Positions 1 to 64,000 of a DNA stretch of 64,000 nucleotides are shown here, one piece after another (within the stretch, counting starts at the first letter, position 1; each line of letters begins with the position of its first letter). Source of the stretch: Candidatus Endolissoclinum faulkneri L5 (GTDB lineage Bacteria > Pseudomonadota > Alphaproteobacteria > Thalassobaculales > Thalassobaculaceae); assembly GCF_000510265.1 (NCBI RefSeq), contig NZ_CP006745.1, positions 243,444 through 307,443 on the forward strand. The letters run 5' to 3'. The position numbers and the translations under genes were made by a program. The notes beneath the pieces were generated by a model. It made no database searches and was not told the DNA's origin. It saw only the letters and a program-made list of their open reading frames with translations.

Positions 1-554
1 CTTATCTAGATATTATTGCTCTAGGCTCTGTTGTAAATGGTTGTTTTATAGCGAAAGCTGAAGTTGCTTTTTGGCCATTATTTGGCATTTTAGCAAAACT
101 GCAGCGTACGATTTTTATTGTTCGTAAACGTTTTGCTGTGGTAGAGCATAGTGCTGACATAGCAAATCGCTTAGAGTCTGGTGATAACTTAATATTGTTT
201 CCAGAAGGAACTAGTGGTGATGGTACTCGTGTCATGCCTTTTAAGAGCGCTTTTTTTGCTGTCGCTGAACATTGGTCTCATAGGCAGCCGCTTGTTATTC
301 AGCCGGTATCAATAGCTTACACCATGTTAAACGAGGTTCCTCTTGGACGAAGTTTGCGACCTTTATTCGCCTGGTATGGCGACATGGATTTTTTGCCACA
401 TTTGTGGACTGTTGCCGCTATGGGTAAGCTAACTGTAGTTATTGACTTTCATCAGCCTTTGACAGTAGCCGAGGGTGGATCACGTAAAGTTTTAGCTTCC
501 AAAGTTCAGGAGGAGGTAGCCATTGGATTAGCGCGAGCTAATGCTGGACGTTAG
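1..554 (+). CDS. plsC: 1-acyl-sn-glycerol-3-phosphate acyltransferase, 5'-truncated by window
   Basis: Acylates lysophosphatidic acid to phosphatidic acid at the inner membrane, the second acylation of phospholipid synthesis. The frame is open from base 3, so the start lies before the window; 183 residues are visible. Seen: the region equivalent to ..LDI..LG....G.F.AKAEVA.WP.FG.LA.LQRT (bases 3-120), then the substrate-binding block FPEGT (bases 201-215) and a C-terminal stretch with the family's P.S.AY pattern. The catalytic HX4D box would lie upstream and is not in the window. A GTG at 138 is in frame but is only an internal codon, because homology continues upstream of it. The next gene is 1.3 kb away, so it ends its transcription unit. 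Confidence 0.9.
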   Translation, partial: YLDIIALGSVVNGCFIAKAEVAFWPLFGILAKLQRTIFIVRKRFAVVEHSADIANRLESGDNLILFPEGTSGDGTRVMPFKSAFFAVAEHWSHRQPLVIQPVSIAYTMLNEVPLGRSLRPLFAWYGDMDFLPHLWTVAAMGKLTVVIDFHQPLTVAEGGSRKVLASKVQEEVAIGLARANAGR

Positions 555-1857
555 GCATTTTAATATAATTATTGGATTATTGTCTGTCATTATAGTAACA
601 GTATGGCTTTTATAGAATTAAACTAGAACTAATTTAGACTATTTATTGGAATATTCTTGCATTGCTTTTAGGTTATTATTAAGTACCTACTCTTTCGTTG
701 TTAATGTAAAAAAATACTTAATTTTGTTAGGTTTTATGTTTATGTAACTAGGAAGAATATTAAAGATTAAGTAAAATACCTTAAATGTTTCAGTACGAAC
801 GTTAAAAACTATTTTTATTATATTTTATCTAAAAAAATACCTGTTTATTCGTAAGCAGTAAGTTTTTTGTATATTACATGTCATAATCTAATTTAGATTT
901 TAGCTAAGATAAACTCAACTAGTCTGGATAGTTATCTCTGTAATTAAATATTTATACTAGAGCTTTGTTTATCAAGGTTATGTTTATTTGGTGTGTGTTT
1001 CAGTACTTACAGTTAAGATTTATGCTATAAATCTTGTATTATTCTAATTTGTAATTAATAGCGGCAATCTATAATGCACTTGTTGTTTATTGCTTTAAAG
1101 TAAGATTTTAATTATTTGTTTGTATTATAAAAATTTAGCTTTAGTATTTTGCATTATCAAAGTTTTGCGATTAACTTTAGAGTTATTAGTTTGACAGCTT
1201 TTTAAGCTTTTGGGTTAATTAATTGGATTTATCATCCACTCATTATCAGCTAGAAGAGTAAATTCTTATTTAATTTATTTAAATGCTAGATTAACTATAA
1301 TTAATTCTAGTCGGAGACTAAAAAGAATAAATTAATCGTAAATTGAGTATGCTGAGTATTTTTATTTTATGTATTGTATTTAAAAGAAAACAGAGTGGTA
1401 AAAATAAACTTGGTGTTTAGCTATTGATGTTAAATGAAACATTCATAAAATTACCTTTTTCTTTTATTCCTATCTAAAAATAAGTATGGCAATTTTTAGT
1501 ATTATAAGATATTTATCTCGAGTACCGTATGAACAAAATCATTCCGTTCTGGTCAGCTTCTACCAAAGCAATACTATGAAGTGCTACATTAATAATACTA
1601 ATCTTACTAAGCAGTTAGCTAAGAATAAAAATTAGCATGAATAATATACTTCCAAAGATTCTTGTATTATGTGAAGCAAATATGAAGTGTGATATGATTA
1701 GTTTTTTTTCTAAAGCTACTTTAATTGTATTAACGGTGGTGTGCATTTTGTGAATAGTGTCTAAATGTAAATTATGTAAAATACGTCTTTGGGTCTCAGA
1801 TGTTACTTTAGTTGATACTTTTAAATACGAAATTAATTTTATTTTAGGAGTGGCGCA
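555..1857. other. A+T-rich spacer without recognisable gene
   Basis: About 1.3 kb between plsC and tldD. Both strands are full of stops and homopolymer runs. I see no tRNA, no long inverted repeat and no translatable remnant. Confidence 0.6.
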
Positions 1858-3288
1858 GTGTCCAACATGGCCTTAACTGATGAGTTATTTTTTAATAAAG
1901 CTGGCCTAAATAAGACTCGTACACAGGATATGGTGAACGATGCACTCAGGGGGGCTGATGATGGTGAATTATTCTTAGAATATAGTGAGATTGAAAGCCT
2001 CACTTTCGATGATGGCTGACTGAAGATTGCTAATTTTGATATTAATCAGGGTTTTGGTTTGCGCGCTATAGTTGGGGAAGCTAGAGCTTTTGCTCATGCA
2101 GCTGAACTTTCAGAAGGTAGTATCAAACGTGCCGCTAAGGTTGTGCGCGCCGTTCATGCTGGCCATAATGGTAGGATGCATCTTGGTCCTATAGTTGATA
2201 ATAAAGCCCTTTATATTTCTGACAATCCGTTGCATGGCTTTTCTACGGAAATAAAAATCAACATCCTGAAAGATATTGATGCCTATGCTAGATCCCAAGA
2301 TTCGCGGGTGTGCCAGGTCTCAGCTACTCTTGTAGGCTCATGGCAAGCTGTACAGATTATACGTACTGGCGGTCAGCATATTGCGGATGTTCGTCCTTTG
2401 GTGCGTATTAATGTTCAGATTGTAGTTGGTGATGGAAAGAAGATGGGATGCGGATATTACGGTTGTGGTGGGCGAATGACTTTCGATCGCTATATTACTT
2501 CAGATAGTTGGAAATATGCTACTAATGAGGCCCTGCGTATTGCATTGGTTGATCTTGATGCAATTGAGGCACCAGCTGGTGACATGGAAGTAGTTCTTGG
2601 CCCAGGTTGGCCGGGTGTTATGTTGCATGAGGCGGTTGGACACGGATTAGAAGGTGACTTTAATCGTAAGAATACATCAGCCTATTCTGGTATGCTTGGC
2701 CAGCAAGTAGCATCTAAGAGTGTAACTGTGATTGATGACGGTACCCTGCCTGATCGGCGTGGATCAATTGCCGTAGACGACGAAGGTACTTCATCTAGGC
2801 ATAACGTATTAATTGATGAAGGAATACTGGTTGGTTATATGCATGATCGCCAAAACGCGCGGCTTATGGGTGTTCCGACTACAGGAAATGGACGTCGTCA
2901 GTCACATGCTTATCCACCAATACCGAGAATGACTAATACCTATATGGCAGCTGGTAGTTTAGAGCCAGAGGAAATATTGAGATCGGTAAAGCGTGGAATC
3001 TATGCTGTAAATTTCGCTGGGGGATCGGTTGATATTACCTCTGGCAAGTTTGTATTTTCAATGAATGAGGCTTATCAACTAGAAAACGGTAAAATTGGTC
3101 ATGCTGTTAAAGGGGCTACCTTGATTGGTAATGGGCCAGATCTTATGGGTAAGATTACCATGATTGCTAATGACATGAAATTTGATGAAGGTATCGGAAC
3201 TTGCGGTAAGTATGGTCAGGGTATTCCGGTCGGTGTTGGACAGCCAACCTTAAAAACGATAGTGCTAGTAGGCGGAACAGTAAATTAA
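1858..3288 (+). pseudogene. tldD: TldD-type metalloprotease gene with one in-frame TGA
   Basis: TldD pairs with TldE/PmbA to form a Zn protease that degrades unfolded peptides and matures some ribosomal peptides. Full length from GTG 1858 is 476 residues, the usual family size. Codon 54 (bases 2017-2019) is TGA where relatives carry Arg in a DDGRLK-like context, a single C-to-T change from CGA. Homology is continuous on both sides: LFLEYSEIESLTFDDG before, then LKIANFDINQGFGLRA after. The zinc motif HEAVGH (His257, Glu258, His262) and the C-terminal GVGQPTL are intact, and the rest of the frame is undamaged. Other genes here stop at TGA, so a general recoding to sense is unlikely. It is either a very young pseudogene, a readthrough gene (the TGA is followed by C, a leaky context) or a sequencing error. 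An internal TTG at 2059 would remove 67 residues. No tldE is in the window. Confidence 0.85.
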
Positions 3289-4438
3289 AATTTACAGCTA
3301 TTCTTTTTTTTTGGGTAAATCAAATTTTGAATTAAATATTAACTTAAGTAGTATTTTAGACTTTTAGTGCGATTGATTAAATTTATTCACTAAATATTAG
3401 CAGAATTTATCTGTGATAATTATTATTTGCGTATAGGCAAACTTCAATAAGTGTTTATAAGTTGGTTTCTGCTTCAATCGATCTGTCATATTTCATTAAT
3501 TAAAAAAACTCTGCTTGGTTTATTGTAGTTTTCCTGCTGTGCTTTATCTATCATAATCTAAAAAGATAGTTAATCTTTACAGAAAGACGTTTATCCTATC
3601 TGTCTTGATTTGCTGTACATGCTCTGCGTATTAAGTCTTTAGTACGTTTGTGCGATATATACGTGTACATATAATTTTATACTTTTCCTTTATATAACAG
3701 CATGGCAATAAAAACATATGTTTATTTAGTCTTACTAAATTCTTTGCTTAATTGATTTTGGAATCCTTTTGGTAATCTTGTGCGATTTTGTTGACATTGA
3801 TAGTTTAACAGTATCATTCTAGTTGGTTGTTCGAATAAAAATACAAACAAAATTTGCTAGTTAGCCTTTAAGTCGTTTTGATTATACCGGCGAAATTGTT
3901 ACTAATTTTCCTTTAGTCAAAAACTTTAATACTTTAAGTAATACTTAAATACTTTAAGTAGTATATCCTACGAACGATTTATTACTGTAGTCAATTAATC
4001 CTTGTTGATTAGTGTGCTTAAATGCTTACTTCAAATAGTAATACAATAAGTTTTACAAGGTAAATAAGTTATAAAACTACAAATTTTGCTTAAGTGTTTT
4101 TAACTTGATGAATTAAATTTTCTTAAATCATGTAAATTTTAGCTTTTTTGTATGCATTAAGTTTTTCTCTTATATGTAAAATAACAGCAAATATGGTTTT
4201 ACATACTAAATTATCTCCATTTCATAATAACTATATGGGTATATTCGTAGTTTGTACTATGTTCTAAGATTAAAAACGTATACTCAAACAAATAAAATTT
4301 ATCTTTATGTAAGTAATATTTTTATGTAAGTAATATTTAAAGAAAGAAATATGGATATCAAATATCCTAAGCTGTTTTTGGAGATTTGCTTACTTGGTTA
4401 TAATTAAGTAATTTTTGATTTAGCCTAAACTACCTTGA
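3289..4438. other. A+T-rich spacer with a 17-bp tandem duplication
   Basis: About 1.15 kb between tldD and the DsbD-like gene. It contains the exact duplication at 4304-4337 and an imperfect one near 3942-3960. No gene remnant was recognised. Confidence 0.6.
4304..4337. repeat. Exact tandem duplication, 2 x 17 bp
   Basis: The unit TTTATGTAAGTAATATT occurs at 4304-4320 and again without a gap at 4321-4337. It lies 100 bp before the DsbD-like gene. Confidence 0.9.
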
Positions 4439-6553
4439 ATGAGATTTATTTTTTTTCAGCTGATTATTTCATTTACATCGCTAGTGATAGCTTGTGAGAG
4501 CAAAGCAGCTGAGCCTCTTTCTCCATGGGTGCATAATGAATTTGCTGATATTCGCTTAATTTCCTCCTTGTCTGGGACCCAAGGGCGTTTAGAGATTATT
4601 CTTGGTTTGGAGTTTCGGCTTGCTTCTGGTTGGAAAGTTTATTGGCGTTCGTCTGGAGAGGTAGGCTATCCCCCAAAAGTAACTTGGGAAGGTTCTGATA
4701 ATTTAACGGGTAGCGAGATTCTTTATCCATTACCACAACGCTTTAGTTTTTTTGGTTTGGAAACTTTTGGCTATAAGGATCATGTAGTTTACCCGATTAT
4801 AGTCCATTTGACGAATGAAATGGCGCCATTAAAATTGAAGGCACATGTTAAAGCGCTTGTTTGCAATAAGATATGTATGCCCATTGAAAATACGCTTTTT
4901 CTTAATTTACCGAACGTGTTAGCAAGTTCAACGAGATTTACTTATTTGCTTAATCGATGGCTTGCACGAGTACCGCGAGACATGCCTAGTATTGGCTTAG
5001 AGGTTTTATCGGTGCAAGCCTTTGCCGATAATCCAATTCCTACATTGACAGTAACTGTTAACTCAATCCAACCAATTAAAAAGTTAGATATATTTCCTGA
5101 AGGGCCTAATGGTGTATATTACGGTAAGCCAAATATTGTGTTATCTCATAGTGCTAAGGTAGCTACAGTTCATTTTCCAGTAAAAATTAAAAACAATATT
5201 CAGTTAGTAGGATCTAATCTTCGCCTAACTATAACGGAAGGCGATCGCTTTGTGGAGCGGAATGTAATTGTCACTTCCGGTTCTATGTCTAATAGCTTTT
5301 GGAGAGTGCTAGGTGCAGCATTGCTTGGCGGTTTGCTTCTGAATTTTATGCCATGCGTTTTGCCTGTTATTTCTCTAAAATTATTTGCACTCCTGCAATG
5401 CTCAGGAGCTGAGCGTAGAGAAATTCGTCTTGGATTTTTAGCTTCAGCAGGGGGGATAATAATCTTATTTATCTTCTTTGGAGGATTACTGGTTGGGTTA
5501 AAAATAATTGGATTGACTGTTGGTTGGGGTATACATTTTCAGCAGCCATTGTTTTTGGCTAGTATGATAAGTATTTTGTTATTATTCGCGGTTAATTTGT
5601 GGGGATGGTTTGAGTTTACTGTACCCCGCTTTTTAGCAAAACTAGACGAGAATACTGGGACGCAAAAGACACATTGCCGTATTAGTTTGATAAAAAATTT
5701 TTTTACGGGGATTTTTGCTGCCTTATTGGCTACCCCATGCTCAGTGCCATTTCTAGGCACTGCTGTAGGTTTTGCCTTAGCACAGGGTAGAATAGTAGAG
5801 ATCTTATTTATCTTTTTATTTATCGGGATCGGATTGGCATTACCTTATCTATTAGTCTCCGCTATCCCATCGATTGCTTATATTTTTCCGCGTCCTGGAA
5901 TATGGCTGATTGTTTTTAGGCGCATTCTTGCTTTAGGATTATTAGCTACTATCGTATGGTTATTAAGCGTGCTAGCAGGCCATATTGAACAAATCTGGAC
6001 ATTCGTAATTAGTACTTTGCTTATTACCGCTATCTTATTGTTTGCTTTACTACACTACTTTTTTGATTCTAAACATTCCACCTCATTTGCTTTTGTGTTG
6101 TTAGTAATGATACCTGCACTAGTCAGTGTATTGCCTGCTCCAAAGAATATTGCAAAGGAATCTTTTGATAGCCTTACGTATACTAGAAATTTAATTCATT
6201 GGAAGCCATTTAATTTATCTGAGATTGATCGACTAGTGAAAGATGGCTTATTAGTTTTTGTTAACGTGACTGCCGACTGGTGTCTTGGTTGCAAGGTTAA
6301 TAAGTCGCTTATTATTGAAGTCGATCCAATACTTAGCTTGTTAACTCATCGTAGGGTGATAGCTATGGAAGCCGATTGGAGCAAATCCGATCCTAAGATT
6401 GCCGAATATCTTGCTTCTTTTGGGCGTTATGGGATTCCTTTTAATGCTGTGTATGGCTCATTAGCTCCGGGAGGTATTCTTTTGCCAGAATTGCTTTCAG
6501 CTTCAGCTATAAAGAAAGCGATTGATCAAGCTTCAGGCTTGAAATCAGATTAG
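4439..6553 (+). CDS. DsbD/ScsB-family protein-disulfide reductase
   Basis: Membrane protein that carries electrons from cytoplasmic thioredoxin to periplasmic thiol proteins. It has 704 residues. Visible order: a signal peptide (residues 1-23, ending near SKAAE), an N-terminal periplasmic DsbD-alpha-like domain with a Cys pair CNKIC (142 and 146), a CcdA-like multi-helix core from about residue 280 with the two redox cysteines NFMPC (306) and ATPC (434), and a C-terminal thioredoxin-like domain with CLGC (615-618). All three Cys pairs are present, so the relay looks complete. The ATG at 4439 lacks a clear Shine-Dalgarno but is directly followed by the signal peptide. The layout matches the ScsB-like alphaproteobacterial form more than classical E. 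coli DsbD. It is followed 83 bp later by the peroxiredoxin; both serve thiol redox and may share a transcript. Confidence 0.9.
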   Translation: MRFIFFQLIISFTSLVIACESKAAEPLSPWVHNEFADIRLISSLSGTQGRLEIILGLEFRLASGWKVYWRSSGEVGYPPKVTWEGSDNLTGSEILYPLPQRFSFFGLETFGYKDHVVYPIIVHLTNEMAPLKLKAHVKALVCNKICMPIENTLFLNLPNVLASSTRFTYLLNRWLARVPRDMPSIGLEVLSVQAFADNPIPTLTVTVNSIQPIKKLDIFPEGPNGVYYGKPNIVLSHSAKVATVHFPVKIKNNIQLVGSNLRLTITEGDRFVERNVIVTSGSMSNSFWRVLGAALLGGLLLNFMPCVLPVISLKLFALLQCSGAERREIRLGFLASAGGIIILFIFFGGLLVGLKIIGLTVGWGIHFQQPLFLASMISILLLFAVNLWGWFEFTVPRFLAKLDENTGTQKTHCRISLIKNFFTGIFAALLATPCSVPFLGTAVGFALAQGRIVEILFIFLFIGIGLALPYLLVSAIPSIAYIFPRPGIWLIVFRRILALGLLATIVWLLSVLAGHIEQIWTFVISTLLITAILLFALLHYFFDSKHSTSFAFVLLVMIPALVSVLPAPKNIAKESFDSLTYTRNLIHWKPFNLSEIDRLVKDGLLVFVNVTADWCLGCKVNKSLIIEVDPILSLLTHRRVIAMEADWSKSDPKIAEYLASFGRYGIPFNAVYGSLAPGGILLPELLSASAIKKAIDQASGLKSD

Positions 6554-6636
6554 ATTTTGTGCATATTAAGGCTGTTGTTGTTTTGGATTTGGATAGAAGT
6601 TTATTATGATGAATTGAATTGTTGCGAGAGAGAACA

Positions 6637-7122
6637 ATGACTATTGCTATTGGTGAAAAACTTCCGGATATTAATTTACAGCACAAGGCAGCAAACGGGA
6701 TTGTAAATGTTGACAAGGTAACTTTGCTTGCTAATAAGAGAGTGATTATATTTGCTGTTCCTGGCGCCTTCACTCCAACTTGTTCCGATAAGCATTTACC
6801 GAGTTTTATACGAAATATTGATAATTTAAAGGCATGTGGCATAGCTACAATAGCTTGTTTAGCTGTGAATGATCCCTTTGTGATGTATGCATGGGGAGAG
6901 GTTCAGTGTATTAATGAAAAGATTATGATGCTTGCTGATGGATCGGCTGAGTTTACTAAAAAGATTGGTATGGAGATTGACTTAACTGACCTTGGCCTTG
7001 GGATACGTTCTCAACGTTATGCAATGGTGCTTAATGACGGTGTTGTGACTCATCTTTTTATTGATCCTATGGGTAGTTATCAAGTTTCAAGCGCTGAGAA
7101 CGTACTAAAACACCTTAATTAG
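6637..7122 (+). CDS. Peroxiredoxin, Prx5/redoxin type
   Basis: Thiol peroxidase that reduces H2O2 and organic peroxides, using glutathione/glutaredoxin or another thiol donor. It has 161 residues. The peroxidatic cysteine is Cys49 in PGAFTPTCS, the signature of the Prx5 subfamily. Further cysteines are Cys67 and Cys74 (IACLAVNDPF), the second at the conserved place before VND. The open frame begins at TTG 6619, but ATG 6637 is preferred: it is preceded by GAGAGAGAAC and gives the usual family N-terminus (MTIAIGEKLP). It lies 83 bp downstream of the DsbD-like reductase on the same strand. Downstream are 1.9 kb of non-coding DNA. Confidence 0.92.
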   Translation: MTIAIGEKLPDINLQHKAANGIVNVDKVTLLANKRVIIFAVPGAFTPTCSDKHLPSFIRNIDNLKACGIATIACLAVNDPFVMYAWGEVQCINEKIMMLADGSAEFTKKIGMEIDLTDLGLGIRSQRYAMVLNDGVVTHLFIDPMGSYQVSSAENVLKHLN

Positions 7123-8992
7123 AGTTAATTACAACGATACTGGAGTTTTTGTTTTCTTTTTTATATGATAGGAATTTTGTTTTGTACTTTGGTGCTTAGA
7201 GTAACTGAGCAATTAAAAGTAGTACGAAATCTAAAGAACGCGTATGCTAATTAGCTTTAGTGGGATTTTCTGCTTAAAATATCTTATTAGGGTGTTTTTT
7301 AAAGTGTAATAACATCTAATCTAACTAAATAAACAGCGGTTTGAATTAATTCAGACGCAATGCCTTGATATAAGGGAGCATTATCGCTTGAAATATAACT
7401 GTTTTATTTTTTTATGTACACTACTCATATTTTCAAATATATTAATTTCTGCGCTTTTGCATCAAATGATCGATTAATATTGGCTATGTTGTTATTGCTT
7501 CTCGAGGAAATATATAATTTTTAGTACTTATTTTACTGTTTGCTTTTCCGGTTCAAATTATGCCTGAAGTAAAGTTCGTGAAATGTGGATTTTATTGTAT
7601 GTTTTGACAGCTATTGGTAATTTTTAATTAGTTTGTTTTTCTAGTTAATTTGTTTAACAAATTGTTTATTTGTGTTCTAATTTTTTATTAAAATTTTAAA
7701 AATATAACGTTTTTTTATTTTTTCATACAAGCAGTTGATTAACGCTTCAATTATCAGAGACAGTAAGCTATCTATTAAAGATAGATCAAGCATGAGATCG
7801 CTTTCGCCTTATATGTTATTCTATATTTACTAATCTTACTTAGTCTAATAAGTAAAACAATACAAATTTAATTAACCTAAGAAAGACATTACCCATAAGT
7901 TAAAGAAAAGAAATAATCATTTATTGATTTATTACACTTAATCCTAATAATCATACATGATGTCTATTTATATAAGTATAAATCTGATTTTTACTATTAA
8001 AAATAGCTCTATCACCAGTAAGATCCCAAGAAAAATTTCTAATCAGAATAGTTGTAACTATTCGAGTAAAATTTACAAACTTACTGCTAGTAACATTCGT
8101 CTAACATATTACGATAAAAGCTAATTAAAGATTTGTAGAGTATTGATATATAGCACGAAGAAGCTTTAATTAGCCAAATATCATCCAGCCTCATTAGAAA
8201 AAATAATATCGAAAAAGTAAATGATTCTAAACTATTTGCACTAATCGTTGATTTATTACTTCAATAAGTCTACAATAAAATAATATGCGTATTTTAAGCA
8301 ATACGCAAGAAGTAAATTTTAATGAGAGGATATTATTGTATATAAACGTTGCTTAAATAGCGTCTATTGATATAAAATATAGATGTTTACCCTATCAATA
8401 ATACTACTTCTTAAGCTTTTTATTTTCCCTAGAAATTTGCTTGAGATATTACAAAACTATGTTTTGTAATGCTGAAGTTATTTTTGGGTTTGTTAATTCA
8501 GCTAAGCAAATGAATAAAAAAAACTATTAAAAGCTAAAATAGGTCTAGATTATCGATAAATTAATTGTTGCGGCAAATAGATAAATTTCTATATCCTCCA
8601 ATAGATTGATTAATCGGTGTATGTATTGCGCAAATCTAATTACGATACTTGCAATCCAAGATTGCCAGCACGCTTAAGCTCTGTATTAATAAAAATATCA
8701 TTAAGCTATTATATAGTAAGCCGCTAAGTGCTTATGCTAACATTAAAATTGTTGATTACAGGGATCTATCCATTATATAATAAACAATGCTATGGTATAT
8801 TAAACTTATAAGTAAGAACTTTTAGTCGGTTAGTCGTAGTAACGAAAATACAAGATTGTAATTAGATTATAGCTTTAAAGATAATTTTATTTATGGTTAA
8901 CAAAAAAATATATTCTTATTGTTGCAAATATATAATTTTACTATGCGCTTTACTATAGAAAAATTGGTTTAACTGCCAAAGATAAATGATTT
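7123..8992. other. Long A+T-rich spacer
   Basis: About 1.9 kb. Apart from a small perfect hairpin at 8448-8470 (10-bp stem, 3-base loop) I see no gene, RNA or remnant. Stop codons are dense in all frames. Confidence 0.6.
8448..8470. repeat. Short perfect inverted repeat
   Basis: ATTACAAAAC, loop TAT, GTTTTGTAAT. It lies 520 bp before hisI and its role is unknown. Confidence 0.7.
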
Positions 8993-9415
8993 ATGCCTAA
9001 ATTTGCTAAATCTAATGAAAGCAGCAACGTTGACAAAACTAATAAGTTTGCTCCAAAATTTAAGACGGATGGGCTAATCCCTGCTATAGCAATCGATGTC
9101 AAGACCAGTAAGTTGCTAATGATGGCTTGGATGGATGAGAGAGCATTATCTTTAAGTATATTAACTGGTAATGCGCATTACTATTCGCGTTCACGTAAGA
9201 AGATTTGGCTAAAGGGTGAGAGCAGCGGTCATATACAGTTAGTGAAAGAAGTTCGTCTTGATTGCGATCAGGATACAGTGTTGTTGTTAGTTGAGCAAAT
9301 CGGTTTAGGAGCTTGTCACTTGGGATATATGAGTTGCTTTTATCGTAAGGTTGTTAAGGGTGATGGAGGTTTAACTCTCGAGAAGGTAGAAAACAGAGAT
9401 AAGATTAGCACTTAA
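8993..9415 (+). CDS. hisI: Phosphoribosyl-AMP cyclohydrolase
   Basis: Third step of histidine synthesis: opens the adenine ring of PR-AMP to give ProFAR, a Zn- and Mg-dependent reaction. It has 140 residues. Family motifs are in order: GLIPAIA near residue 30, MMAWM near 44-48, YYSRSRKKIWLKGESSGH, the metal-binding DCDQD, and the Zn-ligand cysteines in ACHLGYMSCFYR. The N-terminal 20 or so residues are a poorly conserved extension. It stands alone, with 1.9 kb empty before and 2.2 kb empty after, far from hisG-hisD at 48-50 kb; this is the single-function HisI, not the HisIE fusion. Confidence 0.95.
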   Translation: MPKFAKSNESSNVDKTNKFAPKFKTDGLIPAIAIDVKTSKLLMMAWMDERALSLSILTGNAHYYSRSRKKIWLKGESSGHIQLVKEVRLDCDQDTVLLLVEQIGLGACHLGYMSCFYRKVVKGDGGLTLEKVENRDKIST

Positions 9416-11616
9416 TTCTTAGCATAATTAAATTTGCTAATTATAGTATAGGGTAATTTTAAGGCTAGTAGTTTGATTATGTTAATTGCTTAAATTTATC
9501 AATTTAGTGAGTTATCTTGTCAAGTGACATTTATATGATGGTAGGTTCAAATATGGAGGAGTAGTTATTTATATTAAACAAATTGCTATTGTACCTCTAG
9601 CACTGATTGGATTGATAAAAGATTTAGTATTTTTATTGATTGGTTGCTTTACAAGCGTGACTGGATTTTATTGTTTAATTTTTGTTTTTGTTAAAATTTT
9701 TTTATTATTCATTGAATGATGGTTTAATGTTTAATATGATGATAATTTTTACTGTTGTCTAAAATTTATTACATAATTGATTATAAAAGCTTGTCCGGGT
9801 TTTAGTTAAACATATACACCTTGATTAAGAATTTATTAAAATAATTATCTTATTTCCATTACTGATAACTAAGCTTTTTATCTAATCTAATAAATAAATC
9901 TTACGGTATTCGCTTACGCTATAAATAATTTTTTTACGAAAGTAAAATTTTTTGCTTATTACCTAAACTGCAGGTATTTTGGAATACACTTAATGTGCTT
10001 TAGTGTATTCCTCTTGCTAGGTATAAATGAATTAACTCTATACTAAATCTAGTAATCTAACGCTTGTTAGCGACAGGTTTCTGCAGTTTGCTATGTGGTG
10101 AATAAGTATATACTTATTATACATTTGTACCATTAGTAATAATAGTAGTGGCGAACTTTATATCGCAGATTGATGAGATAGTTGGCAAAATTTTGTATTT
10201 TTGCATATAAGCGCAAAGTAGATAAAGCTAAATAATTCCCCGTATAAGGAAATAGTAGTCTTAATTATCGATTAGATTAATTATTTGGCTTTAAAAGTAG
10301 GAGGGCCGCTAGAGAGTTACCGTTTTACTTGCGCCAAAGTATTGCTTTAATTTTTCTTAACAAGATTGGTCGTAGTTTGCTGGATTTGTGTTGTGTTATT
10401 TAGCTTAAGTAACGACTAGATTAATATGATTTTATATATATTAATTTTTTTTGCGCATATCATGCTTGTGGGCGTTCAGCAATATACTTATTGTTATCAA
10501 CACTTTATAGATATGCAGTTTGCGTTTTCACCACAATAAATTCACTAAATAATTTTTATAGTTTAGTATTCATTCAGCTGTATTTCTCTGTAAAAACAGA
10601 GAACTAGCAATTTTACAGTCATTTCGTTACTAGTTATAGGCTTGATGCCATTGCTTTTTGCCTATTATCGAGCAGCATACTGTTTTGATACTTAAATTAT
10701 ATATGATTATTAGTATCAGCGCAAGAAGAAGTGATGTTTATGTTTGCTCATGCAACCTTATTATTGTTATTTAGATTTCTTTTAAGTTCTAAAGCAATCC
10801 TTGTTTATAATAAAACGCATATTGATCTATTCTTAGATAATCCTGTTTTTTATATTGCAATCCTAAAAGATAGTTTTTTATTGTTCTTAATTATTAATAC
10901 AAGCATAGCGGATGATTATAAATCCTATATTTCTGCGCGCAAATAAAGATAAATTGTATATAAAATTATTTAAAGTCATCAATTATTGGCTATTAGTTTT
11001 ACTAATTCTTGATGAATAATTAAATGAGTTTTTGATAGTTTGAAGAACTTATATTAGCAGTGCTGCCTTTTGAAAAATGATTTTATATATGATTGCGCCA
11101 TAGATCAGTAATTTTTATTGGTTCTATCAACCATTCGGTCAATTTATTTGCTTTAAATTGGTTATTAATCTGCATAAGAAGTATTATTTTGATTTTTTAG
11201 GATGAATTTATTTATTCTATATAAATAACTAATATTTTTATCTTGGTGCTTAGATTTAGCAATAATTATTTGATTTTGTTTTAACTTAAGCAAACTTTTG
11301 GTTTATTTGTTGTCTCATGCTTTTATTAGGATGTATATTATGTTTGATGAATAATTTGTAGGTAAATACTTACTATACACAGGAATAAATTTTATGTAGT
11401 ATAAATATGATAATTTATTTTTTCTTTAAGCATACTTTTTAATAAGTATTAAATTTTACAAAAATATCTTTTTAACTTTTAGTGAATATTTATAATAAAA
11501 TTATAATTTTTAATTTACTTTTATAATTCATAATCTTTTAAAATAATTATCCTTTATTGAGATTATATGCAGTTTGATTTGAGTAATAGCTGAATTATAG
11601 GAGAACATCGATAATC
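9416..11616. other. Long A+T-rich spacer
   Basis: About 2.2 kb between hisI and carA. It contains the inverted repeat at 9981-10011. A patch near 10295-10345 is less A+T rich and could be old coding sequence, but I could not match it. A 71-codon open frame at 10731-10946 looks like chance. Confidence 0.55.
9981..10011. repeat. Perfect inverted repeat
   Basis: GGAATACACT and its reverse complement AGTGTATTCC, separated by 11 bases, about 565 bp after the hisI stop. It is too far to be an obvious hisI terminator. Confidence 0.7.
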
Positions 11617-12780
11617 ATGACTAACGTTATTTCGTATGAAGCAACGGCGGTGCTAATTTTAGCGGATGGGACGACGATTTTTGGTCGCGGATTTGGGGCT
11701 AATGTAACAAGAGTAGGCGAGATTGTTTTCAATACATCGATGACAGGATACCAGGAGATAATTACTGATCCATCTTATGCTGATCAAATCATTATCTTTA
11801 CGTTTCCGCACGTGGGAAATGTTGGTACTAACGTCAATGATTATGAAACGGCTTCACCGGCAGCCATTGGTTGTGTGCTGCGTGCAGATATCACAGATTT
11901 TTCTAACTACCGTGCTGAGCATACTTTCAGTGACTGGTTAAAGTTCCATAATTTACCATGCATTTCTCGGGTTGATACGCGATGGCTAACTAGACGTATT
12001 CGAGATCATGGTATCATATATGGCGCTTTATGCGTTGATTATGACGGAAAATTTAACCTTGATTCACTGAAAAAGCAAATTATTGAATGCTCATGCATGA
12101 AAGATATTGATCTTGTTGAGAAAGTGACATGCAGGAACAATTATTCCTGGAATACTACTCTTTGGAATTTTGCTAAAGATGGGTCCCGAGAAGGTTATGG
12201 TAAAATGACTGCACCAAAGAAACACGTAGTCGCTATAGATTATGGCGCTAAACGCAATATGTTGCGTAACCTTGCAGCCATATGTTGTAGAGTTACAGTA
12301 GTATCGGCCAATGCAACAGCTGAGGAAATTTTTAGTTATAGCCCAGACGGGGTATTTTTAACCAATGGACCGGGCGATCCGGCAATTACGGGTGTTTACG
12401 CTGTACCAGAAATAAAAAAACTTATAGAGAGTGATAAGCCTATATTTGGGATTTGTCTTGGGCATCAGCTTTTAGCATTAGCGTTAGGAGCTAAGACTGT
12501 AAGGATGAACATTGGGCATCGCGGGTCGAATCATCCTGTTAAATATTTAGAAACTGGCAAAGTAGAGATCACGACTCAAAATCATGGTTTTGTTGTTGTA
12601 GAGAATAGCTTGCCAGATGGTTTGACTATTACTCATTGCTCATTGTTTGATACTTCTATAGAGGGAATTAAAGTAGATAATAAGCCGATCTTTAGTGTGC
12701 AGTATCATCCCGAAGCTTCACCAGGTCCAACGGATAGCCATTATCTATTTACTAATTTTTTAAAAGCAATGAGCGGGTAA
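11617..12780 (+). CDS. carA: Carbamoyl-phosphate synthase, small (glutaminase) subunit
   Basis: Hydrolyses glutamine and channels ammonia to CarB for carbamoyl phosphate, feeding arginine and pyrimidine synthesis. It has 387 residues. The N-terminal CPSase small-chain domain carries MTGYQEIITDPSYADQII. The C-terminal class-I glutamine amidotransferase domain carries the nucleophile Cys280 in GICLGHQ and the catalytic pair His364/Glu366 in YHPEA. AGGAGA at 11599-11604 lies 12 bases before the ATG. The partner carB follows on the same strand but only after an 876-bp spacer, an unusual gap for this pair, which contains a large hairpin. Confidence 0.97.
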   Translation: MTNVISYEATAVLILADGTTIFGRGFGANVTRVGEIVFNTSMTGYQEIITDPSYADQIIIFTFPHVGNVGTNVNDYETASPAAIGCVLRADITDFSNYRAEHTFSDWLKFHNLPCISRVDTRWLTRRIRDHGIIYGALCVDYDGKFNLDSLKKQIIECSCMKDIDLVEKVTCRNNYSWNTTLWNFAKDGSREGYGKMTAPKKHVVAIDYGAKRNMLRNLAAICCRVTVVSANATAEEIFSYSPDGVFLTNGPGDPAITGVYAVPEIKKLIESDKPIFGICLGHQLLALALGAKTVRMNIGHRGSNHPVKYLETGKVEITTQNHGFVVVENSLPDGLTITHCSLFDTSIEGIKVDNKPIFSVQYHPEASPGPTDSHYLFTNFLKAMSG

Positions 12781-13656
12781 AATATATACAAAGCTTTAAT
12801 TTTATTTAATGAAATAATTTATTTGCTTTGTCTGCTGCTATAGTAGATTAGTTTATTAAAAGTTATGACTATTAATGCAACTTAATAAAATTTAAATGGA
12901 TTATTTGATACCCTAGATAATTAATATTTAATTTAAATAATGACTCAGAGTATGAAGTTTTAAAAATAGTTTAAATCTATTTTTAGTAGTAAATTATTAA
13001 GTAAAATTAAAAGGTAGAATATATAAAAACGGATTTGTAAACATTTTAATTATTCTACTGTAGAGACGATAAGTACATAGTGTCGGTTATTGCATACTCT
13101 TTTTAATTAGAAAATTATCTCATTATTTACAATAGTAAATAAAAATATGAGCTGATTACATTAGCACTGTTTAGAAGAATTTCAAATATTTTTTAATGAA
13201 AATACTTAAATTACTATGATATTTAACATTCGTTAAATTTACTTTTACTTTATAATCGATTGGTTACAGCTTAATTATTACTACAAAATAAGTAAATAAT
13301 TGCCGTACTATCATATTATACTTACTTAAATAATTAGATATGAAGTCATGCTTGCCTTAAAACTTAATCTTGATAATCCTAGCTCTAATTAAATAATTTA
13401 TTTTTAATTAGAGCTAGGATTACTTAAACACTCGCACACAATGCAATTATAATTATTGCAAAATATAATAAGCTATTATACCATTAATATTTTTAATTTT
13501 GCCAAAAGTAGTTCAATAAAGTAATATACATTCTGTGTTTATTTTTAACAGTAATATTTATTGATACATATAACCGAATAAAATTTGCTAAGATCACAAT
13601 GTACGCTTGAATGATATAGCTCAATAGTTTCTAAAATAATTTAGAAATTTTCTAAT
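12781..13656. other. Expanded carA-carB spacer
   Basis: 876 bp of A+T-rich DNA between two subunit genes of one enzyme. It contains the 20-bp-stem hairpin at 13374-13422. No inserted gene or mobile-element end was recognised. Confidence 0.6.
13374..13422. repeat. Perfect 20-bp inverted repeat (carA-carB spacer)
   Basis: The arms 13374-13393 and 13403-13422 are exact reverse complements around a 9-base loop. It begins 594 bp after carA and ends 235 bp before carB. No U-tract follows the stem, so a standard intrinsic terminator is not certain. Confidence 0.85.
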
Positions 13657-16600
13657 ATGCCAAAAAATACAAATATCTCATCAATTTTAATTATTGGCGC
13701 TGGGCCGATTGTTATTGGTCAAGCTTGCGAGTTTGACTATTCTGGTACTCAGGCTTGTAAAGCGTTGAAAAATGAAGGATATCGGGTAGTATTGGTAAAC
13801 TCAAATCCAGCTACTATTATGACTGATCCTGATATAGCTGACGCTACTTACATAGAGCCAATTAATCCAAAAGTAGTTGCTAAAGTAATTGAGCGTGAGC
13901 GTCCAGACGCTTTGTTACCAACTATGGGCGGTCAAACTGCTTTGAACACTGCCCGCGCCTTATTCCATGACGGAACACTGGAAAAGTTTGGTATTCAACT
14001 GATAGGTGCTGACTTAGCAGCTATTGAAAAGGCAGAAAATCGGCAACGATTTTGCGAGGCAATGACTGGCATTGGCCTAGAAACGCCACGTTCTTGTCTA
14101 ATTAAAGACTTTGCTGAGGCAGCTTCGGTAATTGACCATGTGGGGCTGCCAGTAATTATTCGTCCTTCTTATACCTTAGGTGGACAAGGTGGTGGTATTG
14201 CTTATAATCTTGAGGAATTTGAGCAAATTGTTCGTAATGGTATTCGTCTATCGCCAGTTAACGAAGTGCTTATTGAAGAAAGTGTATTGGGGTGGAAAGA
14301 ATTTGAAATGGAGGTGGTTCGCGACAAGGCAGATAATTGTATGGTTATATGCTCTATAGAAAACGTTGATCCGATGGGAGTTCATACAGGTGATAGTATC
14401 ACTGTTGCTCCAGCTTTAACGCTAAGTGATAAAGAATATCAGCGTATGCGTAATGCTTCTATTGCTGTTCTGCGTTGTATAGGGGTGGATACTGGCGGTT
14501 CAAATGTACAATTTGCTGTTGATCCAGTGACTGGTCGTCAAGTTGTCATTGAAATGAATCCACGTGTATCACGTTCGTCTGCTTTAGCTTCAAAAGCTAC
14601 TGGCTTTCCTATTGCTAAGATTGCCGCTAAGCTTGCTGTTGGATATACTTTGGATGAACTAAATAATGATATTATTGGGAATATTCCAGCTAGTTTTGAG
14701 CCAACTGTTGACTATGTTGTTACTAAGATTCCACGATTTACTTTTGAAAAGTTTCCAGGTAGCGATTCTAATTTAACGACTTCTATGAAGTCGGTAGGAG
14801 AAGTTGTTGCTATAGGGCGGACTTTTCAAGAAAGTTTGCAAAAGGCTTTGCGTAGCTTGGATACGGGTCTTAGTGGTCTTGAACCGATAGAGCTGAAGGG
14901 AGCTTCAGGAGAAACGGTAGATTGCCAAACAATTACTTCTCAATTGTCTCAGCCGACGGCTGATCGGCTTTTGAATGTGGCTCAGGCATTACGTTTGGGA
15001 ATATCAGTAGATGAAGTACATAGGGCTTGTTGCATCGATCCATGGTTTTTAAACAGAATTGCTGAAATAATTGCTGCTGAGCGTGCAATCGAAATCGAAG
15101 GATTACCTTCTGACGCTGCAGGCTGGCAAAAAATCAAATCAATGGGTTTTTCTGACGCTAGGATTGGTCAGATCTCTGGCAACGAAGAGGATGTGATCGC
15201 TGCTCGGCGCCGCAGTTTTGCTGTGCATCCGGTTTTTAAGAGGATTGATACTTGTTCAGCCGAAATTTCATCATATACTCCTTACCTGTATTCTACTTAT
15301 GAAATCAATATTGGTGCTAATGCCTCAAATAATGAGTCTGATCCAAACTGTTCTAAGAAAATTATCATCCTTGGTAGTGGTCCCAATCGGATAGGTCAAG
15401 GTATTGAATTTGACTATTGCTGTGTTCATGCGGCTTATGCCTTGTCAGAAGCTGGATTTGAAACTATAATGATAAATTGCAACCCTGAAACAGTCTCTAC
15501 TGATTACGATACTGCTGACCGACTATATTTCGAACCGTTAACAGCGGAAGATGTGATCGAGGTGGTTAATATTGAACAGTCTAAGGGAAAAGTTATTGGC
15601 TGTGTTGTGCAATTTGGTGGCCAGACTCCTTTAAAGCTAGCTGCTGCGTTGGAAAAGGCACAGATACCCATTCTAGGCACATCACCGGATGCAATTGATT
15701 TAGCTGAAGATCGTGATCGCTTCCAGAAATTACTACGTCGCTTGGATTTACGGCATCCTGCTAACGGAATTGCTACTTCTACAGAACAAGCAGAAAAGAT
15801 TGCTGATCAGATTGGTTATAGGTTAGTGATTCGCCCATCCTATGTGTTAGGCGGTAGAGCCATGGAGATTGTGCATGAAGCAGAGGGTTTGCGTCGTTAC
15901 ATGAATAAGGCTGTATTAGCATCAGGTAATAATCCGGTGCTAATCGATAGTTTTTTGCGTAACGCTATTGAAATTGACGTTGACGCTGTTGCTGATGGTA
16001 ATGAAGTCTTCATCGCTGGTGTTATGGAGCATATTGAGGAAGCTGGAATTCATTCAGGAGATAGCGCATGCTCTTTACCGCCTATCTCTCTGAAAAAGAG
16101 CCTAATTAAAGAGGTCAAGCGTCAGGCTACCATGCTAGCTAAGGGTTTGAATGTTGTTGGATTGATGAATGTGCAATTTGCTGTGCGTGAAGACGAGGTA
16201 TTTATCTTGGAGGTAAACCCTCGAGCTTCACGAACTGTTCCATTCGTAGCTAAGGCTACTGGTGTACCGATAGCTAAAATAGCGAGTCGGGTAATGGCTG
16301 GTGAAAAGCTGACTGCTTTTACTTTGCCAACTAATGATCCCAAGCATGTAGCTGTGAAAGAAGCGGTTTTTCCTTTCTCGCGTTTTCCAGATACTGACAT
16401 TATTCTTGGACCAGAAATGAAATCAACCGGTGAAGTGATGGGTATTGATAATAGCTTTGATCGTGCTTTTGCTAAGTCGCAACTTGCCGCTGGTATTATT
16501 TTGCCATCTAACGGGACGGTATTTGTTTCCGTAAAAGATTCTGATAAGATGGCAATTTTACAAATATCTACTTCGTTAAAGGATCTTGGTTTTACTATTA

Positions 16601-16914
16601 TAGCGACCACAGGCACAGCTTACGCTCTAAAAAATGCTGGTATTGATAGTTATTGTGTAAAGAAAGTTCTCGAAGGAAGACCGCATATTGTTGATAAAAT
16701 GCTTTCTGGTCATGTTGATTTAGTAATAAATACTACCGAAGGCGCACAGGCAATCCGTGATAGTTTTAGCTTACGTCAGACCGCTTTAACGTACAATATT
16801 CCATATTATACAACTGTGGAAGGTGCTAGTGCTGCTGTTCGTGCAATAGCCGCAATGCGAGATGGGAATCTTGAGGTAAATCCGATTCAAAATTATCTCA
16901 ACAAATTTTTCTAA
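13657..16914 (+). CDS. carB: Carbamoyl-phosphate synthase, large subunit
   Basis: Uses two ATP, bicarbonate and the ammonia from CarA to make carbamoyl phosphate. It has 1085 residues, full family length. The two homologous ATP-grasp halves are both visible: [20 protein letters not shown] at the N-terminus, and at mid-protein [20 protein letters not shown]. Each half has a RPSY.LGG loop and an EMNPR or EVNPR metal site. The C-terminal MGS-like allosteric domain ([11 protein letters not shown]..., about residue 960 onward) is intact, so ornithine/UMP control may persist. There is no clear Shine-Dalgarno before ATG 13657. greA follows 128 bp later, the usual alphaproteobacterial order. Confidence 0.97.
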
Positions 16915-17042
16915 TTATCTTATAAAACTGAGTAAGAGGAGTAAGAAGAAATAATAGAATCGTGGTTTTTAGTTTGTATTAAGCCTTTTTTTGGCTTGTT
17001 TAAGGAGTAATAAAAATTATTTTATAATAGGTTGATAAGTCA

Positions 17043-17516
17043 ATGGAAAAGGTGCCAATGACCTCAGAAGGTTATATTCGTTTGAGGGATGAATTAAAGA
17101 ATTTAAAGTTTGTAGAGCGTCCTGCGGTAGTTAAGGCGATCGCTGAAGCCAGAGGGCATGGTGATCTTTCTGAAAATGCTGAGTACTATGCCGCAAGAGA
17201 TCGTCAAAGTTTCATAGAAGGTCGTCTTGCAGAACTTGAAGATATAATTAGTCGTTGTGAGGTGATTGATATAAGGAAGTTAAAAGGTGAGACTGTTACT
17301 TTCGGAGTAATTGTTGAGATCGTTGATGAAGAAACAAACGAGGTGACTAGCTACAAGATTGTTGGGCCATATGAAGCTGATATTTCTCGAGGTTTTATAT
17401 CAACTGCTTCTCCTATTGCGCGTGCTTTGATCGGTAAGCGAGTTGGAGAATCTGTAGAAGTAACAACACCGAATGGCGCGAAAGTATTTAACATTATATC
17501 TATTGCAATTGCTTAG
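17043..17516 (+). CDS. greA: Transcription elongation factor GreA
   Basis: Binds the RNA polymerase secondary channel and stimulates cleavage of backtracked transcripts. It has 157 residues, standard length. The N-terminal coiled coil carries the acidic tip region HGDLSENAEYYAARDRQ, and the C-terminal FKBP-like domain ends in the family pattern SP.ARALIGK..G. It follows carB by 128 bp; a small hairpin-like AAGCC...GGCTT with a T-run lies in that gap around 16980-16997. An AGGAG at about 17003 is too far from ATG 17043 to serve it. Confidence 0.97.
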   Translation: MEKVPMTSEGYIRLRDELKNLKFVERPAVVKAIAEARGHGDLSENAEYYAARDRQSFIEGRLAELEDIISRCEVIDIRKLKGETVTFGVIVEIVDEETNEVTSYKIVGPYEADISRGFISTASPIARALIGKRVGESVEVTTPNGAKVFNIISIAIA

Positions 17517-17889
17517 TGCAATCTGACTACGTGATAAACAATTATTTTAAAAATCTTAGCGTAAGTTTTTACCCTTTATTGCCTTCTAGCTTTGACTATA
17601 AATTGAAATATAATCAAGCTATTTTGAGTGAGATTATTTTCAGTATTAAAATATTTATTTTTATGTATCCATGGATTTTTCTGCTCTTAGAGCAAATTAG
17701 ATAATTATTAAAAGGGTGAATATCTAATGAACAACAAATAAATAACGAGCATGTACCAATATGAAAGATTCATTATTGACTTTTTAAATCTATTAAACAA
17801 AAGTAATTCATCGGTTATAATATATAATTTCGATGAATTACTACTGATATGTATACAGATTTTTTCATTATTTTTAATGAAATTAATAT
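17517..17889. other. Spacer between greA and the metH remnant
   Basis: About 370 bp. A 62-codon frame at 17516-17704 has no recognisable protein features. Sequence upstream of about 17920 could be further decayed metH-like DNA, but I could not align it. Confidence 0.5.
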
Positions 17890-17899
17890 GCTATCTATT

Positions 17900-18418
17900 T
17901 TTAAGGACTTTTCTCATTCAGTGACGATAATTGATTGGAATGATTTTATTGTTACTGCTGGCAAAGAAATTCAAAAAAATCTAAAAATTTCGAGGACATT
18001 GCATATGTGTACAATTTTATTCTCTTAAAGGCACTAGCTGGGCTATTTGAGTTGTTGCTTGAGCTCTTATATGAGAGAGAGTAACTTATTTTTTAGCCAA
18101 ATTTTGTAGTTGTGCAGCTAATGCGGATCTATCTAACGAACATTTTAATCGCTAGAAGCTTAACCAAGGTATCTACTTAGCGCCTGGTATCATTCTATCT
18201 AGACTCTAAGTGTTAACTAAAATCAATTTGTTACGTAGCCAATCACATCAGTTTTTGCTTGATATTTCTCTCATCCGTCTGTTTGCTATTTTGCTCTTGG
18301 TAAAATTGAGCGAGATCAGCTGGAGGACCATGTGCGACAGAAGGAAATGCCAATAAAAAATTACTAAAGCTGTTGGCTAGTTCATCCCTTTTTAGAATAT
18401 GAGAAAGCTAGATTCATC
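17900..18418 (+). pseudogene. Decayed copy of the MetH activation (AdoMet-binding) domain
   Basis: Translation in shifting + frames follows the C-terminal part of the intact MetH of this window (minus strand, 29405-32044). Matches in order: [12 protein letters not shown] (about 17934-17973); after a shift NFEDIAYVYNFILLKALA, where the intact gene has [24 protein letters not shown] (18122-18139); QGIYLAPG; TKS; YFSHPS (about 18262-18290); then [11 protein letters not shown] (about 18296-18328) and KEMPIKN. At the DNA level, long stretches also resemble the intact gene. At least three frameshifts and several stops (for example in the tail just after KNY) exclude expression. The pterin and B12 parts upstream are absent or unrecognisable. 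It is either a duplicated 3' end or the last piece of a second metH. Confidence 0.85.
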
Positions 18419-19093
18419 TTCTAGCTAAAACTTACAAATATTATCAAGCGGTAGCTTTAAACTAAATCTTCGCCGAAGAGCACAAACTTTAATTTGGACC
18501 CTTAATACAAACTTCTAAAGTAATACATTGACCACTATTATTAAAACGCTCTATTGATTTGCATTATTTTTAACACTGAGATACGATTTTTAATCGTAGT
18601 TACATTGCTCGCTTGTTGTAGATATAGCTCTTATTTAAATAATGTTTTGCTCTACTTTTTAATAAAAGAGCTAAATAAACTTTAGATAATTGTATGAGAG
18701 TATGAATTATAGAAGAATGTATCTAAATTTATCTTTCTACGTGAAAATGGCATTAAAGAAAAATATTGCGATTATCTAATTATATAGTTTTCAATTTATA
18801 ATTACTTGTGTATTATTTAGTTGGATAAAATATTATTTATAATATTTGAATTATTATTAGTTATTTATATAATCTAGGTGTTTATTTTATTAAATTTCTT
18901 TTTAATTATACTATTATTATAGTAATTAACAGCCAAATTATTTTGAGGTCTTCTTTTATAAAAGATAATTCTAAATAATTAATTATAAAACTATTTACTT
19001 ATTCTGCTAATGTCGGCGGTTATTCCATTGTTAATTATTCAATTACTGACAATTTATAAGGTTTTTTGCGTTTGCTATATTAGATTGTTAATA

Positions 19094-19141
19094 AATTAAT
19101 ATAATTAATCATGTATAACCATATGATTAATTATATTAATT
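19094..19141. repeat. Perfect 19-bp inverted repeat
   Basis: Arms 19094-19112 and 19123-19141, loop of 10 bases. The arms are only A, T and two G/C pairs. It lies in the middle of non-coding DNA, far from any gene. Confidence 0.8.
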
Positions 19142-19837
19142 CAATTTGATATAAGAAAAGATAAACGGTGGACCAAGTATTCTTTAGTGCTTAAAGTAAA
19201 ATTTAACAAAGATTATGTATTTTCTTATGATGCCAATTTGTGTATTAGCTATAAAGTTAGTTTAAAGATAGAAAAACTTTTTTGCTTTGATTTAGAATAA
19301 AATATAATTAGAACGCTAATTTTATGCCTTCTATTATGTATTTATATTATTCTTTAATAAAGTTAGATATTGTGTAGGGTTAATATAACCGAATATTATT
19401 ACACTCGATGAGTATTTATTAAGTGCATACTTACTCTACATATAAGTTATACAGTATTCTTCAAAGTATTATTGTTGTTGACTTGTTGATGTTTTAATTA
19501 ATTGAAATTATGCTTTTTTAAAGCGGTAATTTACTAATAATGGATTTTATATTAGGTTAGCAAAAATTTAATCCTCGATTATATTTATTTCTAATGTAGA
19601 AAAGCAGTATACATGTGATTTAATTATTTAATTTAAACTGATAATTAACAATTTTACTGGAGCTTAATTACATCAATGAGTATACATTATTTGGAGTAAA
19701 TAATAGAATATAACTTACTTTCAGCTCATTAAGTTAGCTAGATTTTTTTTTGAGAGAAGTGCGCTATTTATGGGGAGATGGAATTAACATTTCATAGCAA
19801 TGTACAAGTTTACAGTGAATAAGATATGATTGGATAA

Positions 19838-19887
19838 TAATTAATATAGATTAATACTATAAATTAGCTATTAATCTATATTAATTA
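19838..19887. repeat. Perfect 19-bp inverted repeat
   Basis: Arms 19838-19856 and 19869-19887 around a 12-base loop. No gene within 1.2 kb on the atpF side. Confidence 0.8.
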
Positions 19888-20738
19888 AGGATAAACTTAA
19901 AATTTTTAAGTGAAGTAAATATTTTATTGTTGTTGCCATACTTAACAAAAGTATCGAAGGTGTCAATAAATTATCAGAAAAATAATTCATTATACGAATG
20001 GTATTCAAAAATTAACTGCTAATACTTTTAAAAAGTAAAACATAAACTTTAAGAGGTATCACTTTAATTTGTATTATTCTTTAAGTAGCTCTGTTACATA
20101 AAATATTAATATTTATTTGCAATCAAGGAACAAAATTAATTAAAAAATATTTAATATGCTCTTAAGAAGTTTTTCTGGCAAAATCTGCCAATATTTTGAA
20201 GATTTTTAATTTATTATTTTTTTTTTTGTATTTAATTTTTCTAATACAGTTCTCATTTAGTCAATAATTTTAAATAAATATTAATTTAAAGGATATTTAG
20301 TTTTCGAGCTATATAATGACTTTGCTAAATATAATTTAGTAGTTTATAAATTAAAATAGTTGATTTATTATTGTTAGTTTATTGACACACTAGTGTGATA
20401 ATTTGCTGTACAGTGTGAGATTTCTTCCTTACTTTAAAAATTGCTTTAGCGATTACTAGTTATTGGACTGTGCTTTTAATGCCCAAATTCATGATCGATA
20501 AAAATGTTACTTAATTATTATATTGTTATCAGGTAATTTGGTTAATAAGATTCCGTAAATACTGCAAAAAAGATTATATATTATTTATTCTATATTAATT
20601 TTTTTAGTCTATGGGTTTATAAGGGTTAGTGTAGAAAATAATCTATAATATTGCATAGACGATAAAATTAGATAAGCAGGATTGTTTAAATGTGGTTGTA
20701 ATACAGGATAGCATTTATCAATTAAACTCATAAATAAG

Positions 20739-20778
20739 AAATAACCCTAGCATTATTTAAGTAATGCTAGGGTTATTT
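20739..20778. terminator. Perfect 17-bp hairpin downstream of the atp genes
   Basis: Arms 20739-20755 and 20762-20778, loop TTTAAG. It contains the G+C-richer core AACCCTAGC, unlike its surroundings. It lies 390 bp past the atpF stop on the minus strand. It could end the atp transcript, but the distance makes this tentative. Confidence 0.5.
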
Positions 20779-21166
20779 TAGCTATCTAGAGGATTAAGTC
20801 AAATTCGCTTATAGTTCTATAAATAAAGTCAGCTATTGCTTTTTTATTTTAGTGGATAAATAGAAATACTCATAAATAATAAACATAATCATTATTTATT
20901 CTTAACTTACAATACCTATAATCAATTACACACTTGTTTTCTTTTAATTTTAAATTGCTTACTAAGGTCTAGCAAAAACTGGGTTAAGCAAATAAATAAA
21001 CGAATAATTTGATTATTAATGCTATGTTTTTAACACATTATTCCTACCAATAGAAATTTTGCTAAATGGTATAATTTAAACTTCAATAGCAACAATTTAA
21101 AACGCTATAATTAAAATTATAATTTAATACTTCTTGGGCGGGGGTCTCCATAATAATAATATTTAT

Positions 21167-21646
21167 TTAGAATCTAACTAAAATTTCATCTATAGTTCTA
21201 GAAATAAGCTTTTTATGAGTATTAGTATTAATGTTTTCTGTAATCAATCTTGCGGTAGCGGCGATTGCAAGATCGACCATTTGATCTTGCACCTCTTGAA
21301 AAGCTCTAATTTCATCCACCTTGATCATTTTCATAGCAAAATTTTCTTGATTAGCCATGTATCTAGCCAAACTTATCTCAGCATCTTTTTGCATTTTTAT
21401 AGCTTCAGATTTAGCTTGATTTATAATGATTTCTGATTCATTTAGCGCGTTACGCTGATGATATCGACAATCTTCATTAATTGCTTGAGTCTTTTTACGA
21501 AGTGCTCGAGCCTCCTCGATAGAGGAATAAATTTTTTTAGTTCTTTCATCAATAATGGCCGCAATCACAGGCCAAGCCTTCCAATATGCAATCACTACAA
21601 ATATGAAAAAAGCGATTGCTCCCCAAAAAGTTGGATCAAGTAACAT
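21167..21646 (-). CDS. atpF: ATP synthase F0 subunit b
   Basis: Part of the peripheral stalk linking the a-subunit to F1. It has 159 residues: a short N-terminal part (LLDPTFWGAIAFFIFVVIAYW) forms one membrane helix, followed by a long charged coiled-coil stretch, as in all b subunits. It overlaps the preceding b' gene by one base (21646), so the two are translated as a pair. Photosynthetic and many non-photosynthetic alphaproteobacteria have this b'/b heteropair. It is the last gene of the F0 unit; the F1 genes are not in the window, as is usual in this class. Confidence 0.93.
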   Translation of the reverse strand: MLLDPTFWGAIAFFIFVVIAYWKAWPVIAAIIDERTKKIYSSIEEARALRKKTQAINEDCRYHQRNALNESEIIINQAKSEAIKMQKDAEISLARYMANQENFAMKMIKVDEIRAFQEVQDQMVDLAIAATARLITENINTNTHKKLISRTIDEILVRF

Positions 21647-22248
21647 TAAGTATTCTTTCTCATTATTGCCGTTACAACTTTTGTAACTTTACTCTTACTT
21701 ATCTGAGTACCAATCAATTTTCTTGTTGCGGCAGCGGCAGCTTCGCAAGCTACGAAGTCTAAGCTATTAAGAGCCTTAGTTTTTTGCTCGATTATAATGG
21801 CTTCAGCTGATTTAATTTTTTCTGATGACTTTAATGCTTCCTTTGCATGAGCTCGTTGATTAGCAATTTGGTTAATTGAATTACAAATTATCTCATTAGC
21901 TTGCGACCTAGATTCAGCCAAAAATCTTTCGTATTTAATTCTTATTTCATCGGCTTCTTCGCGTAAACTATTAGCTTTATTTATATCACCTTCAATTCGC
22001 TTTTGCCTTTCTCTAAGAACAAAAGCTATTCGTGGAATAGCTTTTGTTGACATAATAAAATAAAACAGCAAAAAACTTATAATTAGCCAGAAAATTTGGC
22101 TTGAGTATGTACTTGTATCAAATTGCGGTAAACCACTGCTATCGCTTTGTTTTTTTGAAGCTGCCCAAGCTGGGAGTTTGTAAGCAATGCCTGATAAAGC
22201 AACCAGCCAGAGGTTGCGGAGATAGTAGATTATTTTGCTGACAATCAT
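21646..22248 (-). CDS. ATP synthase F0 subunit b'
   Basis: Second peripheral-stalk subunit (AtpF2/AtpG type). It has 200 residues, longer than b because of an N-terminal extension of about 45 residues with a hydrophobic stretch before the family start GLPQFDTSTYSSQIFWL. One membrane helix (about residues 50-70) precedes a long coiled coil rich in Glu, Lys and Ala. AGGA lies about 14 bases before the ATG, a long spacing, so a start inside the extension is possible. It sits between atpE and atpF in the order B-E-F'-F. Confidence 0.9.
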   Translation of the reverse strand: MIVSKIIYYLRNLWLVALSGIAYKLPAWAASKKQSDSSGLPQFDTSTYSSQIFWLIISFLLFYFIMSTKAIPRIAFVLRERQKRIEGDINKANSLREEADEIRIKYERFLAESRSQANEIICNSINQIANQRAHAKEALKSSEKIKSAEAIIIEQKTKALNSLDFVACEAAAAATRKLIGTQISKSKVTKVVTAIMRKNT

Positions 22249-22312
22249 ATTTGATGATGTTCTTCCTGAGGACTGTCTTTAAGATTAACTAGGAAATTAG
22301 CAATTAATTAAT

Positions 22313-22537
22313 TTAAGTAAATAGGATTAAAAATGCAATTAACAGCGCAAACAATGCAACAGCTTCTGTTAGAGCAAACCCTAAAATACCTATGCTGAAT
22401 ACCTCTCCACGAGCTGCTGGGTTGCGCGCTACTGAAGCAATTAGCGTGGAGAATATATTACCGATACCAATACCTACACCCATTAGGGCAACAACAGCGA
22501 GACCGGCACCGATCATCTTAGCAGATTCAAGTTCCAT
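22313..22537 (-). CDS. atpE: ATP synthase F0 subunit c
   Basis: Forms the proton-driven rotor ring. It has 74 residues from the chosen start: two hydrophobic helices joined by the polar loop [10 protein letters not shown], with the proton-carrying Glu in [15 protein letters not shown] of helix 2. Two in-frame ATGs are possible (22543 and 22537). The AGGA before them is only two bases from the first but eight from the second, so MELESAKM is taken as the start. It lies 49 bp after atpB and 64 bp before the b' gene. Confidence 0.95.
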
Positions 22538-22586
22538 TAGCATATTCCTTTTCTAAACAACTTTAATATGTTACAGGGAGAGTACT

Positions 22587-23312
22587 TTAATGCAAGTAAA
22601 GAGCGTCGGATAAATAAATGCAGGTAATGATCGTAAACACATAAGCCTGAAGTACCGCTACAAGCACCTCAAAAGCAGTCAAGGCTACCAAGAATAGCAA
22701 TGGTACAAAACCAGCTGCACCAAGAGAGATTACAAATCCGCCAAAGACTTTCATCATTGTATGCCCAGCCACCATGTTCGCAAACAATCTTACAGATAGG
22801 CTTATCGGACGCGAAAGATAAGATAAAATTTCGATGGGAATCAGCAAAGGAGCCATATATACAGGTGTCCCTGATGGTAAAAAGAATCTGAAGAACTTTG
22901 TACCATGCTTAATAATAGCGATAACAGTTATGCCTAAGAAGATTGCTATCGAGATAGCGAAGGTAACAATGATTTGACTAGTGAAAGTATAAGCGTACGG
23001 TAGTATACCTAACAAGTTACCCGCCAGAATAAACATAAATAATGAAAAGATCAAAGGAAAGTAAGCCATTCCTTCTATGCCTACATTTTCGGATACTATC
23101 TTAGTGGTAAATTCATAAGTCATTTCTGCGAGTGATTGAATTCGATTAGGAATCGTATAACTACTCTTTACCGATTGGGTAAGAAATGCGCTCACTAAAA
23201 TGGTAGCTATGATCATAAATAGTGCGGAATTGTTAAAGGATATGTCTATGCCAAATAGATGAAGTTCCGCACCAATCGGTTTAATCTGAAACTGTGCAAT
23301 TGAAGAGACCAA
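22587..23312 (-). CDS. atpB: ATP synthase F0 subunit a
   Basis: Stator channel protein that hands protons to the c-ring. It has 241 residues and several membrane helices; the essential Arg is in LSVRLFANMVAGH, and LLIPIEILSYLSRPISL precedes it. The start is TTG at 23312, supported by a strong AAGGGGG seven bases upstream and by the normal family N-terminus. The atpI gene that usually precedes atpB is not recognisable: 1.7 kb of non-coding DNA follows upstream. Confidence 0.95.
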   Translation of the reverse strand: MVSSIAQFQIKPIGAELHLFGIDISFNNSALFMIIATILVSAFLTQSVKSSYTIPNRIQSLAEMTYEFTTKIVSENVGIEGMAYFPLIFSLFMFILAGNLLGILPYAYTFTSQIIVTFAISIAIFLGITVIAIIKHGTKFFRFFLPSGTPVYMAPLLIPIEILSYLSRPISLSVRLFANMVAGHTMMKVFGGFVISLGAAGFVPLLFLVALTAFEVLVAVLQAYVFTIITCIYLSDALYLH

Positions 23313-23719
23313 CTAAAAACCCCCTTTTCGTTTTAGTTTGCGTTAGGATGGAGCTAAGTGAATCTAAAGTCTTTAGAAAAAGCATTTCGATCAGAAACCT
23401 AATGAAAAATAATAAATCAGCAAGCTAGTCAATAAAGTTCTTTCACTTCAGCAGTAGCATTTAAATAATAAAGATTTAACATTTGATCAACTAGCATTTA
23501 ATCTATATTAATCTGCTTAATCATTTCAGAAATTTTGTTCTCATCTAATAGTTTCCCAACAGACAAATATAACATTTGTTGGCAATTACAGTAATATTAA
23601 AAATTAATTACTACTTTAATAAACTTGCTATCGATGGGCAACAAGACAATTATGCAAATTTACCATAAGGTCCTAGAACATTCATTAGCTATGCTAGCTG
23701 CTTTCATAAAACGAAATTG

Positions 23720-23773
23720 TAAGTAGCATCATAGCATACACGAGTTTAAGTAGCATCATAGCATACACGAGTT
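23720..23773. repeat. Exact tandem duplication, 2 x 27 bp
   Basis: Identical units at 23720-23746 and 23747-23773. On the minus strand each copy carries TATGCTATGATG, a sequence also seen upstream of ispE (62478-62489). Confidence 0.92.
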
Positions 23774-23776
23774 ATG

Positions 23777-23805
23777 ACTTTATGCGCGGAAAATTCTAAA
23801 GTCAA
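23777..23805 (-). promoter_or_regulatory. Possible sigma70-type promoter toward atpB
   Basis: On the minus strand TTGACT is followed after 17 bases by TAAAGT. It lies about 465 bp before atpB. In such A+T-rich DNA this may be chance; only the good TTGAC hexamer and ideal spacing support it. Confidence 0.25.
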
Positions 23806-23880
23806 GAACGAGATTGCAAAAATAGTCCACGAGATTTATATCCGGATTTGTATTATTCTATTTTACAAAGACAGTTTATT

Positions 23881-23922
23881 ATACAAAGCATACTATTAGT
23901 AATACAAAGCATACTATTAGTA
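23881..23922. repeat. Exact tandem duplication, 2 x 21 bp
   Basis: Identical units at 23881-23901 and 23902-23922, each starting ATACAAAGCATACTATT. It is 108 bp from the 27-bp duplication. Confidence 0.9.
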
Positions 23923-25083
23923 GGTTTGTATTACCTTACTAAGGAGTGCGTTATCTCACTAACATAAAATAAAATTTTTTATGTTTAGAGACTACTTTAG
24001 CATCGATTGTATTTTTATTAGTAGCTCTTGCTTCAAAAAAGTGAAACGGTATTGGCATTACAGATAGCAAATTTTTTTAAAAACAAAGATGTACTTTGGC
24101 AAACCAGAAAAAGCATAATAGTTATGCTGCTAGCTTTCGCTTTTGCTAATAAAATCAACCTGTTGAATGTTAGGTAATTTATTTAAGATTTCTTAATCTT
24201 GTTTCTTGAATCCTTTCAAAATTAATAAGTACGATTGATTATGGAGGGGTCTAGTTATTATGTGTATTTAATCTAATATAATAATATCCTAATTTTAGTT
24301 GATTTTATCCTGAATTTTTACTAAAGATTGATCCTAATATTAATCGCTCAAGAATAGATTTTCTCGCAGTGTCTTCTACGTTAATGGGTTATCAGTGTAG
24401 CTTTCGGCTAGTTATTTTCCTTACAGTCATTGTTTTTTTAAGTTTAAGGTGAAGATCGAAACTTTCTCGAGCAGAGAGTTTATGTTGAGGTGATTATTTA
24501 AAACCATTATAGTCTAGAATTCGATATTTTACGATATCTCTCTCTCGTAGAGATTATTCTTTAATTATATCTTAAAAGTTTATTATCAACGATAAAATTA
24601 GCATAAAAATATGAACAGATTTACAATCTATCGATTTGTCTCTTTGGGCAGAAATTTGATTCTGATTTAACTACAGTATTGGTTATTTGATTATAAAAGT
24701 TATTCAATAAAGCTAAAAGAGAAATATTAGAGAGAGTAATATTCTAAGCTGAGTAATTATTACAATATTTTAGTTTACAATATTTTAGTATAGCTATTTA
24801 TTATTAAATTGTTTGTAATCAATAATGTTAAATTTATTTGGACTACTAAGTAATATTTATTGAGACTACTAAGTAATATAATAACTTTTGATGTATTTCT
24901 TATATCCTTAATATAATGCTGATATGACTTAGGTAATCGACCATTACATCAAAATGCATCGAAGAATGCCATAACGTTAATTGTGTATAAAAGATTAATT
25001 TTATTTTTGCATGTATTATATCGCATTCTGAAGTAACTTTAGTGTCCATCCCCGTAAGCTGATCCTTTTTAGTATTGCTTTGA

Positions 25084-25629
25084 TTAGTCAAAATAAGTAT
25101 CCTGCTTATTATCATCAGTTAACTTGTTGCGTGCGATAATTGCTTCACCTAAAGACCTAAGATGATTTCGTAGATTCATATCACGTATGCCGGTTACCTG
25201 AGCGTGAACAGCTGTTTTGTCGCTTTTTTCTAATGTAACCAAGGTTGATCGGTGTAATTTTGGTGATTTTAGTAGCACACCTTGCCGAATTTGTATTCTT
25301 GCCACTGTGGCACAGCCTAAGTAACTGTTTATTTTGTCAATGATTTGAGTAGATAAATACTGTATTTCTAGGGCATTACCAGATAGGGAGACAATTTTTA
25401 GTATAGCTCCATGACTTTTACCGTATGGGAAATGGAGTGATTCAGGAGCACAGCATTGCGCTAGATTATTGCCAACGATTTGTCTCCACCGCTTAGGTAT
25501 AATTCCTTTTACGAATCCACGCTTATGAAACAGTGGATCAATTAATTCTGGTGCAAAGTAGGAAAATGGACGTAAGCCGCTACGACGAAGCTTTCTTGTT
25601 CTATCCCTTTTTTTTCTAACATTTTGCAT
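25084..25629 (-). CDS. DciA/DUF721-family protein
   Basis: DUF721 proteins include DciA, the bacterial loader or partner of the replicative helicase in lineages without DnaC. It has 181 residues. The family part is about residues 25-115: RGF.KG.IP.RW..IVG..LA..C.P, then GA.LKI.S.SG.ALEIQ, and IDKINSYLG..TVARI.I.QG, which forms the KH-like core. A basic N-terminus (KKRDRTRKLRR) precedes it. Gene neighbours such as thioredoxin or smc, common next to this family in the class, are absent. Function as helicase loader is inferred from family and host class, not shown here. Confidence 0.8.
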   Translation of the reverse strand: MQNVRKKRDRTRKLRRSGLRPFSYFAPELIDPLFHKRGFVKGIIPKRWRQIVGNNLAQCCAPESLHFPYGKSHGAILKIVSLSGNALEIQYLSTQIIDKINSYLGCATVARIQIRQGVLLKSPKLHRSTLVTLEKSDKTAVHAQVTGIRDMNLRNHLRSLGEAIIARNKLTDDNKQDTYFD

Positions 25630-25840
25630 GCTTTTGCAGTTAATAAATTAAAGCTTAATAGTTATTATAGAATGTTGAATTTTACTGTTTGTGTTGATGA
25701 TATCATTTATAATTGAAAATTGTTTAATATCTTCTATAGATTTAGACTGGTAGTTTACCCCAAGGCAATGATTATTTTTGTACGCTTTTAAGCGTATATT
25801 CGCTTAGCCAATATTAATTGAAATCATGCTATATTTTTAT

Positions 25841-25874
25841 TCTATATCTAAATATTATCTATATCTAAATATTA
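25841..25874. repeat. Exact tandem duplication, 2 x 17 bp
   Basis: The unit TCTATATCTAAATATTA occurs at 25841-25857 and 25858-25874. Confidence 0.88.
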
Positions 25875-26390
25875 AGAACGTAGTATAATAATTGCATCTA
25901 TATTATAGAGCCAGAAATTAGCAGCAATTTTTGCTAAAAATTTAATTTTGTTTTTTTTAAATAATTGTAGTTTACTAAGCGTTATATTAGTTTTACTCAT
26001 AATAAAATAATTTTAGCTATAAATATCTACATCACCGGTATCGATTGCTAGTTTACTTATTTTAATTTGCTATTCAAGTTCGTCGAATAGAGCAAAATAC
26101 TATATAGAAGTCTTCTTATCAACCACAGTGCTGTAGTTTTATTCATTTGTTTCCATAATGTAGATATTTATGTTGTCTTGAAGGTTGCTCCAAGCAGTAC
26201 CCAGAGAATTTTATTTGCATTCACGTTCAATAGGCATGATATATTTTCTATATTGGACATCGCATAGTGCCTAGCATTTATTATACTTACTCCTAGTAAG
26301 TATTGTCTATAAGTTAATTTGATTATTAACGATCCTTTATTTGTTGCATTTAATTTTACTGACTGTATTCAGATTTTATATATAAAATTG

Positions 26391-26430
26391 TATAAATAAG
26401 TAATATTATCTATAAATAAGTAATATTATC
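26391..26430. repeat. Exact tandem duplication, 2 x 20 bp
   Basis: The unit TATAAATAAGTAATATTATC occurs at 26391-26410 and 26411-26430. Confidence 0.9.
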
Positions 26431-26930
26431 AATTAATATTATGGAAAAATTGTATTTTCTATACATAATACTTAAACGTATACTACTAATATTTGCTAAT
26501 TTGCAGAATACTGAATTTACTAAATACTACTATAATTAATTTATCGTATTTAGGCATTTCATAGATAAATCTTTTAACTATTTTATAATCTACTGGCCAA
26601 TTGAGAAATTAGGATGTTAATATTTTGCATGCCTATAATATTTGTATATTGCTAAACAATATCCATTTAAACGTTAATTTTGGGTGTGCATTAATGAATG
26701 AGCGAATAATATTTTTTAATTTTTATTGTCATAGAGTAAGGAATGATATAGAATAGCGTTAGCTAAATTGATTTTAGCAGATAGTTTTTGAATTATATAC
26801 ATTTTGATCAATTTCTCGTGCAATAATTTTGCTGTTAAGCTTTAAGTAATAAATTAATTTAGCAAGCAGATGATTTATATTTTTGTCTGCTTTTTGCGTG
26901 GTATATCTTGCTCAAGTGCGTGTTGATAAA

Positions 26931-28238
26931 ATGAAGTTGAATAATCTTGAGTCGTTCTGGATGCCGTTTACCTCTAATCGCGACTTTAAGCATAATCCTC
27001 GCCTACTTGTAAGGGCCGAGGGTGTGTATTATACCACAACAGATGGTAGACAAGTGCTAGATGGTACCTCAGGATTATGGTGTTCTAATGCTGGACACTG
27101 CCGCAAGTCAATTGTTGATGCAATTAAAAAACAGGCGGAACTTCTTGACTTTGCTCCAACGTTTCAGATAGGACATCCTTTATCATTCGAGTTTGCTGAA
27201 CGTTTAATCCATATGGTCCAGGGATTTAGTCACATTTTTTTTACTAATTCTGGATCAGAATCTATTGATACTGCACTGAAGATCGCTTTAGCATATCATT
27301 ATTCTCGTGGAAGTACGACACGTACTAGATTTATTGCTCGTGAGCGAAGCTATCATGGGGTTAATTTTGGGGGTGTTTCGATTGGTGGAATTTCAGCTAA
27401 TCGAAAGCAATTTTCTAGCTTGTTAAATGGTGTTGATTATATATGTCATACTCATAATATCAAACATAATGCTTATAGCAAAGGTGAACCGGAATGGGGT
27501 ATGCATCTAGCCGATGATTTAGAACGGTTGTTTGTTTTGCATGATTCATCTACCATAGCTGCTGTTATTGTCGAACCATTAGCAGGATCTACTGGCGTGC
27601 TTGTACCTCCGAAGGGATATCTGGGTCGTTTACGAGAGATTTGTGATGCGCACGACATATTACTGATTTTTGATGAGGTGATTACTGGTTTTGGACGTAT
27701 CGGTACAGCGTTCGCTAGTGATTATTTTGCTGTAAAACCTGATATCTTTACTACGGCTAAAGGCATTACGAATGCTACAGTCCCCATGGGGGCAGTGTTT
27801 TGCCGAAATGGTATTTATGAAGCTTTTATGGATGCGCCGGAAGGTGCTATTGAGTTATTTCATGGATATACATGTTCTGGTCACCCGGTTGCTTGCGCAG
27901 CAGGCCTTGCTACTATTGAATTGTACCAAAATGAAGAACTATTCAAGAGATCAGCTGAATTAGCACCTTACTTGGAAGAAGCCGTGCATTCCTTAAAAGG
28001 CAATAAACATGTTGTTGATATTCGCAATCTTGGCATGATTGCTGCGATTGAATTAGAAGGCGTCAATAATAAACCCACTGTGCGTGCAATGGAAGCCTTT
28101 AAGCAATGTTATGATAAAGGTTTATTGATTCGCACTACCGGTGATACCATTGCATTATCACCTCCGTTAATCATTGAAAAGAATCAGATTGACTTTATTA
28201 TCGATGTCATTCGCAGAGTACTACGAAGTATAAATTAA
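26931..28238 (+). CDS. Omega-amino acid--pyruvate transaminase (class III aminotransferase)
   Basis: PLP enzyme that moves the terminal amino group of beta-alanine or similar amines to pyruvate. It has 435 residues from the ATG at 26931; the open frame extends 16 codons upstream, but the family N-terminus (LESFWMPFT) begins just after this ATG. Seen: SGLWCSNAGHC near residue 45, the phosphate-binding NSGSES, the Asp-containing IFDEVITGFGR, and PLP Lys277 in TTAKGITN. Full family length and all key residues are present. The subfamily is close to beta-alanine:pyruvate transaminases, but substrate cannot be fixed from sequence alone. It stands alone between spacers. Confidence 0.88.
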   Translation: MKLNNLESFWMPFTSNRDFKHNPRLLVRAEGVYYTTTDGRQVLDGTSGLWCSNAGHCRKSIVDAIKKQAELLDFAPTFQIGHPLSFEFAERLIHMVQGFSHIFFTNSGSESIDTALKIALAYHYSRGSTTRTRFIARERSYHGVNFGGVSIGGISANRKQFSSLLNGVDYICHTHNIKHNAYSKGEPEWGMHLADDLERLFVLHDSSTIAAVIVEPLAGSTGVLVPPKGYLGRLREICDAHDILLIFDEVITGFGRIGTAFASDYFAVKPDIFTTAKGITNATVPMGAVFCRNGIYEAFMDAPEGAIELFHGYTCSGHPVACAAGLATIELYQNEELFKRSAELAPYLEEAVHSLKGNKHVVDIRNLGMIAAIELEGVNNKPTVRAMEAFKQCYDKGLLIRTTGDTIALSPPLIIEKNQIDFIIDVIRRVLRSIN

Positions 28239-28672
28239 TTTCTATTAATGACATCGTTGTATTTTTACTTTTGTTTTTTACTGTAATTTATTAGAAAAAT
28301 TAATTTTTTTTAGAAAAATTTTATAAATAACATAGCATTTGAATAGAGATAATATAGCTTATGGGGTACTACTGCTATTTAGTTTAAGGTTCATATGGTA
28401 TTCGAAGTTGTTTAATTTAATTAAAAATTCATGCAATTTAGAAAATTGCTCTTTCTCAGAAATAACGCAGATAGTAGTTGATTAAGCTATTAGTTAAGAT
28501 CTTATAATAATTGTACATTGTAGCTATTTTTGTGTAACAATTTGTATTGTTGAGGTAATTTCATTGGTAAGGCGGTTTGCTTTATGCAGGGATAATTTTT
28601 ATTGTTAGTTAATGCATAATAGCTCCTAGTGTTGATCGGTTTTTGAGCAAAGTTACATGCATGTTACCTTAA
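28239..28672. other. Spacer, no gene seen
   Basis: 434 bp between the transaminase gene and tRNA-Pro. It contains only a rough repeat of TTAGAAAAATT near 28290-28320. Confidence 0.6.
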
Positions 28673-28746
28673 TCGGGGAGAGAGGATTTGAACCTCCGGC
28701 CCCTGCCTCCCGAAGACAGTGCTCTACCATGCTGAGCTACTCCCCG
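28673..28746 (-). tRNA. tRNA-Pro (anticodon CGG)
   Basis: On the minus strand a complete cloverleaf: acceptor CGGGGAG/CTCCCCG with discriminator A, D-arm GCTCAGCATGGTAGAGC, anticodon stem CTGTC/GGCAG with loop TTCGGGA (anticodon CGG), and T-arm GGAGG/CCTCT around TTCAAAT. The 3' CCA is not encoded. It is 74 nt, isolated from other RNA genes. Confidence 0.95.
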
Positions 28747-29404
28747 ACTAAATTAGCTATCAAACTTGTTTTTATCGATTATTAAATATTCAATAATTTA
28801 ACTATACAATATTAAATTTTTTCTTGTTAGCTAAAGCCATCTTCTATAAAAATTTAGTCTCTAATGTATTAAAAGAGAGCTTTTATTATCTGAATAACGT
28901 GAATTTTTATTCATTTTTGTAGATTATCATTTGATCATTTCAGATATTATATAGTTTTAGAATATCTATTCAATATGATTTTTATCACGAAAGAATTTTT
29001 GCTAGTTTATAAAAATTGATCAGTCTAGAGCTTAATCTTTCGATTAATGAATAATATTTTTCTTTGTTACCTTCTAGCATTAGAATGATAAATTTAGCAC
29101 ATGCTTACATAATTAATAATCTCAAATGATTGTCCAAAGTTTAATACTACCTTTTGTTAATACGCGTAGCAAAAAAAAATTATCGGCATAAACGTTATGC
29201 TTAAAGTAAATGAAGAATGTAACTTAGCTTAAAAAAGTATTGAATTGTTAAAAATAATCCAAAATTGATAGACCACTCCGTAACCATAGTTACTAGTCTA
29301 TTATTTTAGATTTTGTGTTAGGTTTGCAGATCAAAGCTTGTGCGATTTCAATCAGTATAGGTAAGTAGTTTAAAGCTAGGTACTGAGAGTGCTGTAATTT
29401 TTGG
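28747..29404. other. Spacer, no gene seen
   Basis: About 660 bp between tRNA-Pro and the 3' end of metH. A+T-rich, without notable repeat or remnant. Confidence 0.6.
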
Positions 29405-32044
29405 TTAAACTTCTGATCTCATTTTCTCCGTATCGTAGGCTAGCGATGAAGCTAACCAACGCTCTACTGATTTTGTTGGCATTCCCTTTCGCTGAGCATA
29501 ATCTTCAACTTGATCTCGTTCAATTTTACCGAGGCCAAAATAGCGAGCAGATGGATGAGAAAAATACCAACCAGAAACTGATGAGGCTGGCCACATAGCA
29601 AATGATTTAGTTAGGTTAACACCTACTTGCTTTTCAGCGTCCAGTAAATCAAATAGGGTTTTCTTTTCAGTGTGATCTGGACAGGCTGGGTAGCCAGGCG
29701 CTGGGCGAATTCCTCGGTAGTCTTCTGCGATGAGACGTTCGTTGGATAGATCCTCATCGGGCGCATAACCCCAAAATTCGCGACGTACTCTCTCATGTAA
29801 ACGTTCAGCAAAAGCTTCTGCGAGACGGTCTGCTAGTGCTTTTAATAGAATAGAATTGTATACATCTCCAATTTCTTCAAAATTTTTGGCCTTTTCTTGA
29901 ATTTCTTTGCCGGCAGTAACAGCAAATCCTCCTAACCAATCGTTGCCACTAGGCGATATGTAGTCAGATAAAGCTAGATTTGCTCTATTTGAATCGCGTG
30001 GAATTTGTTGGCGTAAAGTGTGAACAACAAACTCCCCATCACTAGTCGTCAGTAGGATATCATCCATCTCAGCTTTTGCTGCCCAAAAACCTATCACTGC
30101 ACGAGGTCTAGCCCATTCGTTATCTATTATTTGTTTTAACATATCTTTAGCGTCGTTCCATAACGAGCTAGCGGTCTTGCCAACAACTGGATCATCAATG
30201 ATATCAGGAAAACGTCCTCGCAGCTCCCAAGTAGCGAAGAAGGGGTGCCAATCGATTCTATTGATCAATTCTTGTAGTGGATAATTATCAAACACCTTAA
30301 TACCTTCAAAAGTAGGCTTGGGTGGTTGATAGTTGATCCATTCAAATTTCGATCTGTTAGACCGAGCCGCATCGATTGTAATTCTATTACGATCGATGCG
30401 GCTAATGTATCTTTTCTCAGCTATACTATGATATTCGGCGCGGATACTTTTCGCATAAGCGAAGCGTCTATTGGACGATAGCAATTCCTGAACTACTCCT
30501 ACTGAACGGCTAGCATCTGTCACATGCACAACTGGCCCATTATATGTTGGATCAATTTTTACTGCTGTATGTATCTTCGAAGTTGTGGCTCCACCAATCA
30601 GTAATGGCAATTCTAGTTTTTCACGCTGCATTTCAGATGCGACATACACCATCTCATCTAAGCTCGGAGTAATTAGACCCGAAAGACCAATAATATCTAC
30701 TTTTTCTTTAACAGCAACTTCTAATATTTTCGCGCAAGGCACCATTACTCCTAAGTCAATAACTTTATAGTTATTACATTGCAATACAACACCAACGATA
30801 TTTTTGCCTATGTCGTGAACATCGCCATTGACAGTAGCCATTAAGATCGTACCCTTCCCAGGGCGCCCCGCATCTTTTTTCTTTTCGATATAAGGCAGCA
30901 AGATAGAGACAGCCTTTTTCATAACACGGGCTGATTTTACTACTTGAGGCAAGAACATCTTTCCTGCGCCAAACAAATCACCTACTAAGTTCATGCCGTT
31001 CATTAGCGGGATTTCAATGACTTGAATTGGCTGGTCGTATTTTTTTCGCGCTTCCTCTACATCTATATCAACAAAATCGCTAATGCCGTGTACTAAAGCA
31101 TGCTCTAGACGTTTATCTACGGTCTGTTCACGCCATGTATGATCAATTATCTTGGTAATTCCGCTAGAACCGCGATACCTTTCAGCAATCTCTAGCATTC
31201 GATCAGTAGCATTATTGGATCGGTTTAGTAAAACATCCTCAATTCGTTCTCGCAAATCCTCAGGGATATTCTGATACACAGGCAGAGATCCTGCATTAAC
31301 GATAGCCATATCTAGCCCAGCTTTGATTGCATGGTACAAAAAGCAAGCGTGCATAGCTTCACGCACCACGTTATTACCGCGGAATGCAAAAGATACGTTG
31401 GATACACCCCCTGAAACATGAGCGTATGGCAGGTTTTTTTTAATTAACTTAGTACCTTCGAAGAAGGCTCGTGCATAATCGTTATGCTCATCGATACCAG
31501 TTGCTACAGCAAAAATGTTTGGGTCAAAGATGATATCTTCGGGAGGAAAATCAATTTCTTTTAATAGGATGTCGTAGGCTCGCTTGCAGATCGCATATTT
31601 GCGTTCAGCGGTCTCAGCCTGACCTTGTTCATCAAAAGCCATAACTACCATAGCCGCTCCATAACGGCGTACTAATCTCGCCTGCTTAAGAAACTGTTCT
31701 TTACCTTCTTTCAGGCTTATTGAATTAACAATGCTTTTACCCTGTAGGCATTTTAAACCAGCCTCTATTACTGACCATTTAGAGCTATCTATCATTATCG
31801 GTACGCGGCTAATGTCTGGCTCACTAGCGATCAAGTTTAAGTATGTGGACATTTCAGCTTCGCTGTTAAGCAAGCCTTCATCCATATTCACGTCAAGGAT
31901 TTGAGCACCGCCGTCCACCTGTTGTCGGGCAATTTCAAGAGCAATATCATATTGACTTTCAGAGATTAGTTTGCGAAAACGCGCCGAGCCAGTAACGTTA
32001 GTTCGCTCTCCTATGTTGACAAATGTACTAGTGATTCTTGTCAC
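29405..32044 (-). CDS. metH: Methionine synthase (B12-dependent), C-terminal polypeptide: folate, cobalamin and activation domains
   Basis: Transfers the methyl group of methyl-tetrahydrofolate through cobalamin to homocysteine. It has 879 residues holding, in order, the pterin-binding domain ([11 protein letters not shown] at the start), the cobalamin cap and Rossmann domain with the axial ligand His410 in DVHDIGKN, and the AdoMet-dependent activation domain from about residue 570 (the final part reads [21 protein letters not shown]). The homocysteine domain is in the next gene upstream, whose TGA overlaps this GTG start by 4 bases (GTGA), so they are translationally coupled. A two-gene MetH is known in many alphaproteobacteria. 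It requires cobalamin, so the cell must make or import it. A decayed copy of its 3' part lies at 17.9-18.4 kb. Confidence 0.96.
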
Positions 32045-33102
32045 AATGTGCTCCTTAGGTCAAATGGTTCCAGACCAGATAAGCGTAGTCGGCGCGATAG
32101 ATGAGGTACAACACGTGGGGTTATGCCACGCACACGATTAGAAATCGCTGCTATATGTGCTGGAGTTGTCCCACAACAACCGCCGACTATATTTACTAAT
32201 CCTTCTTTTGCCCATTGAGCAATATGGGAAGCGGTCTGTTCTGGTTTCTCATCATAACCACCAAATTCGTTCGGTAAGCCAGCATTGGGGTGTGCTGAAA
32301 TCATGACATCAGCTACTCGAGATAGCTCAGCTATATGTGGGCGTAGATCTTTAGCTCCTAGCGCGCAGTTAAAGCCAACGCTAAAAGGATTGACATGACG
32401 TAGCGAATTCCAGAACGCTTCTGGTGTTTGCCCAGAGAGGGTACGACCAGAAAGATCAGTAATAGTACCACTCAGCATAATCGGTAGTTTAACATCTAAT
32501 TTGTCAAAAGCCTGCTCGATTGCAAACAAAGCCGCTTTTGCATTAAGTGTATCGAAGATAGTCTCAACCAGGATTATATCAACGCCGCCTTCGATGAGTG
32601 CTAAAGTTGCTTCAAGATAAGCATCGCGAAGCTTATCAAAAGTGATATTACGTGCTCCTGGATCAGAAACGTTTGGTGAGATTGATGCGGTGCGATTAGT
32701 TGGTCCAAGACATCCGGCTACGAAAGTTCTTACTCCTTTTGCAACACATACTTTATCAGCGGCACGGCGGGCTATTCGCGCACCTTCGAAATTAATTTCT
32801 CTTGCTAAATGAGCAAGGCCATAATCCGCTTGGCTGATCGATGTTGCATTGAAAGTATTAGTTTGAGCAATATCAGAGCCCGCATTAAAATATTGAAGAT
32901 GTATATCTTCAATTTTATCTGGTTGAGATAAGTTCAATATATCATTGTCCCCCTTTAGCGCATGGCTCGCATCAGTGAAACGCTCTCCGCGAAAATCATT
33001 CTCTGTTAAGCTCATTTTTTGAATCATAGTACCCATAGCACCGTCTAAGATAACGATTCTCTGTTTAGTAAGATGCGAAAGTTGCAATGCATCTGCAGTC
33101 AT
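32041..33102 (-). CDS. metH: Methionine synthase (B12-dependent), N-terminal polypeptide: homocysteine S-methyltransferase domain
   Basis: Binds and activates homocysteine through zinc for methylation by the cobalamin half encoded next. It has 353 residues, matching the first barrel of E. coli MetH. Zinc ligands are visible: Cys246 in GFNCALG, and Cys309 and Cys310 in GGCCGTT. The N-terminal [11 protein letters not shown] is typical. GGAGAGAG lies about five bases before the ATG at 33102, so this gene carries the ribosome entry for the pair. It overlaps the C-terminal gene by 4 bases. metF lies 716 bp upstream on the same strand, giving a metF-metH(N)-metH(C) order. Confidence 0.96.
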
Positions 33103-33817
33103 CCACTCTCTCCAAATTTATCAATAACCACAAGCAATATTCCACATCTCCGTTTAGTTTTTAGTATTTCAGACATAATATAGTTACTTTGAGTTTCCTT
33201 AGCCACCAGCAGCGATATCTTCTATCAGAGATAAGGCAGAGATAAGGATGCTGCGGAAATAAGGATAGATTTGTAATGACATATTATTGTTCCAAGCTAC
33301 ACCAAAGTCTTTTTGTATTCTAAACATCCCTAATACCACAACACAAGCAGCAAAATTACATAAAAACACTTCGAGTTAGCTTTTGTTTGTTTCATATTCA
33401 ATATCTTAAAATTATTTTTATTGGTTAATATCGCTAAGCTAATCAATAAAATTCACTTAATAAGATTACAGCGCTATTTGCTAGCTTCTACAAAATCATG
33501 CTATGATTAGATTAAGGTTAAAAATAGAATTTTACTGATTCATGTTCTGCTGTTGAACTAAAACTAATTGATAATATCTTAATATATAATATCTTAATAT
33601 ATTAGATAACATCACAGTGATAACAAACATCACAGTGATAACATCACAGTTTTTCATTATTAGCTTTATAACTCTTAGTTTTATTAGCAAGGATATTTTT
33701 GTTTAAAACTATGTTTCAGCATATTCAAAGAAGAACTATTCATCATTCAGCAAAAAACTGGCAAGCCAGGGATGAAAGACCATTACTTATAGTCTTTTGC
33801 TTATTGCGTAGCTCGAA
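33103..33817. other. metF-metH spacer with short duplications
   Basis: 715 bp. It has an exact 15-bp duplication at 33571-33600 and an 18-bp unit repeated with a partial third copy at 33608-33650. A less A+T-rich stretch at 33195-33260 could be an old remnant, not identified. No riboswitch fold recognised. Confidence 0.55.
33571..33650. repeat. Two adjacent tandem duplications (15 bp and 18 bp units)
   Basis: ATAATATCTTAATAT occurs twice at 33571-33600. AACATCACAGTGATAACA then occurs at 33608-33625 and 33626-33643, and a partial third copy, starting from the last AACA of the second, runs to about 33650. Confidence 0.85.
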
Positions 33818-34696
33818 CTAGCTATTACTCAAGTTACATTTTGCATTATGGGGTCGTCGCCCAAGACGACGACAAATGGCGCTGGTAAGTTGTGAACGGT
33901 TTAATGTGTAAAAGTGGAAGTCTTCTACTCCTTCTGTCATGAGTTTCATGCACAGGTCACTAGCAGTGGCAGCGGCGACAAGCTGACTAGTTTCTGGATC
34001 TTCGTCTAAGCCGTCAAATAGATCCACGATCCATTTAGGTATTACAGCACCACAAGACTTAGAAAAATGTAAGACCGTCTTAAATTTTATGATCGGTAAT
34101 ATACCAGGCACGATTGGTACGTTGATTCCAGCTTTAGTACAAAGGTCACGAAATCGTAGGAAAGTATCAGCTTCAAAAAAATACTGTGTAATAGCCCGAT
34201 TTGCCCCTTCATCGATTTTGCGTTTTAAGTTTTCCAGATCAGCGGCAACACTTGGACTATCCGGATGAACGTCCGGATATGCCCCGACAGAAATTTCGAA
34301 ATCGCCCATCTTACGTAAACCAGCAGTTAATTCTGCTGCATTTGCATATCCATTTGGATGCGGTTGGTATTTCTCAGCTCCTGCTGGGGCGTCGCCTCGT
34401 AGAGCGACGATGTGCTTAATACCTGCTGCTTGCCAGGCACGAACAATTTCGTTAATTTCTTCCCGAGTTGCTCCGACGCAGGTAAGATGGGCTGCTGGAG
34501 TCAGTGTGCTTTCTTCTGCTAAGCGCTTAATAATACGGCTGGTACCTTCGCGTGTACTGCCGCCTGCTCCATACGTTACTGAGGCAAATGAAGGACGATA
34601 TGCCTCCAGACAGGATACAGTACGCAATAAATTTGCTTCACCTTCTTTATCCTTTGGTGGGAAGAACTCAAAGCTAACGTTTGGCGTGTTAAACAT
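33818..34696 (-). CDS. metF: 5,10-methylenetetrahydrofolate reductase
   Basis: Reduces methylene-THF to methyl-THF, the methyl donor for MetH. It has 292 residues. Seen: VSFEFFPPKD near the start, SVTYGAGGSTREGT, the flavin-site region HLTCVGATREE, IVALRGDAP, and ITQYFFEADTFLRF. The frame is open to 34732, but the ATG at 34696 fits the family start and has GAAGG about ten bases upstream, so the longer N-terminus is rejected. The last 20 residues after LNRS.LT.AI are less conserved, as is normal. It supplies the metH pair downstream on the same strand. Confidence 0.96.
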   Translation of the reverse strand: MFNTPNVSFEFFPPKDKEGEANLLRTVSCLEAYRPSFASVTYGAGGSTREGTSRIIKRLAEESTLTPAAHLTCVGATREEINEIVRAWQAAGIKHIVALRGDAPAGAEKYQPHPNGYANAAELTAGLRKMGDFEISVGAYPDVHPDSPSVAADLENLKRKIDEGANRAITQYFFEADTFLRFRDLCTKAGINVPIVPGILPIIKFKTVLHFSKSCGAVIPKWIVDLFDGLDEDPETSQLVAAATASDLCMKLMTEGVEDFHFYTLNRSQLTSAICRRLGRRPHNAKCNLSNS

Positions 34697-35360
34697 AACG
34701 CTTATACCTTCGATATACCGCCATTCAATCACTTGGCAGTTATGTTTTTGATTATTAGTTTAGTTGCCAAATATAGTTTCGCATAAAGATTAGGAATATT
34801 TAGTTAATGTGATAAAAATAACTAACGATCCTTTAACTTAGAAGGCGATATTATTCCTTCGGTTAATAGCTGTAACCGAAAAATTTTGTTGATTATTTTG
34901 TTTATAAAATTTTTTGCGGAGTGAGGTAATATCATAAAAATATAACGCTTAAGCCAACATAATATTATAATATTCGGTGGCATAGACGATAAAGATGCAA
35001 AAGTTCTCATGCTTTACTGCAAATTAAATGTATTGCTAAGAATCACAATACATAACATTGTCACAGTGATGCTTTGTGATTTTAAGTATTGACTTTAGCT
35101 ATGTTTTGGCCACAAGTAATATCATTGGCAAGTATGCCGACTATATATAATTCCCTAATTAGGTTGTTTGGTCAAAAATACTTCAAGTTACAGGAGTTTT
35201 ATACTCCTGTGTTGTGCGTTTAACAACAAGGTTGATTTGTATTTAATCAATCATAAAACAGTCTAAGCATACTACTGCGTAGATAAAATACATTTTTTAC
35301 ATTAGTCTTAGCCATTCGGGAAGAATGACTAAGACTAATGAGATATTTTCCCAAAACTAT
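34697..35360. other. Spacer upstream of metF
   Basis: About 660 bp. It holds a small hairpin at 35190-35210 (8-bp stem ACAGGAGT/ACTCCTGT) and the terminator-like hairpin at 35300-35340. A 62-codon frame at 34822-35010 has no support. Confidence 0.6.
35300..35340 (-). terminator. Hairpin after the small membrane-protein gene
   Basis: Arms 35300-35317 and 35323-35340, 18 bp, with one C/A mismatch on the + strand that becomes a G-U pair in minus-strand RNA. It starts 20 bases past the stop at 35361. That orientation signature suggests it folds in the minus-strand transcript. No U-tract follows. Confidence 0.6.
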
Positions 35361-35579
35361 TCATTTTTGTTTATCTTGACAATTGCGGATTACGTATTCT
35401 CCAGTAAGTTTATCATATATTAGTTCGATCGTATCACTTTGATCCTGCCGGCTAGATTTACGGCTAGTCATGTTGTTCGTTAAAATGCGATTTTTACATT
35501 CGCGGTAAATCCAACAAATCGCATATAATACGCCCGACACAACGCCAATAATAATCGTTAAAGTGAGAAATTTTAACAT
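35361..35579 (-). CDS. Small membrane-anchored protein of unknown function
   Basis: 72 residues. Residues 3-26 (KFLTLTIIIGVVSGVLYAICW) form one hydrophobic helix, followed by a basic segment and a polar tail with IELIYDKLTGEYVIRN, a pattern resembling short conserved alphaproteobacterial proteins that end in a (L/V)xYDPxTGxYV-like stretch. I do not recognise a named family. Its composition is less A+T-driven than chance frames here, and a fitted hairpin follows the stop, which favours a real gene. No Shine-Dalgarno is visible before the ATG. Confidence 0.6.
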   Translation of the reverse strand: MLKFLTLTIIIGVVSGVLYAICWIYRECKNRILTNNMTSRKSSRQDQSDTIELIYDKLTGEYVIRNCQDKQK

Positions 35580-36267
35580 ATTAAAAATAATTATATCTTA
35601 AAATTAATCTAGCAAAATAATAGCAATTTTATTGTTCCCTCACCAGAGTTATGGTTTAATTGATGCAATAAATAATTAGTTTGCTTACACTCTCTCATCC
35701 ATTAACTATTTTAGGTTGAGCGGTAATAGTTATCAGTACGCACTATAATTTAAGTAACACTTATTATAATTGCTAGATACCTTGTTAGTTATTACTATAT
35801 AACAGTAGTAATCATAATTTAGCTAATGCTATCCTGGCCAAGCGTTCGCTTCTATAATTTTATCGCGCAAATTTATAATTTTTATATTATTCAATGGTGT
35901 TTTAGTTAATGTTTAATGTAATTTGTGCACTTTATGAAAAGTATAACTAATACATCCTAAGTAAAGATTAATATCATTCAAGATATAGATGATTTCTTAC
36001 TGTTATTCTAAAATCTAGTTTATTTATCATATTGTACAATTTTTTATATAATTAAGCCTTATCTACATACGATAACTGGATATATTATGGTTATATAATT
36101 TTAGGCTAATTGTTAATTTACTTGCTAATTGAAATTATCGGAGATATAGAGCATTATATGTTAAGGTAATTACACATTAAGAGCATAGATTGATGTATTT
36201 TAATGTTAAGGTAATTACACATTAAGAGCATAGATTGATGTATTTTATCTTATTGGCTAGCTTTTTT
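35580..36267. other. Spacer with a 45-bp tandem duplication
   Basis: 688 bp between the trmN6-like gene and the small gene. It ends in the 2 x 45 bp duplication at 36158-36247. Nothing else recognised. Confidence 0.6.
36158..36247. repeat. Exact tandem duplication, 2 x 45 bp
   Basis: Units 36158-36202 and 36203-36247 are identical with no gap, starting ATGTTAAGGTAATTACACAT. It is the longest such duplication in the window and ends 20 bases after the stop of the methyltransferase gene (minus strand). Confidence 0.95.
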
Positions 36268-37011
36268 CTAAAGATTGATAGGTGCACCACGTAAAATGGC
36301 TTCTACTTTTGAGGTGTAATTCCCATTGGGTTCATGAAGAAGAAGACCTGAAGTAAGTCGCATGGGCGCCCGGCTGCTGCGAACAGCTTGAACTAGTACT
36401 CGCCTAGCATCACGACCTGCTTTGGGAAAGAGGGGAAATACAACAATTGACCCAAATCCGTGGGTTAACGTACTCAAAATTTCATTAAGGCGATCTGCGC
36501 GATTTATTAAAGTTATCGTCCCTTTATGTCTCAGGCAACGCTGTGCGACAATAATCCAATCGGCTAATCTTGCCCAAATCTCCACACGTGATGTCGATCT
36601 TTTAGTGTTCGGTGAAGGATATCCACGATTGGTTGGCATATATGGCGGATTTGCAACGACATGATCAATCTGACCAGTTTCCCAGGTGCATGGGAGGTTA
36701 GTTAAATCATTTGTTTCGATACGTCCTGTAAGACCGTTTGCTGACATAGTTCGTCGCGCCATATCAGCCATTGCCGGATCGCGTTCTACGCCAATCACTT
36801 CTACACCATTGACGCGTTCAGCTATACAAGCACAAACTGCACATGCACCACAGCCCAAATCAACTACCTTATCACCTGTTCTTGCGGGTACTGCGGCAGC
36901 AAGCAAGACTGAATCAATAGCCACTCTATATCCATTCTTTGGTTGAACTAGTCGTACTCGTTTGTTAAGCAAAAAGCTCTCAATAGTTTCTACCTTTGTG
37001 GTATCGATCAC
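36268..37011 (-). CDS. TrmN6-like SAM-dependent adenine-N6 methyltransferase
   Basis: Homologous to E. coli YfiC/TrmN6, which methylates A37 of tRNA1(Val). It has 247 residues. The SAM-binding motif I is DLGCGACAVC (51-60), the acidic motif is GVERDP (near 75), and the catalytic motif NPPY is at 121-124, the signature of N6-adenine or glutamine methyltransferases. The start is GTG 37011. It is divergent from the polyprenyl synthase gene, an arrangement common in Rhodospirillales. The tRNA target is inferred from family. Confidence 0.82.
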   Translation of the reverse strand: MIDTTKVETIESFLLNKRVRLVQPKNGYRVAIDSVLLAAAVPARTGDKVVDLGCGACAVCACIAERVNGVEVIGVERDPAMADMARRTMSANGLTGRIETNDLTNLPCTWETGQIDHVVANPPYMPTNRGYPSPNTKRSTSRVEIWARLADWIIVAQRCLRHKGTITLINRADRLNEILSTLTHGFGSIVVFPLFPKAGRDARRVLVQAVRSSRAPMRLTSGLLLHEPNGNYTSKVEAILRGAPINL

Positions 37012-37280
37012 CTAAAATTTACTTCCTTTATGCTCTAAACTTATTTCACAAAGATAACCCGCAATATAAAATAAAATCCCAGCATAAAAATTAATTAGAG
37101 CGCAATCTGCCAAGTTAAAAAAAATGAATAATTGAAAAAGATTTTTATTCTATAGAACTTAATAGTGCAAAAAATAATTCTTACTAATCTTAGAATCATC
37201 TATGTATGCTATACATAGCAATTTCCTTATACCCATTTCGATAATCTTTAATGGTTTTTGAAAATAGCAAGTTTTACTAG

Positions 37281-37306
37281 ATGTGTCTGCTTAATGTGTC
37301 TGCTTA
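37281..37306. repeat. Exact tandem duplication, 2 x 13 bp
   Basis: ATGTGTCTGCTTA at 37281-37293 and 37294-37306. Confidence 0.85.
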
Positions 37307-37349
37307 TTAGCTTTTTCTCAAAAAAAATGAGTACGACTGATTGGAATTA

Positions 37350-37397
37350 CGTTAATATAATACTGAGTCTTAACGTTAATATAATACTGAGTCTTAA
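37350..37397. repeat. Exact tandem duplication, 2 x 24 bp
   Basis: Identical units at 37350-37373 and 37374-37397, starting CGTTAATATAATACTGAG. It lies about 90 bp before the polyprenyl synthase start, so it may affect its promoter region. Confidence 0.92.
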
Positions 37398-37483
37398 TTA
37401 TTCCCGATTGATTTACTCCTTATCGTTTTTTCTATGCAAGCATTTATAGTATGCAATTTAAGTTAACGTCGCATGAGGAAAAC

Positions 37484-38503
37484 GTGTCAGTTATTACCTC
37501 CATAGCACCCCAGTTTGGGCTATATAATCACTGCTGTAGGTCCAATTTTGACGCTTTGCATACGCTTGTCAAGGATGATCTTCTAGATGTTAACAGTACT
37601 ATAATCAGCAAAATGCAAAGCTCAATAGAATTAATTCCTCAAATCGCCGGACATATTGTTACTTCAGGGGGCAAAAGACTGCGCCCTATGCTAACTTTAG
37701 CATCGGCTGGTTTGGTGGGATACGAGGGTACTCGACATATAGATCTTGCTGCTTGCGTTGAGTTTATTCATACTGCTACTCTCTTGCATGATGATGTAGT
37801 AGACCAAAGCAATTTGCGTCGTGGTCAAGGTACTGCTAACGCTGTTTGGGGCAATCAGGCTAGCGTGTTAGTCGGTGACTTTTTATTGAGCCGTGCTTTT
37901 CAGATTATGGTGGCAGATGGCTCTTTGAAGGTTCTGAAGATTTTATCTGATGCGTCCGCAGTGATTGCGGAAGGCGAAGTGCATCAAACAATAATCAAGA
38001 ACGACCTTGAAACTGCTGAAACTGCTTATTTTCAAATTATCGAAAATAAAACCGCTGTACTTTTTGCCGCTGCAGCCCAGATAGGCGCAGTAATTGCTGA
38101 GCGCCCAGAACGAGAAGAGCGAGCGCTGGAAGCATTCGGTCGTAATCTGGGGGTAGCATTTCAACTTACGGATGATGTGCTTGACTATTCTGCTGAGCAG
38201 CTTATACGCGGCGACGATTTTCGAGATGGCAAGATCACTTTGCCAGTTATATTGGCTTATGCAGCTGGCAATGATGAAGAGCGTGCATTTTGGCGTCGCA
38301 CAATCGGCGATCTGAAACAGAATGAGGAAGATTTGACTCACGCTCAGTCATTAATGTTACATCATGGTACTTTATCGAAAACCTTAAAAAGGGCTCGTGA
38401 GTATGCAAATGCTGCGCATCGCAATTTAAGCTTATTTGCACCTACCGCGCATCGTATAGCTATGAACGAAGTAATTGATTTTTGTGTTGATCGTGTTTAT
38501 TGA
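37484..38503 (+). CDS. Long-chain (octa/decaprenyl) diphosphate synthase
   Basis: Extends farnesyl or geranyl diphosphate with IPP units to make the ubiquinone side chain. It has 339 residues from GTG 37484. First aspartate-rich motif DDVVD at 103-107, second DDVLD at 230-234, and GGKRLRPML before the first; a full trans-prenyltransferase. The GTG has GAGGA four to five bases upstream, while the ATG at 37451, 11 codons earlier, has none, so the GTG start is preferred. Chain length cannot be read with certainty. With ispE in the same window it supports retained isoprenoid/quinone synthesis. Confidence 0.9.
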   Translation: MSVITSIAPQFGLYNHCCRSNFDALHTLVKDDLLDVNSTIISKMQSSIELIPQIAGHIVTSGGKRLRPMLTLASAGLVGYEGTRHIDLAACVEFIHTATLLHDDVVDQSNLRRGQGTANAVWGNQASVLVGDFLLSRAFQIMVADGSLKVLKILSDASAVIAEGEVHQTIIKNDLETAETAYFQIIENKTAVLFAAAAQIGAVIAERPEREERALEAFGRNLGVAFQLTDDVLDYSAEQLIRGDDFRDGKITLPVILAYAAGNDEERAFWRRTIGDLKQNEEDLTHAQSLMLHHGTLSKTLKRAREYANAAHRNLSLFAPTAHRIAMNEVIDFCVDRVY

Positions 38504-39473
38504 TGGCTCTTGGTGAGTCATAAAATCTAATTTCGCTTAAAAGCAAGATTAATTTTGCTGCTTTAGGAGAGATTAGATTGTATGTTAAACTTGTACTTTA
38601 ATACATTTGCTTATACATCAAAATCATTACGGGGTAAGTTTTTATTGTGACAATTATTTTGCTATTTTAGTCTTAATCTTGTAACCTTACTCGCACAAAT
38701 CTGTCATGGACAATTTTATGTAATGTTTATAAACTATCGCTTATAATTAGATATTGATCATGTTGCCGCTGTTCTTTTAAGTTCCTTAAAAACAATATTT
38801 TTATTAACTTAAATATTCAGTATTAGAGTATTCTTGCTGAACAAGATACTTAGATAATTATACCACCTAATGATATGGCTTAGCGCTAAATATCGCAACT
38901 ACGCTTATAGTCTTGGGTATAACTGTTTTTAATTAGAACACTATAGATTAAGTTTGTTGCGCCGGATTCGCTGTATATTAAAAGCGCATATCTGATGCTT
39001 TAAGTAAAGCTAAAAGAAATCGCACAGTTTTAATCTAAGTAAAAAAGTTTGGTTAGCAAAGGAAAAGACTATGCTATTTTGCTTAGCAATTTACCAACAA
39101 CTCGCCGTCTTAAGAAAATCATCTACCATCAATTTATGTATAGCTTTTCCTGTAACATTAATACAATTTATTTATTTTTGCATATCATTTAGAATTGGGA
39201 GCATAATTCACCTGCGGTTCTTTTTCATTAGAAATCTCGCAATTTTATCGAAATAATTCAAGGTTATATTTGATAGATTTAACCCGTTAACTTAATTAGG
39301 AAGAGTATGACGTAAACTTTTTTAATCTTTTTAGAATATTTGCTTGCTTCAATGATACAGATTACTTACTTAACGAACTTTTGTTGTATCTTAAATATTG
39401 ACAAATAAAATATCAATAACTTGGCTCCTTCTAGTAAACTAGATAAAAATTTTAGGTTTTTAGGGAGTAAAGA
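38504..39473. other. Spacer before the peptide-transporter genes
   Basis: About 970 bp. A loose inverted repeat (AATCTAAT...ATTAGATT, 38525-38579) follows the polyprenyl synthase gene. A 61-codon frame at 39071-39256 looks spurious. Nothing else seen. Confidence 0.55.
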
Positions 39474-41081
39474 ATGAACTTGAGATGCACTTTTCCGAAA
39501 AAGGCTGCTGCTAATACAGTCGCAGTAGCATTCGTATTACTTATTTTTGTTTGTATGCAATCAAAAGCCTACGCTGAAATAATTTTGCGTGCAGTCATGC
39601 ATTCGGATCTGAAGATTATCGATCCAATATGGACTACGGCATATATGTCGACCAACTATGGATACATGGTTTATGATACTTTATTTGCGATGGATAGTAA
39701 AAATATAGTCCATCCTCAGATGGTTGATACTTATGTCGTAAGCGATGACAAGTTAACATACACTTTGACTTTGCGTGAAGGTTTGAAATGGCACGATGGA
39801 ACACCGGTAACTTCTGATGATTGCATCGCTTCAATCAAGCGTTGGGGTTATAAGGATTCTATGGGCCAGAAATTGATGGAGTTTATTGCTAAATTTAATG
39901 TAGTTAACAACAAAACCTTTGAGATCAAGCTTAAAGAACCTTACGGATTGGTATTGGACTCGCTTGCTAAGCCAAGTGCAAACGTTCCTTTTATTATGCC
40001 CAAAAGGGTAGCAGCTATTCCAGCTAGCGAACAGATTACTGACTATACTGGATCTGGTCCATTTGTTTTTGCATTTGACGAATGGAGGCCGGGTGATGTG
40101 ACGGTTTTCAAGAAGTTTAATGGTTATGTTCCGCGTATCGAACCTGCAGACTGGGGATCGGGTGGTAAAGTTGTAAACGTAGATCGGGTTGAATGGCATT
40201 CAATAAAAGATCACCAGACTGCGGTAACCGCCCTAATTGAGGGAGAAGTTGATTATATTGAATCACCCCCTGCCGAATTACTACCTTTGTTTGAAACAGA
40301 GAAGAATATTACTACAAGAATTTTGAACCCACTTGGCAATCAATTTATGTTTAGACTTAACTGGTTGCATCCCCCTTTTAATAATGTAAAAGCGCGCCGA
40401 GCAGCGCTGGCAGCGATAGATCAGCTGAGCTTTTTACAGGCGACTGTTGGTAACCCGAAATATTACGAGGAATGCCCAGCAATATTTTCCTGCCGCAGTG
40501 AACTAGCAACTGATAAAGGTGCTAATATTTTGATGAAGTCGGATATTAAACTGGCTAATAAGTTGCTAGCAGAGTCTGGATACGATGGTAGGCCTATAGT
40601 AGTGATGCATTCGACTGACGTAGATATTTTGAATAATTTAGGACCAGTAGTTGCAGATAAGCTGCGTTCAGCTGGATTTAACGTCGATCTTCAAGCTATG
40701 GATTGGCAAACGATTGTAGCACGTCGTGCAAAAAGAGATAAGCCAGCTGATGGTGGATGGAATATTTTTATGACCTCCTGGGCTACGGCTGACATTATGA
40801 ACCCGATCGTATCAGCCGGCCTTAATGCAAGCTGTGACAAAGCCTGGTTTGGTTGGCCTTGCGATGATAAGGTGGAGCAATTGCGGGATAGATTTGTTCG
40901 TGCAACTAATCGTGAAGCTCAGAAGAGTATCGCTGAGGAATTGCAAGTTCGCGCGATGGAAATCGTCACTCATGCTCACGGCGGCCAGTACTATAGGCCC
41001 TCCTCCTGGAGGAACGATAAGTTGTCTAATGTGATCGGCGGGCCATTCCCAATTTTTTGGAACTTAACAAAGGCCAAATAG
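39474..41081 (+). CDS. Peptide ABC transporter, periplasmic substrate-binding protein
   Basis: Family 5 (DppA/OppA-like) solute-binding protein that delivers peptides to the permease encoded next. It has 535 residues. The signal peptide ends at about residue 34 (SKAYA), after a hydrophobic core VAFVLLIFVCM. Family motifs follow: MVYDTLFAMD, LTYTLTLREGLKWHDGTPVTSDDC and, in the middle, GSGPFVFAFDEWRPGD. GGGAG six bases before the ATG gives a strong ribosome site. It is the first gene of a four-gene unit with two permeases and a double ATPase; short spacing (29 bp to the next gene) and shared strand make an operon. The actual ligand (dipeptide, oligopeptide or other) is not determined. Confidence 0.92.
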   Translation: MNLRCTFPKKAAANTVAVAFVLLIFVCMQSKAYAEIILRAVMHSDLKIIDPIWTTAYMSTNYGYMVYDTLFAMDSKNIVHPQMVDTYVVSDDKLTYTLTLREGLKWHDGTPVTSDDCIASIKRWGYKDSMGQKLMEFIAKFNVVNNKTFEIKLKEPYGLVLDSLAKPSANVPFIMPKRVAAIPASEQITDYTGSGPFVFAFDEWRPGDVTVFKKFNGYVPRIEPADWGSGGKVVNVDRVEWHSIKDHQTAVTALIEGEVDYIESPPAELLPLFETEKNITTRILNPLGNQFMFRLNWLHPPFNNVKARRAALAAIDQLSFLQATVGNPKYYEECPAIFSCRSELATDKGANILMKSDIKLANKLLAESGYDGRPIVVMHSTDVDILNNLGPVVADKLRSAGFNVDLQAMDWQTIVARRAKRDKPADGGWNIFMTSWATADIMNPIVSAGLNASCDKAWFGWPCDDKVEQLRDRFVRATNREAQKSIAEELQVRAMEIVTHAHGGQYYRPSSWRNDKLSNVIGGPFPIFWNLTKAK

Positions 41082-41110
41082 CCTCTCACCTTTGACCAAG
41101 TGGGGACTGC

Positions 41111-42052
41111 ATGTTCGGTTTTGTCGTCAATCGATTGCTTGCCACAATTCCAGTTATGATGATAGTGACGATATTTGTATTTTTGTTTTTGCGTTTAGCA
41201 CCTGGCGACCCAGCAGCAGTACTGGCCGGGGATAACGGATCACCACAGCAGATCATTGAAATTCGTGAGAGACTTGGCCTTAATCAGCCAGTTTTAGTAC
41301 AATTTGGAACCTGGATACTTGGAATTGCTAAAGGAGATTTTGGAAAATCTTACTTTTTTAAAAAGCAAGTTTCAGAACTAATACTTTTACGTGTTGAGCC
41401 TACTATAGCTTTGGCAACTACTACTCTTATTATAACAATCTTAGTGGCAATTCCTATAGGTGTAATTGCAGCTTATAAGCATGATACATGGATTGACTGG
41501 ATAATTATGACTTTATCAGTTGTTGGTTTTTCGATTCCCGCTTTTGTGCTTGGTTACATACTAATCTATTTGTTTGCTATTGAGATCAATCTATTTCCTG
41601 TTCAAGGATACAAACCGCTTGCCGAAGGCTTTTGGCCATTTTTGCACCAATTAATTCTTCCTAGCTTAACGATCAGTGCAATATATATTGCACTGATCGC
41701 TCGCATAACTCGCGCAAGTATACTTGAGGTTTTAGGCGAAGATTATATTCGTACTGCTTATGCAAAGGGCCTGAAGCCTAACAGCGTGCTTCTTAAGCAC
41801 GCTCTACGTAACGCAGCAGTGCCAATAGTTACTGTAATCGGTATTGGCATAGCTCTTCTAACAGGTGGAGTTATAGTAACTGAAAGTGTCTACAATATAC
41901 CTGGCATTGGTCGTCTAATTGTGGATGCGGTTCTGAATCGCGATTATCCAACAATTCAAGCGATTGTTATATTGTTTTCTTTTTTCTATGTGATAGTCAA
42001 CTTACTAGTTGATTTAACCTATAGTTTACTTGACCCAAGGATCCGATATTGA
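41111..42052 (+). CDS. Peptide ABC transporter permease, DppB-like
   Basis: First inner-membrane permease of the importer. It has 313 residues: six hydrophobic segments and the family N-terminus (RLLATIPVMMIVTIFVFLFLRLAPGDPA). The cytoplasmic EAA-loop region reads EDYIRTAYAKGL, where the ATPase docks. GGGGA precedes the ATG by four bases. The last four bases overlap the start of the next permease (TTGA). A 30-bp perfect DNA palindrome lies inside it at 41670-41699, encoding the membrane stretch ISAIYIALI. Confidence 0.95.
   Translation: MFGFVVNRLLATIPVMMIVTIFVFLFLRLAPGDPAAVLAGDNGSPQQIIEIRERLGLNQPVLVQFGTWILGIAKGDFGKSYFFKKQVSELILLRVEPTIALATTTLIITILVAIPIGVIAAYKHDTWIDWIIMTLSVVGFSIPAFVLGYILIYLFAIEINLFPVQGYKPLAEGFWPFLHQLILPSLTISAIYIALIARITRASILEVLGEDYIRTAYAKGLKPNSVLLKHALRNAAVPIVTVIGIGIALLTGGVIVTESVYNIPGIGRLIVDAVLNRDYPTIQAIVILFSFFYVIVNLLVDLTYSLLDPRIRY
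41670..41699. repeat. Perfect 30-bp palindrome inside the DppB-like gene
   Basis: Bases 41670-41699 read the same on both strands (CGATCAGTGCAATAT and its complement, no loop). The encoded residues match the family pattern at this place, so it is not an insertion. Confidence 0.9.
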
Positions 42053-42984
42053 CCGAAGGCATAGAAAAAATAGTACCTCCTGCTGGATCAGCTTATGTCG
42101 TTATGCGTATAGCGAAGATCTGCCAACAGCTTACTCGCAATTACAGTGTCATGTTTGGTGCAATAGTGCTTGGATTTGTGATATTCATTGCTATTTTTGC
42201 TCCTTATTTGGATACTATGGATCCAGGTGCTATTGACCTAGCTTGGCGAAATAATAAACCAGGAGTAAAGCATTTTACGATTCTTCCTGATGGGACAGTG
42301 CAAGAGTGGACCTACCGAATGGGTACCGATACTTTAGGTCGCGACACCTACAGTCGAGTAATTTATGGCGCACAGGTTTCGCTTGCTGTTGGTTTCCTGG
42401 TAGCTATGTTATCGCTTGCTATCGGTTTGGTTATTGGTCTTGTTGCGGGTTATATTCGTTGGCTTGACGCTATTGTTTTGCGATTAATGGATGGGTTAAT
42501 GGCTATTCCAGGCATATTGCTAGCCATCACTATGGTTTCTTTAGTTAATGCAAGCTTACTAACCTTGATTTTAGCCATTGCTATTCCAGAAATTCCTCGA
42601 GTAGTAAGGCTGGTTCGTTCAATTGTGTTGTCGATAAGAGATGAACCCTATGTGGAGGCTGCAGTATCTGTTGGTACAAGATTGCCTATGATTCTTCTTC
42701 GCCATTTGTTGCCAAATATTGTTGCACCTTTGATTGTTATGGGTACATATATTTGTGGTTCAGCGATTTTGGTAGAAGCAGTTTTAAGCTTTTTGGGTGT
42801 AGGTATTTCACCAGAAACTCCTACATGGGGCAATATCATGGCTGAGGGGCGATTACTCTTTCGTATTTATCCACACAACATATTATTTCCTGGAATTTTT
42901 CTTGCAGCTACTCTGTTGGCGATAAATATGCTGGGTGATGGATTGAGGGATACTCTTGATCCACGTATGCGTAAGCGATTATAA
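42049..42984 (+). CDS. Peptide ABC transporter permease, DppC-like
   Basis: Second permease of the importer. It has 311 residues. After an N-terminal helix (VIFIAIFAPYLDTMDPGAID) it has the signature MGTDTLGRDTYSRVIYGAQVSLAVG and the ATPase-docking loop DEPYVEAAVSVG. The start is TTG 42049, overlapping the stop of the preceding gene by four bases, which argues for translational coupling. The ATPase gene begins three bases after its stop codon. Full length, no damage seen. Confidence 0.95.
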   Translation: MTEGIEKIVPPAGSAYVVMRIAKICQQLTRNYSVMFGAIVLGFVIFIAIFAPYLDTMDPGAIDLAWRNNKPGVKHFTILPDGTVQEWTYRMGTDTLGRDTYSRVIYGAQVSLAVGFLVAMLSLAIGLVIGLVAGYIRWLDAIVLRLMDGLMAIPGILLAITMVSLVNASLLTLILAIAIPEIPRVVRLVRSIVLSIRDEPYVEAAVSVGTRLPMILLRHLLPNIVAPLIVMGTYICGSAILVEAVLSFLGVGISPETPTWGNIMAEGRLLFRIYPHNILFPGIFLAATLLAINMLGDGLRDTLDPRMRKRL

Positions 42985-42986
42985 AC

Positions 42987-44630
42987 ATGACAGATGAAAG
43001 TAAAATTCAACCAATATTAGAAATTAAAAATCTTACGGTTGATTTGCCGAATGATAGCGATCGTATCCATGCAATAGAGGAAATTTCTATTTATGTTGAT
43101 CCTTGTGAAATACTTTGCCTTGTAGGAGAGTCTGGTTCTGGTAAATCAGTAACTGCCTTTAGTGTCATGGGGTTGCTTCCTAAAGACCAGCTTACTCCTA
43201 GTAGCGGTACTATTGATTTGATGGGTGAAAACCTACTTGAAGTAAGCGCTAAACGTTTACGTGAATTGCGTGGTGCACGCATGTCGATGATTTTTCAGGA
43301 GCCGATGACAGCTTTAAATCCAACTATGACATGTGGTGATCAAATAAACGAAGTACTAGTCACTCATACTTCTATGAATTATGCAATGCGGAGAGCTAAG
43401 GTTATCAATATCTTGGGACAAATGCAGCTTACTGACTTATCAAGTATAGCTGATAGTTATCCGCATCAGTTGTCTGGAGGCCAACGTCAACGCATAATGA
43501 TAGCAATGGCGCTAGTCTTGGATCCGGTTTTGCTAATTGCAGACGAGCCGACTACTGCACTCGACGTTACTACGCAAGAACAGATTCTTAGGCTAATTAA
43601 GGAAATCCAGCATAATCATGAGACAGCCGTGCTTTTTATCACACATGATTTTGGTGTGGTAGCTGAGATTGCTGATCGTGTGGTTGTTATGCAAGCGGGG
43701 AGAGTAATTGAGCAGGGGCCAGCGAAATTAGTTTTAAAACAGCCTAACTCACCTTATACAAAGATGTTGATCAGCTCAGTGCCAAACTTTGTTTCGCATT
43801 GTCGACCGCTTACAAAGAATGCGCCAATAGTCTTAGCAACTAAAAATCTTTGTAAGACATATGTAAGAAGAGGACTGTTTCAAAAAACTCGCGAAATTCG
43901 TGCTGCTCATAGTGTTAATTTAGAAATTCGACGTGGGGCAACTTTAGGCATAGTTGGTGAATCAGGTTCCGGTAAGTCTACAGTTGCACGCTGCATTGCT
44001 CGATTGATTGATCCTACTTCCGGTCACATATATTTGGAAAGTTATGATATTGCTCAAGTTTCCCAGAATAGTTTGCGTGCTTTACGCAGTCGGGTTCAGA
44101 TAATCTTTCAAGATCCATATCGCTCTCTCAATCCACGTCGTACCGTTGGTGCATCAATTATCGAAGGACTGGTTAACTATGGTATGAGTAAAAAAGAAGC
44201 ATATAATCGTGCCTGTTTATTGATGCCTCTAGTTCGGATTGATCCAGATGTGCTAAATCGCTTTCCTCATCAATTTTCTGGTGGGCAGCGTCAGCGTATT
44301 TGCATAGCTCGCGCACTGGCTATGGAACCAGATTTAATCATTGCCGACGAAGCTGTTTCTGCTCTAGACGTATCAGTTCAATCTCAGGTGCTAGAATTGC
44401 TCGATGATGTTCGGCGCAGGTTAAATTTAGCTGTCTTATTTATTACACACGATTTGCGTGTAGCTGCGCAAGTTTGCGATACAGTTGCAGTAATGCATCG
44501 TGGTGAAGTAGTCGAATATGGTGAAGCCACGAGAGTATTTGATAATCCACAGCATGAATATACTCGCGCATTGTTTGCTGCCGCGCCCGGCCGCGGTTTT
44601 GATTTTGCTAATGTCTCTATATCCACATGA
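42987..44630 (+). CDS. Peptide ABC transporter, fused double ATP-binding protein (DppD-DppF type)
   Basis: Powers the importer. It has 547 residues with two complete ABC domains in one chain. Domain 1: Walker A GESGSGKS (47-54), signature LSGGQRQR, Walker [13 protein letters not shown]. Domain 2: Walker A GESGSGKS (324-331), signature FSGGQRQR, and Walker [13 protein letters not shown]. Between them is the C-terminal OppD/F motif region (NSPYTKMLI). In E. coli these are two proteins; the fusion is common in alphaproteobacteria. The gene follows the DppC-like one by two bases. It ends the four-gene unit, followed by 1.4 kb without genes. Confidence 0.95.
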
Positions 44631-44946
44631 ATGATTTTTTATAAAAATTTAATTATTAATATAAAAATAAGTTATTTGATTTCTTTTACTAGAGAAAAAT
44701 TTATTAGGGAACAATGCAAAATATTAGTTTTGCATCAATATTTTTTTAGCATGTTTTGTATTAACGCTTAAAGATCATTGTATTTTGGTTAGCTTTACCT
44801 CTAAGTATATAGAGGTGATAGCATTTTTTTTTGAGTAGAGATAAATTTATCTAGCCGCTAGATTTTTACTCATTAATTTAATTATGTTTTATTAGTCTGC
44901 TATAGACTGTCTTATTACGGAATTAAATTATTTATTTAAAAACCAA

Positions 44947-44994
44947 AATAAATAATTGCCTTTATACATCAATAAATAATTGCCTTTATACATC
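44947..44994. repeat. Exact tandem duplication, 2 x 24 bp
   Basis: Units 44947-44970 and 44971-44994 are identical, starting AATAAATAATTGCCTTTATA. Confidence 0.92.
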
Positions 44995-45698
44995 ATTTTC
45001 TTTATGAACTGGAGTAATATTTATTACTAATATAGTAATATTATTTCTAATACTGGTGTACTAACTTGCATTAGTTAGTAATTAACCTTAAGTTTAAATC
45101 TTTTTAATAGGCTCTTTGATTGTGTTTAGCACATCATGGATGCGATATAATACCTTTGTATGGTGAATAATTTTTTATATAATTATTTGTAGAGCTAATA
45201 TTCAAACATAGCATAACATATAGCTAAGGATTGTATTATCGGTAATTCTTAAAGAGTCAGTATTATAATTACTTAGATATTGTTTGTTATGTTAAATTAA
45301 TTGATTTTCAAATCGAGTTTTAAAATAATGTGCGAAACTAGTTTATTACAGTATTTTCGATAAATTTTTTAATGGATTTGTTACATCAATTTATTATTAA
45401 TCTAGGGGCGGTTTGGCTTAATGTTTCTGCTAAAACATTACTTTTGAAATCAGTAATTGCTTAAATTTTTCTATTGTAGAATGTTTTTGTTTATTATTTT
45501 AAAGATTTTCTTTAAAATATATGGTTGAAAGCAAACTTACACAAGTTTTATAGTCTATTGTATTGTAAATTAACTTTTACAGTAAACATATCATTGAAGT
45601 AAATATGGCATTTGAAAAACTCCCAATTTACCATCTGTAGTTTATAAACCAATTACTAAGGGTTAAACTGTTAGTTTTAGAATTGGTTATGGAATTTC

Positions 45699-45825
45699 AT
45701 AGTTTAAAAGATGTATACTGGGTACAATATAAATATCTAATCTCAAATAGCAAATCAATCTATAGCCTAATACTTAAGTACAGGCTATAGATTGATTTGC
45801 TATTTTTTGCATTCTTTTAAACTAT
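45699..45825. repeat. Nested perfect inverted repeats (24-bp inner, 13-bp outer)
   Basis: The inner arms 45745-45768 and 45782-45805 are exact over 24 bp around a 13-base loop, and the right arm runs into TTTTTT. Outer arms ATAGTTTAAAAGA (45699-45711) and TCTTTTAAACTAT (45813-45825) are exact over 13 bp. It lies 1.1 kb from the last transporter gene and about 210 bp from tRNA-Thr. Confidence 0.88.
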
Positions 45826-45900
45826 AATATAGGCTAACAAGTAGAATAGGGGCGTTTATATATTTCTTGAATTTATAATTGATTTGCACAATCCTTCTAC

Positions 45901-45946
45901 AATTAACATAACATTATATTGGGAATTAACATAACATTATATTGGG
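45901..45946. repeat. Exact tandem duplication, 2 x 23 bp
   Basis: Units 45901-45923 and 45924-45946 are identical, starting AATTAACATAACATTATATT. It directly abuts the hairpin at 45947. Confidence 0.92.
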
Positions 45947-45983
45947 ATATGGGATAACAGAGTCTAAGCCTGTTATCCCATAT
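45947..45983 (-). terminator. Hairpin downstream of tRNA-Thr
   Basis: The perfect 14-bp arms ATATGGGATAACAG (45947-45960) and CTGTTATCCCATAT (45970-45983), loop of 9. It lies about 50 bp past the tRNA-Thr 3' end on the minus strand and is probably involved in ending or trimming that transcript. Confidence 0.55.
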
Positions 45984-45984
45984 T

Positions 45985-46002
45985 ACAAGAGAATTCTCTT
46001 GT
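45985..46002. repeat. 18-bp perfect palindrome after tRNA-Thr
   Basis: ACAAGAGAATTCTCTTGT, 31 bases past the tRNA 3' end. It sits one base from the neighbouring hairpin, so the two form a tandem pair. Confidence 0.8.
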
Positions 46003-46033
46003 CGTAGGTTGAGAAAAATTTTTACTTAACTTA

Positions 46034-46105
<72 letters not shown>

Positions 46106-46534
46106 ATCTACTAACTGGCAAAATAATGGTGTTAAAATGCGAAAGCCACTATCTTACCCTATATACATTGCCAGAGAAAATGGTTAAGCGCAAGTAGATT
46201 GATAAAATTAATAATGATGTATTCAAACTATTCTAAAATGCTCTAGTATAATTAGAAATTATCCGCGAAATTAGGCAGATGAATTGTTAAATTGATTTAT
46301 GTAAAATAGAAGATGAAAAAAATTTTTATAGAAGCTCAACTAACTGTTAACAATTTGCTAATTATAATGATTGTTGAAAGCTTGGGATAAAAATGCATTA
46401 GTAATAAGCAAGAAATTAACATCATATTGCTAATCCGTCAGCGGATTAAAAAATTCATAGAAACATGTATCGAATTTGAGCTTTGCTGGGTTCATTAATT
46501 TAGACTAATTTATAAAAATATTTTTGTGTTACAT
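46106..46534. other. Spacer upstream of murA
   Basis: 429 bp separating divergent tRNA-Thr and murA. No remnant or clear promoter recognised. Confidence 0.55.
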
Positions 46535-47800
46535 ATGCATCAGATTCGTGTACGGGGTGGAAGACCTCTCCGCGGGATCATTCCTATAAGCGGCGCCAAG
46601 AATGCTGCTTTACCCTTGATGGCAGCATGTCTATTGTCCTGTAAACCAGTGAATTTGAGCAATGTTCCGGATGTAGCTGATATTGCCTCAATGACTAATC
46701 TCTTACGTGAACACGGAGTACGCATAGAGCGGGATGGTGGAGATATGACAATGAATGCTGCTCAGGTTGAGAGTACTACCGCTCCTTATGACCTCGTGCG
46801 AAAAATGCGTGCTTCGGTTCTTGTACTTGGACCATTGGTAGCACGATTTGGAAAGGCTCAAGTATCTTTACCTGGTGGTTGTGCCATAGGCAATCGTCCG
46901 ATTGATTTGCATTTGAAAGGTCTTGCAGATCTTGGTGCTGAGTTAAGCATCGAAGATGGTTATATAGAGGCTAAGGCGCCAAAAGGTCGTTTGCAATGCG
47001 GGCGATTTACTTTTCCTTTTGTCTCAGTCGGAGCGACTGAGAATCTTATGATGGCAGCGTCTTTGGCTCAGGGCGAGACAGTGTTAATCAATTCAGCACG
47101 AGAGCCGGAAATTAGTGATTTAGCAAAATTACTCGTTGCTATGGGTGCTGAAATTGAGGGGGCTGGTAGTGATACTATCTATATCCAAGGTAAATCAGAG
47201 CTAGGCGGTGCTACTCATCGAGTGGTTGCAGATCGTATAGAAACAGGCACTTATGCTATGGCAGTAGCTATTGTAGGCACTGAAGTAATCCTTAGCAATA
47301 CCGATTTATTGCTGATTAACGCAACTGCTAAAACTTTAAGGCAGGCAGGAGTTACTTTAGAAACTGTTGAAGGTGGTGTTCGTGTTTCTAGAGGTGATGA
47401 ACCTGTACTGGGCGTCGATATGATGACCGAGCCATATCCTGGTTTTCCTACTGATTTGCAAGCGCAGTTTATGTCGTTGATGAGCGTATCTCGGGGTAAG
47501 TCTATGGTTACTGAGACTATTTTTGATAATCGTTTTATGCACGTACAAGAGTTGTCGCGTATGGGTGCTAATATCACTGTGCACGAAGCTTCAGCCATTA
47601 TACGCGGCGTAGAGAAATTGAAGGGTGCGCAGGTTATCGCAACTGATTTACGTGCTTCTGTTTCTCTAGTGCTAGCCGGGCTAGTTGCGGAAGGAGAGAC
47701 AATAATTGATCGAATTTATCATCTAGATCGGGGCTATCAAGATTTGATTGGCAAGCTATCCGCTTGCGGTGCAGATGTGAGTAAAATAGTTTCTGGTTAA
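46535..47800 (+). CDS. murA: UDP-N-acetylglucosamine 1-carboxyvinyltransferase
   Basis: First committed step of peptidoglycan: adds enolpyruvate to UDP-GlcNAc in the cytoplasm. It has 421 residues. Lys22 in GAKNAA and the reactive Cys116 in PGGCAIGNRP (the fosfomycin target) are present, so fosfomycin sensitivity is expected by family. The C-terminal DRGYQDL is intact. The open frame starts at GTG 46526, but ATG 46535 yields the family start MHQIRVRGGRPL. murA followed by his genes, then infA and maf, is the alphaproteobacterial order, here with gaps. Its presence shows the cell still makes a wall. Confidence 0.96.
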   Translation: MHQIRVRGGRPLRGIIPISGAKNAALPLMAACLLSCKPVNLSNVPDVADIASMTNLLREHGVRIERDGGDMTMNAAQVESTTAPYDLVRKMRASVLVLGPLVARFGKAQVSLPGGCAIGNRPIDLHLKGLADLGAELSIEDGYIEAKAPKGRLQCGRFTFPFVSVGATENLMMAASLAQGETVLINSAREPEISDLAKLLVAMGAEIEGAGSDTIYIQGKSELGGATHRVVADRIETGTYAMAVAIVGTEVILSNTDLLLINATAKTLRQAGVTLETVEGGVRVSRGDEPVLGVDMMTEPYPGFPTDLQAQFMSLMSVSRGKSMVTETIFDNRFMHVQELSRMGANITVHEASAIIRGVEKLKGAQVIATDLRASVSLVLAGLVAEGETIIDRIYHLDRGYQDLIGKLSACGADVSKIVSG

Positions 47801-48302
47801 TCTGTATCTGCTACTTTTACATAGATATTGGTAGAAAATAGGTTGATTCTTGTTAATGCATTCAGCTTGTTTGTTGTATATACAGAAAACTTTATGGATT
47901 CCTGTACATTTAATAATAATATAATCACTTCTATCTTTGAAAGACATTGCTAACTTTTGACTAATAGTTTATATATACTATGTTAATCTTAGATGTTTTC
48001 GTAAATAGTGTATGTCGCTATATGCATTGTTATTAGGTTGAAAAAGATACATTGAACTAGCAATAATATCGTACGGTATTATTGCTACTAAATAATAAGT
48101 ATGTGCTTGTAGTAGGTTACTAGTATATTATGCTACTTTTACTATTATTAGTTGAAATTTTATGGATATTTTACCTCAGCAGGAAAAAATTTTTATTTCT
48201 ATTTAGCTAAAATTATGTTTGATTGCGTTGACGCAGATGGTGACTTTATTTCAATAAATAAACAATTTTGTTTAGCTTAATCTTTGTACGGTATTGCATT
48301 GC
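47801..48302. other. Spacer where DUF2948 is often found
   Basis: 502 bp between murA and hisG. Relatives often carry a DUF2948 gene here; I see no translatable remnant. Confidence 0.5.
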
Positions 48303-48965
48303 ATGAACACGAATGATAAGCTGGTATTGGCTATACCTAAGGGGCGTATTTTGAATGCGATTACACCGCTAATGTTGCGTGCTGGGGTCGAGTTAAAAGA
48401 TAGATTATCCGAAAAATACGCACGTCAGCTTCAATTTGCCACTACTGACCCAAACGTTGAGATTGTCTTAGTAAGTAGCTTTGATGTTGTCACTTTTCTG
48501 GCTTTTGGCGCTGCTCATCTAGCAATAGCTGGTTCGGATGTTTTGATGGAGTTTAATCATCCGGAAGTTTATACTCCAGTAAATTTAGATGTTAGTATTT
48601 GCCACTTAGCAGTTGCTGCTCCTGCGAAGCAGTGTTCTAAAAAAGATTCGTATCGTTCTTCTTATATGCGTGTGGCTACTAAGTATCCAAATCTTGCTCG
48701 TAACTATTTTGCGCAGTATGGAATACAAGCTGAGTGTATTAAATTAAATGGTGCTTTGGAAATGGCTCCAAATCTAGGCTTGTGTTGCCGCATTGTTGAT
48801 TTGGTACAAACTGGCTCAACCCTAAAGGCGAATGGTTTAGTTGAAATCGCCAAAATCGCAGATGTAAGTGCACGACTTGCAGTGAATCGTACAGCGCTAA
48901 AGATTAGACCTAGGCTGGTTAGCGAGTTAATCGAACGTTTTCGAGGGGCTGTCAGTGCCACGTAG
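48303..48965 (+). CDS. hisG: ATP phosphoribosyltransferase, short form
   Basis: First step of histidine synthesis, joining ATP and PRPP. It has 220 residues, the short HisG type, which normally needs HisZ as regulatory subunit; hisZ is not in the window. Seen: LVLAIPKGRIL at the start, the PRPP-loop region (CRIVDLVQTGSTLKANGL), and DVLMEF. ATG 48303 is preferred over TTG 48294 because the family N-terminus begins there. It overlaps hisD by 11 bases, so the two form an operon. Confidence 0.94.
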   Translation: MNTNDKLVLAIPKGRILNAITPLMLRAGVELKDRLSEKYARQLQFATTDPNVEIVLVSSFDVVTFLAFGAAHLAIAGSDVLMEFNHPEVYTPVNLDVSICHLAVAAPAKQCSKKDSYRSSYMRVATKYPNLARNYFAQYGIQAECIKLNGALEMAPNLGLCCRIVDLVQTGSTLKANGLVEIAKIADVSARLAVNRTALKIRPRLVSELIERFRGAVSAT

Positions 48966-50250
48966 ACTAGTGACTAGCAATACCGATTTTTCTACTGCAT
49001 TTGATGATTTAATTAACTGCAAGAGTGTCAATAGATATTATATAAATGAATTGGTGTCGAGGATTATTGCAGATGTCATTGATAGTGGTGATTTAGCATT
49101 GCTGGATTACACTCGCAGATTCGACTTTTTTGACCCTATTGAGATAGGGCTATCAATAGACAATGCAGAAATTAAGGCAGCAGTTGCGCGCATCGACTCT
49201 GATACTCGGAAGTCACTAGAATTAGCTGTTGAGAGAATCGAAAATTTTCATCGCCGTCAACTTCCTAAGGATTTTGAAATTAATGAAATGCTTGGAGTAC
49301 GCGTAAGCATGCGCTGGTCTGCGATAAACTCAGTTGGACTTTATGTTCCTGGTGGCACTGCAGCATACCCTTCATCAGTGCTAATGAATTCACTGCCCGC
49401 TAAAATAGCCGGTGTATCGCGTAGAGTTATGATGGTACCAACCCCAGATGGAGTGGTTAATGATTTAGTGCTGGCTGCTGCTCATATTGCTGGTGTTAAT
49501 GAAATTTGGCGAATCGGAGGAGCTCAAGCTATTGCTGCACTAGCATACGGTACGCAAACTATTACTAAGGTTGATAAAATTGTTGGCCCCGGTAATGCCT
49601 ATGTAACCGCTGCTAAACAGCATGTTTTTGGGAAAGTAGGGATAGATAATTTGGCTGGCCCGTCCGAAATTTTAGTGGTTGCCGATGCTCAAAACAATCC
49701 ACACTGGATTGCAACTGACCTATTGAGTCAGGCAGAACATGACCCTTTAGCGCAAGCTATTCTCGTTACTGATGATAAAGCTTTCGCTAATTCTGTAGCT
49801 ACTGCTGTGGAGGATCACCTTGTTACTTTACCTCGCATTGAAATAGCTGAGAAAAGCTGGCGTGTTTATGGTGCTATAATTGTTACCCAATCAATGGAAG
49901 AAATACCTGAAATAGTTAATCGGATAGCTCCTGAGCATTTAGAGTTGGCTATAGCAGATCCGGAGGCCATGGCTTTACAAATTCGTCATGCAGGGGCAAT
50001 TTTTTTAGGTCGATTTACACCGGTTGCGCTAGGAGATTATTTAGCTGGACCAAACCATGTGTTACCTACAGCTGGAACAGCACGGTTTTCTTCCGCTCTT
50101 AGTGTGTTTGATTTCATGAAGTATACAACAACCGTAGCTGCTGATCCAAAGGGGCTTGCATATTTGGGCCCAGCAGCGATTAAACTAGCTGAAATGGAAG
50201 GTCTCAGTGCGCACGCGCGTTCGGTAGCAATTCGAATAGAGCAGCCCTAA
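48955..50250 (+). CDS. hisD: Histidinol dehydrogenase
   Basis: Last two oxidation steps from histidinol to histidine, zinc-dependent. It has 431 residues. Signature segments: VPGGTAAYPSSVLMN, GPGNAYVTAAKQ, GIDNLAGPSEILVVAD (substrate and zinc region), QAEHDPLAQ, NRIAPEHLE and ALGDYLAGPNHVLPT, all intact. The start is GTG 48955, which overlaps hisG by 11 bases; no separate Shine-Dalgarno, so coupling to hisG is likely. A perfect 24-bp hairpin begins 5 bases after the stop. The remaining his genes except hisI are elsewhere. Confidence 0.96.
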   Translation: MPRRLVTSNTDFSTAFDDLINCKSVNRYYINELVSRIIADVIDSGDLALLDYTRRFDFFDPIEIGLSIDNAEIKAAVARIDSDTRKSLELAVERIENFHRRQLPKDFEINEMLGVRVSMRWSAINSVGLYVPGGTAAYPSSVLMNSLPAKIAGVSRRVMMVPTPDGVVNDLVLAAAHIAGVNEIWRIGGAQAIAALAYGTQTITKVDKIVGPGNAYVTAAKQHVFGKVGIDNLAGPSEILVVADAQNNPHWIATDLLSQAEHDPLAQAILVTDDKAFANSVATAVEDHLVTLPRIEIAEKSWRVYGAIIVTQSMEEIPEIVNRIAPEHLELAIADPEAMALQIRHAGAIFLGRFTPVALGDYLAGPNHVLPTAGTARFSSALSVFDFMKYTTTVAADPKGLAYLGPAAIKLAEMEGLSAHARSVAIRIEQP

Positions 50251-50254
50251 CTGG

Positions 50255-50307
50255 AATTATAAGCTACAATAATTATCTTTAAGAGATAATTATTGTAGCT
50301 TATAATT
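50255..50307 (+). terminator. Perfect 24-bp hairpin right after hisD
   Basis: Arms 50255-50278 and 50284-50307 are exact complements with loop TTAAG, starting 5 bases after the hisD TAA. No T-run follows, so it may act as a U-less terminator or a 3'-end stabiliser. Confidence 0.7.
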
Positions 50308-51588
50308 GGCTTATCGATAAAAGCATTGGCATTACAAATTTATTGTCGATGTAGTATGATTATTTATTATATTATCTTTAAAGAATAGACTAACGATTCA
50401 ATTCTTTATTATGACGATTTTTGATCATATTTTTGTGAATTGCTACTCATGAATAATTCGTAGAATAATTTTTTAATCAAGCTTGGCGACGCTGTTAAAT
50501 AGCCACTATTTTTAATAGTTAAAGTTATCGAGCCTTCCTAGAAATTATCGAAAATGTAGATAGTCTATAAATTTATTTTTAATTTTTGCTAGAGAAATTG
50601 CAGCTACTAAATAATCAAATCTTAGTGTAGATTATTTCAATACATATTGTTTTGTTTAATGTAGTTACTATAACATTAGTATTTTTAATAAATAATTTCT
50701 ATTAAATAAATATTTAATATTAAATGGCTGAACTGTATTATATGACTTAGAAATGGTATGTATATGAGGTTGATTCTCGCTAAAAAATTCTTTAATTACG
50801 TGCTTAAGCCTACTTCATTAAATTTATTATTTTCTTAGCTGATATCATCAGTTTTTTATCACTTTGATTATGATTATTAAATCATGAGCTTATATATTTT
50901 TGATAACTAGTCAATTAGCTAACTTTTGCAGTTAAAATCTTATCTCTGAATTGTTAACGTAGTTGTTGGATAAAATTATCCATCACGCTAGTAAAGAATT
51001 TATTTAATAAAAGGCTGAAGATGCAAAATAACGCGGCGGTTTTGTTGTTATAGCTAGAAAAAGAGTAATTTAATTAAGAGACTTAAGGATTTCTTGATTA
51101 TAATTATTATTTCTTTGACAACAGCCTTATATGTTTAACGGATTAAGAGCGTAGTATTTGTGTTAGTTAGAATTTTATTCACTAAATAATCTTACATATT
51201 GTTATGCAAATCAATTTATGATTAAAGCAAAGAGATTTAATAAATTTATTATTTACTTTTACTCTAAAAGTAATGATTCCACTGCTTTGTTAGCGGGCTT
51301 AGGCTAAAAGTAAGAGAATAATTGATTGATGCCAATTTAGTTATAATTTACTGCTTGAAATTTATTCCTAGCGAATTAGTATATTACGTACCTTTTCTAT
51401 TATCCCTAGTAAGGATTAGTTGACTTGATAAATCAATACAAGGTGTTTTGGCCTTTTTCATTATTTACAGAGTGACTTTCACAGATCTAATAGTTGCAAG
51501 TTATTTTTAATGATTTGTTAAAAAAAACTTGATCTTTGCTACTAGCATTAGCACTTAAGGCTGGCTTAAACTGCGATAGGGCGCAATG
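50308..51588. other. Spacer where UPF0262 and a phosphatase gene are often found
   Basis: About 1.3 kb between hisD and infA. In many alphaproteobacteria UPF0262 and a low-molecular-weight phosphatase lie here. I could not find the expected UPF0262 motif GRRGLHNEG or any remnant. Confidence 0.5.
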
Positions 51589-51807
51589 ATGGCAAAAGAA
51601 GACATGATCGAGTTTTCAGGCACTATCGCTGAACTTCTACCGAATGCGATGTTTCGTGTTAGGCTGGATAACGACCACGAAGTTCTAGCCCATACCAGCG
51701 GTAAAATGCGAAAGAATCGTATTCGAGTATTGGCTGGTGATCGAGTAAATGTCGAAATGACTCCTTACGACCTAAGCAAGGGCCGTATTACCTTCAGATT
51801 TAAGTAA
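51589..51807 (+). CDS. infA: Translation initiation factor IF-1
   Basis: Binds the 30S A site with IF-2 and IF-3. It has 72 residues, the exact usual length, from the second of two consecutive ATGs (51589); the first ATG at 51586 would add one Met. The OB-fold is typical: [58 protein letters not shown]. It is 24 bp upstream of the maf gene on the same strand. Confidence 0.97.
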
Positions 51808-51831
51808 TCTTTTCTAACTGACATTATCAGG

Positions 51832-52440
51832 ATGACCTCACCGATATTATTCCGTGCTCCAGAAGGCAGTCAATTTGTATTTGCATCTACTTCTAAGCTA
51901 CTTAGGAATTTGTTAGCACAAATTGGACTTTTTCCTGACTTGGTAGATAATCCTAAAGTTAATCAATTTCCATTTCCGACCGAACGTGTTCGCATCTATG
52001 CAACGCGCATAGCTATATCCCAAGCAAAGTTAGTAGCTCATCGTTATCCCGATAGTTTTATATTGGCCGCTAATACAGTGGTAGCCTGCGGTCGCCGGAT
52101 TTTACCCAAAACATATAGAGCTAATGAGGCTAGGCAATGCTTAAAGTTGTTGTCCGGCCGACGTCACAGAGTAGTTGGTGGTATTTGCGTAATCGATCCG
52201 CGAGGTAGGGGTTATGAGCGCTTGGTGGAAACAAGAGTTGGCTTTAAACGATTATCAGATACTGAGATTGATGCTTATCTTAATTCTGGTGAGTGGTTTG
52301 ATAAAGTTGGTGGTTACGCAGCCAATGGATTAGCCGGTGCTTATGTTAATTTTTTAAACGGCTCTTATTTTAATGTGCTAGGTTTAGCCTTAGCAGAGAC
52401 TTATTCCTTGTTGCATGGCCTTGGTTTTACTTATTTATAA
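51832..52440 (+). CDS. maf: Maf/YhdE-family protein with degenerate active-site motifs
   Basis: Maf proteins are nucleotide pyrophosphatases acting on modified or canonical NTPs. It has 202 residues; fold and order fit the alphaproteobacterial Maf next to infA (CLKLLSGRRHRVVGG, FKRLSDTEI, GSYFNVLGLALAE). Key motifs differ from the norm: the N-terminal SASPRR is STSKLLR, the following DE of the PxxxDE motif reads NQ, the catalytic Asp of AADTVV is Asn81 (AANTVV), and the Q of GGYAIQG is N (GGYAANG). The frame itself is intact. Either the enzyme has lost activity and the gene is under weak selection, or it has a changed role. Relatives have rng and yacG next; here only 0.5 kb of spacer and tRNA-Phe follow. 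Confidence 0.85.
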   Translation: MTSPILFRAPEGSQFVFASTSKLLRNLLAQIGLFPDLVDNPKVNQFPFPTERVRIYATRIAISQAKLVAHRYPDSFILAANTVVACGRRILPKTYRANEARQCLKLLSGRRHRVVGGICVIDPRGRGYERLVETRVGFKRLSDTEIDAYLNSGEWFDKVGGYAANGLAGAYVNFLNGSYFNVLGLALAETYSLLHGLGFTYL

Positions 52441-52628
52441 ACTTTCAATGTAGAAGTATTAAGTAATCTTTTTCTATCAGGCCTTTTAAAGATTATGGAT
52501 ATAATTTTTTAAAGAAATAGAAATACAATTAGCGATTTTATTCCATAAATTGCTTATTTAAGTTGCCTAATGTGTTTTATTATACGACTTACTGGTAAGT
52601 AAAACGCTAGTAAAGTATGCAGCATTTA

Positions 52629-52686
52629 TTGTATCAATCAGACTATACTAGCAATGCGGATTGCTAGTATAGTCTGATTGATACAA
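52629..52686. repeat. Perfect 27-bp inverted repeat
   Basis: Arms 52629-52655 and 52660-52686 pair exactly around the 4-base loop GCGG. It is the longest stem in the window. It lies 189 bp after maf and 230 bp past the 3' end of the converging tRNA-Phe, so it may be a two-way terminator. Confidence 0.9.
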
Positions 52687-52690
52687 AGCA

Positions 52691-52734
52691 ACTATCTGGC
52701 AATATAATCATTAATAAATCTATTGCCAGATAGT
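52691..52734. repeat. Second perfect inverted repeat, 14-bp stem
   Basis: ACTATCTGGCAATA (52691-52704) and TATTGCCAGATAGT (52721-52734), loop of 16. It follows the 27-bp stem by four bases. Confidence 0.85.
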
Positions 52735-52918
52735 CTACTATTGAAACTTATTATAAAAATAAATGAAGCTATATTCAGTGTATTGATATATCTAAAAAGT
52801 TAACTTCATTAATGAATCAACTAATAAGATCAATATTAATCTTTTATTATAACTATTTAAAGTTATTATTTTATTACTTGTATATCTAGGATGAAAAATC
52901 TAGACAATATGATGGCGA

Positions 52919-52991
52919 TGCCCAGGGGAGGAATTGAACCACCGACACGCGGAACTTCAATCCGCTGCTCTACCAACTGAGCTACCTGGGC
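52919..52991 (-). tRNA. tRNA-Phe (anticodon GAA)
   Basis: On the minus strand: acceptor GCCCAGG/CCTGGGC with discriminator A, D-arm GCTCAGTTGGTAGAGC, anticodon stem GCGGA/TCCGC with loop TTGAAGT (anticodon GAA), and T-arm GGTGG/CCTCC around TTCAATT. CCA not encoded. 73 nt. tRNA-Phe near infA-maf is a familiar alphaproteobacterial arrangement. Confidence 0.95.
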
Positions 52992-53916
52992 TTTACAAGG
53001 GGATGTATCGTAGCAAATATAGTAAAATTTGTCTAGTAAAACTTATAAAAAATTCTGAAATTATGCAATTCGAAGCAACCATAAATGTAGATAATTTAAT
53101 TTTTATGTTCATTTTCTATGATATAATGTTCTGATATTATTTAATTTGAAACGCAAATGTTATTTTTTTTGCTCTTAAAAATAAAATACTATCACAATTG
53201 TTATTAACATTATTAACTCAGCTTCTGTATCGAAACAGAATGGATCGCACTTAACGGTAACTTTTAGCTGATTGCACAAGGAACTGCAGTGAAGAAATAA
53301 GATAAGATCGTATAATAATTAATCAAACTATTACAAATGAATGCATTCTACGATAAAGTTTAAAATGTAACATAATTAGCTTCATTAATGGTTGATTAAT
53401 TCTTCATTTTACTGAATACCATGAGACATAATCTTGTATTCTCAAAAGTAATTTATTTATCAGATAAATAATAATGCTTATGCATTTTTAAATATATTTT
53501 ATTGTTTGATATATTAGTTCATTAATTTTGCCTATTTCTGCAATGAATATATTGATAAGGTAAGTAAACGTGTTGTATATACAGTTTAGGATGAAACAGT
53601 TTTATTGCTAAATAAATCGATTAATTCTACGTCAAAGTCTCCAAAGTTTCTAAAAAGATAAGCATGCTTATCTTTTTAGCGGTCTATGTTTTTTTGTTTT
53701 TAACAACCAATATAACTTTTCATAAAATTGATAAAATACTTATAGTATTGTGCTTGTTTATTTTTGATTTGCTAATCAATGCATCAATTATCGTTTAATT
53801 GATTACATATTTGTAATTTACTGATATCTAAAAATAACATAACGATATTATGTCTTAAATAAGTAACATTCGTTAATACGTTTTCTATATAACGATCAAT
53901 TCGAAAGATAATAGTT
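52992..53916. other. Spacer before serC with a 30-bp palindrome
   Basis: About 925 bp. It contains the palindrome at 53650-53679. No gene recognised. Confidence 0.6.
53650..53679. repeat. Perfect 30-bp palindrome
   Basis: CTAAAAAGATAAGCA and its complement, no loop, 53650-53679. The arms end in a T-run on either strand, which suits a bidirectional intrinsic terminator, but no gene ends nearby on the + side; the tRNA-Phe 5' side is 660 bp away. It could also bind a dimeric regulator upstream of serC. Confidence 0.75.
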
Positions 53917-55080
53917 ATGAAGCCACAGCAGTTACCTTCAGTACCATTATTCTCTTCTGGGCCATGCGCAAAACGTCCTGGATGGGCTAACGATGTACTC
54001 TCAGGTGCTGCTCTTGGGCGTTCTCATCGCTCGAAAATAGGAAAAGCTAAACTGTGTGAAGTTATTAATCGCTCACGCAATATTCTTGGCATTCCTGATA
54101 ACTATCTAGTCGGTATAGTACCTGCTTCTGATACGGGGGCTATGGAAATGGTACTTTGGTCTATGCTTGGTTCTCGTGGTATTGTAATGCTAGCTTGGGA
54201 AAGCTTTGGGGCCTGCTGGGTTAATGATGTAACTAATCAACTTAAACTTAACAATGTTCAAGTCATGGAGGCTCCTTACGGTCAAATTGTTAATCTAGCG
54301 GAGGTGGATTTTTCCAGAGATGTAGTCTTTACTTGGAATGGCACTACTTCAGGTGTACGTGTCCCCGATGGAGATTGGATTCTAGCCAACCGTAGTGGGC
54401 TGACTATTTGTGACGCTACCTCAGCAGTATTTGCTATGGATCTTGCTTGGGAAAAACTGGATGTAGTTACTTGGTCTTGGCAAAAAGTTCTAGGTGGTGA
54501 GGGAGCGCATGGCATGCTAGCAATGAGCCCTAGGGCAATTGATCGACTGGTAAGCTATGTACCTCCATGGCCAATACCTAAATTGTTTCGCATAGTTAAT
54601 GGCGGTAAACTTAACAAAGGTATCTTTGTTGGTGAAACCATTAATACTCCTTCTATGTTAGCTGTTGAAGACGCTATTGATACTTTGACTTGGGCTGAAA
54701 AGATAGGAGGCTTGATTACTTTGATTAATCGTTGCGAAGCTAATCTTGCGGTAATTGAGCATTGGGTTGCAAATTCTGACTGGGTAAGTTTTCTTGCAAA
54801 TGATAAATCTATCAGATCTTGTACGTCAATTTGCCTATCAATAGTGGATCCTGCATTTCTTGCACTTTCTTATTTTAATCAAGCTATTATAGCTAAAAAT
54901 ATTGCTAAACTAGTTGAAGATGAAGGTGCTGGTTATGATATTGCTAGCCATCGGGATGCTCCGCCAGGGTTACGAATTTGGGGTGGGGCCACGGTGGAAA
55001 CTCAAGATATTAACGCACTGCTTCCTTGGCTTGATTGGGCTTGGGGCAAGGTTAAACCTAAAATTACAAACTTTACTTAA
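53917..55080 (+). CDS. serC: Phosphoserine aminotransferase
   Basis: PLP enzyme that makes phosphoserine from phosphohydroxypyruvate; it also serves pyridoxine synthesis. It has 387 residues of the alphaproteobacterial type. Seen: [13 protein letters not shown] at the start, [29 protein letters not shown], the Asp of ICDATSA, and PLP Lys190 in [14 protein letters not shown]. Length and key residues are normal. serA, its usual downstream neighbour in this class, is not here: 2.1 kb of spacer follows. Confidence 0.95.
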
Positions 55081-57206
55081 CTTATTTTATTGTATGTTCT
55101 ATGAATACGATAACTTTGCTTAATCAACTTTTGTTACTGATTATATATCGTAAGTATTATTCGCAAAATGCTTAATTTAAGCCTGCAGAATACATTCTAT
55201 CAATAAATATTTGCGATTTAGCTGTTTAGTCAATGCTCTTTATTGTGTATAAGTAATTATAAAAAACCAACATTAGTTTAATTTATACTATTTTTTAGAC
55301 TATAAAATCAAGACCAGTTCTCGATAATATAGATTATATTTTATAATTTCTATATATTCGTATGGCTGTATTTATACGACTTATAAAGTTTTATATTTAT
55401 ATTTTACTGTATAAATAATGAGGGAATGGATTTATATCATTCTTAAAAAGAATCAATATTTAGCTAATAATGGCAATGTTGTAGTCAATTTTTATCAGTT
55501 AAGCTAAACTAAAAAGGCTAAATTAGCCATTATAATCGTCAAATAATCAATAGTTAATTTACTAGAGTATGGTATAGGGAGCGTTCGTTCATTGAACGCT
55601 TATTACACAAATATAGTACTAACCGTAGCAATAAATTAGATATAAATAGAGGATAATTAAGTAATAACATTTAATTTATTTTGTATTGATATATTTAAGT
55701 ATCATTTTTATTTATGACAATATTTATTGTTATCGACTTAAATTATAAAAATATTGTTTAATTTTTAGTTTATATTATGGTCAATCAATTTTTAAAGAAA
55801 ATTACCAAATTATCTTTAAAAAGACTAGTAAAAACTAGTCTACGATAAAAGCCACCCAATTAAGGTTCTTATTAAGAAAGATTTGCTATAAGCGTATGCC
55901 TGTTTGTACCTGGATAAAAGTATTCAGCACTAGTGTTGGCTTAAGCTATCCTTGTTCATTTTAAATTATAATCAAGCAGTAGGCTAAAGTACCATAAAAG
56001 ATTATAATTACTTATCTTTACGTGTGTGCTTTTTTAAATAAAAGTTATATAAGCTAACCTTTAAAATTACGTTACTGTGTATGGATTTAAACTAATTGTC
56101 ACCTTGAGGCTGATTGAAATAATTGTACTCTAGTATAATTTTAGCAGTAATAATGTTTAAAATTATACTAGCTAATAATAAAAGATAATTCAGCGCTATA
56201 TTGATCTTATGTAGTAGCTTTTTCGCAAATTAAGAATTTTATCGATTTGTTTATCAAGCTTCATTTTCGAATAATATTAAAATATTAATGCGGTGCTGAC
56301 TTGTTATTATTATTAGAGAAAAAATGAAAATAACCATCTTAATCTCTATTTATCTTATACAGAGTTAAATTTCTATCAGCTATTTGCTTTAAAATCTAGA
56401 TAGTTAACAAAGCTATTTTACAAAAGATAATCTATAAATCTGCAGTTTTTATAATTTTATTAAATGAATTTTTCATAAGCATTCAGAGTATATTAGCTAT
56501 AACATTTTAATTGTTATGGTATTCATTATTGTAGTGCAATTCTTTAATTAAAAGAAAGCTTCATTAAATCTCATAGAAAAAAGTTACTAATAAGCTCTGA
56601 TTTTTAGATATTTTTTATACGGAAGCCTACTACATTGAATTATTTATATGTACTGCAATAAATACCAAATGCCAACCTATTCATAATAAAATTTATAAAT
56701 AGATAATATCATAAGTTATATAAAAAATATAAATAAAATATTTGGGTTATTTTTGATGCTAGTGCTCGGAGTTTTTAAATATTAAATTATTAGACTAAGT
56801 CTATTAGTAATTAGATTTTACGCTAGTAAAATTGTTTGATTACTTAATCTTTTCAATACTTAAAAATGACATTATTGCCATTAGTATTGCTCGCTCGTTT
56901 TGTTTTATATTTTGACTAAGTTAAAATGTCTTTTAATAATCAATAGACTAATATTGTCTATCCTTTAATAAAAGATAGGGAAATATAATATTTCAAATGA
57001 TGTTTTTCTATCCATAATTGATTTTATACAAACTATCGTAGGCTATGTAGAATGGTTTATTTGAGAAGATTCCCATTGTTGCCAGTAATTATGATGCTTG
57101 CTTATACTTAGATTGATTTATTTTGTTTACTGCACACAGCAATACGATTATAATTGAAATTTTTCAATTATAATTTCGAGAAAATAGAGAAATTAATTTG
57201 ATTCTC
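55081..57206. other. Long spacer between serC and rnhB
   Basis: About 2.1 kb. Small hairpins at 55580-55600 (AGCGTTC/GAACGCT), 55822-55841 (AGACTAGT/ACTAGTCT, loop AAAA) and the rnhB-proximal one at 57147-57174. No remnant of serA recognised. Confidence 0.55.
57147..57174 (-). terminator. Hairpin after rnhB
   Basis: The 13-bp perfect arms ATTATAATTGAAA (57147-57159) and TTTCAATTATAAT (57162-57174) begin 33 bases past the rnhB stop on the minus strand. It is A+T only, so stability is modest. Confidence 0.5.
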
Positions 57207-57896
57207 TTACAGAGAACAAGTTGTAATACTAGGCACTTCTGGTTGCTGCAATAATGCCCTGATGGGAGCAAAGTTTTGCCGATGATGTTGGGTTACACCT
57301 AATTTTGCTAGTGCTTTTTTGTGTTCTACCGTGCCATATCCAGCATTACGTTCCCACCCATAACCCTGATAGCTTTTTGCTAGAATTGACATTGTAGAAT
57401 CGCGCGTTTGCTTTGCCATAATGGATGCAAGGGCGATTGATTTGGATATTTTATCGCCTTTTACTACAGCCTGAGTAGGCCAATGGCAAGTGGGAAGCTT
57501 ATTGCCATCGACTAACACATTAGTTGGTTCTCGATTTATAGTATTTACAAGAGCATTTATTGCACGCTCCATTGCCTTTAGTGTAGCAACTAAAATGTTT
57601 GTAGCATTGATCTCAGCAACCTCTGCTATACCTAATTCAATTACTGCATAAGGTTTTGTTGAGATTATGACTTTTGCTCGAGATTTTTGTGTTAAAGCTT
57701 TACTATCAACAATCATATAAGATATCGCTTCTGGAATAAGGTCTAGATTGATCCAGGACGCGCCTGCTATTATAGGGCCAGCTAACGCTCCACGTCCAAC
57801 CTCGTCTACACCAAATACGGTAGCTCCTTTATTGGCGCCGGAAGCTAACTCTAGATTAAAACCCTGATTATCAATCGTGTTTTGCTCAGCTATCAC
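57207..57896 (-). CDS. rnhB: Ribonuclease HII
   Basis: Cleaves RNA in RNA-DNA hybrids and single ribonucleotides in DNA. It has 229 residues. The four metal-binding acids are in place: Asp31 and Glu32 in GVDEVGRG, Asp130 in VLVDGNKLP, and Asp166 in AKQTRD. The first 26 residues form a poorly conserved lead. GYGWERNAGYGT near the end fits the family. Alone on the minus strand between spacers. With UDG downstream it is one of two repair genes in the window. Confidence 0.95.
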   Translation of the reverse strand: MIAEQNTIDNQGFNLELASGANKGATVFGVDEVGRGALAGPIIAGASWINLDLIPEAISYMIVDSKALTQKSRAKVIISTKPYAVIELGIAEVAEINATNILVATLKAMERAINALVNTINREPTNVLVDGNKLPTCHWPTQAVVKGDKISKSIALASIMAKQTRDSTMSILAKSYQGYGWERNAGYGTVEHKKALAKLGVTQHHRQNFAPIRALLQQPEVPSITTCSL

Positions 57897-59120
57897 TTTT
57901 TATTTTTGGTTTTTTCGCAGAAAAATAAAATTTATACTTTGCTTAACTTTTGCTAAGCAGGCTAAATTTGTCTTTAGTGACTTACAATAGATATTTTGCA
58001 CTTATTGACCTGACGATTGTATGAACAGCTTTGCCATAACGTTAAGGCAATTTTTAGATGAATGGTTCAATTTTATATCCAATATTGTGATCTACTTATT
58101 ATTCTGAATAATGAATTCGTAGATATTCGGAATATTGCTAATAAAATTGATTACACTGTTAATCGTGACATCTTTTATTAATATAACTTTAGCTAAAATC
58201 ATAATGATGACAGAACAGAAGATAACTGCTATTTTCGCTATGAATTTTGATCTAATCATTGCTTAATCTATATTATTGAGAACGGCAGCATACCTGCAGT
58301 ATGGCATATAAAATATATTTTTTTAAATTAGATTGATTGCCCCGTAAAAGAAAGAAATTTTAAAGAAAAATTATACCAGAGAATATTATTTCATAAATTA
58401 GAATTATAGACTGGATTTTGCTTAAATTAGAATGAATTACGATTCACTCAAAACACTATGGATAACACATATTTAATTTCTAATTAGATACAATTATACT
58501 AACGCTTATTTTAGATAAGCAACAGCGCGTGAGTAAAATCTTTCAGATAAGTTTACACTTTATAGCTATTGGTAAATTTTATTGACAATCACCCATAACG
58601 CCTAAATGTCTAGTTAAGATAGGTATAAAAGAACATACATAATTGTAGACCGATTCAAGCTAGGCGATAATAATTACTATACCATTAAGTATTTTTATAT
58701 TGTAACTGGTTATTTTAGGCGTAATATTATTTACGCAGTAAGCTTTTGAAAAAACATTGATAACATTTATAAATGTAATTAAATATACACAAAAGTATAT
58801 TAGTAAGTAAATATTCGAATTTAAAAAATTTTTTCATAAAACCAAACGAAAAACAATCTGATGTATAAAGTACAAGCGTATCCATTATCACGTATATTAA
58901 TCATCTTATAAGTAAGATATACAGAAGTAAATTAGCATTCTAATCGACAAGAAAGTTCCTAAACCTGTTGGTACTTTAAAAGCAATTCAATATTATAAGC
59001 AAAAGTGTAAAGTATAGTACCTCGGTACTATACTTTACGAAAAACAGACACATTGAGTAAATTATATTGTTTCAAAAATACAAAATTACTTGTCGAGTAG
59101 CTAGAATAAATTAGAAGATT
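57897..59120. other. Spacer between rnhB and the ETF-QO gene
   Basis: About 1.2 kb. Only the palindromic hairpin at 59007-59038 stands out. Confidence 0.6.
59007..59038 (-). terminator. 15-bp near-palindromic hairpin after the ETF-QO gene
   Basis: GTAAAGTATAGTACC (59007-59021), two bases, then GGTACTATACTTTAC (59024-59038). It starts 82 bases past the stop of the ETF-QO gene on the minus strand, and the minus transcript continues ACTTTTGC after it. A likely transcript end. Confidence 0.6.
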
Positions 59121-60761
59121 TTACATATTTTGATATATAGGACCTTCACCTCCTTGCGGTACAACCCACTTGATATTTTGCTTTGGATCTTTAATATCGC
59201 AGGCCTTACAATGGATGCAGTTCTGAAAGTTGATCTGCAGACGTGGATTTTGGCCATTCTTGTCACGAATAATTTCATAAACACCAGCTGGACAATAGCG
59301 TTGTTCTGGACTATCATAGATTGTCAAATTAAAACGGACCGGCAGGGATGGATCCTTCAGTATAAGATGTGAGGGTTGATTATCCTCATGGTTAGTATTA
59401 GACAAAAATATAGAAGAGAGCTTGTCGAAGCTAATTTTTCCATCCGGCTTAGGATAAGAAATTTGTTGCGCTTGTGAAGCTGGCATCATTCTCGTGTGGT
59501 CACAGACATGGTGGAAAGTCCAAGGAGCCTTGCCGCGAAATATATAAGTGTCAATAGCAGAATAAGCTATTCCAGGTAAAAGTCCAGCACGAAAAGCTGG
59601 ACGTATATTGCGTGCTTTATAAAGCTCGTCGTATACCCAACTCTTCTTGAGCCTACTCACATATTCTGATAGCACAATCCTGTGCGATACTTTGTTACCG
59701 CTTAAAGCCTCGAATATGGCTTCAGCAGCAATCATACCAGATTTTATAGCGTTATGACTACCCTTGATCTTAGGTACGTTCAAAAACCCGGCTGCGCAAC
59801 CAATAAGGGCGCCTCCAGGAAATGTTAGTTGCGGAATTGATTGCCAACCGCCTTCGTTTAATGTACGTGCACCGTAGCCGATGCGATGACCTCCCTCAAA
59901 AATTGCTCGAATGGATGGGTGCTGCTTAACTCGTTGAAACTCATCAAACGGCGAGAAAAAGGGATTATTATAGTCTAAGCCCATAATAAAGCCTACCGTT
60001 ACTTGATTGTCTTCCAAGTGATACAGGAATGACCCGCCATAGGTATTCCTCTTCATTGGCCATCCGAGTGTGTGAATAATCTTACCTGCTTTATGCTTTT
60101 TCGGTTCAATTTCCCACATTTCTTTTATGCCTATACCGTAAGTTTGTGGATCGCAGTTCTTACGTAAATTAAAGCGCTCCATTAACTCCTGACTGAGCGA
60201 ACCGCGGCAGCCTTCTGCAAATAGCGTAATTTTAGCGTGCAGCTCTATGCCTGGCTGATATCTAGTAGTTTTTTTGCCAGTTTTGCTAATTCCAAGGTCT
60301 CGGGTAGCGACACCTTTTACACTACCGTCCTCGTGGTAAAGTACCTCAGAAGCGGCAAAGCCCTGACATATTTCAATATCTAATTTTTCAGCTTGCTTGC
60401 CAAGCCAACGCACTAAGTTCGCTAGGCTTACAATATAATTACCATGGTTATTCATATTTGGCGGGGTAGGTAATTGTATTGAGGAGTTTTTAGTTAAGAA
60501 AAGTAGATGATCCTCGGTAGCTGGTGTATTTAGTGGAGCTCCTTTTTTTTGACAATTAGGAATTAATTCGTTTAGGGCGCGAGGCTCAATAACAGCTCCG
60601 GATAAAATATGGGCGCCGATTTCAACACCTTTTTCCAAAACAATAACAGATAGTTGCACACCATTTTCAACACACTGCTGTCTTATTCTGATCGCTGCTG
60701 CTAAGCCTGATGGACCGCCTCCGACAATAACTACATCGTATTCGATCGATTCTCGATTCAT
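59121..60761 (-). CDS. Electron-transfer flavoprotein-ubiquinone oxidoreductase
   Basis: Inner-membrane FAD and 4Fe-4S enzyme that passes electrons from ETF to ubiquinone, linking fatty-acid and amino-acid oxidation to respiration. It has 546 residues. The N-terminal FAD fold is VVIVGGGPSGLAAAIRI. The middle contains the conserved FAEGCRGSLS and the family region GWPMKRNTYGGSFLYH. The C-terminus carries the cluster cysteines in YCPAGVYEI and NCIHCKACDIKDP. All features are intact. Its start is 103 bases from the divergent glycosylase gene, so both likely share a promoter region. Confidence 0.96.
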   Translation of the reverse strand: MNRESIEYDVVIVGGGPSGLAAAIRIRQQCVENGVQLSVIVLEKGVEIGAHILSGAVIEPRALNELIPNCQKKGAPLNTPATEDHLLFLTKNSSIQLPTPPNMNNHGNYIVSLANLVRWLGKQAEKLDIEICQGFAASEVLYHEDGSVKGVATRDLGISKTGKKTTRYQPGIELHAKITLFAEGCRGSLSQELMERFNLRKNCDPQTYGIGIKEMWEIEPKKHKAGKIIHTLGWPMKRNTYGGSFLYHLEDNQVTVGFIMGLDYNNPFFSPFDEFQRVKQHPSIRAIFEGGHRIGYGARTLNEGGWQSIPQLTFPGGALIGCAAGFLNVPKIKGSHNAIKSGMIAAEAIFEALSGNKVSHRIVLSEYVSRLKKSWVYDELYKARNIRPAFRAGLLPGIAYSAIDTYIFRGKAPWTFHHVCDHTRMMPASQAQQISYPKPDGKISFDKLSSIFLSNTNHEDNQPSHLILKDPSLPVRFNLTIYDSPEQRYCPAGVYEIIRDKNGQNPRLQINFQNCIHCKACDIKDPKQNIKWVVPQGGEGPIYQNM

Positions 60762-60869
60762 TATTCATTCTCGCTTAAAATTAAATTGTATTATGCATTT
60801 TTGTTATTAGTTGGTAATAAATAATCTTTTAGTCTATAATTAAAGCTGGTCGTGTATTTTTAGGTGAAT

Positions 60870-61745
60870 ATGCTTGGCAGAATACCTAACATAAAAATGA
60901 GAATAACTGATACTGACATTGATGTGGTAATTAAAACTCTTCTCGCTTGGTATGAGGAGGCTGGGGTAGATGAGATAATACTTGACAGACCAGTAAATCG
61001 AACAAGCACAGCGCCAAATTCAACACAAAGATCAAAAAAAAAGTACGCGGCGCCGAGCTGTAGTTTATCTAGAGATTTTTTACGATCTGTTGATAGATCA
61101 GGTAACATACATTTTGATCTTAAGGAGGCAGTTCAGGCTGCTCGTACTGCTGCGAATCGCGCAGGATCTTTGGATGCATTAAACGTTGCTGTAGAGAGAT
61201 TTGATTACTGTAGTCTAAAGATTACGGCCAACACTACTGTTTTTGCAGACGGTATCCCTGGCGCAGAGGTTATGATTGTTGGTGAGGCGCCAGGCGCAGA
61301 TGAGGACCGCCAAGGTAAGCCTTTTGTCGGAGTTAGTGGCCGTTTGCTTGATTGTATGCTAGCTAGCATCGGCCTTTCGCGTTCTAAATCAGTTTATATA
61401 ACTAACATTATTCCTTGGCGTCCACCTGGGAATCGGCCGCCTACATCTGCTGAAATTAGCATTTGTATTCCATTCGTAGAGAGGCATATCGAATTGGCAG
61501 CACCAAGAATCTTGATGTTAGCTGGAGGGACGTCAGCTAGAGCATTGATGAGAATGCAGGATGGTATTGCTAGCTTACGCGGTAATTTTATGAATTGGAC
61601 CTCACCAAATCATCAGGAAACTATTCCGGCCTTAGCAACTTACCATCCTGCTTATCTTTTACGCACTCCAGGACAAAAAGCTAGTGCATGGAATGATCTG
61701 CTTACATTACGCTGTCGTTTAGATGCTATTGCTAATAAATTTTAA
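60870..61745 (+). CDS. Uracil-DNA glycosylase, family 4-like
   Basis: Removes uracil from DNA to start base excision repair. It has about 291 residues from ATG 60870 (the frame is open from GTG 60864). The N-terminal 90 residues are variable; the catalytic fold starts at YCSLKITANTTVFADG. The uracil-binding motif is GEAPGADEDRQGKPFVG, and ITNIIPWRPPGNRPP and YHPAYLLR follow. Cysteines at the FDYC and ISICIPF positions fit the iron-sulfur cluster group, but I cannot place all four ligands. It is divergent from the ETF-QO gene, a common alphaproteobacterial pairing. Confidence 0.88.
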   Translation: MLGRIPNIKMRITDTDIDVVIKTLLAWYEEAGVDEIILDRPVNRTSTAPNSTQRSKKKYAAPSCSLSRDFLRSVDRSGNIHFDLKEAVQAARTAANRAGSLDALNVAVERFDYCSLKITANTTVFADGIPGAEVMIVGEAPGADEDRQGKPFVGVSGRLLDCMLASIGLSRSKSVYITNIIPWRPPGNRPPTSAEISICIPFVERHIELAAPRILMLAGGTSARALMRMQDGIASLRGNFMNWTSPNHQETIPALATYHPAYLLRTPGQKASAWNDLLTLRCRLDAIANKF

Positions 61746-62647
61746 TTTTTATTGTAATGCTGATATTCAAATTAGGAAAATTGATTAAATAAACAGCGAT
61801 TCGTTTTTCATATAGTTAAGGATACTGATTGTATATTAGAAATATCCCTTTATTTAAATTTTTATTAAAAATTTTTTAACGGAAAATTTATTTTACAATA
61901 CTGTTTAAGAGTTAGAACGTAAATAAAATTTCATCAAACACTATTTTACGAATACACAAAAATGTTGTTCTGATTGTATTAAAAATTAATTCGTTTTAGT
62001 TATTTTTGCGTATAAATGGATAGCAATTGCTGTTATTGTGCAACTAGATCAAATATACTAGTAATAAGCTGGACATTCTGTAGTTTGTTTATAAACTTTT
62101 GGACTTTAACTGAAATGGTCATAATTAAACATGAGGGAGTATTTGTCGATCATATGCTAGTCCATTCAAAATCTTTTCTATAATGCAAATTATGGATGCT
62201 ATCCTTTAATATAGAAATTTTTTACTGGAAAAATATTTTAATAGCTTTTTACAAGCTATGATATTTTGTGTTAAATAATTAATTTAATCAAACTTTTTCA
62301 TTAAATTTCCGGATCAATATTGTTTTACTGTATTTTTACTAAAAGTTTTACTTTCTTATTAATCAAGCTAATTGGCACTTTTTGTATTGTATTTACGATT
62401 GATTTAAATTTAAAATATAAAATTTTATCAAAATGACAGTGTATTTGAGCGTTATTGGCCGCCAAATTGCTTGAATCTATGCTATGATGCTTGCTGTATT
62501 ACTAATCTAGTAAAAAGCTACTATCGGGCTGAGTTTTTAAAGCTAGTTGTGTGATTTTTTGCTGAAGTTATTAATTTTTTTATTATTCTAATATAAACTG
62601 GCATTTTTATTGCTTATTACAATTAGTCAAGAACAACAGTTTTAACA
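61746..62647. other. Spacer upstream of ispE
   Basis: About 900 bp. Relatives often have a TPR-protein gene before ispE; none is visible. A promoter-like pair lies at 62455-62483. Confidence 0.55.
62455..62483 (+). promoter_or_regulatory. Possible promoter for ispE
   Basis: TTGGCC, 17 bases, TATGCT, about 165 bp before ispE. The less A+T-rich setting (GGCCGCC, GCTATGATGC) makes it stand out. TATGCTATGATG here is also in the duplicated unit upstream of atpB. Tentative. Confidence 0.28.
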
Positions 62648-63535
62648 ATGGAGTGCTTTTCTAAGTTTGATACTCAGCCTCGCATTCGTCTTTCGCCAGC
62701 AAAAGTTAACCTTGCCTTACACCTGACTGGCAGAAGATCGGACGGTTATCATTTTATTGACACACTTGTAGCATTTGCTGATTTTGGTGACTTAGTGACC
62801 TGGCAACCAGGTGGTTCTGCCTGTTCATTTGAAGTAAAAGATTGTTTTAATCGGTCTAAACCAATACCAAGAAACACTTCTAATCTAGTATGGCGGGCTT
62901 TGTCACTTTCAGGAAGGCTTAATCAGTCTTTACTATCTGGATCTTTGATCTTAGAGAAATTCTTACCTTCAGGCGCTGGGATAGGTAGCGGGTCAAGCAA
63001 TGCCGCTACTGTTATGCATTTAATACTTGATGATCTTAATATAGAAAACGATATTTTGTATAGTAAAGCACTAACGCTTGGAAGCGATGTACCAGTTTGC
63101 CTATCTGGTTGTCCCAGTCGGGTAGAAGGTGTTGGCGAACAGCTAACCACCATTACTTTAGCTAAACCATTGCCAGTGGTCATGGTTTGGCCCGGAGCAA
63201 GCCTTTCTACTGCATCTGTTTTTAGATTAAGAAAATTGGATAATTGCGGCAATATACCAGCAACAGCTATTAACTGTTTAGCTACTGATCCTTTAAGCGC
63301 TATTGCAGGATTACGTAATGACCTAGAATGTATATCTTGTTATTTGCTCCCTGCTGTTAAGGAAGCGATGCTAGCGCTGCAAAATTGCAGCGGTTGCCGT
63401 GTCGCTCGAATGTCTGGGAGTGGATCTATTGTAGTAGGCTACTTCGAAAATCAAGGCAGTGCCAAGGCTGCTGCAAAATTGCTAGCATTTTATGCACCAA
63501 GTTGGTGGGTGTGTGCTTGTACCTTACTGCTATAG
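62648..63535 (+). CDS. ispE: 4-diphosphocytidyl-2-C-methyl-D-erythritol kinase
   Basis: Phosphorylates CDP-ME in the MEP isoprenoid pathway. It has 295 residues, GHMP kinase fold. Catalytic Lys19 in SPAKVNLALHL, the ATP loop PSGAGIGSGSSNAA (107-120), and catalytic Asp147 in GSDVPV are present; MSGSG near the C-terminus completes the fold. The SSN in place of SSD is also found in E. coli IspE, so it is normal. It supplies precursors for the polyprenyl synthase at 37.5 kb. The ATG at 62648 fits the family N-terminus, with no clear Shine-Dalgarno. Confidence 0.95.
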   Translation: MECFSKFDTQPRIRLSPAKVNLALHLTGRRSDGYHFIDTLVAFADFGDLVTWQPGGSACSFEVKDCFNRSKPIPRNTSNLVWRALSLSGRLNQSLLSGSLILEKFLPSGAGIGSGSSNAATVMHLILDDLNIENDILYSKALTLGSDVPVCLSGCPSRVEGVGEQLTTITLAKPLPVVMVWPGASLSTASVFRLRKLDNCGNIPATAINCLATDPLSAIAGLRNDLECISCYLLPAVKEAMLALQNCSGCRVARMSGSGSIVVGYFENQGSAKAAAKLLAFYAPSWWVCACTLLL

Positions 63536-64000
63536 TGATTTATTTAGCGTTAGTTAACAATTGTGCTTTAGTAAGTTTTAATAACAATCAAGATGTTTAA
63601 TGAATTGCTGTCAGATTGATTAGATCCATTAATTTACTAATGTTACAAAATATATATTTTCAGTCATTAAGTTAGAAATTTGCTAAGAATTCATTGAATG
63701 ATAGTAGAATAATGCCATCGTGATAAAATGTTTTTATTAATTACTGTTAACTTAGTTAGCATTATTATAATTTTAAATTTATTCTAATTTATCAAAATAT
63801 TTGACTAATTTATTGCCTAAGGCGGATACTACTATTCGAGATGTAATTGTCATGTTGTATATTTTCTTAAATAGAGTGAAAACACTCTATTATTTTCAAG
63901 CTTACTAGCCTTTTAGAGTAGAAGGATATTTCTATATAAATAAATTAGCTTGTTCTCTATAATCGTTTATCAATTAAAAATTTACGGTAAGCAAACACTT
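63536..64000. other. Spacer to the window end
   Basis: 465 bp, A+T-rich. Contains a small GAAAACACTC-like run and a short ATAGAGTGAAAACACTCTAT hairpin at 63872-63891. No gene seen. Confidence 0.55.

Follow-up and report, generated by a model that had tools for sequence, protein, structure and literature searches.

A decayed, inverted copy of the metH 3' end in a spacer of Candidatus Endolissoclinum faulkneri L5, probably dead on arrival

The spacer behind greA in Candidatus Endolissoclinum faulkneri L5 carries a decayed copy of the end of metH, the gene for the B12-dependent methionine synthase, together with the noncoding DNA that follows this gene. We propose, with a probability of about 0.72, that it is a dead-on-arrival inverted partial duplication, inserted by template switching in the L5 lineage near its split from strain L2. 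Comparison with metH of both strains and with the L2 genome establishes the source of the segment, its inversion, the inclusion of the 3' flank, its absence from L2 and its even decay over codon positions.

Results

The match to metH and its extent

L5 and L2 are described as intracellular symbionts of the tunicate Lissoclinum patella, with a published L5 genome of 1.51 Mbp, a coding share of about 56-57% in both strains and a strain split dated to 6-31 million years (PMC3851785). We analyzed a window of 64,000 bp, positions 243444-307443 of the 1,518,636-base L5 contig. Coordinates below are those of the window, and those preceded by L5 or L2 are genome positions. The label greA-like was taken from an earlier reading of the sequence. 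The relevant features are the following:

17043..17516, plus strand: greA-like gene, 5' of the insertion; open reading frame found once in L5 and once in L2, with 89% identity in the latter
17517..17885: left-hand target spacer, with weak alignment to the spacer of L2 (from L2 262324)
17891..18418, plus strand: decayed copy of the metH 3' end, from about codon 690 of 879; 11 indels relative to both metH genes
18419..18790, plus strand: decayed copy of the noncoding DNA 3' of metH, following the coding copy without a break; right edge 18764-18805
18788..19604: right-hand target spacer; L2 262659-263422 is colinear with it and 66% identical
28967..29977, minus strand: source segment, metH 3' end and 3' flank, from self-comparison
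29405..32044, minus strand: parent open reading frame, the intact C-terminal part of a split metH (879 aa), with the activation domain at its end
32041..33102, minus strand: intact metH N-terminal open reading frame (353 aa), adjoining the parent frame

The original prediction had placed the traces of a second metH activation domain at 17900-18418, and this match was readily recovered. With blastn, 17891-18389 aligned to metH at E=2e-48 (362 of 558 columns identical, 65%). A tblastn search of metH against the window returned three ordered pieces on the same strand (residues 702-720, 717-752 and 815-859; best E 3e-10), so that significant similarity extends past the short motifs noticed at first. 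Likewise, a search of the whole L5 genome with the MetH activation-domain profile (PF02965) detected the copy at E=1.3e-7 and 31.4 bits (cut-off 25), the match spanning profile positions 233-272 of 273 (40 positions) with two stops inside. All of the motifs were found in the frames of 17933-18418: those of 14 and 11 protein letters share one frame, while VYNFILLKALA lies in the second and ADLSNE in the third. The copy is on the plus strand and its parent on the minus strand, as had been noted, about 11.5 kb away (midpoints 11.6 kb apart), and the reported breakage was borne out by stops in all three frames and by the indels. The metH of L2, 90% identical to that of L5, was the closest named locus among the best 80.

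The similarity runs further than the span first given, to about 18790, some 370 bp 3' of the metH stop codon. In the self-comparison, 17891-18844 aligned to 29977-28967 on the minus strand at 64% identity. The 3' flank alone gave local scores of 96 against L5 and 86 against L2, with none of 500 shuffles exceeding 26 and 30, respectively. The match to L2 metH and its flank ends at 18789, and that to L5's own metH can be extended to 18844. Overall, the copied segment amounts to about 0.9 kb, made up of about 190 of the 879 metH codons and about 370 bp of 3' flank, and since the flank was copied along with the coding end, it was the chromosome that was copied and not the gene alone.

No other part of metH was recovered. 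Both metH open reading frames, searched by tblastn against the window, gave nothing significant outside residues 702-859 (next best E 0.99), and the suggested traces of pterin and B12 domains upstream of the copy, as well as those of the N-terminal domain, did not appear. In a whole-genome DNA search, the L5 matches (best 40 of 43 candidates) were the copy itself and metH, and the sole L2 match (best 40 of 49 candidates) was metH, besides 13 weak hits in all with E from 0.097 to 0.34. Among 31 genomes, the activation domain was present in 23; only L5 has it twice, and the other 30 have one match or none. The idea that this genome once held a duplicate or partial duplicate of metH thus stands as regards a broken, opposite-strand duplicate of the end that encodes the activation domain, but not as regards a second methionine synthase: the copied part is limited to about 190 of 879 codons plus flank, no other metH match occurs in the window, none was found in L2 besides metH itself, and the changes lack codon-position bias.

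A probable empty site in L2 and the edges of the copy

Gene order around greA is the same in L2, and the L2 greA spacer is shorter by 936 bp. The copy was found neither in this spacer nor elsewhere in L2 by the whole-genome DNA search, answering the call for a look at the same place in relatives. At the right edge, a single search ends the match to L2 metH at 18789 and picks up L2/L5 colinearity again at 18788. On these alignments the meeting of the two is an independent coincidence.

The left edge was less sharp. A breakpoint scan placed it at 17870-17893 within 2 score units; the scan forces one shared edge, its left part using L2 up to 262686 and its right part starting from 262640-262657, with an overlap of the two in L2. 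In one blastn comparison of the two spacers, the alignment reaches about 17953, inside the copy. The 369-bp stretch from greA to the copy gave a local score of 38 against the L2 spacer (500 shuffles at most 29) and a global score of -6, which the best shuffle equals (mean -28.5), and a stricter chain search left 17517..17885 unaligned to L2. As judged from the alignments, the left edge is soft and the right edge alone coincides independently with L2 colinearity. L2 looks like an empty site, suggesting insertion in L5 rather than loss in L2, with the direction polarised by these two strains only.

Origin and age

At 69 diagnostic sites, L5 and L2 have the same base and at least 5 of 6 outgroups have a different one. 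Here the copy matches the symbionts at 51 sites and the outgroups at 10, with some other base at 8. In a tree, the copy grouped with L5 and L2 with clade support of 100, and it fell beside L5 with weak support (72 for all sites, 64 for positions 1+2). By these site and tree patterns, the copy was born inside the symbiont lineage.

In a three-way alignment, the copy agreed with L5 only at 24 coding sites and with L2 only at 27; the corresponding counts for the flank were 54 and 46. Combined, they amount to 78 versus 73, a share of 0.52 for L5 (78/151, 95% interval 0.43-0.60). Provided that the metH branches are equally long, the copy would have been born either shortly before the split or within about the first fifth of the L5 branch. 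Branch lengths for copy, L5 and L2 were 0.265, 0.219 and 0.263 in the flank and 0.364, 0.064 and 0.066 in the coding columns; the longer copy branch in coding than in flank columns is perhaps due to an optimistic alignment of the A+T-rich flank. The coding copy has a G+C content of 35.3%, compared to 43.4% in metH and 21-23% in the neighbouring spacer, and because it lies in between, the copy looks younger than its surroundings. The description of the segment as a very old gene is at odds with these site patterns, which point to a birth near the L2/L5 split, with the lack of a copy in L2 and with the lack of codon-position bias.

Decay without sign of selection

Changes private to the copy affect 33 of 153 first, 50 of 162 second and 38 of 127 third codon positions and are thus evenly spread (p=0.14), so the proposed measurement of substitution bias yielded none. 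By comparison, L5 and L2 metH differ at 14, 8 and 41 sites at the three positions (p=4e-8). Relative to both parents, the 11 indels fall within about 500 aligned coding columns and include a 47-base loss and an 11-base gain. Substitutions in the copy occurred at 68 of 191 sites from GC to AT and at 30 of 251 sites from AT to GC. The segment has the profile similarity of PF02965 but lacks an open frame under purifying selection. Since the substitutions are even over codon positions, the copy was probably never functional, that is, dead on arrival. A working activation domain at this place is disfavoured by the stops and by the even codon-position pattern. A noncoding RNA in the greA spacer was considered and rejected: an Rfam search of 17000-21200 at the gathering threshold gave no match.

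Other inverted gene-to-spacer copies

We compared open frames of at least 120 codons with the remaining sequence in two segments per strain (764 kb in L5 and 765 kb in L2, about half of each genome), genes below 120 codons being counted as spacer. All five gene-to-spacer matches at E<1e-6 were inverted and located 3.0-11.6 kb from their parent; shuffled spacers (one shuffle for each of the four segments) gave none. We count the five matches as four events, namely the metH copy and the following three, whose labels come from reading translations:

L2 81911-82238, inverted: amidase-like fragment, L2 only; parent L2 84420-85859, intact, about 3 kb apart; 71%, decayed
L5 713214-713284, inverted: TAXI-like binding-protein fragment, L5 only; 71 bp, 93% identical, parent 3 kb away
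L5 988479-988659 and L2 967134-967318, inverted, decayed: purF-like fragment, both strains; 65% in L5, 62% in L2

At the amidase-like site, L5 has 7 bases between the flanking matches, the left of which is weak (E 7e-4). At the TAXI-like site, the flank matches in L2 overlap by 26 bases. The purF-like fragments occupy matching places in both strains and derive from the same part of the parent, and by their positions this copy is probably older than the strain split. Considering orientation alone, four events all inverted have a chance of 1 in 16; their locality is striking. In a wider list of 92 pairs (60-kb windows, E<1e-5), the gene-to-spacer pairs were 5 in number and identical to those above. 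Gene-to-gene pairs were all direct and strong spacer pairs were direct and close together, while the remainder consisted mostly of weak A+T-rich spacer pairs in both orientations. The copy lies at a lower coordinate than its parent in 4 of 4 events. GC skew, profiled in L5 only, is positive at metH but close to zero in the region of 713 kb and negative in that of 988 kb, a mixed picture from which we derive no polarity relative to the replication fork.

Discussion

A candidate mechanism

We infer that the copying mechanism was RecA-independent inverted template switching. A replication fork would have stalled or collapsed and jumped to a nearby template on the opposite strand. About 0.9 kb, comprising the last 190 or so metH codons and about 370 bp of downstream spacer, would then have been copied in inverted orientation before a second switch back placed the copy in the spacer behind greA, about 11.5 kb away. 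There, without a start and without the other metH domains, it would have decayed with no sign of selection. The same process may have yielded the amidase-like copy in L2, the TAXI-like copy in L5 and the purF-like copy in both strains.

Template switching accounts for inversion, locality and partial copies alike, and the metH copy is both inverted and near its parent. RecA family members gave no match in the present-day genome of either L5 or L2 but were found in 14 of 14 control genomes, in line with the published analysis, which describes recA as lost and saw no mobile elements (PMC3851785). The MMBIR model is likewise RecA-independent (PMC2621351). In E. coli, double inverted template switches have been inferred, the second being needed to restore the replicon, and the fork size is quoted as 1.5 kb (PMC3161906). 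As the distances of 3-12 kb exceed this size, template switching after fork collapse is a better fit than switching inside a single fork. The breakpoints of the metH copy are placed only within about 20-40 bp, too coarse to read junction microhomology, and the young TAXI-like junctions, inspected for microhomology, were not readable either.

Alternative origins

It is unlikely that the copy predates the separation of L2 and L5 and was later deleted in L2. Its nearly equal closeness to both metH genes (78 versus 73 sites) and its soft left edge would suit such an origin, and the purF-like copy, seemingly common to both strains, indicates that pre-split events of this kind occurred. However, its right edge (18789) falls where L2 colinearity resumes (18788), and three near-equal flank branches leave little room for an internal branch. 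We regard as quite improbable a leftover of an ancient, complete second metH gene, or of a bigger duplicated segment such as a remodelled tandem-inversion duplication, that was subsequently trimmed by deletions: the window holds no further significant metH match, the left spacer resembles that of L2, if weakly, and the copy has no codon-position bias, although amplification assays in E. coli and Salmonella are described as commonly yielding embedded inverted duplications (PMC3161906).

Insertion of a reverse-transcribed metH mRNA end could explain the 3' flank through a possible read-through transcript, yet it does not predict that copies are inverted and lie less than 12 kb from the parent, nor were mobile elements seen in the published analysis (PMC3851785); we give this route very little credence. 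Still less credible is an activation domain gained by horizontal transfer or derived from an ancient paralogue, which is contradicted by the symbiont's own noncoding 3' flank in the copy, by the 51 of 69 symbiont-specific sites with clade support of 100 and by the lack of a second match in each of the other 30 genomes searched.

Relation to known systems

Inverted partial copies reportedly adjoin their parent in the Salmonella tandem-inversion duplications of Kugelberg et al. The metH copy shares with these the inverted, partial nature and the nearness to the parent but sits kilobases away instead. Duplications of the FoSTeS/MMBIR type in starving E. coli are likewise inverted and are explained by two template switches (PMC3161906, PMC2621351). 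Embedded inverted duplications in E. coli measure 5.2-42.6 kb, show 3-30 bp of microhomology and lie within selected amplifications (PMC3161906); unlike them, the Ca. E. faulkneri copies are 0.07-1 kb long and decayed, with unreadable junctions and no known selection. Among the titles and abstract beginnings of open-licence literature, we found no such copies described for Ca. E. faulkneri or recA-less symbionts. The nearest case was ntrX of Ehrlichia ruminantium, an intracellular alphaproteobacterium, whose inverted partial duplication, going by the title, exchanges sequence with its parent by gene conversion (PMC9937504).

The pseudogenes in Table 2 of PMC3851785 are similarly frame-broken, with a G+C content between those of genes and spacers, but they represent lost genes decayed in place, whereas the metH copy derives from a still intact gene. 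Assuming a shared coordinate origin, neither a metH copy nor any pseudogene around position 261 kb of L5 appears in this table, and the word 'methionine' is absent from the main text. The authors of that report inferred that the spacers are formerly functional genes (PMC3851785), and the original prediction similarly took some spacers for very old genes. Decay in place can hold for most spacers but not for the segment with the metH copy. Copying from a living gene into a spacer is a second source of noncoding DNA, the copy here probably having been made after the strains parted.

More tentatively, and at somewhat less than even odds, a recA-less symbiont without reported mobile elements may keep gaining small local inverted gene copies by fork template switching, such that part of the 'gene graveyard' would be new dead DNA and not old genes. 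If true, this would go some way towards explaining why about 43% of the genome is noncoding and why its shrinkage is slow, and local inverted copies would serve as internally dated neutral clocks for symbiont mutation. As the parent is kept in two strains, the metH copy provides a neutral yardstick, having gathered about 0.36 substitutions per site, compared with about 0.065 on each metH branch. Recurrence of such copies without recA would open the way to testing in symbionts whether replication errors are a source of structural change.

Further observations

Near-perfect palindromes of about 30-60 bp occur in the window at 52629-52686, 45745-45805, 50255-50307, 20739-20778, 41670-41699 and 53650-53679 and are possibly terminators. 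The spacer at 23610-24314 corresponds to L2 267880-269638, where L2 is longer by 1054 bp; a self-comparison of this L2 stretch gave no strong self-match accounting for the surplus. Finally, one spacer harbors nested direct repeats in both strains (L5 133452-133984, 98-99% alike; L2 129406-130137, 74-80% alike), with no L2/L5 match at E<1e-5 between L5 133079 and 134203. The repeat-bearing spacer at L5 133452-133984 may be duplicating repeatedly.
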